Source: a virus
Reading direction: 5' to 3' (one strand)
Length of the DNA stretch: 40,155 nucleotides
Virus record (IMG/VR): IMGVR_UViG_3300022827_000020
Span: 1 to 40,155 of that record
Positions 1 to 40,155 of this stretch are shown here, piece by piece. The position numbers and the translations under genes are program-made. The notes under the pieces are model-generated. The model had not been told where the DNA came from. It saw only the letters and a program-made list of their open reading frames with translations, and ran no database searches. How positions within the stretch are numbered: the first letter of the stretch is position 1; every line of letters begins with the position of its first letter.

Positions 1-2
1 AC

Positions 3-146
3 CTTCCTGACAACCTAAAACAGTTTAAGGTGGACACAGAGCTTCTTTCAGTAGAAAACCAATCAGACAAGTGGGTAACAGAGGATAGTAATTCATTTTA
101 TTACGATATACATGAAAGAAAGCAAGATACAGGCGAAGAAAATTAA
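3..146 (+). CDS. C-terminal fragment of an unidentified upstream gene (partial)
   Basis: A frame is open from the window edge to a TAA at 144-146 and gives 47 residues ending in DTGEEN. It overlaps the start of the next gene (ATG at 112) by 35 bases, as is usual in tightly packed phage operons. The fragment is acidic (KWVTEDSNSFYYDIHE) and shows no motif I recognise. From its place directly upstream of two nuclease-like genes and a DnaA-like gene it may be the end of a replication or recombination protein, but that is inference from position only. Confidence 0.55.
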   Translation, partial: LPDNLKQFKVDTELLSVENQSDKWVTEDSNSFYYDIHERKQDTGEEN

Positions 147-354
147 GGAGCTAGAGGCTGAGGGGTACTACGTGATTAAATTGATAAGCACAAATAAAAA
201 TGGTATCCCTGACTTAATAGCAATACCTAAAGACTCAGACGTCTTGTTTGTTGAGGTAAAAGGCCCCAAAGGGGTTCTTTCGCCTTTGCAAGAGCACAGG
301 ATAAAAGAGTTAAAAGGTCAAGGCATAAAAGTTGAAGTTTATAAACCACTATGA
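112..354 (+). CDS. VRR-NUC domain nuclease (stand-alone)
   Basis: An 80-residue protein that is essentially one VRR-NUC domain, a minimal PD-(D/E)XK nuclease fold. The signature is visible: GIPDLIA at residues 31-37 (catalytic Asp34), the VEVKG strand at 47-51 (Glu48, Lys50), then SPLQ at 57-60, typical of the family. Single-domain VRR-NUC proteins are common in phage replication modules, where they are thought to process branched or flapped DNA; the precise substrate here is unknown. The start lies within the end of the upstream frame, and the stop overlaps the next ATG (ATGA, 351-354), which suggests translational coupling. The family call is firm; the biological role is inferred. Confidence 0.85.
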   Translation: MKESKIQAKKIKELEAEGYYVIKLISTNKNGIPDLIAIPKDSDVLFVEVKGPKGVLSPLQEHRIKELKGQGIKVEVYKPL

Positions 355-851
355 TGAATGTAAATCAAAAAGAAATCGAAAAACTAAAAAGCATAGTTAA
401 CTATAGTTTTTCAGTAAACCTATCTGCTAATAATAAGAAGAAAGAGGTCATTATTGCTCGGTCAATATATTCAAAAATAATGAGAGAAAAAGGTTATACC
501 TTTGACTACATTGGAAAGTCTTTAGGAAAATCTCATGGTGCAATTTGTCATTACATTAATACCGTAGACTTATTGTTGTCAGAGAATACAAAGCTTAGAG
601 ATAAGTATTTTTTTTGTAAAGACAGTTTTTTAAATACTAGAGAACCATTTAAGGTTCTTTCAGACAAAGACCTAGAACAATATATGTTTATTATGAACCT
701 GCAGAACGAATTAGAAGAAGCTATTAATTCAAAAACAAAGTTGTTATATCATTTTGTAGATTATATGGAAGGTTATCAAACAAAGAAAGGTATTATGCCA
801 AGTATAGAACAATGCAGAAACTATATTATACCGTTATTTAAAAACCAATGA
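351..851 (+). CDS. DnaA domain IV-like DNA-binding protein
   Basis: A 166-residue protein. Residues about 29-75 resemble the C-terminal DNA-binding domain of the replication initiator DnaA: a helix beginning ARSIYSKIMRE (36-46), then a turn-helix segment FDYIGKSLGKSHGAICHY (51-68) that parallels DnaA's IG..FGgRDHtTV.H element. The AAA+ ATPase part of DnaA is absent, so this cannot be a complete initiator. Related small phage proteins may bind the phage origin or host DnaA boxes. The start overlaps the upstream stop by four bases; Met2 (354) is an equally possible start. The remainder of the protein (about 80-166) is helical and unrecognised. Confidence 0.7.
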   Translation: MMNVNQKEIEKLKSIVNYSFSVNLSANNKKKEVIIARSIYSKIMREKGYTFDYIGKSLGKSHGAICHYINTVDLLLSENTKLRDKYFFCKDSFLNTREPFKVLSDKDLEQYMFIMNLQNELEEAINSKTKLLYHFVDYMEGYQTKKGIMPSIEQCRNYIIPLFKNQ

Positions 852-855
852 CAAA

Positions 856-1050
856 ATGAATCAGGATAAAAAAGCAGAAAACAGAAGAGCTTCTAGGATT
901 TGTAATAGAATAATTCAACATCATATTTTGTTAGACAACATTTATGAGCTATTGGTTGACCGTAACTTTATCACTGTAAAAAAAGATATTGATGTCTTAA
1001 TATTAGAATTAAGAGGTCTAATAAAATCAAGCGTAGACGATGACTTTTGA
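856..1050 (+). CDS. Small hypothetical protein, 64 aa
   Basis: Sits four bases after the preceding stop and overlaps the next start by 11 bases, so it is well embedded in the operon. The protein is charged and predicted helical: a basic N-terminus (MNQDKKAENRRASRICNRII), then a Leu/Ile-rich stretch. No motif is recognised. The spacing argues that it is a real gene; no function can be assigned. Confidence 0.6.
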   Translation: MNQDKKAENRRASRICNRIIQHHILLDNIYELLVDRNFITVKKDIDVLILELRGLIKSSVDDDF

Positions 1051-1453
1051 AACAGAGCAAGACATATTTAGAGAAAACAAAGCAATCTCCGTATTTGTAA
1101 ATACATTTGGAGGTTCTTTTAAAAAACTAGACCCAAAAGACATTGACTTTAAAGTATTTGACAAAGATGGTGTCTTGATAGCTTATGTAGAGGTCAAGGG
1201 AAGGATTAAGCCAATGATCAACGCATATCCCCTGCCTGTATCCGCAAAAAAAATACTAAAACTTGTTGACAAGAGATTAAACCCCGTGGTAATATGGTGT
1301 TGTGAAGACGGCATAATATACGGCCAAGTAAAAAAACTGAAAGGAGAAATCACGTGGGGTGGTCGCACATCACGTGAAGGCTCTTTCAATGACACTGAAC
1401 TTATGGTTTTCTACGAAAAACAAAAGGGACTAAAATACATTAGGTTTGTGTAA
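1040..1453 (+). CDS. PD-(D/E)XK-like protein, putative phage nuclease
   Basis: A 137-residue protein with the strand order and residues of a PD-(D/E)XK core: an early Glu12, DIDFKV at 34-39 (Asp34/Asp36), then AYVEVKGR at 48-55 (Glu51, Lys53). The following hydrophobic strand (PVVIWCCEDGIIYGQV) is compatible with the rest of the fold. It is the second such protein in this short + strand operon, with the VRR-NUC protein at 112-354. Cleavage activity is inferred from motif geometry and not certain. It converges tail to tail with the 8.3-kb - strand gene, with only 26 bases between the stops and no clear terminator hairpin there. Confidence 0.6.
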   Translation: MTFETEQDIFRENKAISVFVNTFGGSFKKLDPKDIDFKVFDKDGVLIAYVEVKGRIKPMINAYPLPVSAKKILKLVDKRLNPVVIWCCEDGIIYGQVKKLKGEITWGGRTSREGSFNDTELMVFYEKQKGLKYIRFV

Positions 1454-1479
1454 CCTATATTTAAACCAACCATTTGTTT

Positions 1480-4400
1480 TTACTTATCTTTATTAAAGTT
1501 GCTTGGCCCTGCAAACGTTTTTCTTTTAAAAACTCTTTGTCCTCCAATTTTTTTAGTCTTTTTATCGGCACTATAATCAAAATCCTCATCTCTAAAGTCT
1601 TGCTTCTTACTTTCAAGTTCTCTTAATATTAATTTTTCTTCATTAAAAGTATTAAACCAATCTGAATTTTCTCCAAAAGATTCTTCCCAAGAGGCTCTGT
1701 CGTACCTTTTCATCTCTGTTTCGTTTTGGTATTCTCCAAGAAGCTGAAGTTTCTGTTCTTTTATCTCGCTTGATTTTTCAAGTCTTTCTTCTTTCTCCTC
1801 AGGAGTTTCGCTATCTATTCTGTCTATTCTTTGTTGAATAATTGCCTCTACATCAGAATCTCTCGTATTTTCCATCATTTCTCTTAGGATTTCAATATCA
1901 CGATTGTCATCTATCTCGGACTGCTCGGCTTTTTCTTCTTTTCGTGCAGCTTCATCATAATCGACAGGTTTCTTTTTAGCAGTTTTCACAGCGCCTCTAA
2001 CTAAACCTGCAAACTCGGCAGTACCTAAACCAAGGTTTGTTATTATAGCAGGCCCTATCAATAGCTGTAAAGCCTCTTGGTCATCTTCTGATATTTGCTT
2101 TTCGTTACCAAAATCATCTTCGTACACACCTGTTACAGATAAAGAGATTAAATCATGGAGCTGAGAAGCCCTGTCAAGAGCTATTCCATACATACCTAGA
2201 TTTTTAACAAAGTCTTGCTTTCTAGTACCATAAATAGATAGCCTCTCCTCTTCGCTAACGCCCATTGCATCGTTTACTGTATTAAGTAGCCCGGAAGCTC
2301 CTGTTTGAACAAACATATCAAGCATAGGCACAGGAGAGAAAAAGTCTATAACACCACCTGTAACTTGCCCTTTAATAATATTGTTTATTCTCTTCTCCTC
2401 TTCCTCTTCGCTTTCAGTTCGTCCCATTACCTCTAGTACTACGTATCCCATTGATATTGAAATACCTGCTGATATTGTTCTAAAGGTAAAAACCTCAGCC
2501 GCAAACCCTGCAAGAGACCTTGCAGCGATTACCTTATCTTCTCTTGTAGAAACATTCCAATATCCTAGTGTTGAAAGGTCTGCGCCTACTCTTGATGATT
2601 GGTTCATTCTAAAACTAGCAAAAGGCATAAGAAGCTTGACGATTGCCTCTTTACCTGTTTCTCTTGAAGAGAACAAAGCACCGGAAAGCGCCATATCCGA
2701 AACGTTTTGCTGTCTGTCTACCATTCTCTGAGCATAGTTTGCTGCTTTCTCATTGGGGATGTGAGTAGAATAATTTAATCCCTTCACATCAATGCCTTGC
2801 TTCTTTAATGATTGCTCGTAATACGCTGCCCAAGATGCTCTTGCAATTGCTACATCAGGATTTACTAACAATAATTGTAACATCTTTTTGTTGGCATTTT
2901 CTATTAGTTTCATTGCTTCGCCTAATTTTGAATCGGCTGCCTGTTCAATAAGTGAGTTTATAGAATCTATATCTGCTGTAGATTCAACACCTCTATTGGA
3001 AATACCATATCCCAAATTGTTAAGCCATATATTAAAAGCAGGGTCATAAGCCTTACCTAAATTTAAACTGCCTGCATTTATAAGAGTGTTTACGGCTGCA
3101 GGGATTACTTGTTTTATAGGCTGAGTAACACCTGCTAATGCCTGTCCAACTCCAAGAGTAGCCACCTTGTTTAAGCCTCTCATAAAATTAGAAAGCTCAT
3201 CGTTTGAGTAAGGGCTTTTGTTTCTTATGTTTCTAATGTATAATTCTATTCTACCTTTTAGTAAATTAGCATCTGCTGTATTTGGTATTATTTTAGAGAA
3301 ACTATTAGAATTTAGAAAAGCTTGTACCTGTCTTAAAGGCCCTGCAGTTTCAATATCTACAAGCGCATCATACAAGGCACTAGCATTGTTCTTATCAAAA
3401 GATAAATCTATATAGGACAAAACCTTTTTATTGCTGTTTTGAGGAAGATTAGCTGTCTCTGTAACAGCTTCTAGTCGCCCTGTGTTCTTATTGTACAAAA
3501 CGCCATTTGTATTAAAAATAAAAGCCGATTCAGTTTCAAGTAAATCTACCTCCTTTGGAGCGCTTCTCATCCGTGTATATTTGTCAGGAGAACTATAGTT
3601 TACCCCTTTCTTTAATACTTTATTGTACACATTTAATGCAACATCAGCTAATCTATCAAACTTGCTTTCCCATATTTTACTCCAAGCATCAATTGCCTCT
3701 AAGTTTATAGGGTCTGTGTTGTCCTTGATGTCCTGAATGTTTGTTGAGTTAACAAGGATTTTGGCGTAAAGCTTCTGATAAAGAAGACCTTTTTCAACTT
3801 CTTGAGCATCTCCCTTAGCCAATGCTTCTATTGATTGCTCAATTAATCCCTTACGTCTATTAAATTCGGCTTGCATTTGCTCTACGTCTCCAATTATGTT
3901 CCTCATCATAAATGAGGACATCTCTCTTTCCGTGTCATTGTAGGCAGTGTTAAACTTTTGTCCGTTAGGCTTTATATTGTTTTTATAAAACCTACTGACA
4001 TAATCTTTTATTATGCTATTGGCATTATTTTCTGCAAAAGCTTTCTTGTTTATTAGCTTTGTTAAGCCCATTGAGTCTTGAACATCTCCTCCTCTTGTAA
4101 ATCCTTTAAATAGCTTTTCAAATACTAGAGATAAGTTAGTTGTTTGTTCCGCAAGAACTCTTCCAACTCCTTCTGAGAAATACTTTTTTAATGTGATAGC
4201 AGAAATACCGTCTGCTGCTACTTCTTGAGCGTTAATCTCTCCCATATAAGAGAAATATACCGCAGACATCCCCGCAGTAGAATTGTTCACTAAGAAGTTG
4301 AGAAGGCTATCAACGGCTCCTATAGAAACCTTTGAGCTCATCTTGTCAGTGTCCATTTCTAAAAATTGTAATATAACATTCTTTTCAGAAGCTGAATATT

Positions 4401-7400
4401 TAACGTCATCTCCTGTCATAGGGTCAAATCCATTTTCTATTGCAAATAGAATCCTCTTTTTATATACCTCGAACGCTTCCTTTATAGCTTCTTTTACAAT
4501 TTCATCATTCTTCTCGGACATTGGCTCGTCCTTAGTTAATAATGCAGTCATTTCCGCTTCACTAAAAGAGGAGGCATTAATCCCATAAAGGCTTTCAATC
4601 TCAGCAATTTTTTCGTCCTTTAAAATCTTCTCTTGTCTTTTAATCTCTGCTGAAACATATTTGTTGGCATCCTTTATATTTACCGTATCGGCAAAAGCAA
4701 CCTTTGGATTTTTAATTGAGGAGCCTTGTATGGCTGTTTTAATCTCTTGAGCCATTTTGTTGTACGCCTCAATATCTTCTACAAGCAAAGGGTTTATTTC
4801 TGTAAATGCAGCCCCTAAATCTCTTAGGTTTGCATTTTTCTTATCATTTTTTGATAGTTTTTTAATTGAAGCCCTTGTTTTTTTAGCAATATCAACATTA
4901 CTAGCGTAGTCTGCATTTTTAAATACCTTGGTCATGTAGTCTGTGAATCTTTGAACAGAAGTTTCGCTGAAAACATTGACCTTGCTAAAGGCTCTAAGAA
5001 CGTTGGCCGCCTGTGTAGACGTAATTTTGCCTGTCTTTTTAAGTTCTTTTATTTCTTTTGAAAGCTGATTGCTTGCTAACCTAAACGCACGAACCGCGTC
5101 TTTCGCACCTCTAGCCAAATCTTTAATTTGCTTTTTTAATGCGGTCTTCTCAGTCATTGTTATTTTGGTGACATTTTTAATTGTACCAAGTATTCTACCA
5201 ACTGAAGGAGCAGACTTCTCTTTTAATCCAAAGTCTTTTCTTATTTTACGAACCAATGCCTCTCTCTGCACGTCTGTGGCGTTTTCGTAGACTTTCGAGC
5301 CCATAACATAGCTCATAACATTATCGACCATCTTTTGAGCGCTAACTCTTCTGCTCTTAGATTTTTTAACAATACCATCAACCTCAACTATCATCCTGTC
5401 GAATCCGGGGAGCTCAGCTTCAGAAAGACCCTGTGTCTTTGAAGGTGCTACTGAAGGCGCAGGTGGTGCTACTGAAGGCGCAGGTGGTGCTACTAAAGGC
5501 GCAGGTGGTGCTACTAAAGGCGCAGGTGGTGCTACTAAAGGCGCAGGTGGTGCTACTAAAGGCGCAGGTGGGGCAGATGGTATTGTTGCTTGTGTCTTTG
5601 AAGACACTTCTTCTTGTATATTTGAATCGCCATCGTCTTGCATATCATCAGCTCTTCCTTCTGTCCAAGTTGCCTCAGGCATTAGTCCTGTCTTTTGGTC
5701 TGCAAAAACAGTGTCGTCTGCATTTGCATTTCTGTTGGCTTCTCCAAATGGGCCGAAGTTTACCCAAGAGTTTTGACCTCTTGTTTCACTAGTCATAGCA
5801 GCAATAGCACTTCCCGTATATAATCTAACGTGAGCTTGCCAAGCATTTTCTTCTCCCCTTGCTCTAAATCCTGCTCCCTCTAGTCCGTGTCCAAAAGCAT
5901 CGTGAACCGCACGAAACAAATCGTTAGCCAATACGGGTCTCATTTCCCCATCTAGTCCTCCAAGGGGCCACATAATCCCCGTAAATTCTAATAAAGGATT
6001 ACTACTTACATCAAGCTCGCTTGTGCCAAAACCAGACGTGGTAGGAAAAACTCCCATTTGTTTGTTTGCTCTTAAATCCCTTGAAGCATTGTATGGGCTT
6101 GACGCGTACTCTAAGTTGCTTGGGATATTTAAGTCCATAAACCAAAACTTATACCCCGCATCGACTAATGCTTGATATTGAGCCATTGTTTGTTTAATTA
6201 GATTTTGGTATGCTTCCTTGACTGTAGGGTCTTGAGCATTATCTTCCATTTGGATATAAGCCTCGGCTATTTTTTTAGCTCTTGCCTCGTCTACTTCAAC
6301 GTATTCCCCTTGTCTTTTAAGTTCGATTCCGTTTGCTTTTGCATATGCTTCGGCAACGGCAACAAGCTGTGTGTCCGGCCCGTTAACGCCTTGTACTGAT
6401 GGCGCACCTTCAAGAGGCGTAGCTCCCCTGCTCTTATCCCGTCTTCCTCCGTCTCTTGTTCCTTCGGGTCGTAACTGCTTTGTTGTTTCATTTTGTGTGT
6501 TTGTTATAGGTTGTGTATTTTCTGTTTGAATTGTTTCTAAAAGAGGAGTAATTAGCTTGTCATATTTTTCATAAATCTCGTCAAACTTAGCCTTATCTTC
6601 TACGTTAGTTATTTTGCTCTCGTCAACTTTTTCGTCTACAAGGTATTCTTCAAAGTTAGGGAAAGCTTCTCTAAGTTCAAGTTGTTCAGCTGCCCTTAAA
6701 GCCTCAATTTCATTTTCTATTTGTTTATCGAATAAGGACTCTACGGCTCTAGTTATGTCTGTTTCTATACCTGCTGCTTTGTCTGCATGGTAGGCTTCTG
6801 AAATTATATCATTTAACCCATTTTCGCCTGTGTATAATTCAGAAAATTGTTTATCAGGAATTAATGAGGCAAATACTATTTCGCCTGTACTTTCTCCAAT
6901 TTCCCGTAACTTTTTAACAGTACTTTCTACATCTTGTAATGCAGGGTTTTTTTGTTTAGTAGGGCTAACCTGTTCTGCGCTTAGTGCTTGTAATTCAGCA
7001 ACGGCATCCTCTCTACTCAAGGTGGTTTCCCCAATAGTTATAGTGCCATCTGTATTTTCAGGTTGGGCAATAGCTTCTTCTAACTCTGCTTTTCTTACTG
7101 ACTGCTCTTCTGTTAAGGTTTCTGCTACAGTGACAATGGCATTAATCTGTTCTGCGTTTATCACTTGTAGTTCAGCAACGGCATCCTCTCTACTCAAGGT
7201 GGTTTCCCCAATAGTTATAGTGCCATCTGTATTTTCAGGTTGAGAAATAGCCTCCTCTAACTCTGCTTTTCTTACTGACTGCTCTTCTGTTAAGGTCTCT
7301 GAAATATTAGCATCTTCTTGTACTTCGCTTATTAAAGTCAACTCAGAATTTATTGAGTCTATCCGTTCTTTTTGTTTCACAACCAACTTAGGTTCCTTTC

Positions 7401-9747
7401 CTTCAATAAAGCTTTCTAAGTCTCTCTTTTCTTGTAGTAAATTTAAAGCCTGCTTTTTTTGATTTGAATTAAGGCCTTCTGGTAGTTCTCTAAATAATCC
7501 AACTGATTTTCTGTAATCGTTAAGTTGTTTTTTCGCTTCACCCACTGTTAAAACTCCGTCAGTGATTTTTAACTTTAACGCAGCTACAAAAGAATTTTGC
7601 ATAGTTTCGTCATTTGCCATGGCTGAAAAAGCCTCAACCGTAGCATCATCCATTTTCAAAAATCCTTTCTTACTATAGGCCGCACCTACCGAAGATGGTA
7701 CTCCTAATATAAAAGCTCCAACTGCTTCTTGAGCTCCTGCAAGGACAATGTCATTTATCCACTCTATAGCTGTGTCAGGAGTTTCAAACATTTCTTTTCC
7801 CTTAATCGTATTGTAAATTTCTTTTATCCCTATTGCTGAAAATTCTTGGAGAGCACCTGTCTCGGCCTCAGCAAGTCCTGCAGACCCTAAAGTCAAAAGG
7901 CCTTTGGCTATTTTACTTTCTACTTCGTTTTCTACTATTTCTGCAAAAGTTTTTCCTGCGGTTCTAGCACTTGATTTACCAAGAGCGCTTACTGTAATCC
8001 TATTAATAAGCCCCGAACTCCCTTTTATATTTCTAAGTCCAAAATTCTCTAAAACAGCACCTGTAATGCCTATAGGTAAAATAACACCTAGTTTTTCATT
8101 TTCAGAAATATTATCCATTTCAGGATTAGTATCCATTTCTTGCCTAACGCCATCAGAGATTTGAGCATACATTTGAGCTGTTCGCTGAGCCCAACCTGCA
8201 GGCCCCACACCCCCAATAACTGCAGGTAAAGACTTGGTAACGCCTAAAATTGCGCCTCCCCAAAAACCTTGTTCTTTTAATTGACCAAACTCTACAGTGG
8301 TTGCAGAACTTCCAAAAACTTCCCTGTTACCTCTTCTTATATCAGGTATTACATCCTTCTTGAATGATTTTTTAATAAAGTCATCAGTCTCGTCTTCAAT
8401 ATTATCTTGAAGGTCTTCCGATAATGATGATTTCCATTGAGCATACGATTGAGATTCTAAAGGAGGAGAGATTCTGAGTTTTTTAGAAATTATAATTGCA
8501 CTTGCTTTTAGATTTTCTTCAGTCATTGCCATTTCGTTAGGAGCTATTTCAGTACCTACATCTATCAATACGTCAGAAAGTCCTGCGGTAATGCCTGCAA
8601 ACCCATCTGCAAGAGCATTTCCTATAGCGCCTACCCATGACCCTTGCTCAGCCTTGTATGCAGTGTACTTGCCTATTGACTTTTCTAATAAAACTTCTCT
8701 ATATTTTATGTTCTCTTGTTTGTTGACTAAGTCTACTCTCTGAGCCTCTAATAAGGTTTTGCCATCTATATACTCTTGACTCAAAGGGTCTAGTAAATCT
8801 AATTCTTTTTTACTAGATAAAAATCCTTTAAGCTCCGTGTTTAAAACAGTTGATTCTTTAGCTATTTTACTAATTGAAGAATCAACATCTTTTCGGGTGT
8901 TTAGTTTTTTGTTGTCATCAGTATAGGCTCTTTCAATTACATAGAGCCCCTTACTAGGAGTGTTTGTTTTTATAAATTGTTTTAAAACATTTGATTGCGC
9001 AACGGCTTTTGAATTAAAGAATGGGTCTAAAGAGATTTCTTTTTTTGTCTTTCCATCAGGGGCAGTTACAATCATTGAATCTCCTATTCCTGTTTCCTCA
9101 AAGGTAAAGCCAAGTTCTTTGAATTGGTAATTTAATTCAGGAACAACATATTCTTCGGTTTGATTTATAAGCTTAGGAGTTATAGTTGCTAACCTTTCGT
9201 TTAAGTATTTGCTTTTATTTTTGTCTATTTCTACAGAACCTGTTGCTAAAAATTCTTTTTCAAACTTTTGTTTTTTTTCTTTTAACTTGGCTTCATTTAA
9301 TTTTACAGTGGTTGTTGATTCTTTAAGCTCTTCCAAAGATACTGAAAGCTTATCTTTTGCAGATTTTTTTATATTAGTGTTTCCTTCGGAAAAACTTGCT
9401 AAAAATTCTTTGTCAATATTTTTCCTGTTGTTTGTAGGTTGAGTAGCCGAAGAACCACCTGCCGAAGATAATCCCGTAGGAACTGCTTCTTTCTGTTGAG
9501 GCAATTCTGAGTCCAATGAAAACTTTTTTTTTTGAACAGGTTTTGCTATTCTTACGTCATTTACAAATTGACCAACAGGTTTTTTATTGGTAGCTTCATC
9601 TTTACTTGAAAGCCAAGTGTGCATTTTAGTTGCATAATCCTTCTCTTGAATTTTTGCTTTGAATTGGTCATAAGAATATCTTCCCTCGTAAGAAGGGTCA
9701 TTCCCTTTTATCAAAGCATATAAGTCTTGTAAATATTTCTCGTCCAT
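1480..9747 (-). CDS. Giant internal virion (ejection) protein, T7 gp16-position, with embedded enzyme-like domain
   Basis: A 2755-residue protein, about twice T7 gp16, and last in the tail operon after gp13-, gp14- and gp15-position genes; this order suggests DNA ejection and channel formation. Regions: an N-terminal module (1-65); a Lys/Glu-rich probable coiled coil (about 130-360); a Gly/Ala-rich hydrophobic region (370-700) that could insert in membranes; a 59-residue tandem repeat (816-926); a distinct domain at about 1119-1370 with HDAFGHG (His1282, His1287), EENAW and SETRGQNS (Glu1321); a Pro-rich linker (about 1392-1435); a long helical region; hydrophobic segments near 2200-2480; and a charged tail. 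No SLT transglycosylase motif was recognised near the N-terminus, unlike T7 gp16. The ATG at 9745-9747 follows the upstream stop by 12 bases. Domain fusion as in phage polyvalent proteins is an alternative view. Confidence 0.75.
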   Translation of the reverse strand: MDEKYLQDLYALIKGNDPSYEGRYSYDQFKAKIQEKDYATKMHTWLSSKDEATNKKPVGQFVNDVRIAKPVQKKKFSLDSELPQQKEAVPTGLSSAGGSSATQPTNNRKNIDKEFLASFSEGNTNIKKSAKDKLSVSLEELKESTTTVKLNEAKLKEKKQKFEKEFLATGSVEIDKNKSKYLNERLATITPKLINQTEEYVVPELNYQFKELGFTFEETGIGDSMIVTAPDGKTKKEISLDPFFNSKAVAQSNVLKQFIKTNTPSKGLYVIERAYTDDNKKLNTRKDVDSSISKIAKESTVLNTELKGFLSSKKELDLLDPLSQEYIDGKTLLEAQRVDLVNKQENIKYREVLLEKSIGKYTAYKAEQGSWVGAIGNALADGFAGITAGLSDVLIDVGTEIAPNEMAMTEENLKASAIIISKKLRISPPLESQSYAQWKSSLSEDLQDNIEDETDDFIKKSFKKDVIPDIRRGNREVFGSSATTVEFGQLKEQGFWGGAILGVTKSLPAVIGGVGPAGWAQRTAQMYAQISDGVRQEMDTNPEMDNISENEKLGVILPIGITGAVLENFGLRNIKGSSGLINRITVSALGKSSARTAGKTFAEIVENEVESKIAKGLLTLGSAGLAEAETGALQEFSAIGIKEIYNTIKGKEMFETPDTAIEWINDIVLAGAQEAVGAFILGVPSSVGAAYSKKGFLKMDDATVEAFSAMANDETMQNSFVAALKLKITDGVLTVGEAKKQLNDYRKSVGLFRELPEGLNSNQKKQALNLLQEKRDLESFIEGKEPKLVVKQKERIDSINSELTLISEVQEDANISETLTEEQSVRKAELEEAISQPENTDGTITIGETTLSREDAVAELQVINAEQINAIVTVAETLTEEQSVRKAELEEAIAQPENTDGTITIGETTLSREDAVAELQALSAEQVSPTKQKNPALQDVESTVKKLREIGESTGEIVFASLIPDKQFSELYTGENGLNDIISEAYHADKAAGIETDITRAVESLFDKQIENEIEALRAAEQLELREAFPNFEEYLVDEKVDESKITNVEDKAKFDEIYEKYDKLITPLLETIQTENTQPITNTQNETTKQLRPEGTRDGGRRDKSRGATPLEGAPSVQGVNGPDTQLVAVAEAYAKANGIELKRQGEYVEVDEARAKKIAEAYIQMEDNAQDPTVKEAYQNLIKQTMAQYQALVDAGYKFWFMDLNIPSNLEYASSPYNASRDLRANKQMGVFPTTSGFGTSELDVSSNPLLEFTGIMWPLGGLDGEMRPVLANDLFRAVHDAFGHGLEGAGFRARGEENAWQAHVRLYTGSAIAAMTSETRGQNSWVNFGPFGEANRNANADDTVFADQKTGLMPEATWTEGRADDMQDDGDSNIQEEVSSKTQATIPSAPPAPLVAPPAPLVAPPAPLVAPPAPLVAPPAPSVAPPAPSVAPSKTQGLSEAELPGFDRMIVEVDGIVKKSKSRRVSAQKMVDNVMSYVMGSKVYENATDVQREALVRKIRKDFGLKEKSAPSVGRILGTIKNVTKITMTEKTALKKQIKDLARGAKDAVRAFRLASNQLSKEIKELKKTGKITSTQAANVLRAFSKVNVFSETSVQRFTDYMTKVFKNADYASNVDIAKKTRASIKKLSKNDKKNANLRDLGAAFTEINPLLVEDIEAYNKMAQEIKTAIQGSSIKNPKVAFADTVNIKDANKYVSAEIKRQEKILKDEKIAEIESLYGINASSFSEAEMTALLTKDEPMSEKNDEIVKEAIKEAFEVYKKRILFAIENGFDPMTGDDVKYSASEKNVILQFLEMDTDKMSSKVSIGAVDSLLNFLVNNSTAGMSAVYFSYMGEINAQEVAADGISAITLKKYFSEGVGRVLAEQTTNLSLVFEKLFKGFTRGGDVQDSMGLTKLINKKAFAENNANSIIKDYVSRFYKNNIKPNGQKFNTAYNDTEREMSSFMMRNIIGDVEQMQAEFNRRKGLIEQSIEALAKGDAQEVEKGLLYQKLYAKILVNSTNIQDIKDNTDPINLEAIDAWSKIWESKFDRLADVALNVYNKVLKKGVNYSSPDKYTRMRSAPKEVDLLETESAFIFNTNGVLYNKNTGRLEAVTETANLPQNSNKKVLSYIDLSFDKNNASALYDALVDIETAGPLRQVQAFLNSNSFSKIIPNTADANLLKGRIELYIRNIRNKSPYSNDELSNFMRGLNKVATLGVGQALAGVTQPIKQVIPAAVNTLINAGSLNLGKAYDPAFNIWLNNLGYGISNRGVESTADIDSINSLIEQAADSKLGEAMKLIENANKKMLQLLLVNPDVAIARASWAAYYEQSLKKQGIDVKGLNYSTHIPNEKAANYAQRMVDRQQNVSDMALSGALFSSRETGKEAIVKLLMPFASFRMNQSSRVGADLSTLGYWNVSTREDKVIAARSLAGFAAEVFTFRTISAGISISMGYVVLEVMGRTESEEEEEKRINNIIKGQVTGGVIDFFSPVPMLDMFVQTGASGLLNTVNDAMGVSEEERLSIYGTRKQDFVKNLGMYGIALDRASQLHDLISLSVTGVYEDDFGNEKQISEDDQEALQLLIGPAIITNLGLGTAEFAGLVRGAVKTAKKKPVDYDEAARKEEKAEQSEIDDNRDIEILREMMENTRDSDVEAIIQQRIDRIDSETPEEKEERLEKSSEIKEQKLQLLGEYQNETEMKRYDRASWEESFGENSDWFNTFNEEKLILRELESKKQDFRDEDFDYSADKKTKKIGGQRVFKRKTFAGPSNFNKDK
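5444..5573. repeat. 21-bp tandem repeat, six copies, encoding Pro/Ala linker
   Basis: The unit GGTGCTACTAAAGGCGCAGG plus T recurs every 21 bases from 5444, with small changes (GAA for AAA in the first two copies). On the coding strand it encodes the heptad PAPLVAP or PAPSVAP inside the giant virion protein, about residues 1392-1435. It separates the enzyme-like domain from the long helical half, so it is probably a flexible or extended linker. The near identity at DNA level suggests slippage and length variation. Confidence 0.9.
6970..7302. repeat. 177-bp tandem duplication inside the giant virion gene
   Basis: Two in-frame copies start at 6970 and 7147 with an exact period of 177 bases (59 residues). 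Each encodes ETLTEEQSVRKAELEEAI, then QPENTDGTITIGETTLSRED and AVAELQ. Long stretches are identical, with about a dozen differences overall, so the duplication looks recent or is maintained by recombination. Protein positions are about 816-926. Confidence 0.9.
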
Positions 9748-9759
9748 TTTTTATTTGTT

Positions 9760-11502
9760 TTATGGGGCTTTAATTCCAAATGTATTTATATAATTATCCG
9801 CTGCTTTTAAAGTAGCGGGTTTGGCCCCGTTTACATTAAATTCTTCTCCTACAGTGTCGCTTACGTGCCTTATGTTAATGTTATTAAAAAGGCTACCGGG
9901 GGTTGAGTTTAGGTTTTCAACAATAAAAAGACCCTCCCCAAACCGTTCATTTAATGACGCTTGCATTTGCTCTGCTGCAGGCCCTGAACGTTGCGCGAAA
10001 ATGTTTGCCGAGGTTTTATATTGGACATAGGATTTAGGCTTTTCTTGTGCTTGGTTCGTATAGCTTTGTGTTGTATTTATGTTGAGTAAACCGTTTCCAC
10101 CGTAATTTTTGGCTCGATTTACATTTACATCGCCTAAAAGTTGCACCATTGCCCTTTCAATAAATTGTTGTTCACTTAATAGTGTGTTGTCATCTGCACG
10201 AAAGCTTATTGTTTTTGGCACTTTCTTTCCGTCTACTTCCTCAAAGTACTCTATACCGTTTGGAGTCCTTTTTCCTCCTTTTATATCAGGGTTTAAGGCC
10301 ATTATCGCCTGAAAAGAAGCAGCGATTTCTGCAGGGGTTCCTGAATAAATTTTACCAAGTCTCTGAATGTTTGCATCATCTTCTTTATTCTTATTGTCGG
10401 CATCTACTTTCGCTTGAGGCGGGTCATTTCTACTAAGCTGTCCTGTGCTAGTAATATCAACCTTTCTGTCGTACTTAGCTCTTAATTGGTTACGAATAAA
10501 TTCGTTTGCATTTTGTTTTTGATCATCTGAAGGTAAATAAACCTCTTGCCCGTTTGGCCCAATGCCTTTTAAAATAAGACTAGAGTCTTTTTTCGCTGCT
10601 GCAGGGTCATAGGTAAGAGAATAAGCCTTACCCTCTTTATTAGTAACAACTCTGTCAACAAGAATACTTGAAATACGAATATCCGAACCTCCAATAATTG
10701 AGTCTATAATACCATTTTCTGCGTTAAGAAATGAAAACAATACACCTCTTTCTTTTTCAGTATAGTTTCTTGTTGTTATGTCATCTATCGTGGTTACATT
10801 GCCCTGTGAGAACAAACCACTTTTTCTTATAATCCCCGACTGCTCTATTCCTAAATTGTCTACAAAAGATTGCATAGGAGTGTTTATGTCTACCTTTTTT
10901 GTTCTGCCGTAAATTGCTGTATTAAGATTGTCAGCACTTTTTAAGTCCCCCGGTTTATCACTCATGGTATAGACTCTTTTGCCGTCAACTATTTTCATTT
11001 CTTTTTTAGCCGACATTACTGTTCCGTTTGGTGTAATATACATTCCTGCCGTATTCCAATTTCCAAAGGACTCAACCTCTGCAAAATTCATTCTAACTAA
11101 TTCAGATAATGTATCGTCATTCATTACTTCGGTAAACATTTCTTGGTACGCTTTGTTGGCGTTGAAAGCTAAGTTGGTTCCATCGTTTATGTTTTGCCTA
11201 CGAATAGTGTATTCTTGTAAGCTTAATTCGCCTGATTTTAAAAGTCTGTCGTCAATCTTTATTCTTTCTGATGCAGCAGCCGCATATCTTAATATTTCAG
11301 TTCTTGCGCCAATATTCTCTCCTTGAGGAGCTTGTGATAACTGCATTAAGGAATCACGGGTAGCTTGGTCTATTGCTGACTTTTTCTCTTGACGAACCTT
11401 ATTTGTTTCTGCGAGCATATCGCTCATATCCTGTCCAACTGATGCCCAATTTACTAGGGAATCAGCATCTCTTTCCGCGTAACCAAAGAATGTGCTTGCC
11501 AT
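9760..11502 (-). CDS. Putative internal virion protein (T7 gp15-position)
   Basis: A 580-residue protein between the gp14-like and giant gp16-position genes; by position it would be the middle component of a T7-like ejection complex. The first 130 residues are helical and charged (ADSLVNWASVGQDMSDML, then many Lys/Glu/Gln); the rest is mixed and soluble, with no transmembrane segment or enzyme motif seen. I do not recognise the family by sequence; the assignment rests on gene order and size (T7 gp15 is about 750 residues). The ATG at 11500-11502 follows the upstream stop by three bases. Confidence 0.6.
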   Translation of the reverse strand: MASTFFGYAERDADSLVNWASVGQDMSDMLAETNKVRQEKKSAIDQATRDSLMQLSQAPQGENIGARTEILRYAAAASERIKIDDRLLKSGELSLQEYTIRRQNINDGTNLAFNANKAYQEMFTEVMNDDTLSELVRMNFAEVESFGNWNTAGMYITPNGTVMSAKKEMKIVDGKRVYTMSDKPGDLKSADNLNTAIYGRTKKVDINTPMQSFVDNLGIEQSGIIRKSGLFSQGNVTTIDDITTRNYTEKERGVLFSFLNAENGIIDSIIGGSDIRISSILVDRVVTNKEGKAYSLTYDPAAAKKDSSLILKGIGPNGQEVYLPSDDQKQNANEFIRNQLRAKYDRKVDITSTGQLSRNDPPQAKVDADNKNKEDDANIQRLGKIYSGTPAEIAASFQAIMALNPDIKGGKRTPNGIEYFEEVDGKKVPKTISFRADDNTLLSEQQFIERAMVQLLGDVNVNRAKNYGGNGLLNINTTQSYTNQAQEKPKSYVQYKTSANIFAQRSGPAAEQMQASLNERFGEGLFIVENLNSTPGSLFNNINIRHVSDTVGEEFNVNGAKPATLKAADNYINTFGIKAP

Positions 11503-11505
11503 TTT

Positions 11506-12288
11506 TTATCTTTTAGACTTTAAAATATTAAGCATAGACTCTCTCTGCTCAGCAGGTAATCCTGCTATAAATTCATCAAAAGCTTTAGGGCTCATATTTT
11601 GAACAGTCTCTAGGTCAAGATTAGTAAATCCTGAAGCAGCATCAGCACCCATGCTCCCTCCTCTTATGTTACCTATTTTTTGAAATTCGTCAGGAGTAAG
11701 ACTTGAGCCTCCTAATTCACTTTGAGTTATACCTTTACCCATGAATAATGGAATCATATTTAATCCCTGTTGAGCAGTACTTACAACTGATTGGAAACCT
11801 TGATTGGTAGATGCAGTAGCAGCCTCCTGAAAGTCCCTAGCTGCAAGCTGTGCGCCTTCTGCCTCTCCAAGGTCTAATTGCACACCTATGTCCCTTAAAC
11901 GTGAGTCTTCGGCTATCTGCTTGGCTTGTATGTCAAGTAGCTCTTGTCCCATTGCTGTTCTAATACCTGCTTGCGATTCGTTTTGAGCCATCTGAACCCT
12001 ACCTGCTACAGCAGCAGCTCCTCTTTCACTTTCAACACCTGCATCAATAGCCTGTGCGCCTGCAGACAACATAGCATCTCTTTGTAACTCGAAAGGCTCT
12101 TTCATTATAGATAATTCATCTGTGAAATTTATCTCTAACTTTTTTCTAGCTTCAGCCAATGCCGTTACAGCGCTTGCTTCAGCTTCTCTTTGCTTTCTTC
12201 TTTGAGCACCTGCTTGCGTAAAGGACATTACTGATGAACCTGCTGATATGGCTAAGCCACCTATAGCTATTGCTGTTGCTACTCCCAT
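11506..12288 (-). CDS. Putative internal virion protein (T7 gp14-like)
   Basis: A 260-residue protein with a hydrophobic Ala/Gly-rich N-terminus (ATAIAIGGLAISAGSSVMSF, about residues 4-23) followed by a long Ala/Gln/Glu-rich helix (QRRKQREAEASAVTALAEAR and onward). This pattern is typical of gp14-like internal virion proteins, which form the outer-membrane part of the ejection channel in T7. The C-terminus is variable and Gly/Ser-rich. It lies directly downstream of the gp13-position gene (one base between) and just upstream of the gp15-position gene, matching T7 order. No enzymatic motif seen. Confidence 0.65.
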   Translation of the reverse strand: MGVATAIAIGGLAISAGSSVMSFTQAGAQRRKQREAEASAVTALAEARKKLEINFTDELSIMKEPFELQRDAMLSAGAQAIDAGVESERGAAAVAGRVQMAQNESQAGIRTAMGQELLDIQAKQIAEDSRLRDIGVQLDLGEAEGAQLAARDFQEAATASTNQGFQSVVSTAQQGLNMIPLFMGKGITQSELGGSSLTPDEFQKIGNIRGGSMGADAASGFTNLDLETVQNMSPKAFDEFIAGLPAEQRESMLNILKSKR

Positions 12289-12289
12289 T

Positions 12290-12700
12290 TTATAGTAATT
12301 TTATCATTTCCTTAGTGTAAGATTCTCCTTCATTGTATCCAAGGGTTTTATATACTTCAATTAAACTTGCGTTTTTTATTAAAGCGTAAGCATATTTACT
12401 GCCTGAATTTTTACTTATATTAGTCAAAGATTCAATTAACATCTGAATTGCTTCTTTTCTTTTTCCTTTTACTCTGTATTCTTTGCTTGATACAATCCAA
12501 TCGACCCAAGCAACTTTTGAATTTGTCATATAGATAAACCCTGCACATATCGGTAAAGATTTATCGTAAACTATTAAGCCTCCCTTACCATCGTCAGGAA
12601 GGAAATCTTTTTTAGGGGCTTGCCAACCCCAAGACTTCCACCAATCTAAAAGTATGTCTTCATAATCATTGTCGCAAAGTGGTCTAATAGTTAAGCTCAT
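12290..12700 (-). CDS. GNAT-like acetyltransferase-fold protein (T7 gp13-position)
   Basis: A 136-residue protein with a GNAT-like layout: N-terminal IRPLCDNDYEDI, a central strand with AWVDWIVSS followed by the basic loop KEYRVKGKRKEAIQML (the place where GNAT enzymes bind acetyl-CoA), and a C-terminal SLIEVYKTLGYNEGE, typical of the last GNAT helix and strand. T7 gp13 has a similar size and position and is needed for assembly of the internal core; proteins of this type may be structural helpers that no longer acetylate. The expected Q/RxxGxG/A loop is only weakly present (RVKGKR), so activity is doubtful. A promoter-like box lies just upstream (12708-12715). Confidence 0.6.
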   Translation of the reverse strand: MSLTIRPLCDNDYEDILLDWWKSWGWQAPKKDFLPDDGKGGLIVYDKSLPICAGFIYMTNSKVAWVDWIVSSKEYRVKGKRKEAIQMLIESLTNISKNSGSKYAYALIKNASLIEVYKTLGYNEGESYTKEMIKLL

Positions 12701-12707
12701 GTAGATA

Positions 12708-12715
12708 CAAAGATA
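12708..12715 (-). promoter_or_regulatory. Bacteroidota-type -7 box (TATCTTTG)
   Basis: On the - strand the octamer fits TAnnTTTG exactly and ends seven bases before the ATG at 12700. Transcripts starting here would have a very short leader. No convincing -33 TTG/TTTG was identified upstream. It could add internal expression of the ejection genes. Confidence 0.4.
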
Positions 12716-12721
12716 TTGAAT

Positions 12722-13537
12722 TTAAGGGAAACTTTTCATTACATTAGTTTCAATTGTAAATAGTTCTATTTTACTGTTTAAACTGTTCTGAAGATTTATC
12801 ACACAGTAGTGTCCTAAAACTCCATGAGATTCAGCAACCGAGTTCTTTATGAAGAAGAAAAAGTTTATATCGTCCGGTATCGGAGTAGTTTGAGGGATTA
12901 TGATGTTATTATTTACCACCAACCTATTTATACCATTTGGATAGTCAACTATTATGTCTACAACAATTCCTCCAAAGTTTGATTGGGAGTTGCCAAAATA
13001 AACGTAATCTCCTATGCTTAGTATTGAGCCAAGAGAAACTAAAGGGCTAATGCTAAAGTTTATTTCAGCAGCACTTGTGCCTGCGCCTGTTACACTTAAG
13101 CTGTTGCCTATCCCGTTTGCGCTTCTTAATGATAGTTCGCCTATGGAATTGTTTCTTATAAACGCAAAAAATGTAGCTTCTTTTCTCTCAAACCAATCAT
13201 TATCTATAAATCCTGACACCTGTATGTCTGTCTCTAATTGTACAGACCATGGTGCATCTCCCTTTATTAAAATCGTCTTAAATAATTTGTTCTCAAGAAC
13301 TGCCTCGTTAAACACAGTCTGCAATGTAGTTGGTTGAAACGCCTGTAGTGGCTCTCCGACTTTAACCCACCATGGTTTGTAAAAAGTATTTCTTTCTTCG
13401 CTTGTGTTGTGGCGATATAAATCCCCACCTTTGAATGTGTAGAAGTAATTGTTCATTCCAATCATCCAATCAGGAAGATAAGAGTAGAATGAAACCCATC
13501 CTTTTACACCTTCGCTATATGATAAAGTATATTCCAT
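12722..13537 (-). CDS. Conserved tail/virion structural protein
   Basis: A 271-residue protein starting MEYTLSYSEGVKGWVSFYSY. The pattern GWVSFYSYLPDWMIGMNN, then FYTFKGGDLYRHN and NTFYKPWW, belongs to a family I associate with tail components of flavobacterial and crAss-like phages, often next to the nozzle-like protein; its exact place in the tail is unknown. I chose the ATG at 13535-13537, two bases after the upstream stop (13540-13542). A longer reading from 13549 would need a TTG start inside the previous gene. No signal peptide or enzyme motif is visible. Confidence 0.65.
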   Translation of the reverse strand: MEYTLSYSEGVKGWVSFYSYLPDWMIGMNNYFYTFKGGDLYRHNTSEERNTFYKPWWVKVGEPLQAFQPTTLQTVFNEAVLENKLFKTILIKGDAPWSVQLETDIQVSGFIDNDWFERKEATFFAFIRNNSIGELSLRSANGIGNSLSVTGAGTSAAEINFSISPLVSLGSILSIGDYVYFGNSQSNFGGIVVDIIVDYPNGINRLVVNNNIIIPQTTPIPDDINFFFFIKNSVAESHGVLGHYCVINLQNSLNSKIELFTIETNVMKSFP

Positions 13538-13539
13538 AA

Positions 13540-14481
13540 TTAAATACAATTAGTTATTGATACTACTATTCCGTTTAAAACTTTTAACGTTTTGTTTGGA
13601 GAGGCTACATTGTCTGTTAGATAATATCCATCAGCTAATGAAAACTGCCCATAAGCATCGGCAAACACATAGTCGTATAACCCCACAAAGGTATCTGAAG
13701 CTAAATGGACTTTCGCAAAATAAAACGTCTGATCTATATCTTTCATGCAACCTATATTGGTATTAGTTTGCATCTGAGAAGATGAAAATGAAGGTAGCAA
13801 TGCAGGGCAGGATATATTAATATCCCATTTCGTGCTACTACAAGGCCCTAAAACTTGAATATTTATTATGTTTGGAGTACCATTTAGCTTTGGTATTACC
13901 ATAATTGAATTTCCCGGTGGATCTCCTAATGAAATGTCATTAGAGTCTATTTCTATCGTTTGAGAGTCTCCTGTAAGACTAAAAGAATTACCTTCATACA
14001 AATATTCATCTACAATTACTGAGCCTCCTGATGGATACCAAGATTCGCTACAACCTGATGTAGTATTTACGTTCCCTATAATTGTAAAGTTACCGGGATT
14101 ACCGCTTTGATGCACGCCATCTACAGGAGAGCTTAATTTATTGTAAACTACAGAATCATATATTGCACGGATACCGTCAGGCACATCTGAAGGGTCGAAT
14201 CTTATTATTACTGCGCCCACATCTGATGAAGTGGAGCCTAAGCCTATTTCTAGTAAATAAATACCTTCCTTGTCTGAAACAGAGATTAATCCTCCACAAG
14301 GAGGTAGGCATTCTTCACAAATAGTGGCTTCTAATAGCACTCCTGATGATTGTTGCCTTACTATTGTTGAATTTGAATAAAACCCATCAGGAGCTAAGTT
14401 AACAAGATTAAAATCTAAATATACAGATACAGCAGAAGCTAAGTCTGCTGCATCTAAATAGAATGTTAAATTTATTGCCAT
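13540..14481 (-). CDS. Tail-associated protein with repeated cysteine-containing module
   Basis: A 313-residue, beta-rich, Ser/Asn/Gly-rich protein without enzyme motifs. It begins with a module also found at the end of the upstream 1624-residue protein: a FYLD strand, an alternating Ala/Ser/Val stretch, DGFYSNSTIVRQ, then SGVLLEATICEECLPPC. A diverged copy closes the protein (FYFAKVHLASDTFVGLYDYV ... ADGYYL ... LKVLNGIVVSITNC). Such modules look like surface-exposed, possibly receptor-contacting, tail decorations, but that is inference. It follows the nozzle gene by 13 bases and is followed two bases later by the next tail gene. Confidence 0.6.
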   Translation of the reverse strand: MAINLTFYLDAADLASAVSVYLDFNLVNLAPDGFYSNSTIVRQQSSGVLLEATICEECLPPCGGLISVSDKEGIYLLEIGLGSTSSDVGAVIIRFDPSDVPDGIRAIYDSVVYNKLSSPVDGVHQSGNPGNFTIIGNVNTTSGCSESWYPSGGSVIVDEYLYEGNSFSLTGDSQTIEIDSNDISLGDPPGNSIMVIPKLNGTPNIINIQVLGPCSSTKWDINISCPALLPSFSSSQMQTNTNIGCMKDIDQTFYFAKVHLASDTFVGLYDYVFADAYGQFSLADGYYLTDNVASPNKTLKVLNGIVVSITNCI

Positions 14482-14494
14482 AGTTATTTACTGA

Positions 14495-17400
14495 TTAAGG
14501 AGTTATGCATCCACAAGATACAAATAATATTATCACTTCTTGATTTGAAGATGTTGGTGCTCCAACACTGCAAATGTCTTGTGATTGATTAGAGCCTATT
14601 GATATTTCATTGTATATTCCATTTTCATCATAAAAACCTACGACTTGTGTGTTTGCTGAGTTATTACTTATTGAATAAGTATTGTAAGAGCTAATGCATT
14701 GCTCATCACAAGCGCAACAAACATCAACGCTAGTTGTACCAAAACACAAAGATACTTCAACGCTACAAGGTTGACAAGGTTGTTGAGGCAGCAGTATTCC
14801 GTCTATCAGCTCTCGTACTATTCCATTTTCAGAATAGAACCCATTTGATGATACTTGAGTCAAATTATTGTCATCAAATATACTTGTAGCTGTTGTAAAT
14901 GAAGAGTTTAAGTAATAATCTCCAAGCTGACAATTACAACAAGTGTCTATTCGTGTATCTCCAAAACAAAGGTTTGTTAATACAGAATCTCTTAAATCCC
15001 AAATTAAATAAAGGAACTCGCCATCTGCATTTGGAGGCACTATAAAATCTGCATAGTAAGAAGGAGCCAAACCTAGATTAGGCGATGCTTGCAAGGAAAC
15101 AAGCAGTAAAGCTTGAATGTCAAGGTCTGTATTATTAAACAGAGTTGTTCCCCTAAAATACCTGAACTTGTCTACAAGAGGGTCAAACACAAAGTTATCA
15201 GGGGATATTACGTTTGTTGACAACCTCATTGTGCTTGACTCAGGAGGGAAGCCACCTGATCCAACAAATCCTGATACAGTATTATACCTAGATACAAGAG
15301 GAATTGTAACGCCTGTATCAAAAAGAACTAGATTAGAGAATAAAGGCCCTACGAAAGCTCCGTCATTGTATCTATATTGAGTGTGTATTGTTTCTCCTGC
15401 TTGGTAGTTATTTGTTAAAACAACCTCTACTATAGTCATAGGAGGAGAGTCCACACACCCCACAACAATAGAGATGTCCATGTCTCCACTATACTGTATA
15501 GTTATTTCAGCAAAATCAATAGACACGTTGTCTTTATCAAAAGACAAATTACCACCCAAGCCTGTAAAGCCTGAATCTGTGTTTACGCCATTGTATAGAA
15601 CAGAAATGTTAACTTCTGCTCCGGGTTCTAAAGATAAAAACATCCAATTTATACCTGTCAGACCTACTACAGCACCAAGGTTTACGCAATACGTAAATGA
15701 CTTTAAATCTTCGTTATTTTTAGAAAGTGTAAATGTTTGAGATATTCCGCAATTTATACACTGAGAGTTGTCAGGTAAAGACTCTTTGTTTATAGACAAA
15801 ACATACTCATTCATGTAAGGGTCAAAGCCACCTAGTTTTTGAGAGTTTATAGTTTCATTGAATGAATCTCTAAAGAACGTTCTCATATTTAGCTGAGAGA
15901 TTACCTGCAATTCTTGGTTTCCTGTTTCTCCACCTTTTAGTTGAATCACAACGCCACGCTTTGCATCTGTAAAAAATCGGTCTGAACCCCATTGAACATA
16001 GCTCTCAGGATTAAAGCTAATACCATACTTCTCAGGACGAGCTATTTGTGTTCCCAAAACTTCAGGAGTAGCTGTTATTACACCTCCTGCACTTGAATCA
16101 GATAGTAAATTTTTACCTGACAAAACATAAGATATTTTGTCCTCTTGAAGAACAAGGATGTCTGTGCTTCTTCCATCTAATAAGGATATAGGGCCAAAAG
16201 ATATTTCGCAATGCTTAAAGTTCAATAAACCTGAGTTAAATTGGTTTAGCCTATTTATGTTAGACTCGCCATTGTATATACCACTATATGTGATGTCAGA
16301 GAACCTGTGCGCTTCTTTATAGTCTTGTTCAGCAACAGCAGTTACCCTTTCTCCAAAAGTAAATGACCTACCAACAATTGAGTCTCTTATTTTATAGCTC
16401 TCTACTCCATTACCAAATGAGTAGCAGTTAAAAAATCCTGTATCTACTATGGCAGGCTCTCCATTTATTATATCTTGGTTTTGGACATTACCTCCATGAT
16501 TCCCCTCGCTGTCTATGGGGAAAGATAGTTCATTTTCAAAAAACACATCAGGCAAAGCATCTAATGGTTCCGTCTCAAGAACAACTAAGCTATCTGCTCT
16601 AAAAACAGTAATAGTCGCAGCTACGTAAATGCTTCTTGAGTATTTAAAGTTACCTCCTCTACAACTGTTTGTGGTTGTAAGTCTAAGTGAGAGTGCGTTT
16701 GTGTTTAAATCCCTGAAAAAACTAAAATAAATATTACTAGGCTCAGGAGCAGGAGTAGCATCAAGTCCGGGGACAAACACATTTACCTGATTACCACCTT
16801 TATCTATACCTGTATTTATAGTTAGTTTAATATTGTCTCCTACAAACCAATCATACATATTTTCATATTCGGCAGTAGATATATAAGTTTTTTCTAGTAA
16901 ATATCCTCTTTTTTCACAAAGTTTCCCTGTTCCTGCTCTGTTCCAATCAATACTTAGCTGTATTCTGCTTCCTGCAGGCACAGTATAATCTATAAACATC
17001 CCGGGGTCTAATGGGTTAGGAACATTCATAGGGTAAAATAATATAGTAGACTGCCCGCTTGACCCAACTCTTCTTCTTTGACCGGGAGCTATAATAGAGT
17101 TTTCTTCTCTTGTTAAATTAAAATTGTTTGGGTTTAATTTTATGTATAGTCCTGCAGGTATATCTAAATAAGTAGTCGGAGTTCCCTCTAGTGGTATTTC
17201 AATAAAGTTTGACGGCTGAGATACTTTTTCAAGAACTGTAGTTCGTACACAATTTAAAGTAGGGCCTTGACTATCTGATTTTACAATTAGTCTATCGCCT
17301 TCTTCAACTTTCCTCATGTTTTCTCCTTCAAGAAAAAGCCAAGCCTCGTTTGTTTCAGGATTTATAAAAAATAAATTGCTGTAAATGGTTTCGTATCGCT

Positions 17401-19369
17401 CTTCGTCAGGTTTTATTACAAATCGGTATCTTTTTGCCCATCTTGGAGCTCTTTGAGTAACAGGTATATTGACCCTTATACTGTTCTTATTTATAGAAAA
17501 ACCGCAAGGTACATACTCTGCGTTATATGCGCTTACAAGAGCTGTGGTCGCCCTGTTAAAGCCGTCCATGTACACAATACCTACTTCGTAACCTCTATTG
17601 CTATGTAAACTTCTTGGATTTGCAATTTCTTGAAATAAGGCACTTACGAAAATTGCTTCGTAGTATTCATAAGCAATTTTTGTTGGTAAAGCTATGTCGT
17701 CAACATAAGCCATTGCTAGTAGTTGAAACCCTAAAACACTACTTGATGGAGTTGTTATTATTTTTATAGGCTGTAAGTTTGTATTTAAGCCACTTATGCC
17801 GCTTTCGTATTTTGTAAAATTATTTGGGGAACCACCTAGAGTATTAGGTAACTGACAATTAAATGAATCTGTAAATGTGTTGCCATTACAAGATGTGTCC
17901 TGACCTAAAACTGTCGTAGAGACAGGCAGTATATTTGAAGGTGTTCCAATTGCATTTATAAACTCAGGACTTGTTGCCATTTCATAGACAGAAGAATAGC
18001 TCGTGGTTAGTAAAAAACTAAATGACAAATTAATATCTTCTGATACTTCATCAGGAGAAGGAGTGTATCCTGTCCACTGCTTATGAGATATCTGTAAGTC
18101 TATTGATATTAAAGAACCTTCATTTAGTTCTATTCCTGTAAAATCAACTGTAAAAACAGAATCAGACACGCTAAGCCCAATCGCAGTAGGGTCTATATTG
18201 TAGATACCATTTTGAGTAGTGTCAGTAAGAACATTGTTGCCAATATCTTCTGCAATTAAAGATGTTTCGTATTCAATTTTTACAGGATTTCCTAATTTGT
18301 CAATTAAATCATATCCCTCAACGTAATTCCCATACATAAGCCTGTTTCCCATAATGGTTTGGGCTTTAGCAAGCAATGGAACATTGTCAAACAATCTTAA
18401 TATTTCAGCATCATTTAAAACGGTAAATATCTTACTATTGTTAAAAGTAAATTCATATAGTGCGTTATTTGCAAGTCCTAAATCTGTTTTGTCTAATTTT
18501 TCAATTACCTTAATGATGTTGTTTTCGCTTTGCTTAAAAAGCAAGTCAATACCAACGACAAGATGCCCGCCTGAATTGTACTCAACTATTACAGAATTAG
18601 TAAAATTAGTCATGCCTTCATTTAGCATACTTGTTGGGCTAAACTCAAAAGGATTTGGAACAAATGCAGGAGCAGACCACTGTGAAGTAGCAGAGTACTC
18701 TCCATCGGCATACCTGTATCTGTAGGCAAAACATATAAACCTTGTTTCTAAAAAATTCTCTTGACCACTTGTTGTTATTGGACGTATGGTTGGAGACTCT
18801 ATTGGAGGTCTTTTTATCACTAAAATTGACTCAGGATCTAACTCGTCTACATTTAAAACAGGGTTAGGGTAGTTTGAGTTTATATTTATAAATCTTGGCT
18901 CATTGTAATTGTCTGTAAAAAACAATAAGTCTTGAATTATATTAACCCCTGTAATTAAGTATTTAGGGTTAAAGTTTAATGTAGTATTTATATTCCCTCC
19001 ATCATTTATAGATATAATATGGTAGGTTAGAATCGTGGTTAAAACGTTGAATGAAGCTATTAAATCAAGCTTATTAGTTACGCCAACAGAGAAAGTAGGG
19101 TCGTGAACAAACCAATATAGGGTTTCGTTTGCACTATCTTCAATGGCTCCTATACATCTTGCATTTGGGCTTAGAGGAGTTCCGTCTATGTAAGCCAAGC
19201 TTGTAAGGGGTGTGTTACCTTTTGTGTTTTCAATAACCCCAACTTCTGCATTTTCCGTTGAGCCCATTCTGACATTCATAGCATCAACGTACTCTCCTTC
19301 AGGAAGTACTCGTTCATCTATGACTTTATTCATACGCCCCATTAGGAAATTCCTGCTGATATTTGCCAT
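14495..19369 (-). CDS. Tail nozzle-like protein (tail tubular protein B-position) with C-terminal Cys-rich modules
   Basis: A 1624-residue protein beginning MANISRNFLMGRMNKVIDER followed by LPEGEYVDAMNVR and GVIENTKGN. This start is characteristic of large short-tail proteins in Bacteroidota phages and is analogous in place to T7 gp12 or P22 gp10, the nozzle built on a beta-propeller; the homology is remembered, not computed. The body is beta-rich and soluble. The last 150 residues (1475-1624) hold two Cys-rich modules: a CCNC cluster, GFYSENGIVRE and CQPC; then CCACDEQC and GFYDENGIYNE. The adaptor gene ends two bases upstream of the ATG. The length is about double that of T7 gp12, so extra domains are likely, perhaps for receptor binding. 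Confidence 0.65.
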   Translation of the reverse strand: MANISRNFLMGRMNKVIDERVLPEGEYVDAMNVRMGSTENAEVGVIENTKGNTPLTSLAYIDGTPLSPNARCIGAIEDSANETLYWFVHDPTFSVGVTNKLDLIASFNVLTTILTYHIISINDGGNINTTLNFNPKYLITGVNIIQDLLFFTDNYNEPRFININSNYPNPVLNVDELDPESILVIKRPPIESPTIRPITTSGQENFLETRFICFAYRYRYADGEYSATSQWSAPAFVPNPFEFSPTSMLNEGMTNFTNSVIVEYNSGGHLVVGIDLLFKQSENNIIKVIEKLDKTDLGLANNALYEFTFNNSKIFTVLNDAEILRLFDNVPLLAKAQTIMGNRLMYGNYVEGYDLIDKLGNPVKIEYETSLIAEDIGNNVLTDTTQNGIYNIDPTAIGLSVSDSVFTVDFTGIELNEGSLISIDLQISHKQWTGYTPSPDEVSEDINLSFSFLLTTSYSSVYEMATSPEFINAIGTPSNILPVSTTVLGQDTSCNGNTFTDSFNCQLPNTLGGSPNNFTKYESGISGLNTNLQPIKIITTPSSSVLGFQLLAMAYVDDIALPTKIAYEYYEAIFVSALFQEIANPRSLHSNRGYEVGIVYMDGFNRATTALVSAYNAEYVPCGFSINKNSIRVNIPVTQRAPRWAKRYRFVIKPDEERYETIYSNLFFINPETNEAWLFLEGENMRKVEEGDRLIVKSDSQGPTLNCVRTTVLEKVSQPSNFIEIPLEGTPTTYLDIPAGLYIKLNPNNFNLTREENSIIAPGQRRRVGSSGQSTILFYPMNVPNPLDPGMFIDYTVPAGSRIQLSIDWNRAGTGKLCEKRGYLLEKTYISTAEYENMYDWFVGDNIKLTINTGIDKGGNQVNVFVPGLDATPAPEPSNIYFSFFRDLNTNALSLRLTTTNSCRGGNFKYSRSIYVAATITVFRADSLVVLETEPLDALPDVFFENELSFPIDSEGNHGGNVQNQDIINGEPAIVDTGFFNCYSFGNGVESYKIRDSIVGRSFTFGERVTAVAEQDYKEAHRFSDITYSGIYNGESNINRLNQFNSGLLNFKHCEISFGPISLLDGRSTDILVLQEDKISYVLSGKNLLSDSSAGGVITATPEVLGTQIARPEKYGISFNPESYVQWGSDRFFTDAKRGVVIQLKGGETGNQELQVISQLNMRTFFRDSFNETINSQKLGGFDPYMNEYVLSINKESLPDNSQCINCGISQTFTLSKNNEDLKSFTYCVNLGAVVGLTGINWMFLSLEPGAEVNISVLYNGVNTDSGFTGLGGNLSFDKDNVSIDFAEITIQYSGDMDISIVVGCVDSPPMTIVEVVLTNNYQAGETIHTQYRYNDGAFVGPLFSNLVLFDTGVTIPLVSRYNTVSGFVGSGGFPPESSTMRLSTNVISPDNFVFDPLVDKFRYFRGTTLFNNTDLDIQALLLVSLQASPNLGLAPSYYADFIVPPNADGEFLYLIWDLRDSVLTNLCFGDTRIDTCCNCQLGDYYLNSSFTTATSIFDDNNLTQVSSNGFYSENGIVRELIDGILLPQQPCQPCSVEVSLCFGTTSVDVCCACDEQCISSYNTYSISNNSANTQVVGFYDENGIYNEISIGSNQSQDICSVGAPTSSNQEVIILFVSCGCITP

Positions 19370-19370
19370 A

Positions 19371-20294
19371 CTATTTTATTATTTTATCCATACCTCTTAG
19401 ATTCATTAAGAGTCTTCCCGGATGTATGTTGCTTATTCGTATTTTTGCGTTTGCTAACAAGGCTCTTCTATCTTTTTTAGCCCTAGTAACAATGTATTCT
19501 TGAACTCCAAGTTTTGCGTTTAATATCTCATACTTTATAGCTGAATAAATGTATTGTTCAAACAATTTATTTACAGTTATACGTGAGTTATCTCCTCCCT
19601 CCATTCCGTCAGAAATATACTCAACTATGCACATTTCTCCTGACATACTTGAGTCAAAATTTATAACACCTGCTTTATTGTCTATTTTAAAAGTAGGGTT
19701 GAAATTTGCAGTCTCTGTATTGAGCCCAAATGCAGTGCCTATATGATAATCAAAATACCACATCCCTTCAAAATTGTAACCTTCAGACCCATGAAATTGA
19801 TTTGATTGGTTTAAATAGATACTTTTTTTTGTCTTAGTAAGTCTTTCAAAATCAATGTCTGAATACTCCGGACGAAGTACATTGCCTGCTTGGTCAAACA
19901 ATATGTTTCCAACGTTGTCTTGCAGATAGGCATTAGATGAGATAATTTGAATATTCTCAGTCAAAGGTCTTAAAAAACCATCTTTGTATAATGATATTCT
20001 AACCCAATTCACATAGTCAGAAGGAAGCACAAATCGCAATGAATCAGAGACGTTTAGCTCCAATACCTTAACTTCCTTAAACGCATCGTAATTAAGCTCT
20101 TGTATCGCTCTCTTTGCGTGAAATAAAACCTTGTATTTTTCCTCATTATTTATTAATGAGTGATTGCCCGAATACATGAGCAAAAAGTTAGTTACAACGT
20201 CTTCTAAGCTAACATATTGGTATGACCCCCACATTTCATCTTGCGGTTGGTTTCCATTATTTTCATAATACTGATATTGAGATATATAAGCCAT
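19371..20294 (-). CDS. Head-tail adaptor / ring protein (conserved)
   Basis: A 307-residue protein with MWGSYQYVSLEDVVTNFLLM, then YKVLFHAKRAIQELNYDAFK and FVLPSDYVNWVRISLY, a set of motifs I recognise from short-tailed crAss-like and flavobacterial phages. There it lies between capsid and nozzle genes and probably forms a ring below the portal, like T7 gp11. The C-terminus is basic and helical (VTRAKKDRRALLANAKIRIS). It starts 14 bases after the preceding stop and ends one base before the nozzle gene's start codon region, which supports co-assembly. Confidence 0.65.
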   Translation of the reverse strand: MAYISQYQYYENNGNQPQDEMWGSYQYVSLEDVVTNFLLMYSGNHSLINNEEKYKVLFHAKRAIQELNYDAFKEVKVLELNVSDSLRFVLPSDYVNWVRISLYKDGFLRPLTENIQIISSNAYLQDNVGNILFDQAGNVLRPEYSDIDFERLTKTKKSIYLNQSNQFHGSEGYNFEGMWYFDYHIGTAFGLNTETANFNPTFKIDNKAGVINFDSSMSGEMCIVEYISDGMEGGDNSRITVNKLFEQYIYSAIKYEILNAKLGVQEYIVTRAKKDRRALLANAKIRISNIHPGRLLMNLRGMDKIIK

Positions 20295-20308
20295 TTAATA
20301 CGTTTTTA

Positions 20309-21259
20309 TTATTGTTGGATGCTAAATGTAGGTTGTTCTCTTTGCTGTTGGGCTAGACCAAAATTAGTAACCTCAGGCTCCCTAATGCTTATACCACAAT
20401 ACTCAAGTATCTTTGTAACTAACTTATAGCCATCCTCGTTAGGGAGCTCAAAGTCCTGATAATCAGCTTGTGATTGGTCGAACATAGGCTCTCCCGTGAT
20501 TAAATCAACGTAAGTCCATTTAGGAGATTTAGGATGCCTAAAATACACAGCCTGAACTTGTCCTTTGTTATTTATAGTAGACGGAGAAATCTTTATTTTT
20601 TCGCCTTCCAAGGTATATGCAGGATAAATATTAGATGGTCTAGTAAGAAGTGAGTTGTTTAACAGTGTTATTCTTCCCACACTGACTTTTTCAGCTTCTT
20701 TTACTACTGAAGAAAATACCTTGTAATTTTGAGGAGAAACAGTGAATATGTCAGAGTCTAATGTTATCTGAGTGTTTGATATCACATTTATGACATTTGC
20801 TACGGCTCCTGTCGTAATATTGGTAACAATGTCGTCTTGTTTTATGCCGTCTGATATAAATGATGCACTAGAATCGACTAGCAAAGAAGGGGTTATTCCG
20901 GTAGAAACTCCTGAAGCTAGTATGTTAGGATAACACAATAATTTAAGCAAATAATAAGAATCATTGCCCACGGTTATTAATGTAGGTATAGAAAAAGAAC
21001 GAGCATCTATTTTCGCCAAGTAATCAGTAACCAAAAACGTTTCTAGTGTTTCAGCAATTGGGCTTTCAATATCAGCATAATCAGTGCCTGATATTCTTGA
21101 ATTTTCAAAATTTATTACTTTATTGTAACTGCTATAGTACTCCTCATATATTTCCATTTGTGCATTTGATGCAAACAAATTAAAATCTGATGGAGAAATA
21201 TATCCGTAATTGTTTTTATTTAATATAGATAGAACCGCATTTCTGACCTCGTTTATCAT
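20309..21259 (-). CDS. Head-tail adaptor-like structural protein with inserted beta module
   Basis: A 316-residue protein starting MINEVRNAVLSILNKNNYGY then ISPSDFNLFASNAQMEIYEE, a conserved start in crAss-like phage structural genes downstream of the capsid. Residues about 127-182 form a module (SSASFISDGIKQDDIVTNIT ... TQITLDSDIF ... YKVF) that is shared with the protein at 35418-35900, so a small beta domain appears to have been exchanged. The C-terminal half contains AVYFRHPKSPKW and a helical DGYKLVTKILEYCGI. It is the first gene after a terminator and promoter pair, so it opens the tail/ejection transcription unit. Confidence 0.65.
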   Translation of the reverse strand: MINEVRNAVLSILNKNNYGYISPSDFNLFASNAQMEIYEEYYSSYNKVINFENSRISGTDYADIESPIAETLETFLVTDYLAKIDARSFSIPTLITVGNDSYYLLKLLCYPNILASGVSTGITPSLLVDSSASFISDGIKQDDIVTNITTGAVANVINVISNTQITLDSDIFTVSPQNYKVFSSVVKEAEKVSVGRITLLNNSLLTRPSNIYPAYTLEGEKIKISPSTINNKGQVQAVYFRHPKSPKWTYVDLITGEPMFDQSQADYQDFELPNEDGYKLVTKILEYCGISIREPEVTNFGLAQQQREQPTFSIQQ

Positions 21260-21273
21260 TTTAGATATTTTTA

Positions 21274-21281
21274 CAAATATA
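21274..21281 (-). promoter_or_regulatory. Bacteroidota-type -7 box (TATATTTG) for tail operon
   Basis: TATATTTG on the - strand is an exact TAnnTTTG match, 14 bases upstream of the ATG at 21259. It follows directly on the T-run of the terminator at 21284-21315. A -33 element is not clear because the terminator occupies that place. It probably starts the long tail and ejection transcript ending at 1480. Confidence 0.55.
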
Positions 21282-21283
21282 AT

Positions 21284-21315
21284 AAAAAAAGCACAGATTA
21301 ATTCCGTGCTTTTTT
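21284..21315 (-). terminator. Rho-independent terminator
   Basis: Stem AAAAAAGCAC paired with GTGCTTTTTT around an 11-base loop; A and T runs flank both sides, so it could work in either direction. It lies 28 bases after the stop of the gene at 21344-22096. Confidence 0.75.
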
Positions 21316-21343
21316 GTAGTAACTATATCGAATAAGGTTTAAT

Positions 21344-22096
21344 TTATTCAAGAAGATTAGACTCTAACATCTTTAAAGAGTCAATCCCGTCATCGCTTGA
21401 AAGATAACCTCCTGCTATATCGTAAGGGTTTTCTCCGAAGGGTACTGAAACCATCTTCTTTTTGTTAGTAGCGGTATTGAACCAAATCTCTTTGTTGTTA
21501 TTTCTAAGGGATAATAAGCCCTCTTCAAATAACCTTTTTATTTTATCTTGAAACTGAAGCTCAGGGTCATTTAAAATATTAAGAAATCCTTTAGGGTCGT
21601 TTTTAGCGAACACTAATATATCTCTTCTTAATTCTGAAGTAGATGTTGTTGATGGGTCTTTCCCAAACATTACTCTAGTAAGAGTTTCAATCTGTTCTAC
21701 AGAAAGTTTTCGTGCTTCAATTAAAGCATCAATCTCCATATCTAAGTCAGCGACTTGTACATGAGCTTCTTTTTCTCTGTCTATTTCTGAAAATATGTTT
21801 CCGTTTAAAGGATGGTAATGCAGAAAAGCTTGTAAAGAAGGGTTTGTTCTAGGAACAGTTAAAAAACCATCTTCAAAAATGATTGGCTCAAGAATGGCAT
21901 TGCCGTCTTGCTCATCTTCAAATGGGGATTTTTGATTTATCGCATATCTAAGTGCGCGATTTTCATTCTTTTTTTCATCATACCACATCAAAGGGAACTT
22001 TGGATGGTTTCTTGATGATAATGTGTAAGAAAGTGGACTACCTATAAGTAGCTTGTAGACTTTACTTGTGGCCGTAGCGGTTTTTGTTGTTGACAT
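21344..22096 (-). CDS. Conserved virion-module protein downstream of major capsid gene
   Basis: A 250-residue soluble protein. The stretches NRALRYAINQKSPFEDEQDG and AILEPIIFEDGFL and the later DGIDSLKMLESNL belong to a family I associate with the gene just after the major capsid gene in flavobacterial phages; the function is unknown. Middle residues (about 105-190) are helical and acidic and include ELRRDILVFAKNDPKGFLNI. It is isolated between two terminators (22137-22162 upstream, 21284-21315 downstream), so it may be expressed by read-through or from its own promoter, which I could not identify. Confidence 0.6.
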   Translation of the reverse strand: MSTTKTATATSKVYKLLIGSPLSYTLSSRNHPKFPLMWYDEKKNENRALRYAINQKSPFEDEQDGNAILEPIIFEDGFLTVPRTNPSLQAFLHYHPLNGNIFSEIDREKEAHVQVADLDMEIDALIEARKLSVEQIETLTRVMFGKDPSTTSTSELRRDILVFAKNDPKGFLNILNDPELQFQDKIKRLFEEGLLSLRNNNKEIWFNTATNKKKMVSVPFGENPYDIAGGYLSSDDGIDSLKMLESNLLE

Positions 22097-22136
22097 TTTA
22101 TAATAATTTAATTTGATTCAATTCGTTAAAAAATAA

Positions 22137-22162
22137 AAAGAGTGTCTTTGAAGACACTCTTT
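22137..22162 (-). terminator. Rho-independent terminator after the major capsid gene
   Basis: Perfect stem AAAGAGTGTCTT / AAGACACTCTTT around a two-base TG (a larger loop is likely in RNA), followed on the - strand by TTTATTTTTT. It starts 17 bases after the capsid stop. The core GTGTCTTTGAAGACAC recurs at 5592 and 29206. Confidence 0.85.
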
Positions 22163-22178
22163 CCATTCTTATTAAATA

Positions 22179-23597
22179 CTATCCAAAACGGAATAATACA
22201 AAGTTGTTTGCACCTAGAGTACACACACAACGCTCAGACAAGAAGTTTACCTCCATTGCATCTAAGTCAGAAGTTTGAGCTCCACCGGCAGAACCTGTAA
22301 TCCACGTTTTGTATCTACGGTCTTCAGCTTCTGAAGCACGGTATCTTACGTGTAAGAAAGGTCTCTTTGCATTTTTACCCATGATTTGATCGTAAACAGA
22401 TGTAGAACCTGCAGGAACTAAAAGACCTGTGATTGTACCTGCAGCAGTTGCAGCAGTTTGGTTTAGACCACCACGCATTGTTGGGTCGTTTAGGTATTTC
22501 CAATCAGACTTGTAGAAGTCATAACCTCTACGGAATCCTGTAAATCCTAAGTTCAGAGCCATGTCAACATCGTTGTCAAACAAACCAAAAGATGCAGACT
22601 GAGCCACACCACCTGAAGTGTATCCGTTTAATGTTGCTAACATATTGTCGATGTCAAAAGACAATCCACGGTTAACAAAAATAACGTTCTCCTCAATAGC
22701 GCCTTGCTTGTCCAAACGAGAAACGATAGAGTCCCACTCGGTTAGAGATGTTGGTGTACCACCTCCCCAAACGTTTCCTCTGTCATTCACAACATAAAAG
22801 ATTCCTTCAGAACCCATCATGCCTGCTGTTTTTGCGCCTGAGCCTGTAGCAGCAGGAACCGCTTCAATCATTGAGGTCTCTAAGTAGTCCTCAAATCTTA
22901 AACGAGTCTCGTGCTCTGACTTTAAGTACCAAAGGTATCCTGTAGCACCGTTTTCAGTAGTTACTTCAACCCAACCTATTTGAGCCATGTCAGAACCGTT
23001 TACAGCGTACTTGTCCTTGATGATAATAGGATTGTTAGAGTAGAAGTCATCTTCAGCCTCTAAAGAACCAACCATTCCGTTTGTTCCTTTTTTAAATTCA
23101 GAACCGTATATAAATACGGTACATACAGCAGCAGCAGCAAAAGTCTGACCGCCTGCCTCGTAGTAAGCTACTGTGAAAGTAGTTGCCGAAGGAACTGCAG
23201 TAACAATAGCCTTGTTAAAGACTCCTGATGCATTGTTCTGAATCATAACAGTCTGACCTACTCTGATAGCAATGTAAGTAACACCACTATCAGCTACAGT
23301 GATTGTAGCAGTGTTTGCTCCTAACACACCTGCAGAGGTACAAGCTGTATATTTAATATGTAATCTTCCTTGCTCTGCCCATTTGATTTGGTCAGAATTA
23401 GAAGGCATTTCAGCACCTACCATTCTCAAGAAGGAAGCTACTGTACGATTACCGTATCGCTCAAATTCCTTCTCGTAAGTATCAGGAAGATACTGATTTA
23501 AGAAGTTGAAGTCGGTAATGTAGTTTGTTTGTAACGCTACTTGCTCCGCTGCCGGTTGTAATGCAAAAGTAGGCGTTGTTTGAATTGAACCTGCCAT
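22179..23597 (-). CDS. Major capsid protein
   Basis: A 472-residue protein with YLPDTYEKEFERYGNRTVAS, FLRMVGAEMPSNSDQIKWAE and QGRLHIKYT near the N-terminus (about 37-85). I recognise this as the major capsid family of marine flavobacterial short-tailed phages, presumed HK97 fold. Support from context: it directly follows a scaffold-like gene and the portal gene, and a strong terminator lies right behind it, as expected for a highly expressed protein. GC and codon use look richer than in neighbours (repeated GCA/GCT, few rare codons), again fitting high expression. The start ATG is preceded by an A-rich leader. Confidence 0.85.
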   Translation of the reverse strand: MAGSIQTTPTFALQPAAEQVALQTNYITDFNFLNQYLPDTYEKEFERYGNRTVASFLRMVGAEMPSNSDQIKWAEQGRLHIKYTACTSAGVLGANTATITVADSGVTYIAIRVGQTVMIQNNASGVFNKAIVTAVPSATTFTVAYYEAGGQTFAAAAVCTVFIYGSEFKKGTNGMVGSLEAEDDFYSNNPIIIKDKYAVNGSDMAQIGWVEVTTENGATGYLWYLKSEHETRLRFEDYLETSMIEAVPAATGSGAKTAGMMGSEGIFYVVNDRGNVWGGGTPTSLTEWDSIVSRLDKQGAIEENVIFVNRGLSFDIDNMLATLNGYTSGGVAQSASFGLFDNDVDMALNLGFTGFRRGYDFYKSDWKYLNDPTMRGGLNQTAATAAGTITGLLVPAGSTSVYDQIMGKNAKRPFLHVRYRASEAEDRRYKTWITGSAGGAQTSDLDAMEVNFLSERCVCTLGANNFVLFRFG

Positions 23598-23617
23598 TTT
23601 TTAATTTTTAGTTGTTT

Positions 23618-24703
23618 TTAAATACGTTTTATACTTCGGATTTTTAAGCTTTTACCTGAATCAGGGTTAACCGATTTTACCTGTATTCCATCCATTGATT
23701 TTGTAATTTGAGGAACTCTGCGGTCAGACATATTTATGTTTTTTATCGCTCGCATCGTCCCCTCCGTTGCATCTGATTGACCTTGTTCGTAAAAGAACTT
23801 GGCAAACTTCTCAGGATTCATAGCTATAGCCAATGACCTATGATAACCTGCTGCATCATTCACAAGACCGTCCGAATCCAAAAACTTATTTATAAAGTTT
23901 GCAGGAGTCGATTGCATCTTTTTGAGCTCAACAGCATCTCCGGGATTGAAAGTAATTTTTTTGTCATTAACGTTGAACTCAAAACCTTTAAATTCATTAT
24001 CAAAAACCTCATCGGACTTTTTATTAAACCAACTCCTTTTTCTTTCATTCTCCTCATCAACAGTTTTTGACTGCTTAGTATATCGCTTGTAGCTTTCATA
24101 GTCTTCTTTTTCATCATCAGAAACAAGTGCAGTGCTTGACTCAAGCGGCACTTGGTATTTTTCTTTCTCAGAATTAAAAAACTTTCTTGCTTCAGCAACA
24201 GCTTTTTTTGTTTCTAACTTTATTCTTCTAATCGCTGACTCATCATCCATGTCCTCATCATACTTATAGGCTTCCATTAATGTGTCAATATCATCAGAAT
24301 CTAACCCTTCTTGGGTTGCAGTCAAATAATTTACAAGTAAACTTTCGGGGTTCATTGATTCGTAATCTTTTTTAAGACTCACATAATCATCAAAACCTCT
24401 CCCTGTTTCTTTTTTATACTTCATAAAAGCAGCAACATCCTCAGGGATTGGCTCTGCTTCTTTACGTTCTGCCATTAACTCATCAAATGAATCAATACGC
24501 TTATTATATCTTTTTTCAAAATAAGAAAGAACTTTTTCTTCTGACAATTCATCTTCTTGTATAATCACATCAGGAACTACGACAGTATCTATTTGAAGTC
24601 CTGCTGCATTTTCTCTCTCATGTTTTTCAAGAAGTTCTTGCTCTAATTGTGCAGTCCCCTTTTGGTCTCCGTCATCTAGCACTCTTACTTTAATATTTTC
24701 CAT
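23618..24703 (-). CDS. Capsid scaffolding protein (putative)
   Basis: A 361-residue, strongly charged, probably coiled-coil protein: Glu/Lys-rich throughout, e.g. KVLSYFEKRYNKRIDSFDEL and DDEKEDYESYKRYTKQSKTV. No enzyme motif or membrane segment is seen. Its position between portal and major capsid genes, its length and its low complexity all match scaffolding proteins, which guide procapsid assembly and then leave. The basic C-terminus (SGKSLKIRSIKRI) fits the capsid-binding end of such proteins. A -7-like box lies 20 bases upstream of the ATG. Confidence 0.75.
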   Translation of the reverse strand: MENIKVRVLDDGDQKGTAQLEQELLEKHERENAAGLQIDTVVVPDVIIQEDELSEEKVLSYFEKRYNKRIDSFDELMAERKEAEPIPEDVAAFMKYKKETGRGFDDYVSLKKDYESMNPESLLVNYLTATQEGLDSDDIDTLMEAYKYDEDMDDESAIRRIKLETKKAVAEARKFFNSEKEKYQVPLESSTALVSDDEKEDYESYKRYTKQSKTVDEENERKRSWFNKKSDEVFDNEFKGFEFNVNDKKITFNPGDAVELKKMQSTPANFINKFLDSDGLVNDAAGYHRSLAIAMNPEKFAKFFYEQGQSDATEGTMRAIKNINMSDRRVPQITKSMDGIQVKSVNPDSGKSLKIRSIKRI

Positions 24704-24723
24704 TTGATTTAATTTAATTTTTA

Positions 24724-24731
24724 CAAATCTA
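24724..24731 (-). promoter_or_regulatory. Bacteroidota-type -7 box (TAGATTTG) before scaffold gene
   Basis: TAGATTTG on the - strand is an exact TAnnTTTG match in the 45-base gap between portal and scaffold genes. It would raise scaffold and capsid expression relative to portal. The -33 element is unclear: the nearest TTTG is about 28 bases upstream, farther than usual. Confidence 0.45.
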
Positions 24732-24748
24732 TAACTTTTTTTCTAATT

Positions 24749-27184
24749 TTATCTTGGGTCAAATTCTGAGAAATCAAATCCATCTAAGCTATCCTCATTA
24801 GACTCAAACTTTAATGGCGCTAGATTGTTTTTACGTTGATTTATCAATTTTGATTGTTGAGTGTTTTGCAAGCTTATTCTTTCATCTTTTGACTTCTCTC
24901 TGTTTTTCTCTCTTTGATTTATCATCTCTGTTTGCATACCATTCATTTGTTGTGTATATCCAAACTCTTCTGCCATTAAATGAGACTTTAGTTCTGCTTC
25001 TACTTGCAATGTTTTAACATTAAACTTGGCATCAACTACTTTTAATTGCATTTTGATTTGAAATTCCTGCTGAGCCTTTTGCATAGCCATTTTACCTGCC
25101 ATTTCTTGAGATTGCATCTGTTGCTGAGAAACCATGGCTTGTTGTTGCATCTTCATTTTCTCTTCTCTTTCTTCCTTGCGTTTTCTTTTTTGCTTAAGCA
25201 GTTGATTAGCAAGCTTTAAGTTTTTAATCTCACGAATGTCAATGGCATCTTCAAGATTAATATCTCCTTTAGAAAGAGCTATTTGGACATTGCTTTCAAG
25301 TTGTGCTCTTTGCTCTTCGTCAGGGGCTACCTCAATAAATATAGCAAAATCATATATATAAAGGTCTGCAATATCTCGTAATATAGAGACATTGTACTTG
25401 CCTATTTTATTTATAAAGTCTTCCTTGAAGTCAGAGTACTCTAATATATCAGCTATTCTATAGGTTATTGCTTCGGCTAATGTTTTGTAGATGTATAGAC
25501 CACCTTGAAGAATATGTCTTGTGGCTGTGTTTGAATTTAATGCCGCTAGTTTTTGCAATCCAACTAAAGAGTTAGGGTCAGGCATAGAGCCATCTCTAGC
25601 TTCGTTTAATCCCGTAACCGTCCTAATCATATCCATGTAATGATTATAGTTTGCAATGAGCATTTGTGTCTTTCCGGTTCCTGAGCCTGAGCTTAACTGA
25701 GTAATTGGAACCCTTGCATTATTAAAGTCTCCGTCTTGAGTGTAGCTTCTACCCACTACCGAACCTGTTTGAAAGTATAGTCTTAACGCATCCTCAGGAT
25801 TATAAGCCGCACCATTACCTAGGTCAACTTCGTTTAAACCATCAGCATCTATAAACACACCATCAGGTACTAACCTATTTATTACTTGTTGTAGTTTTAA
25901 ATGGGTTATTTGTATAAGGTCAGCAAAAGGGATCATTCTTCTTACCGTAGACTCTATTGCCCCTTTGTACATACGTGGAGCACAAGCTACATAGTTAGGG
26001 ATAGCGTGTTGTGAAGATGATTTTGGTCTTACCATGTTTTCAGATAACTCCCATTTTAAAAGAATGTTCGTTCCCATAACCATGATCCCCTCATACCAAA
26101 CGTCAATAGTCTTTTCTATTTTTTCAAACTTACCTTCCTCCATCATTTCGACAGGCGGGTTAAAACTATCATCTTTCTGAATCATCCTAGAACCTCCGCT
26201 ATCAAGCGATTTCTTTTTGTAAACTACCTTCTTTGTTGTTTTGTAGTTAAAGTACATTAAAGTACATACGTCTCTTGAAAATACGCTGTTCTCATAGAAC
26301 TGAGCAACATTAAAATAATCATACCAACTTTGACTGTATTGGGTAATTTCCTGTAACTCTTCTTTGCTTAATGTTTGGTCAATTTTCATTAACTCAGTTA
26401 TAGCAAGTGTCTTTATTTCTCCCCAATAAAAGCAGTCTTTAAAATATGGGTCTTCTGTGTAACTATAAACCACGTTTGCAGGGTCAACATAAGATATAAC
26501 AACTCCTGCTCCTTGAAGGAACTCGTGCTTAGCGATAGAAAGACCTATAACAGTTGCATCATAGTCAAGGCGCTTTCGTAATTCATCGTAATGATTTTCA
26601 TCAAAAATTGTATTTATAGCTGTCTCTTCTGCTATTTCAATTGAAGGCTTGTAATTAAGCTGCATATACAATGATAACTCATCATCATCTCCGGGGAGTT
26701 CTTCAGGGTTCATCATAAAAGGATCAACCCCCGACAACTCTTGTATTTGACTCAGTATCTCTTTCCCTGCTATTTGAGTCTCCATCATGTCTTGATACTT
26801 GTTTCTCTTAGATTGAGACATAGCATCTTGAGAATAAGCTTTTGGCTTAAACATTCTGTCAGCCATTCCATTTACGATTATATCAACGAACTTTGGGATT
26901 ATAGGTACAGGAGTCCAATCTAAATTCAAATAAGATAAATCTCCGTTTATAGACATTTCATTTTTGTACTTTCCAACAGACTGCTCCCCTCTTGCGTAGA
27001 GTCTTAACCTATGAAACTCTCTCCATTGGCTATAGTACCTGCAATTGCTTCCATCTTTTCTAAACCACTCGTACTGAATAGATTGTCCTACTTGCAAACC
27101 AAACTGCTCAGAAGCCTTTTCTGCATCAGTTGCAAGCTGACTTGGAAATGCTGAAGATGTAATATCTATAGTTACGTTTTTCAT
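24749..27184 (-). CDS. Portal protein
   Basis: An 811-residue protein with the motif series LRLYARGEQSVGKYKNEMSI, NGDLSYLNLDWTPVPIIPKF and VDIIVNGMADR near the N-terminus (about 60-125), which I recognise as the portal family of crAss-like and related phages. The ATG at 27182-27184 overlaps the end of the large terminase gene by four bases, matching the usual TerL-portal arrangement. The C-terminal third is Lys/Gln/Met-rich and coiled-coil-like (KRKRKEEREEKMKMQQQAMV), a typical barrel/crown-like region. It forms the dodecameric DNA entry ring. Confidence 0.85.
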   Translation of the reverse strand: MKNVTIDITSSAFPSQLATDAEKASEQFGLQVGQSIQYEWFRKDGSNCRYYSQWREFHRLRLYARGEQSVGKYKNEMSINGDLSYLNLDWTPVPIIPKFVDIIVNGMADRMFKPKAYSQDAMSQSKRNKYQDMMETQIAGKEILSQIQELSGVDPFMMNPEELPGDDDELSLYMQLNYKPSIEIAEETAINTIFDENHYDELRKRLDYDATVIGLSIAKHEFLQGAGVVISYVDPANVVYSYTEDPYFKDCFYWGEIKTLAITELMKIDQTLSKEELQEITQYSQSWYDYFNVAQFYENSVFSRDVCTLMYFNYKTTKKVVYKKKSLDSGGSRMIQKDDSFNPPVEMMEEGKFEKIEKTIDVWYEGIMVMGTNILLKWELSENMVRPKSSSQHAIPNYVACAPRMYKGAIESTVRRMIPFADLIQITHLKLQQVINRLVPDGVFIDADGLNEVDLGNGAAYNPEDALRLYFQTGSVVGRSYTQDGDFNNARVPITQLSSGSGTGKTQMLIANYNHYMDMIRTVTGLNEARDGSMPDPNSLVGLQKLAALNSNTATRHILQGGLYIYKTLAEAITYRIADILEYSDFKEDFINKIGKYNVSILRDIADLYIYDFAIFIEVAPDEEQRAQLESNVQIALSKGDINLEDAIDIREIKNLKLANQLLKQKRKRKEEREEKMKMQQQAMVSQQQMQSQEMAGKMAMQKAQQEFQIKMQLKVVDAKFNVKTLQVEAELKSHLMAEEFGYTQQMNGMQTEMINQREKNREKSKDERISLQNTQQSKLINQRKNNLAPLKFESNEDSLDGFDFSEFDPR

Positions 27185-29427
27185 CTTAATAATTGACTGT
27201 TTGTTCCATCATTTGAATACCTTGCGAAGTTAATAATAATTTTTGATTCTTTTTTTTCAGGTATATACAAGTGCTTTTGGTTTGCCATAATAGCAAGACC
27301 TGTGCTTATAGAAGCATCAAACTTTGTTCTATTGTTAATATCAAATTTTGCCCAATCTTCTAAAGTTCTTGTAAAAGGCATGGTTCCCATTTCTCCAACG
27401 TCCCTATAATCTCCCGCAAAGTCTACTCCTATGTACTTCTCTATGTAAGACTCAATGGCAGATGCGTGAGATTGTTTTACGTCCTCGGAGCTGTTGGGTA
27501 TCCCTCCTAGCTCTCTTTCTGTTCCTGATAATTTACTGTATTGCTTGTCGGGTCTATTTACAGAATAACCTCTATACCCTCTGTTCTTAAAATGATACAA
27601 TAGACGTGGCTTGTTGTTTTCAATAAGGATTGGCATTCCGTAAAATATGCAGGCCATTAACACCTCTTCAAAGAAAATCTCTGCAGTTTGTGGTCTTGCT
27701 ATATACTCAAGGAAAAATTCATTACTAGGGGCTTCGTCCATGTGGAACTTAGTTAAACCATGGAGCGAGCCGTTTGAGCCCCTGCCACCAACCACTGCTG
27801 ATATATCGTAAGGGTCGCAACCAAAGGTTCCTATGTGTTCGTTTCCGGGGAACTTCATTCCGTTTTTTAAATGAACATTGTTCTGTAGGTGCTTAGCAGG
27901 AGTCCAACTAACCAAGAACCTTCCTCTTTTATCAGGTGTAAAAATTACCTTTGTATCTTTAACACCATCTTGCCAATAAAAAGCACCTCTTGTTAGAAAC
28001 CTTTCTTTTATCAAACTATCGTTGTAGTCTATCTGCTGATATATTTTTGTCAAGTTAAATAACGCCTGTACGCTCTCATCTCTAAAAGCATGGGATTCTG
28101 TTCTAGGGAATTGTCTGTAAAATTCGTTTAAAGCATCTGCATCATTTTTTAAAGAATCAACCTCAGCTTTCCAATAGTCTAACGCACCATTTTTAATGTA
28201 TCGTCCGTCAACTCCCATAACAGGCTTTTCAGGCTTTTCAAAAACAGGCATACCATACCTGTCTATAAACCCCTCCATGTTCCATTCCATTGGAATAAAT
28301 AAAGAGTACATTCCGCTTTTTGTTTGACCGTTTGCGTTACGAACATTCACACGTGAGTCCTCGTATAGGTCTTTATAGTTTTGACCACCTTTAGATAGCG
28401 CATTTGAAGTAGACCCCATCATGCACTTGCCTATTATTCTACTACCTAATCTCAAACAAGTTTTAGTAACTCTCCAATTGTTTAGGATGTTGTTTGGCTT
28501 AGTCCATTTTGCAGATTCATCGTGAGCTAGAAACAGTAATTTTTCTCCATCATAAGAGTTCTCTTCTGTGTTTTTCCAATCTATAGAAGTGTCTAGTCCC
28601 TCAATACTGTCTTCATCTAAGTCATACATATTTTTTTTAGTAATCTTTGATGCGGGTATTCTAAAAGACAACTCTGTTTTAGGCTTATCCATACCATCCA
28701 TAATAGGTTTAAAGAAAAATGGAAGTCTGCTATTTATAGGAACTACTTTGTCCGTAAACATTTTTTTTGCATCTGAACCTGTTTTTGATAAAATACCTAC
28801 TCTTGAATTACGAGCAAGAGTTCCTATAGTAACACATTCTGATGATGCCATAAATGAATATCCTGAACGTCTTATCTTTAAGTATATCATTCCAAAACAT
28901 CTTTCGTCTGCTTTACAAGCTTCCCAAAAAATCCAAAATAAACGATTAGCCTCTCTAAAGTCGGGATACCCAACGTCTATTGTAGACCATTGAAGATACA
29001 TATAATGAGAACCTGTTATGTAAGTAGGCACGCCATTATTTGTAAACCAATACCCTTGTTCTCTATAGTCAAACTCCTTTTCGATGTAACCTACCCATCT
29101 ATTTTTAAATTCAGCAGGCATTTCGTTCCAATGAAAAACTGACTGTATCCTTGAGAGCTGACTAGGTGTGTTCTCTCTTTCCCAATATTGCTCTGCTTTC
29201 AAAGAGTGTCTTTGAAGACACTTTTTAGGAGTTTTAGGAAGCGCTATATGAAGACCTGAAATATTTATGATATCTCCAATCTGTCCTGTTTTTGATATTA
29301 CAATCAATTCGTATTTCTCATTATAACCGTACAGCCAACTCTTGTTACTATTTTTTTTAGTAAGAGCTATCGAAGGAATGTAGTCCTTGACTAGAGTGTA
29401 TATGTTATTTTGAGTTTCTTTCTGCAA
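27181..29427 (-). CDS. Terminase large subunit (TerL)
   Basis: A 748-residue packaging motor. Visible elements: YWFTNNGVPTYITGSHYMYL (adenine-binding region), a Walker A-like KIRRSGYSFMASSE (atypical, without the usual Lys before Ser/Thr), Walker B with acidic end LLFLAHDESAKW, a coupling region GSTSNALSKGGQ, and a nuclease-like strand GTFGCDPYDI. Only a TTG codon (29425-29427) is available as a conventional alternative start: no ATG occurs until residue 102, and conserved sequence begins before that. The gene overlaps the end of the small upstream gene by 23 bases and the portal start by four. A palindromic hairpin sequence lies within codons near residue 70. Confidence 0.85.
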   Translation of the reverse strand: MQKETQNNIYTLVKDYIPSIALTKKNSNKSWLYGYNEKYELIVISKTGQIGDIINISGLHIALPKTPKKCLQRHSLKAEQYWERENTPSQLSRIQSVFHWNEMPAEFKNRWVGYIEKEFDYREQGYWFTNNGVPTYITGSHYMYLQWSTIDVGYPDFREANRLFWIFWEACKADERCFGMIYLKIRRSGYSFMASSECVTIGTLARNSRVGILSKTGSDAKKMFTDKVVPINSRLPFFFKPIMDGMDKPKTELSFRIPASKITKKNMYDLDEDSIEGLDTSIDWKNTEENSYDGEKLLFLAHDESAKWTKPNNILNNWRVTKTCLRLGSRIIGKCMMGSTSNALSKGGQNYKDLYEDSRVNVRNANGQTKSGMYSLFIPMEWNMEGFIDRYGMPVFEKPEKPVMGVDGRYIKNGALDYWKAEVDSLKNDADALNEFYRQFPRTESHAFRDESVQALFNLTKIYQQIDYNDSLIKERFLTRGAFYWQDGVKDTKVIFTPDKRGRFLVSWTPAKHLQNNVHLKNGMKFPGNEHIGTFGCDPYDISAVVGGRGSNGSLHGLTKFHMDEAPSNEFFLEYIARPQTAEIFFEEVLMACIFYGMPILIENNKPRLLYHFKNRGYRGYSVNRPDKQYSKLSGTERELGGIPNSSEDVKQSHASAIESYIEKYIGVDFAGDYRDVGEMGTMPFTRTLEDWAKFDINNRTKFDASISTGLAIMANQKHLYIPEKKESKIIINFARYSNDGTNSQLLR
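29201..29222. repeat. Intragenic copy of the capsid-terminator palindrome
   Basis: The 22 bases from 29201 are identical to 22137-22158 (core GTGTCTTTGAAGACAC) but lie inside terL, encoding KCLQRHSL. On the coding strand no T-run follows, so termination is not expected. Confidence 0.8.
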
Positions 29428-29689
29428 ATCCTTGTCTTGTGTTTACGTTGTTAGCTCCCTGTTCTGACAGTGTAAGCATTTCTTTTTCAGAATCTATTCT
29501 GTTCAGTATTTCAAAAGCATCAAATATAGCTAGTTTCTTAGTCGCTGCTGCGTTCTTTAGCTTATCGGCAGCTAAGTCTCCACCTTCATCGTTTCCGTTA
29601 AGTATAGACTCCTCAGCGACCTTTATAAGTTCCAAAACAGCTTTATGCCCTGCCGCAATTATTTTTAGCTTTACTTCTTTACTTGTCAT
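29405..29689 (-). CDS. Small terminase subunit candidate
   Basis: A 94-residue, helical, charged protein directly upstream of and overlapping TerL. The segment DLAADKLKNAAATKKLAIFD followed by AFEILNRID would form a long helix suited to oligomerisation. Size and place match small terminase subunits such as T7 gp18 (about 89 residues). No helix-turn-helix is evident at the N-terminus (MTSKEVKLKIIAAGHKAVLE), so DNA recognition is not shown. The assignment is mostly positional. Confidence 0.5.
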   Translation of the reverse strand: MTSKEVKLKIIAAGHKAVLELIKVAEESILNGNDEGGDLAADKLKNAAATKKLAIFDAFEILNRIDSEKEMLTLSEQGANNVNTRQGFAERNSK

Positions 29690-30249
29690 AGCTTCAGTGT
29701 TATTTGATGGTCATACATTCTAAAGAGCTTTTCCCCATCGACAATGAACTCATATTCGCTATCAGGAGTAAAAGATACTTTATCTCCGGAACTAATACCT
29801 TTGCTTTTTAAATATTCGTTAGGATAAATCATTAAACCCATTAGTGGCTCTTCGCTAAATGGTTTTTTAATGTAAGACTCTGTAGCCGGGATTGGCTTTA
29901 CAAAACAGTATTTATCATAAGCATTCCAAGACTCTCCTTTTTTGTACATAAAAAATTGATCTGTTTCTATAAAGAAGAGGTCGTCTTTAAAGAAGCTTTT
30001 ACCGCTTTTTTGCCGCCCCCTCATGTCGTTGTAATATTTAAAAACATTGTGATGAACAAGTAAAGTATCGCCTATGGAAATAGGGCCGTTGTAACCAATT
30101 GGTAATTCGACAACCTCTGCATATCTGTTTGAAAACTTATGGTCTTCTTCTGAAGTACTAACAATAAAGTCAATACCTCCTATGTCTTTTGTGTTATCGT
30201 ATCTCTTACCGTTTATAGGTCTTGCTATGAAGTAAAAAGGAGACTTCAT
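29686..30249 (-). CDS. Conserved protein with two possible GroES-like halves
   Basis: A 187-residue protein with an internal symmetry that recalls co-chaperonin 10. The second half (about 113-187) reads KYCFVKPI, then EEPLMGLMIY, GISSGDKVSF, YEFIVDGEKLFRM and ITLKL, parallel to Cpn10's VKPI ... GEVVAVG ... VKVGDRVLF ... VDGEEYLIMRE ... DILAV. The first half (about 5-100) has FIARPI, AEVVEL, ISIGDTLLVHHNVF and FFIETDQFFMYK in the same order. The family seems well conserved in flavobacterial phages next to terminase. The GroES relation is my reading of the pattern and not proven. The stop overlaps the TerS candidate start by four bases. Confidence 0.5.
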   Translation of the reverse strand: MKSPFYFIARPINGKRYDNTKDIGGIDFIVSTSEEDHKFSNRYAEVVELPIGYNGPISIGDTLLVHHNVFKYYNDMRGRQKSGKSFFKDDLFFIETDQFFMYKKGESWNAYDKYCFVKPIPATESYIKKPFSEEPLMGLMIYPNEYLKSKGISSGDKVSFTPDSEYEFIVDGEKLFRMYDHQITLKL

Positions 30250-30476
30250 TAAAAGTTGATGTTGTATTCAATTGAAACAGGTATTGTTGAGTTAAACTCT
30301 TTCCACAAAACCACTTCCTCTTTTAAGTTTATAATATAAATCTTGAAAGATTGTTTATTTTCATCAAACGTTATTAGATGTATCTCATTAGAATCCCCAA
30401 GTATCTTCTGACCAACAATATAATGCATCGCATTACTTTTGTAATCAGAGCCTATTGATATTTTTCTAATAGCCAT
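30249..30476 (-). CDS. Small conserved protein, 75 aa
   Basis: Starts MAIRKISIGSDYKSNAMHYI then VGQKILG, and ends WKEFNSTIPVSIEYNINF. I recognise this as a small conserved protein in flavobacterial phages, ahead of the GroES-like/terminase genes; its function is unknown. I use the ATG at 30474-30476 because the conserved sequence starts there; a 13-residue longer reading needs TTG at 30515. The stop overlaps the next start codon by one base. Confidence 0.65.
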   Translation of the reverse strand: MAIRKISIGSDYKSNAMHYIVGQKILGDSNEIHLITFDENKQSFKIYIINLKEEVVLWKEFNSTIPVSIEYNINF

Positions 30477-30492
30477 GTATTCTGTTATTTTA

Positions 30493-30564
30493 CTAAATAA
30501 TTGTACATTGGCCAAGCAATTCGGATAAAGTCAATAACTCTGTTATGTTTAATTTTTTTTTCAT
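30493..30564 (-). CDS. Possible 23-aa leader peptide
   Basis: The frame MKKKLNITELLTLSELLGQC plus TII starts 21 bases after a -7-like box and ends 16 bases before the 75-residue gene. An A/T-rich leader precedes it. It may be a translated leader or a tiny gene; with this length chance cannot be excluded. Confidence 0.3.
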   Translation of the reverse strand: MKKKLNITELLTLSELLGQCTII

Positions 30565-30584
30565 TTTATTAGATTTTATTTTTA

Positions 30585-30592
30585 CAAATGTA
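30585..30592 (-). promoter_or_regulatory. Bacteroidota-type -7 box (TACATTTG) for head operon
   Basis: An exact TAnnTTTG match on the - strand, directly adjoining the terminator at 30594-30626 and 21 bases before the possible leader ATG at 30564. It would begin the transcript for GroES-like, TerS, TerL, portal, scaffold and capsid genes. The -33 element cannot be defined because the terminator stem lies there. Confidence 0.55.
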
Positions 30593-30593
30593 T

Positions 30594-30626
30594 AAAAAAG
30601 CGAGGTTATTATGCCTCGCTTTTTTT
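30594..30626 (-). terminator. Rho-independent terminator
   Basis: Stem AAAAAAGCGAGG / CCTCGCTTTTTT with an eight-base loop, six bases after the stop of the gene at 30632-30967. A and T runs on both sides make it potentially bidirectional. Confidence 0.85.
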
Positions 30627-30631
30627 TGTTT

Positions 30632-30967
30632 TTATGTTACTATATTAATTACTGTTCCGTTTATCCATAAGTCTCCTACATTTAAACCTGCGGGAGATGT
30701 AGCTAAGTTAGCTACATTAATAGTTCCTCTTAAAATTGTTTTCACAATGCTTGTATTCCCTAACGTTACCGTTTTTGAATCGTCGCCTATAAAACGACCT
30801 GCATCAAGAACATCTTGCAAAGTTATATTCTCTTGAAACAGGGCTAAAAGACCTGCAAGAGAAAAATTGAATGTTGCATTAATAGGACTATCTCCAACTC
30901 TCGTTCCTATTAACTTATCTTCAAGTTTAGGCGTTGATGCAATATCGTAATCATTTATTTTTCCCAT
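30632..30967 (-). CDS. Small virion-associated protein (putative tail fibre module)
   Basis: A 111-residue protein beginning MGKINDYDIASTPKLEDKLI then GTRVGD, with FNFSLAGLLALF. This start pattern (DxLIGT ... FsLagLlalF) recurs at the N-termini of fibre or fibre-associated proteins in Bacteroidota phages, and the protein at 33874-35250 begins similarly (SETQEVADIPFLVGYG). The C-terminal part (SPAGLNVGDLWINGTVINIV) looks like a common tail-fibre strand pattern. It is the last gene before a strong terminator. The function is inferred from pattern only. Confidence 0.5.
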   Translation of the reverse strand: MGKINDYDIASTPKLEDKLIGTRVGDSPINATFNFSLAGLLALFQENITLQDVLDAGRFIGDDSKTVTLGNTSIVKTILRGTINVANLATSPAGLNVGDLWINGTVINIVT

Positions 30968-30980
30968 GACACTGTTTTTT

Positions 30981-31216
30981 TTATGTTATCTCTCCTGTTT
31001 GAGTATTAATAACAACATCGCTTCCGTATTTTTTAATTAACACTTGTTCGTGAGCTGTAAACTTCAGTTTTAATTGCTCAATATGTCGCATAATGTTGTG
31101 TTTTTGCAATTCAATATCTCCAATAGCCATCTTGGCTTTATTAAACTCTGCATTCATTTCCTGAATTGCACTTAGTTCTTCTTGAGTTGCTAACTTAGTT
31201 TCTTTTGTTTTCATTT
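30981..31216 (-). CDS. Small coiled-coil protein, 77 aa
   Basis: MKTKETKLATQEELSAIQEM is followed by a Lys/Glu/Gln-rich helix (to about residue 58) and a short basic end, VLIKKYGSDVVINTQTGEIT. I start at the ATG 31214-31216, where an A-rich leader lies immediately upstream. A longer reading from 31325 would overlap the spanin gene by 64 bases and encode a composition unlike the rest. The protein resembles small cytoplasmic coiled-coil proteins in phage lysis regions; no function can be assigned. Confidence 0.6.
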
Positions 31217-31236
31217 TATTTGATTTTATTTCGGTA

Positions 31237-31244
31237 AAGATAGT
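31237..31244 (-). promoter_or_regulatory. Weak -7-like box (TATCTTTA)
   Basis: Differs from TAnnTTTG only at the last base and lies in the 45-base gap upstream of the ATG at 31216. The same TATCTTTA occurs before the gene at 35902-36084. Confidence 0.3.
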
Positions 31245-31261
31245 ATTTTTAAGATAAATTT

Positions 31262-31732
31262 TTAATTGCTTTTTTTGTACATCCAAAGCGCTAATGCAAG
31301 AATTAGCACAATTAATAACAGCCATATTAAAGAACTATAACTTGCTTTTTTGTCTACAAGCTTTCCTTTAACTTTTACGGCTGTAGTCTTACTCAAAACA
31401 ACCTCTTCTAAGCACTTTTCAGACACTTTTATTTTCGTGTTGTCTATTGATAGCTTTTTTGTCCTTTTAACTCTAAGGACTGCATTGCTATACCTCTTGC
31501 CGTCTACTACAATGTCTTTTGATGAATCTATTGGAGCTATCTCAATTTCTTCTGAATCCTCAGTAATAACAATGTTATTATCTTGAGTAGATACCACTTC
31601 TTTAATAGAAATAGAAGTGCTATCTATTACAATGGATTTTTCTTCGAGTGATTTGTTTACTTTCCGTGCAGCGCAAGATGTAATAAGAAAAAAAGCAATA
31701 GAGTAAAGTAATATTTTTTTTAACAATTCCAT
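31262..31732 (-). CDS. Unimolecular spanin candidate (u-spanin)
   Basis: A 156-residue protein with an N-terminal lipoprotein signal (MELLKKILLYSIAFFLITSC; lipobox ITSC, Cys20) and a C-terminal transmembrane helix (about 133-152, SLIWLLLIVLILALALWMYK). The region between is hydrophilic and beta-rich. This topology, an outer-membrane lipoyl anchor at one end and an inner-membrane anchor at the other, defines u-spanins such as T1 gp11, which join and fuse the two membranes in the last step of lysis of Gram-negative hosts. The lysis context (holin and M15 endolysin upstream) supports it. The start overlaps the preceding gene by 13 bases. Confidence 0.75.
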   Translation of the reverse strand: MELLKKILLYSIAFFLITSCAARKVNKSLEEKSIVIDSTSISIKEVVSTQDNNIVITEDSEEIEIAPIDSSKDIVVDGKRYSNAVLRVKRTKKLSIDNTKIKVSEKCLEEVVLSKTTAVKVKGKLVDKKASYSSLIWLLLIVLILALALWMYKKSN

Positions 31733-31977
31733 TTTCTAAGGCTTTTATTTATTCGACTTTCAGGGTCGTTTGCTGTTTTTGCAGAAGTAAGCTTTTTCTT
31801 CATTCCTTGCATACGAGCACAAAATGAGTTTTTCCTTTTACCACCCCCGGGTTGCGGAGCTTTTAATCCCGGTTTATTTGGGTTTTCTTTATTATAAGAG
31901 GCTCTGCCTTTTGCATTTAAACCTCCTGAAGGAGACTTGCCTTCCTTACGAGTCCAAGCCGCGGTCTTATTTTCCAT
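31720..31977 (-). CDS. Small conserved basic phage protein (DUF6321-like)
   Basis: An 85-residue protein with AAWTRKEGKSPSGGLNAKGR followed by ASYNKE, then SFCARMQGMKKKL and a final SLRKWNC. I recognise this combination as a widely spread phage family of unknown function, remembered as DUF6321. The Cys in SFCARM and the terminal KWNC are the most conserved points. The function is unknown; high basic content suggests nucleic-acid or virion association. It overlaps the spanin start by 13 bases and the preceding small gene's end by 11. Confidence 0.65.
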   Translation of the reverse strand: MENKTAAWTRKEGKSPSGGLNAKGRASYNKENPNKPGLKAPQPGGGKRKNSFCARMQGMKKKLTSAKTANDPESRINKSLRKWNC

Positions 31978-32119
31978 TGTTTATTTTCTTCTCTTGCTTT
32001 AGCATTTGAGCAGTTGGTTTTTTACCGCTGCCTTTGTTGGCCCGGATATTATCCCAAAGCCCTCTTTTAGAGTAGGAGCCGTCTTTTCTTTTTATAAGCG
32101 TGTTTGATTTCTTTGGCAT
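31967..32119 (-). CDS. Small conserved basic phage protein, 50 aa
   Basis: The frame from the ATG at 32117-32119 to the TAA at 31967-31969 encodes MPKKSNTLIKRKDGSYSKRG then LWDNIRANKGSGKKPTAQML and KQEKKINNGK. The motif GLWDNIRANKGSGKKPT recurs in many tailed phages as a short conserved protein, often near the previous DUF6321-like gene. It overlaps that gene by 11 bases. No function is known. Confidence 0.75.
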   Translation of the reverse strand: MPKKSNTLIKRKDGSYSKRGLWDNIRANKGSGKKPTAQMLKQEKKINNGK

Positions 32120-32134
32120 AATTTTTTTTTATGT

Positions 32135-32162
32135 ATTAGCTACCTACCTCAAAGTGCATCCA
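32135..32162. repeat. 28-bp direct repeat, copy inside homing endonuclease 3' end
   Basis: Matches 32701-32728 at 26 of 28 positions, 566 bases apart. It contains the codons WMHFEV plus GS and the stop of the homing endonuclease gene. Confidence 0.9.
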
Positions 32163-32636
32163 CTTTATGTTTTTACTGTTTACTCTATAATGAATAATTG
32201 ATATTCCAATTCCTAGTTTTCTGCTTGCTTCAGAGTAACCATTGTACGTAACTTTATTAATAATTATTTTTACACTTCTATTATGTTCTATTCCGAATTT
32301 ATTTTTATATAGTTTAGAAACCTTTTCAGTTTTTAAGCCTAATTCGTATGCGTGTTTTGTGTTGTATGATTTTGTACACCATTCTAAATTTTCTATTAAA
32401 TTATTTAATTTATTTCCATCTTTATGGTTTACAAAATTACAACCTTCTACTTTAGGAATAAAAGCAAAGCATATCGCTCTATGTATAAAATATCCCTTAT
32501 TCTTAATATTTATAAATTTATATCCACTATTAGATAATGAATTTTTTAAAACTTTTCCAAATTTACTTATTACATTACCCTCTTTAGATATGTTATATCC
32601 TACCGGTAAATAACTTGTTTCTACGTATGTTTTCAT
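32136..32636 (-). CDS. HNH homing endonuclease (NUMOD4/HNH_3 type) with endolysin-like C-terminus
   Basis: A 166-residue protein: an N-terminal NUMOD4-like segment (LPVGYNISKEGNVISKFGK), then IHRAICFAFIP with His52, and NHKDGNKLNNLIENLEWC (70-87), the HNH_3 core. Residues about 124-156 (VKIIINKVTYNGYSEASRKL and on) resemble the NUMOD1 DNA-binding helix-turn-helix. The last nine residues KWMHFEVGS copy the end of the upstream endolysin (DWMHFEVSS), so this free-standing homing gene carries a duplicate of the endolysin's zinc-ligand codons. It sits inside a lysis gene cluster as a mobile intruder. Base composition is more A/T-rich than its neighbours. Confidence 0.85.
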   Translation of the reverse strand: MKTYVETSYLPVGYNISKEGNVISKFGKVLKNSLSNSGYKFINIKNKGYFIHRAICFAFIPKVEGCNFVNHKDGNKLNNLIENLEWCTKSYNTKHAYELGLKTEKVSKLYKNKFGIEHNRSVKIIINKVTYNGYSEASRKLGIGISIIHYRVNSKNIKWMHFEVGS

Positions 32637-32640
32637 GTTA

Positions 32641-32648
32641 CAAATATA
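32641..32648 (-). promoter_or_regulatory. Bacteroidota-type -7 box (TATATTTG) for homing endonuclease
   Basis: An exact TAnnTTTG match only four bases before the ATG at 32636. A transcript from it would be nearly leaderless. It lies in the 65-base gap after the endolysin gene, so the homing gene may bring its own promoter. Confidence 0.45.
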
Positions 32649-32700
32649 CGCTAGTTAATCTATATAAAAGTGCATATAAGTAATTTTCAACTACCTGTTA

Positions 32701-32728
32701 ATCAGCTACTTACCTCAAAGTGCATCCA
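32701..32728. repeat. 28-bp direct repeat, endolysin 3' end copy
   Basis: The partner of the repeat at 32135-32162. It covers the WMHFEV codons of the endolysin, including the zinc ligand, and its stop codon. Presumably this is the original target site. Confidence 0.9.
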
Positions 32729-33166
32729 ATCAAAATTCTTTTCTCTTCCTAGACTAATGAATCCATGCTTGTAAAAAATGTCAATCATAGCTTTGTATTC
32801 AGGTCTTGCAAACCTTGCAGTCCTTGATGTTTCTCTTAAAAGGTTTCTATCAGGGTCTAAGTCAATTGCTAATCCCCAAGAATGCATTGATGGTCTTGAA
32901 CCACCTCGCATAAGTCTAAAATTAAAACAACCACCAAAATCATCAATTTGTAGTTCTTTTATTTTATCAAGACCATAGGTCTCTAATATTTCTGCAAATA
33001 TTTTCTTAAAATTTTCAGCCACCAATCTATGACAACGCATACGATTTACATATACGTCTGTTTGCCAATTTAAAAACATAGGATAAGGCAAGTCTATTGT
33101 TACTAAATAACCTTCTCCTGTTTTGTTTGGAATGCCGTATTTAGCTTCTATCTTCTTTGTCTTCAT
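32702..33166 (-). CDS. M15-family peptidase endolysin (D-Ala-D-Ala or L-Ala-D-Glu endopeptidase type)
   Basis: A 154-residue protein with the M15 zinc signature [12 protein letters not shown] (Ser93, His95, Gly98, Asp102) and the C-terminal DWMHFEV (His149). Such VanY-like single-domain enzymes cleave peptide cross-bridges or stems in peptidoglycan and often serve as phage endolysins. There is no signal peptide, so a holin is needed for release; holin-like genes lie immediately upstream, and the next upstream gene overlaps this start by 26 bases. The 3' end is duplicated in the following homing endonuclease gene but the enzyme itself looks complete. Confidence 0.85.
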
Positions 33167-33302
33167 ACCTTTGTTTTAAAAGATTAGTTAGTTTTATAAT
33201 TGTGTAAACTATTGACACTACTAACAGTATTATTTTTAAAAAAGACTCAATATTAGTAAAGCTTACTAAAAAGACCCAAAGGTTAAAAAAGTATAATTTC
33301 AT
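33141..33302 (-). CDS. Small single-span membrane protein (holin or antiholin candidate)
   Basis: A 53-residue protein, [20 protein letters not shown] with a transmembrane segment [18 protein letters not shown] (about 21-38) and a charged tail [12 protein letters not shown] use the ATG at 33300-33302, five bases after the previous stop; an ATG at 33317 is possible, and a longer reading needs TTG at 33344. It overlaps the endolysin start by 26 bases. Small one-span proteins next to endolysins are often holins or their regulators. Role inferred from context. Confidence 0.55.
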
Positions 33303-33306
33303 GTCT

Positions 33307-33510
33307 TCAGTTTGCATTATTTTGCTTGCTATAAATACGTTCAACTATACTCGTTACTCCTTGCAGTGATATGTAAGCAGTAGCCACTATTACCCAATCA
33401 GAGCTATCAATGCTTCCGCTAAATAAAGCAAAAGAAGCAACAATAAACACCATTAATTTTCTGCTTATCCATTTTGACAAAAAAATGTCTAATTTTTCTC
33501 TCCTGCTCAT
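33307..33510 (-). CDS. Two-span holin candidate
   Basis: A 67-residue protein with two hydrophobic spans: LMVFIVASFALFSGSI (about 19-34) and WVIVATAYISLQGVTSIV (39-56), a basic N-terminus (MSRREKLDIFLSKWISRK) and a basic tail. Size, topology and place ahead of the endolysin match class II holins, which open the inner membrane to release the endolysin. I recognise similar small proteins in flavobacterial phages. It is separated by seven bases from the upstream gene. Confidence 0.65.
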   Translation of the reverse strand: MSRREKLDIFLSKWISRKLMVFIVASFALFSGSIDSSDWVIVATAYISLQGVTSIVERIYSKQNNAN

Positions 33511-33517
33511 TGTCTAA

Positions 33518-33868
33518 TTAATTACTTGTGATATTAAAACGTACCTGCTTATGCTCGGTATTCAATCTGTAATTTAATATACCGCTAAACATCATTGTGT
33601 CATCTTCGGAAAAATTACAGGAAATTAGCTCGTACAAATCTGCTTCTTTAAGGTTTGGTTTGATACCGTTGTAAAAAGCTGTTAGGGCATCTGACTTCTC
33701 TAATGTAGTTGGTTGCTCTCGTTCTTTTTTAAGCCTTTTTAACAAAGCTTCTTTTTTAACGGCATCACCTTCTTTTTGAGAAACCATTAATTGTTTTTCT
33801 GCTTCTGTTAGTTGAATCGCAACTTGCTCTAGCCAAACCCCTTCTGTTGTTGATTGAAAATTTTTCAT
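33518..33868 (-). CDS. Hypothetical protein, 116 aa
   Basis: Soluble and mixed: an N-terminal helix rich in Glu/Lys/Gln (about 10-55, QVAIQLTEAEKQLMVSQKEG), then a possible beta-rich end (MMFSGILNYRLNTEHKQVRF). Similar short proteins accompany fibre and lysis genes in flavobacterial phages, but I cannot name it. It starts five bases after the beta-helix gene stop and precedes the holin gene. Confidence 0.55.
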   Translation of the reverse strand: MKNFQSTTEGVWLEQVAIQLTEAEKQLMVSQKEGDAVKKEALLKRLKKEREQPTTLEKSDALTAFYNGIKPNLKEADLYELISCNFSEDDTMMFSGILNYRLNTEHKQVRFNITSN

Positions 33869-33873
33869 ATTAT

Positions 33874-35250
33874 TTATTGATTATTTTGATTACTATTTCC
33901 GTCTATGCAAAGAACAACACGTCCCGCCCCTGATTTGGTTATGAAAGTACCTGACGTCAAACGGCAGTAGTAAAGTTTACCTGATAGTGTACCTGTTATC
34001 GCGTTACTCCAGTTTCTACCGCCAAAAGACTTATCCCCGCTCATACAATAACTAAACAATCCTGATGCCGTACCAGCATGACCACCAAATGAATAAGTAT
34101 CTCCGATGCAATTAATAAATGTACCTGATGCCGTACCATTACCACCAAATGAATATACATTTCCTGTACAATTAGTAAATATGCCTGATGCTGTACTACT
34201 ACCACTGCCGCCCCCAAATGAACCTGTACCAGACTGAACTCTACAATTAATAAATGAACCGTTCGCTGTACCATTAGGGCCACCACCAAAAGCTCCGCCT
34301 TCTCCTGTACAATTAGTAAATATACCTGATGCCACACCATTACTAGCGAATGAGCCTGTGCAATTAATAAATATACCTGATGCTACACCATTAGCACCGA
34401 AGGACGAAGATTTTGCTATGCAATTAATAAACGTACCTGATGCCGTACCTGATTCCGCAAATGCTGACGAACCTCCTTCACAATCAATGAATTTACCGGT
34501 CAAGTTACCTCCCGACCCAGAAAAAGATAAGTCTCCGCCTTTACATTTTTCTAGTATTAACTTATTTAGGTTTCCAAAAACAAAAAAATTCTTTTTCAAA
34601 ACGTCAACACCTTTTACAAAAATATTGTTTGCTGAAATCTCGATGGTGTTTACACCATTAAAAACAATACTACTATTTCCGTCTAATGAAACTAAATCAA
34701 CATATTCGGTATCCATGATAAAATTTCCATTTTCAAAATTGTAAATTCCCGGAGCGGCGATTACGATTGACCTTACAGTTTCCAGAGTGTAAACACGAAC
34801 ATCGCCTTCATTATATGTAAACGCTGTCGGAAATTCAACCTCATACATAGAACCACCACTTTCCGTAATGACTTCTCCTATCATATCAACCCCTTCAACA
34901 TTAAAAGTATAAGATTGTCCTTGAATTAAAATTGGTAAAGTTCCACTAAAATCAAAAAATTCAAGCATGGTTGGTGTTTGTTGGTAAGGGTAATCATAAG
35001 GTGCAGAAAGAGCTTGCGTAGTTTGAATTTTTGTAATTGCTAAATCATAAGCTGCTTGCAATTCTATTGCATTCTCAATATCTGTACCATTTGCTTGTAC
35101 AAATACATATTGAGTGCCTATCAACCCTTTTGATGCAGATAGCAGAGCTGCTGTTGGTATTTTTTTATTATCAACTCCATAACCCACTAAAAAGGGTATG
35201 TCTGCAACTTCTTGAGTTTCTGAAAATTCTGAAAATTTTATATTAGCCAT
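33874..35250 (-). CDS. Putative tail fibre/spike with beta-helix Cys repeats
   Basis: A 458-residue protein. N-terminal part (1-60, MANIKFSEFSETQEVADIPF) looks like a fibre attachment module; residues 60-235 are beta-rich; residues 248-434 form about nine short repeats of the type GTASGTFINC ... SFGGN with one Cys in the same place in each. Such repeats suggest a right-handed beta-helix, like those of tailspikes and adhesins, with stacked Cys and Phe residues. No catalytic residues are evident, so receptor binding rather than hydrolysis is likely. Low-complexity DNA repeats underlie the rungs. Confidence 0.65.
   Translation of the reverse strand: MANIKFSEFSETQEVADIPFLVGYGVDNKKIPTAALLSASKGLIGTQYVFVQANGTDIENAIELQAAYDLAITKIQTTQALSAPYDYPYQQTPTMLEFFDFSGTLPILIQGQSYTFNVEGVDMIGEVITESGGSMYEVEFPTAFTYNEGDVRVYTLETVRSIVIAAPGIYNFENGNFIMDTEYVDLVSLDGNSSIVFNGVNTIEISANNIFVKGVDVLKKNFFVFGNLNKLILEKCKGGDLSFSGSGGNLTGKFIDCEGGSSAFAESGTASGTFINCIAKSSSFGANGVASGIFINCTGSFASNGVASGIFTNCTGEGGAFGGGPNGTANGSFINCRVQSGTGSFGGGSGSSTASGIFTNCTGNVYSFGGNGTASGTFINCIGDTYSFGGHAGTASGLFSYCMSGDKSFGGRNWSNAITGTLSGKLYYCRLTSGTFITKSGAGRVVLCIDGNSNQNNQ
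33949..34509. repeat. Imperfect repeat array encoding beta-helix rungs
   Basis: About nine units of 17-27 codons, each with a G-x-A-S-G-x-F-x-N-C core. DNA-level identity is strong between adjacent units (e.g. around 34060-34200), suggesting expansion by recombination. Confidence 0.8.
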
Positions 35251-35272
35251 TTTTTTTTATTAATAGTTCTTT

Positions 35273-35407
35273 TTATTCAATAATCATCCTAGAAGCATCT
35301 GCTTCCGAAACTAAAAAAGAATCTTGTTCAGATACTAAATAAATATTCAAATCAACTTTATTGGATTGCCCAATTACATTCGTTATAGATATTTGTAGTC
35401 CTGTCAT
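35273..35407 (-). CDS. Small hypothetical protein, 44 aa
   Basis: The frame from the ATG at 35405-35407 to the TAA at 35273-35275 encodes MTGLQISITNVIGQSNKVDL NIYLVSEQ and DSFLVSEADASRMIIE. It fills the gap between two structural genes: 10 bases after the upstream stop and 22 before the downstream start. Beta-strand-like N-terminus; no family recognised. Gene packing favours it being real. Confidence 0.55.
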   Translation of the reverse strand: MTGLQISITNVIGQSNKVDLNIYLVSEQDSFLVSEADASRMIIE

Positions 35408-35417
35408 CTTGTTTGTT

Positions 35418-35900
35418 TTACCAAAGAGCAATTATGTCTGATGCTGTCGTTCCTGTTGAAAATATTTTCAAAACGTTTACAGGGAAGAAAGTTCCCGGTG
35501 CAAGGTTTTTAAACTCTAATATGTCATTACCTGAAGTAGTTACCGACAATGAACCTCCTGAGCCAATGTACAATACACATCCTTGATTACCAAGACCTGT
35601 TTGAGGAGATGCTTGAAATATCTTGTATTGGTCTCCTACCTCAAAAAGACCTCCTGTTAACGTTATTTCACTAGAGTCAGTAACACTTAAAACTGTTGAA
35701 GCGTTTTGTCTTGTGATATTGTAAACAATATCCCCTGTTTTTATGTTGTTAGCTATAAAGCTTGCTGAACTATCTATTAAAATCTCAGAACTTGAGTCTG
35801 TTGAAGTTCCTTTAAAAATTAATGCAGGAAATGGTATGTCTGCATCATTAGATACTATTACCTCTAATGCTCTTGATGCTTGTAACTTTTGAGTTGCCAT
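35418..35900 (-). CDS. Small virion protein with beta module shared with adaptor-like protein
   Basis: A 160-residue protein starting MATQKLQASRALEVIVSNDA. Residues about 38-95 contain SSASFIANNIKTGDIVYNIT, then ASTVLSV, EITLTGGLF and QYKIF, which parallel the insert in the protein at 20309-21259 (SSASFISDGIKQDDIVTNIT ... QITLDSDIF ... YKVF). The remainder (LYIGSGGSLSVTTSGNDILE and FKNLAPGTFFPVNVLKIF) is beta-rich and typical of phage structural proteins of the decoration or fibre-base kind. The exact place in the virion is unknown. Confidence 0.6.
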   Translation of the reverse strand: MATQKLQASRALEVIVSNDADIPFPALIFKGTSTDSSSEILIDSSASFIANNIKTGDIVYNITRQNASTVLSVTDSSEITLTGGLFEVGDQYKIFQASPQTGLGNQGCVLYIGSGGSLSVTTSGNDILEFKNLAPGTFFPVNVLKIFSTGTTASDIIALW

Positions 35901-35901
35901 G

Positions 35902-36084
35902 TTATTTGTTTTTGGTGTTGTAAAACGTTCTGTTAATTAGTAATTCAGGATTATTCATAGAAGCTTTCCTTGCCTTACAGCCACAGTCTTTTCCAATTGC
36001 TTTTGAAACTGATTCTACAACATATTTTATTCCTGTTGATTCAGTAATCTTTTCTATTGTATCCCCAAACCCTTTTGATTTCAT
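35902..36084 (-). CDS. Small conserved Cys-containing protein, 60 aa
   Basis: The sequence MKSKGFGDTIEKITESTGIK YVVESVSKAIGKDCGCKARK resembles a short conserved phage protein with the DCGC motif (GLGDTI.K.T..TGIK...E...GDCGC..R). The two Cys could bind metal with partners from another subunit. Function unknown. It is the first gene after a terminator and begins a transcription unit running to 30632. One base separates its stop from the next start. Confidence 0.65.
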   Translation of the reverse strand: MKSKGFGDTIEKITESTGIKYVVESVSKAIGKDCGCKARKASMNNPELLINRTFYNTKNK

Positions 36085-36088
36085 TTTG

Positions 36089-36096
36089 TAAAGATA
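36089..36096 (-). promoter_or_regulatory. Weak -7-like box (TATCTTTA)
   Basis: Differs from TAnnTTTG at one position, lies four bases before the ATG at 36084 and 15 bases after a terminator stem. It would open the tail-fibre/lysis transcript. Confidence 0.35.
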
Positions 36097-36110
36097 TTAA
36101 TTTTTTTGCA

Positions 36111-36140
36111 AAAAAAAAGAAGTGCTATTTGCACCTCTTT
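36111..36140 (-). terminator. Rho-independent terminator
   Basis: On the - strand AAAGAGGTGC pairs with GCACTTCTTT (one G-U) around a five-base loop and is followed by a run of T. It starts four bases after the stop of the gene at 36145-36273. Confidence 0.8.
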
Positions 36141-36144
36141 AATT

Positions 36145-36273
36145 TTATTTCCTATAATCCCTGTCCTTGGTTCCCGGTTGAGACTTGTCTTCTTTTACAA
36201 TCTGTTTAAGCACTTCTGCAGATAAATCTACGTTAGTCTCTTCAACATTTTTATTTGGTTTTTTAATTGCCAT
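36145..36273 (-). CDS. Small hypothetical protein, 42 aa
   Basis: The ATG at 36271-36273 opens MAIKKPNKNVEETNVDLSAE then VLKQIVKEDKSQPGTKDRDY RK. It starts one base after the stop of the upstream gene and ends next to a terminator. Charged and probably disordered; the C-terminal GTKDRDYRK is reminiscent of short tails in similar tiny phage genes. Function unknown. Confidence 0.6.
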   Translation of the reverse strand: MAIKKPNKNVEETNVDLSAEVLKQIVKEDKSQPGTKDRDYRK

Positions 36274-36274
36274 G

Positions 36275-36502
36275 TTATTTCTTTTTGGTTTTTTTGTTTT
36301 CTCTTTCCTCTATGTTTATAGAGCGATTCTCAAGTCTTGCAGCTTTTTTTAATAACCGCTGCTCTCTGTTTAGCCTGCCCTCATCTGTAGCTTTGTTTGC
36401 ACGGTTAAGAGCCTTCTCAGATTTTTCACGAACTTTTTCAGACCTTTTAACTTTCTCGTTAAACTCCGTAGGAGCTAATGGTATAGATGTTCTAGTTATC
36501 AT
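36275..36502 (-). CDS. Small basic helical protein, 75 aa
   Basis: After an N-terminal MITRTSIPLAPTEFNEK the protein is almost wholly Lys/Arg/Glu-rich helix (KSEKALNRANKATDEGRLNR and on). Such composition suggests nucleic-acid or virion packaging contacts, but nothing is proven. Its ATG overlaps the previous small gene's TGA (ATGA). Confidence 0.6.
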   Translation of the reverse strand: MITRTSIPLAPTEFNEKVKRSEKVREKSEKALNRANKATDEGRLNREQRLLKKAARLENRSINIEERENKKTKKK

Positions 36503-36615
36503 TTTTTTCTTTTTTTATTTGAAGTGGATCCAACGTTGCCTTTTAGAAAGCTCATCTTTCCATCTAATGATTTTTTTGACTCGTATTCAGAGGCTTTCTT
36601 TTTTACCTTTTTCAA
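36499..36615 (-). CDS. Tiny basic protein, 38 aa (TTG start)
   Basis: A frame from TTG at 36613-36615 to the TGA at 36499-36501 encodes (M)KKVKKKASEYESKKSLDGK MSFLKGN ... KKRKK. It has no ATG, but the four-base ATGA overlap with the next gene and the KKVKKKASEY start, like other tiny phage genes, support it. It begins four bases after the upstream stop. Function unknown. Confidence 0.5.
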   Translation of the reverse strand: MKKVKKKASEYESKKSLDGKMSFLKGNVGSTSNKKRKK

Positions 36616-36619
36616 ATCG

Positions 36620-36805
36620 TTAGTATGAACTAGTCGATTTCATGCCTTTCTTTGAAGCCATTGCCATTACTCGCTTTGTATCGCCACCTCCTCCTGAGAG
36701 TTTGCTTGAACCTTTTGTCATAGTGGTAGCACTACCTCCTCCTGTACTAGGCATTTGCATACGAGATGAACCCGGTAGGTTTGGAGTGTCTTTCATTTTG
36801 TTCAT
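36620..36805 (-). CDS. Small low-complexity protein, 61 aa, paralogue of its neighbour
   Basis: MNKMKDTPNLPGSSRMQMPS then a Gly/Ser/Thr/Lys-rich tail. The motif PNLPGSSRMQMP matches PNLPASSKMKMP of the gene just upstream (36805-36945), pointing to a tandem duplication. Probably disordered. Its ATG overlaps the upstream TAA by one base. Confidence 0.6.
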   Translation of the reverse strand: MNKMKDTPNLPGSSRMQMPSTGGGSATTMTKGSSKLSGGGGDTKRVMAMASKKGMKSTSSY

Positions 36806-36945
36806 TATTTCTTCTTTATTGTGGCCTTAACCGATTTTGATCCCGCTGCTTTAGGGGATGCTTTCATTCCTTTTTTTATAGCAGGTTTTGCTGCCGCCAT
36901 GGGCATCTTCATTTTTGATGATGCAGGTAAATTTGGTTTTTTCAT
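36805..36945 (-). CDS. Small basic low-complexity protein, 46 aa
   Basis: The ATG at 36943-36945 starts MKKPNLPASSKMKMPMAAAK followed by PAIKKGMKASPKAAGSKSVK and ATIKKK. Lys/Ala/Pro/Met-rich, resembling histone H1-type tails; nucleic-acid binding is plausible but unproven. Stop TAA (36805-36807) overlaps the next ATG. It shares the PNLP(G/A)SS motif with its neighbour. Confidence 0.6.
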   Translation of the reverse strand: MKKPNLPASSKMKMPMAAAKPAIKKGMKASPKAAGSKSVKATIKKK

Positions 36946-36963
36946 TTTTTTAGTATTTAGTGT

Positions 36964-37191
36964 TTATTTCCCGTAATCCCCAAGACCTTTAAGTCCTGAT
37001 ATTTTGATTAATGATTGGCTACTCTTTTTCTTAGCTCTGTTTGTTTCTTTAGATTTTATAACCTTTTCATTAGAATCACTTAAAAATTTCTTACGCTCCG
37101 AAGCTCTTTTGTTGATGTCATTTAAGGCTGTGCCAATGTCCGTAACAAGAACAACATCCTCTTTTTTATCTTTGTCTTTAGATGCTGCCAT
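36964..37191 (-). CDS. Small charged protein, 75 aa
   Basis: From the ATG at 37189-37191: MAASKDKDKKEDVVLVTDIG TALNDINKRASERKKFL and an end ISGLKGLGDYGK. I chose this start because the longer reading from 37233 would overlap the upstream gene by 56 bases; the chosen one overlaps by 14. The C-terminal GLKGLGDYGK resembles a motif at the end of other small phage proteins in this setting. Function unknown. Confidence 0.55.
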   Translation of the reverse strand: MAASKDKDKKEDVVLVTDIGTALNDINKRASERKKFLSDSNEKVIKSKETNRAKKKSSQSLIKISGLKGLGDYGK

Positions 37192-37372
37192 TTGCTTCAG
37201 ATGTTTGCTCATTTGGCATAGTGCCTTCAGCATTGTTCATGTTAGCCATCACGTTTATTTGGTTAATAGCCGCATCTGCTGTTGCTTGATACTTGCTTGC
37301 TTGCTGATTAACCGTAAAAGGGATTGGCTCAGGGGTCATTGCTAATGGAGTGTCGGGGCGTTGTTGATTCAT
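37178..37372 (-). CDS. Small hypothetical protein, 64 aa
   Basis: MNQQRPDTPLAMTPEPIPFT VNQQASKYQATADAAINQIN and on; a Gln/Pro/Ala/Met-rich soluble protein. It is the first gene after the divergent promoter pair at 37396-37414 and opens the tiny-gene operon. No family recognised. Confidence 0.55.
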   Translation of the reverse strand: MNQQRPDTPLAMTPEPIPFTVNQQASKYQATADAAINQINVMANMNNAEGTMPNEQTSEANGSI

Positions 37373-37395
37373 TTTTCTAAGTTCTTTTTAATTAA

Positions 37396-37403
37396 TAACT
37401 TTG
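37396..37403 (+). promoter_or_regulatory. Bacteroidota-type -7 box (TAACTTTG), + strand
   Basis: An exact TAnnTTTG match 25 bases upstream of the ATG at 37429 of the wHTH gene. The -33 element is not clear. Confidence 0.5.
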
Positions 37404-37406
37404 TAG

Positions 37407-37414
37407 CAAATGTA
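37407..37414 (-). promoter_or_regulatory. Bacteroidota-type -7 box (TACATTTG), - strand
   Basis: An exact TAnnTTTG match 34 bases upstream of the ATG at 37372. It lies three bases from the + strand box, so the two divergent promoters would interfere sterically. A regulator bound here could switch both. Confidence 0.5.
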
Positions 37415-37428
37415 ATAAAAAAAATCTA

Positions 37429-37872
37429 ATGAAATCAAATGCACATGATTACCTCAAATATTGGAAAGTAATCCGTCAGTATGTAAAAGTAAAATACGGA
37501 CTAACTCAGTCTGACTTAGATATGCTTTTATTCTTGTACTCGGAGAAGTATTTTAATAAGGCAAAGTTTGATGAGTTTGATGCTTTGCTTAGTTGGGATA
37601 AGTGCCGATTTGAAAGCTTAAGAGAAAAGGGATGGATTGTTGCTTTTAGAACAAGAGCAGTTGGTAATAAGGCAATATATCAGTTAACGGTAAAGTCCGA
37701 CTATATGATTAAGTCAATCTACCGAAAGCTTAGCGGAGAAGAAATCCCGGTTAGCCCATCACAGAATAAAATGTTTGCAAAAAACGTATCATATCTTGAC
37801 AAAGTTTACCAAGATATGATTAAAAGAATGAATGCTGTTATAAAACAACAACGACATCTCTCTCAGAAATAA
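37429..37872 (+). CDS. Winged-helix (MarR-like) DNA-binding regulator
   Basis: A 147-residue protein, the only + strand gene in the late half. HDYLKYWKVIRQYVKVKYGL is followed by TQSDLDMLLFLYSEKYFNKA, a winged-helix core like that of MarR proteins, then the recognition and wing segment SWDKCRFESLREKGWIVAFR and RAVGNKAIYQLT. A well-conserved gene type in flavobacterial phages by my memory. It diverges from the tiny-gene operon across a 56-base gap with two facing -7 boxes, so autoregulation and control of late genes are plausible. The 3' end overlaps the chaperonin operon's last gene by 35 bases, tail to tail. Confidence 0.7.
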   Translation: MKSNAHDYLKYWKVIRQYVKVKYGLTQSDLDMLLFLYSEKYFNKAKFDEFDALLSWDKCRFESLREKGWIVAFRTRAVGNKAIYQLTVKSDYMIKSIYRKLSGEEIPVSPSQNKMFAKNVSYLDKVYQDMIKRMNAVIKQQRHLSQK

Positions 37873-38317
37873 TCGTAAATTGTTTGTCCTCGATTAGCAT
37901 TGTAAAACCCTGAGCTTTGTCATAGTAGATTTGGTCATCTTTTTTAATGGCCGGATTTACATCTGTGCCTGTCTCGATAATCAAACCACGTTTGTATCTC
38001 ATTTGATTTACGTCATCTCCTGATAAGATTATCCCTGACTCTGTTTTTATTTGCTCGTCAATATTTTTTATTGCGATGTACTTTCCGATTGGTTTCATAT
38101 TGTAATTTTGTTTAGATTCGTCTTTCCAATTTAACCAAAAACCTAAGGCCACAATTATATTCATTCCTAGAGATGAAAGAACCATGGCTAGGTCTTGGTA
38201 AATGTTTAAGGTTAAGTGAACGTGCCCTACCACCCAAAATGGTATTGATAGATTACACGCTACCCAAACTATTGTAAATCTTAAGAATCTTTTAATTTGA
38301 TTCAGATGATTCTCCAT
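37838..38317 (-). CDS. Membrane-anchored GroES-like co-chaperonin
   Basis: A 159-residue protein of two parts. Residues 1-73: a basic N-terminus and two hydrophobic spans (about 14-32, FTIVWVACNLSIPFWVVGHV; and 44-64, AMVLSSLGMNIIVALGFWLN). Residues 74-159 are a complete Cpn10 domain: MKPIGKYIAIKN, the mobile-loop hydrophobic motif GIILSG (95-100), YKRGLIIETG, IKKDDQIYYDKAQG, and a final TIISERDVVVVL. Positive charges before span 1 and two spans would place the GroES part in the cytoplasm. An internal ATG at 38098 could also make a soluble GroES of 86 residues. It overlaps the end of groEL by 26 bases (translational coupling) and converges with the wHTH gene. GroES identity is strong; the fusion is the unusual part. 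Confidence 0.75.
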   Translation of the reverse strand: MENHLNQIKRFLRFTIVWVACNLSIPFWVVGHVHLTLNIYQDLAMVLSSLGMNIIVALGFWLNWKDESKQNYNMKPIGKYIAIKNIDEQIKTESGIILSGDDVNQMRYKRGLIIETGTDVNPAIKKDDQIYYDKAQGFTMLIEDKQFTIISERDVVVVL

Positions 38318-39917
38318 AGCTACGTGCCATTGTTATTGTGGCATTTGTGCTTAGTATAGATACCGCAACACTAACAGCGTTTTGCAAAGCACTCCGGGTT
38401 ACTTTCAACGGGTCAATAATCCCCATCTTTACTAAGTCTCCCATCTGTCCGTTTTTTAGATTGTATCCATGCCCCTGCTCAAGAGGTATATCCCCGTAAA
38501 TGTCCTTTGCCTTTAGACCTGCGTTTGCAAGTATCTGAAGGAATGGAGCCATTAAAGCTTCCTTTACAATCATGCTCGCAACGTCTTTCTCTACGGACTG
38601 CCCTGCTGTTGTGCCTATTACAGCGCTTTCCTCAAGTAATGATTTACCTGCTCCCGGAAGTATGCCCTCCTCAAGTGCAGAACGAACCGAACACACAGCA
38701 TCGTCAACTCTGTCAAATAGCTCCTTTTGGGCTAGGTCTGTTTGACCTCCAACAAATATCACTCCAATACCCCCGGTTAAAGATGCTATGCGCTCTAGTA
38801 TGAAGTCTTTCTCGTTTTTCTTGTTTGCGTTCTTATGTGCCTCCCAAAGCTGAACAACTCTATCAGCAATTACATCTTGGTCTGCTTTTAATGCCGACTT
38901 AATAATAATGGTTTGGTCTTTGCTCACAATTACTTTTGCTGCATGGCCTAAATCGTCAAAGTTAATAATGCTGAGGTCATCTCCTGTTTTCTCACTGAAG
39001 TATGTCGCCCCAACGCTTATTGCAATGTCGTGCATTAGCTCATGCTGCTTGTAACCAAATCCCGGAGGTGGTACAATACATATCTTAGCATTTCCCTTCA
39101 TTACGTTTGCAGCAAAGGTGTTTACAACATTTGAGTTACAAGGGGATATTATTAATAGCTTTTTCCCCTCGCTAATTACAGGCTTTAATACGTTCTCAAT
39201 CTGAAGGATATTACTTATCTCCATGTCAGCAACCAATACCATCACGTCCTCAAAAACACACTCGTCTCTTTTTTGGTCATTAACAAACATTGGGCTCATG
39301 TACCCTCTATCAAACTTAAGCCCCATGGTGGTCTCCGAATAGGTCTCATCTGTTTGGCTCCTCTCCACTGTTACAATACCTGTCTTGCCAACATCTTTAT
39401 AAACGTCAGCAATTATGCGACCTATCTCTCTATCGTTGTTTGCAGAGATGCTGGCCACCTCAATAAGCATAGAACTTGTAACTTTTTTAGCTCTTCGTTT
39501 AAGCCTATCTACAACAGAATTGCTTACATCAACCATAGCACGTAAAACCTCTGTTCGATTGTGTTCTTCTTTTATTCTCTCAAGACCTCCCAATACTAAT
39601 GCCTCTGTAAGTACAATTGCCGTAGTTGTTCCGTCCCCCGCTGAAGTAGCAGTGCGCTCAGCAGCTTCCTTCATCATCTTAACTGCTAAGTTCTCTAATG
39701 GGTCTAGCAACTCAATAGCCTTTGCAACAGTAACACCGTCTTTTGTTACAGTAATCCCATGTGTGTGATTCGGAGACTCTATCAGAACAGTATTACCTCC
39801 CGGCCCTAAAGTGCTTTTTACTGCTTTCGATAGTTTTACTACGCCATTTACTAATTTTTTCCTCCCACTATCCCCAAAATGTAAATCCTTTGGGGAATAT
39901 CCTTGATTTTCTAACAT
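38292..39917 (-). CDS. groEL: Phage GroEL chaperonin (Cpn60)
   Basis: A 541-residue, full-length group I chaperonin. Visible sites: TLGPGG (36-41, with Gly for the usual Lys), TKDGVTVAKAIEL (Asp60), GDGTTTA (94-100, Asp95), FDRGYMSPMFV, ERIASLTGGIGVIFVGG, RVDDAVCSVRSALEEG (third nucleotide-site Asp) and MGIIDPLKVTRSALQ. The GGM repeat tail of bacterial GroEL is replaced by ARSYGESSESN. Its motif differences and gene context (next to a fused GroES and phage late genes) mark it as viral, not host DNA contamination. Phage chaperonins usually fold phage proteins such as capsid subunits in their own cage; the substrate here is unknown. A -7 box lies 26 bases upstream. Confidence 0.95.
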   Translation of the reverse strand: MLENQGYSPKDLHFGDSGRKKLVNGVVKLSKAVKSTLGPGGNTVLIESPNHTHGITVTKDGVTVAKAIELLDPLENLAVKMMKEAAERTATSAGDGTTTAIVLTEALVLGGLERIKEEHNRTEVLRAMVDVSNSVVDRLKRRAKKVTSSMLIEVASISANNDREIGRIIADVYKDVGKTGIVTVERSQTDETYSETTMGLKFDRGYMSPMFVNDQKRDECVFEDVMVLVADMEISNILQIENVLKPVISEGKKLLIISPCNSNVVNTFAANVMKGNAKICIVPPPGFGYKQHELMHDIAISVGATYFSEKTGDDLSIINFDDLGHAAKVIVSKDQTIIIKSALKADQDVIADRVVQLWEAHKNANKKNEKDFILERIASLTGGIGVIFVGGQTDLAQKELFDRVDDAVCSVRSALEEGILPGAGKSLLEESAVIGTTAGQSVEKDVASMIVKEALMAPFLQILANAGLKAKDIYGDIPLEQGHGYNLKNGQMGDLVKMGIIDPLKVTRSALQNAVSVAVSILSTNATITMARSYGESSESN

Positions 39918-39943
39918 TTGATTTGATTTTTATTAGTTATCTG

Positions 39944-39951
39944 CAAATATA
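39944..39951 (-). promoter_or_regulatory. Bacteroidota-type -7 box (TATATTTG) for groEL operon
   Basis: An exact TAnnTTTG match 26 bases upstream of the groEL ATG (39917). The nearest TTG upstream is about 26 bases away, farther than the usual 19-21, so the -33 part is unclear. Confidence 0.5.
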
Positions 39952-40129
39952 GTATATGTTCTAGTACTTATCCACCACAAAAAGTAATTACCCGTAAGGG
40001 TGCTCCACAGAGCTGTGCGCTAAATGTCGTTTTTTTTTCCCTATAGTAGTATATATATATTTACCTTTTATTATTATTTTTTTTAATCTTCTTTCTATTC
40101 TTTATTGACATTTTCGACATTAAAAGAAT

Positions 40130-40154
40130 AAATAGTTAGTAATCAAATAGTTAG
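40130..40154. repeat. Short direct repeat AAATAGTTAG, 15-bp period
   Basis: Two identical 10-mers at 40130-40139 and 40145-40154. It may continue beyond the window edge as an iteron-like or regulator-binding array. Confidence 0.5.
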
Positions 40155-40155
40155 A

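Follow-up and report, generated by a model that had tools for sequence, protein, structure and literature searches.

The window, by which we mean the whole 40,155-nucleotide stretch of IMG/VR virus record IMGVR_UViG_3300022827_000020, carries on its minus strand a giant ORF that is the sole one of at least 150 aa across positions 5640-6390. Genes adjoining this ORF match PHROGs for terminase, portal and virion structure. A Pfam scan of the entire 2755-aa product returned nothing above cut-off, neither a named polyvalent domain nor PF00351 (Biopterin_H), the model of the pterin-dependent aromatic amino-acid hydroxylases. The features discussed here are listed below, where fractions give the number of family sequences that keep the residue.

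1480-9747, minus strand: giant ORF (2755 aa) that closes the virion-structural gene block
5640-6390, minus strand: conserved domain, residues 1120-1369, with a predicted fold of pLDDT 94.8 and pTM 0.92; phrog_3170 matches at residues 1274-1335
5887-5904, minus strand: HDAFGH, residues 1282-1287 (His1282, Asp1283, His1287), 148/148
5851-5853, minus strand: Glu1299 in GEE, 147/148
5830-5832, minus strand: His1306, 146/148, Gln in the other two
5785-5787, minus strand: Glu1321 in SETRGQNS, 34 residues past His1287, 148/148
5692-5694, minus strand: Lys1352 in DQK, 143/143 of the sequences extending that far
5449-5574, minus strand: Pro-rich repeat linker (APPAPLV)n, residues 1392-1433, just past the domain on its C-terminal side

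Upstream of the conserved domain, the giant protein contains a 59-residue direct repeat (ETLTEEQSVRKAELEEAI...) at residues 817 and 876. The phage window also encodes a GroEL chaperonin (38292-39917, minus strand; phrog_5725, E 2e-129).

The original prediction had described an aromatic amino-acid hydroxylase-like iron motif within a distinct domain bounded by a Pro-rich linker. What it reported from the sequence was accurate, as HDAFGH, the Glu following 34 residues on, the flanking FRAV and EENAW strings and the linker are all found where they were placed. HDAFGH matches the H-[DE]-x-x-G-H iron motif of the hydroxylases, and it is the only H[DE]xxGH match in a six-frame translation of the window (80,306 residues). 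By composition, 0.00017 matches (1.7e-4) would be expected in the giant protein. Of the seven histidines in the entire protein (43, 987, 1282, 1287, 1306, 2329 and 2531), three, at positions 1282, 1287 and 1306, fall within 25 residues. Given the expected number and this clustering, the motif in the giant protein is not a product of chance.

Conservation and spread of the domain family

A profile of the domain gave 204 matches in the collected loci, from which four without coverage of the motif were dropped, and the remaining 200 were reduced to 148 sequences at 90% identity. Asn1275, Arg1279, His1282, Asp1283, His1287, Phe1294, Gly1298 and Glu1321 are invariant in 148/148, although this invariance is inflated in the part of the set fetched with patterns (one part with NDLFRAVH or E[TQ]xGQ, another with VHDYFGHY), because the patterns themselves hold parts of the motif. 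Free of that bias are the 80 loci kept from the viral-contig search with 308 relatives, for which different peptides were used, and the 20 chromosomal loci, found by protein queries; all 11 key columns checked are kept in each of the 20 chromosomal loci. The Gly of H-[DE]-x-x-G-H is present in 145/148 sequences, Tyr1214 in 146/146 and Gln1325 in 147/148. Glu1299 and His1306, which had escaped the original prediction, are nearly as conserved as the three ligands that it named (His1282, His1287 and Glu1321). The two sequences with Gln in place of His1306 are of the cassette type described below, so this histidine is not essential everywhere. The three named ligands are kept in all 148 homologues and in 20/20 further chromosomal loci; since homologues devoid of them are absent from the set, a refutation of the site on that ground fails.

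Relatives are abundant in viral sequences. Among viral contigs, 308 of 314 candidate stretches proved to be relatives (80 kept), and a broader profile yielded at least 593 relatives among the 600 candidates listed, with 80 again kept. About 200 relatives occur among 50,697 phage records, 187 of them in Mycobacterium phages, and a scan of genome contigs identified 18 of 89 candidates as family relatives. Members range from stand-alone proteins of about 190 aa to giant proteins of 3600 aa; stand-alone phage copies include those of Dagobah (188 aa) and Sebata (433 aa). One giant ORF (L010) holds tandem copies of the domain at about residues 2003-2250 and 2331-2577, each with HDAFGH and ETRGQNS. 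Two relatives (L085 and L086) are named 'lysin' or 'crystallin beta/gamma motif-containing protein', names for which the present results offer no support.

The only database family to recognize the domain was phrog_3170, of unknown function (mycobacteriophage cluster C protein, 433 aa), which matches the motif region with E 1.8e-11. It represents the same family as the window domain, and Sebata gp107 is a full-length member. In contrast to the window protein, phrog_3170 is not giant, being a profile of 433 positions, and it covers only our motif region. Among the best 25 of 45 Pfam families for 89 family members there was no credible match, and 0/4 chromosomal members scanned matched NCBIfam. 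A literature search that included the motif strings and the PHROG number returned no description of the family in open-access papers, a scope that leaves most subscription papers uncovered. The domain is thus undescribed, with no Pfam or NCBIfam match and one PHROG without function, and it resides inside a known kind of protein. Gp05 of Acinetobacter phage AS12 (L236:2600-3196, 198 aa), encoded at the left end of its genome, bears NLLYRAVHD and DTVGQ and may be a very distant, statistically weak cousin. It was rejected as a distant member (11 aligned columns, probability 27.5), and because it aligns only at NLLYRAVHD and its edge it was left out of the family counts.

Predicted fold, putative metal site and proposed delivery

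The distinct domain postulated in the original prediction folds confidently in silico. An AF2 model of the window domain built from 89 sequences has the pLDDT and pTM listed above, and that of a chromosomal relative, built from 60 sequences, reached pLDDT 92.4 and pTM 0.90. In both models a short strand precedes three successive helices, which carry the three motif stretches. In the window model, the first helix carries His1282, Asp1283 and His1287, the second Glu1299 and His1306, and the third Glu1321 and Gln1325. We infer a metal centre made up of His1282, His1287 and Glu1321, in which case Glu1299 and His1306 might form a second sphere or be ligands of a second metal. The very strongly conserved phage domain is probably a metal-binding enzyme domain.

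Searches of known structures with either model found no convincing counterpart. In Foldseek against the PDB, none of the 62 matches of the window model and none of the 7 of the chromosomal one reached E <= 0.001. In VIA, one of 317 chains, a phycobilisome chain with Z 2.3, reached Z >= 2 for the window model, as did 0/51 chains for the chromosomal relative. A sequence search of PDB chains with the domain produced nothing useful, and a profile search only designed or unrelated chains. In BFVD there were 21 matches at E <= 0.001, apparently to the same phage family. The absence of a PDB match from these Foldseek and VIA lists is no proof of a new fold.

The setting of the domain resembles that of the polyvalent proteins (Iyer et al. 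2017, PMC5512222), giant multidomain phage proteins whose domain set, in the portions of that article drawn on here, includes LPD38, ART-PolyVal and InPase. At least one of these three was present in 3 of 11 relatives scanned (L034, L087 and L161). The likeness has limits, as our domain matches no Pfam LPD model, the 2755-aa protein itself is without a named polyvalent domain, and the same portions of PMC5512222 do not describe the conserved domain among polyvalent ones. A related protein of Rhodococcus phage E3 is annotated as 'structural protein'. By analogy, these domains in the relatives and the annotation in E3 make it plausible that the giant protein is injected with the genome. Its most likely role would be that of an enzyme which enters the host alongside the DNA and acts early in infection, in host takeover or counter-defence. 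On balance we favour, with some reserve, the view that the domain represents a hitherto undescribed family of enzymes, predicted to be metal-dependent, and that in this phage it forms part of a giant virion protein of polyvalent type.

Candidate activities of the domain

The main rival is a metal-dependent hydrolase, either a gluzincin-like peptidase (HxxxxH plus Glu) or an HD-type phosphohydrolase, which would free parts of the polyvalent protein or act on nucleotides. DPP III peptidases also have HxxxxH plus a Glu, and the DPP III-type metallopeptidase motif is HELLGH, with the catalytic Glu in HExxGH. In our family, the position of this catalytic Glu is taken by Asp in 148/148 sequences, and on this ground a HELLGH-type metallopeptidase was rejected. 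The string HD...GH...GE resembles that of dGTPases, yet the histidine that an HD domain requires upstream of the motif is missing from the 32 most conserved columns, and the downstream acid is Glu, not Asp, in 148/148, so that an HD-domain phosphohydrolase was likewise discarded. Metallopeptidases are frequent in polyvalent proteins and form a common theme of them, according to the parts of PMC5512222 used here. Pfam peptidase or HD models, however, gave nothing at E 0.01 on the window domain and nothing credible among the best 25 families for 89 members, and a peptidase would be ill-suited to the small-molecule sulfur cassette in which bacterial relatives occur. We regard a hydrolase of either kind as unlikely.

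Less probable still, in our judgement, is a non-catalytic domain that aids virion assembly or ejection and in which the conserved set serves as a structural metal or salt-bridge site. Both the position of the domain within a virion-structural gene block and the annotation of the E3 relative would agree with such a role, but these residues are just as invariant where there is no virion, in the stand-alone genes of bacterial biosynthetic clusters and of a methylase/kinase module.

That the domain is a divergent pterin-dependent aromatic amino-acid hydroxylase, as originally proposed, now appears highly improbable. The prediction had counted five of six motif positions as matching; the four letters that H-[DE]-x-x-G-H prescribes do all match, and many bacterial phenylalanine hydroxylases have precisely the hexapeptide HD-x-F-G-H, but the Glu spacing does not agree, being 34 (in ETRGQ) vs 41 by hand count in a bacterial hydroxylase (L203), where the expected context is (V)EFGL. 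Against a set of 18 bacterial hydroxylases from genomes in which PF00351 had found them, the family profile scored 30.0, above 60/60 column-shuffled controls (best 21.2), yet this alignment comprises 33 columns around the hexapeptide with a probability of 15.7, and the Glu ligands fail to pair. PF00351 detected nothing at the relatives' loci in 6/6 genomes bearing them, while it did detect true hydroxylases in two of those genomes. In the structural comparison of residues 1120-1369, two TPH2 chains were among the 62 Foldseek matches with E <= 10, but with E 4.8 and 5.9 and TM 0.17 and 0.15, and their Z is below 2 provided that the 317 chains of the VIA comparison included them; for the model of the chromosomal relative, hydroxylases are absent from both the Foldseek and the VIA match lists. 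Membership of Biopterin_H was therefore rejected, given the lack of PF00351 recognition, a Glu at +34 and a likeness confined to HDxFGH and its edge. The resemblance is one of apparent working principle only, HDxFGH followed by a Glu, and as judged from the sequences the hexapeptide looks like a local solution in common rather than a sign of common descent. The reading that we retain is that of a predicted metal-dependent enzyme of an undescribed family.

Bacterial relatives and their gene neighbourhoods

The chromosomal relatives fall into two groups with different neighbours. In nine loci (L096-L104), from Micromonospora, two Actinomadura, Nocardia, Streptomyces, Phytohabitans, a Streptosporangiaceae bin and two Paraburkholderia, the domain gene is accompanied in 9/9 by genes for a SufS-type desulfurase, a CGL-type (CalE6-like) lyase and a homocysteine S-methyltransferase. 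Of these cassettes, 8/9 also include a SAM methyltransferase and 4/9 an adenosylhomocysteinase. The best PDB match of the cassette lyase is CalE6 of calicheamicin synthesis (E 3e-150, the next protein at 6e-110), and one Micromonospora copy scores 686 bits. The Phytohabitans suffuscus copy of the domain gene (L102; G006:C1:6306830-6307536) matches as two overlapping pieces and may thus be broken or misread. Gp206 of Rhodococcus phage E3 ('putative aminotransferase') was considered as a cassette desulfurase and set aside, its sequence being unlike one by eye.

We searched for DUF1702 (PF08012), an enediyne marker whose genes are labelled 'enediyne biosynthesis protein' in the available part of PMC7692728. 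It lies within 55 kb on the contig of the domain gene in 3 of the 6 cassette genomes searched; the other three are without DUF1702, so the cassette also exists outside enediyne clusters. In 12 of 16 further Micromonospora genomes, DUF1702 shares a contig with the domain gene at a distance of no more than 55 kb; in the other 4 it is on another contig. The same part of PMC7692728 groups the enediyne PKS of Phytohabitans suffuscus, the host of L102, near that of calicheamicin. The calicheamicin sulfur pathway resembles the cassette in that the bacterial relative constantly adjoins a SufS-type desulfurase and the lyase matched best by CalE6. The published account of that pathway, as far as its accessible text goes, does not mention the domain gene and describes the enzymes for sulfur mobilisation and installation as still unknown. 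The CalE6-like lyase and the desulfurase suggest that the cassette may serve to form methyl-polysulfides; in that case, a metal-dependent oxidation or sulfur transfer would be the most economical guess. Judging from the cassette, our best but weak guess is non-haem iron oxidative or thiol-related chemistry.

Within Micromonospora, 17 strong places were found (query included). We examined the neighbourhoods of 11 of these together with 8 of 16 weak places and a second Phytohabitans copy, 20 loci in all. Within about 6 kb on each side, desulfurase and lyase are present in 7/11 strong loci and absent from 4/11. The remaining loci are of a shorter type (L248-L256; eight from Micromonospora genomes and one from Phytohabitans). 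In 9/9 of them the domain gene adjoins that of an N6 DNA methylase (N6_Mtase in Pfam, type I methyltransferase in PADLOC) and in 8/9 that of a Ser/Thr protein kinase; type I-E CRISPR genes are near, with Cas3 inside the stretch in 6/9. Methylase, kinase and Cas3 occur in 0/11 of the strong, cassette-type loci. PADLOC matched the domain itself in L248-L256 to 0 families. The module of N6 methylase, domain and Ser/Thr kinase is a candidate defence locus.

In a FastTree phylogeny of 64 sequences, the cassette group forms one clade with support 1.00, and the methylase-linked group joins the copies of Dagobah and other actinophages, also with support 1.00. Because the tree is midpoint-rooted, it does not settle the direction of transfer.

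Cumulatively, these findings allow a tentative reading that goes beyond the phage domain and that we put forward only as a possibility: a metalloenzyme family with a fold absent from the PDB, spread and carried mainly by phages in injected giant proteins, may have entered bacteria on two or more occasions, in one case to become the missing sulfur-handling enzyme of calicheamicin-type enediyne clusters and in another to form the core of an N6-methylase/kinase module that flanks type I-E CRISPR. At least several hundred viral contigs and about 200 phage records bear the family, yet we found no Pfam or NCBIfam model of it and no function assigned to it. If the reading is true, one reaction would be common to phage attack, bacterial defence and antibiotic synthesis. 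The bacterial relatives offer a handle on sulfur installation in calicheamicin-type enediynes and on the role of the methylase and kinase genes beside type I-E CRISPR in Micromonospora, and the biochemistry of one small stand-alone member would bear on all three settings.

Follow-up and report, generated by a model that had tools for sequence, protein, structure and literature searches.

The 40,155-nucleotide stretch of viral DNA analysed here (the window), taken from a metagenome virus record, carries on its minus strand a 159-codon open reading frame (37838..38317, (-); 159 aa, ATG start) that joins a two-helix membrane protein in frame to a GroES co-chaperonin. The best explanation, to which we assign a probability of roughly 0.6, is a recent, lineage-specific gene fusion in an operon that makes both a soluble GroES and a 159-residue fusion, the latter with a hairpin in the inner membrane.

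The frame itself was borne out. As the first-pass annotation of this DNA had described it, with correct coordinates and counts, it is continuous, contains two hydrophobic spans and a full Cpn10 domain, and is coupled to a phage GroEL, its start overlapping the 3' end of an intact groEL by 26 bases (38292..38317, (-)). This GroEL (38292..39917, (-); 541 aa) matches Pfam Cpn60 (1e-55) and PHROG 5725 (2e-129), and matches GroEL structures over its full length. No stop codon separates the two-helix half from the GroES half in two strains. The L001 contig equals the window sequence over 8.3 kb, with an identical fused frame, and the L002 contig shares ~98.8% DNA identity with the window over its first 4.9 kb (53 mismatches); between the fused ORFs of L002 and the window there are two differences, a silent change and V17I, and none at the junction. 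A search for recurrence of the fusion among viral sequences, suggested along with the original description, thus recovered it in a second strain. L002 bears another IMG sample number and has 53 mismatches to the window, so it was assembled separately, and the same junction in a diverged sequence makes a sequencing or assembly error that joined two frames extremely improbable, and we rejected a frameshift between two ORFs on these grounds. The junction moreover reflects a rearranged gene order, more than one base away from the order found in relatives.

The GroES half (37841..38098, (-)) would comprise 86 aa if translated alone from an internal ATG. Residues 74-158 of the fused ORF match Pfam Cpn10 (PF00166) at 8e-13, with 48.7 bits against a curated cut-off of 21.1, and residues 73-158 match PHROG 3188, ‘co-chaperonin GroES’, at 8e-16. 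The GIIL motif at residues 95-98 (38024..38035, (-)), previously proposed as the mobile loop, indeed aligns with the mobile loop of Cpn10s of solved structure, and its G95 and L98 are invariant across 24 aligned rows. The roof hairpin is missing from the domain, which shows an 8-residue gap at this place relative to Thermus Cpn10; gp31 of T4 likewise has no roof hairpin, so the gap is no defining loss. The top Foldseek matches were all Cpn10 proteins (1p3h, 5e-4), with T4 gp31 among the weaker ones (rank 14), using a structure prediction of low confidence (pLDDT 58) that we did not count as evidence for the hairpin. Convergent with groES, and overlapping its 3' end by 35 bases, lies a 147-aa ORF (37429-37872, (+); PHROG 17028) that most relatives also have next to groES (cluster 4, 62 loci) and that is annotated ‘repressor protein’ in MW202828.

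For the membrane half (residues 1-73; 38099..38317, (-)), the first-pass annotation had placed hydrophobic spans at residues 14-32 (38222..38278, (-)) and 44-64 (38126..38188, (-)). Kyte-Doolittle peaks start at residue 12 (1.60) and residue 44 (1.89), and rough insertion energies are +1.15 for the first span (marginally hydrophobic) and 0.03 for the second. Two spans, at about 12-32 and 44-64, thus hold up, the second convincingly and the first only marginally. The first span includes the motif NLSIPFW, which is nearly invariant among 67 family members, and the longer pattern NLSIPFW..GH.(H/N)L..N.Y.D is almost unchanged among them. The hairpin pattern, kept by the 67 members, and the frame shared with L001 and L002 go beyond chance. 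Across these members, positive charges occur on both tails and none in the loop. Because of this charge bias, we infer that the protein inserts into the membrane with both termini inside (N-in/C-in), an orientation that would leave the GroES domain in the cytoplasm, alongside GroEL.

The two-helix protein belongs to a widespread family: at least 568 stretches of viral contigs match it, and the genes around them vary greatly. All the other members seen are stand-alone proteins of about 60-95 aa. The family (motif NLSIPFW..GHVHL) occurs in several unrelated neighbourhoods; examples are L028:5302-5517, L081:4001-4207 and L087:3947-4201. Pfam, PHROGs and NCBIfam yielded nothing convincing for the membrane half, and tblastn against named phage records gave no match, although in that search a hydrophobic query may be masked by the low-complexity filter. 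GroEL was detected in 5 of 18 larger records carrying the two-helix gene (records that may be incomplete), which weakens the idea that the membrane half is an obligate GroEL partner. As the family often occurs with no detected GroEL, the protein seems able to do its own work independently of the chaperonin. We regard these proteins as an unnamed phage family of high conservation, which deserves its own characterisation.

Within this family, the fused lineage retains all fully invariant residues. Glu45, present in 66 of the 67 members, is replaced by Met in the window, and the fused lineage alone lacks it, suggesting that the function of the membrane half may be altered or relaxed. The dN/dS of the membrane-half core relative to L003, the unfused sister lineage, is ~0.16, as against 0.07-0.11 for unfused pairs (small numbers); the membrane half is still constrained, if perhaps somewhat relaxed. 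Alignments that combined fused and membrane-only rows were misaligned across helix 2 and were discarded.

We then compared the locus with its relatives. Two scans together yielded 72 distinct groES loci: two are fused and belong to one clade, 31 have a separate upstream two-helix ORF, and in 39 none was detected (7 of these 39 have short flanks). The usual order is groEL, the two-helix gene (~62-82 codons, sharing bases with the groEL 3' end), none to several small unrelated ORFs, and groES. In these relatives GroES is a stand-alone ORF, starting at, or no more than two residues from, the Met equivalent to window position 38098. The two parts that the first-pass annotation had described as one protein are therefore separate genes in 31 loci and in the sister lineage L003, and its fusion does not extend to these relatives. 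A scan for the junction-spanning DNA pattern returned L001, L002 and the unfused L019 only, and revealed no further fusion. Together with the 72 loci, this rules out fusion as a general trait of phage GroES. By a cruder measure, no stop-to-stop frame longer than 155 codons was present among the ~150 Cpn10 matches listed from a cellular background (247 genomes, one phylum), compared with 164 codons in the window.

In a GroEL tree, the fused pair grouped together (100/98) as sister to the unfused L003 (100/100), whose GroES is 95% identical to the GroES domain of the window. In L019, the two-helix gene and groES are directly adjacent, in different frames, with an ATGA overlap, and L063 is similar. 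L019 falls elsewhere in the tree and L063 lies on a long branch, its placement unsure; these positions imply that the two genes came to lie side by side on more than one occasion. The ATGA overlaps of L019 and L063 also show that the ORFs between the two-helix gene and groES can be lost. The in-frame fusion, by comparison of these sequences, looks like a single, recent event. The separate two-helix ORF of L003 (L003:4765-4953) is shortened by a frame change at a G run, representing either decay or a sequence error.

To compare the two potential starts of the fused ORF, we built a start weight matrix from 89 gene starts and scored 235 internal in-frame ATGs with it. The internal ATG (38098), with its A-rich initiation region (38096..38118, (-)), scored 7.4, which is the 85th percentile of the 89 gene starts and higher than any of the 235 internal ATGs; in most relatives, the start of the stand-alone groES scores similarly. 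For the upstream ATG (38317) the score was -3.1; the separate membrane gene of relatives, which also starts inside groEL, scored -3 to -7. Predicted RNA structure was -0.9 kcal/mol at the internal start region versus -5.3 kcal/mol at the upstream start. Bacteroidetes naturally lack Shine-Dalgarno sequences; in Flavobacterium, adenines at -3, -6, -12 and -13 together with low structure favour initiation (PMC6847099). By its terminase, this phage is a relative of phages of Flavobacterium and Cellulophaga. One contig that shares the order groEL, membrane gene, groES (L116) was binned in an Aureispira MAG.

Given the strong context of the internal start and the little structure around it, an 86-residue soluble GroES is very likely still produced from ATG 38098. 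The second product suggested by the first-pass annotation is hence probable, the internal start context being far stronger than the upstream one. The fusion would be produced by coupled re-initiation, as presumably is the separate membrane protein of relatives. The internal initiation context could also be a carry-over from before the fusion; the two fused strains, one silent and one replacement change apart, have diverged too little to reveal whether selection maintains or removes it.

These observations can be assembled into a working model of the fusion. In the fused lineage, the small intervening ORFs are absent and the flanking genes form a single frame, with the groES start retained. Ribosomes initiating at the internal ATG (38098) would make ordinary soluble GroES that caps the phage GroEL, while those completing groEL and restarting at the weak, overlapping ATG (38317) would make the 159-residue fusion. 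Its hairpin would span the inner membrane, its two ends and the GroES tail being cytoplasmic, and would continue the membrane protein's own job. Since GroES works as a heptamer, a ring of seven subunits, fusion subunits may enter mixed rings and take a share of the lids to the membrane, which would be either a side effect or a function in the making. Anchored subunits could in this way bring GroEL to the membrane, by analogy with T4, whose prohead assembly begins on a membrane-bound portal (PMC9958956), and with the service of a phage co-chaperonin in capsid folding (PMC3012670).

Two other explanations accept the frame and differ in what they make of it. It is conceivable, if unlikely, that the fusion is pure accident, in which case only the 86-aa GroES would matter, the fusion would be a rare or quickly degraded by-product, and the membrane protein would have become dispensable in the fused lineage. 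The weakness of the upstream start is consistent with this, as are the loss from the fused lineage of the near-invariant Glu45 (found in 66 of the 67 members), the frameshifted membrane ORF of the sister L003, and the 39 of 72 loci that show no two-helix gene near groES. However, every fully invariant residue of the membrane family is retained, the dN/dS of the membrane half is well under 1, and the upstream start is just as weak in relatives whose membrane gene is clearly conserved.

The opposite proposal, that of the first-pass annotation, was a membrane-tethered lid. The recurring frame behind it is real. As a dedicated device it is weakened by the unfused state of relatives, the frequent occurrence of the two-helix family with no detected GroEL, and the stronger internal start, so that at most some subunits would be tethered, in one young lineage. 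We consider it rather improbable that all or most GroES is anchored in the inner membrane, where GroEL would fold capsid, portal or membrane-associated proteins of the phage, the soluble lid role, if needed, being filled by host GroES or by a tandem GroES-like protein encoded beside the terminase gene (29686-30249). We are equally doubtful of a ring with some or all of its subunits membrane-anchored and its mobile loops in the cytoplasm, which would recruit GroEL, for example for folding capsid or portal proteins at the start of the prohead. The dedicated lid would be in line with the two strains lacking a stop between the parts, with the predicted N-in/C-in topology that places GroES in the cytoplasm with GroEL, with the presence of a second GroES-like gene, and with the membrane-bound start of T4 proheads (PMC9958956) and the role of a phage co-chaperonin in capsid folding (PMC3012670). 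Yet the internal GroES start is kept in a strong context, the fusion is confined to one clade, relatives with the same GroEL do without it, and the membrane family is frequently found with no detected GroEL. A recent fusion that yields both soluble GroES and an anchored product remains our preferred reading.

Compared with known systems, the GroES of the window resembles that of the Elemovirus Flavobacterium phages, T4 gp31 and RB49 CocO in being phage-encoded and in having a predicted Cpn10 fold and a mobile loop, and Elemovirus groES, like that of the window, adjoins a phage groEL. These co-chaperonins are stand-alone and soluble, whereas the GroES of the window is preceded by a fused two-helix protein; T4, furthermore, uses the host GroEL (PMC3012670), whereas this phage encodes its own. 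L003, L019 and the other unfused relatives have the same GroES domain, GroEL neighbour and start Met, but keep the two-helix gene separate. Residues 1-73 of the fusion are a member of the NLSIPFW family, whose other members stand alone. Chloroplast Cpn20 is, like the fusion, a naturally extended co-chaperonin; it consists, however, of two tandem GroES domains with no membrane part, and resembles the 29686-30249 protein rather than the fusion. In the open-access literature that we searched, there was no described case of a membrane-placed chaperonin lid. If made, the fusion would offer a natural means of placing a chaperonin lid at the membrane. Even should it be a side product, related phages span the states in which the genes are apart, overlapping and fused, and the nested start could serve as a compact test of how well a co-chaperonin that works as an oligomer copes with tethered subunits.

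The GroES-like gene at 29686-30249 ((-); 187 aa) directly precedes the gene for the terminase large subunit and matches PHROG 13932; its protein is annotated ‘co-chaperonin GroES’ in Elemovirus phages and has at least 595 matching viral-contig stretches. A profile comparison between this protein and the GroES alignment gave no match, both alignments being shallow, and a structure match was used instead: the protein is predicted to form two tandem GroES-like domains, and its best structural match is the Cpn20 subunit 7ekq_R (E 6e-4). On the basis of this model, the phage may carry two co-chaperonins. Elsewhere in the window, a 458-aa ORF (33874-35250, (-)) contains many imperfect repeats with a unit like ‘FINCxGxxxSFGGNGTASG’, and may encode a tail fibre or decoration protein with a beta-solenoid form.
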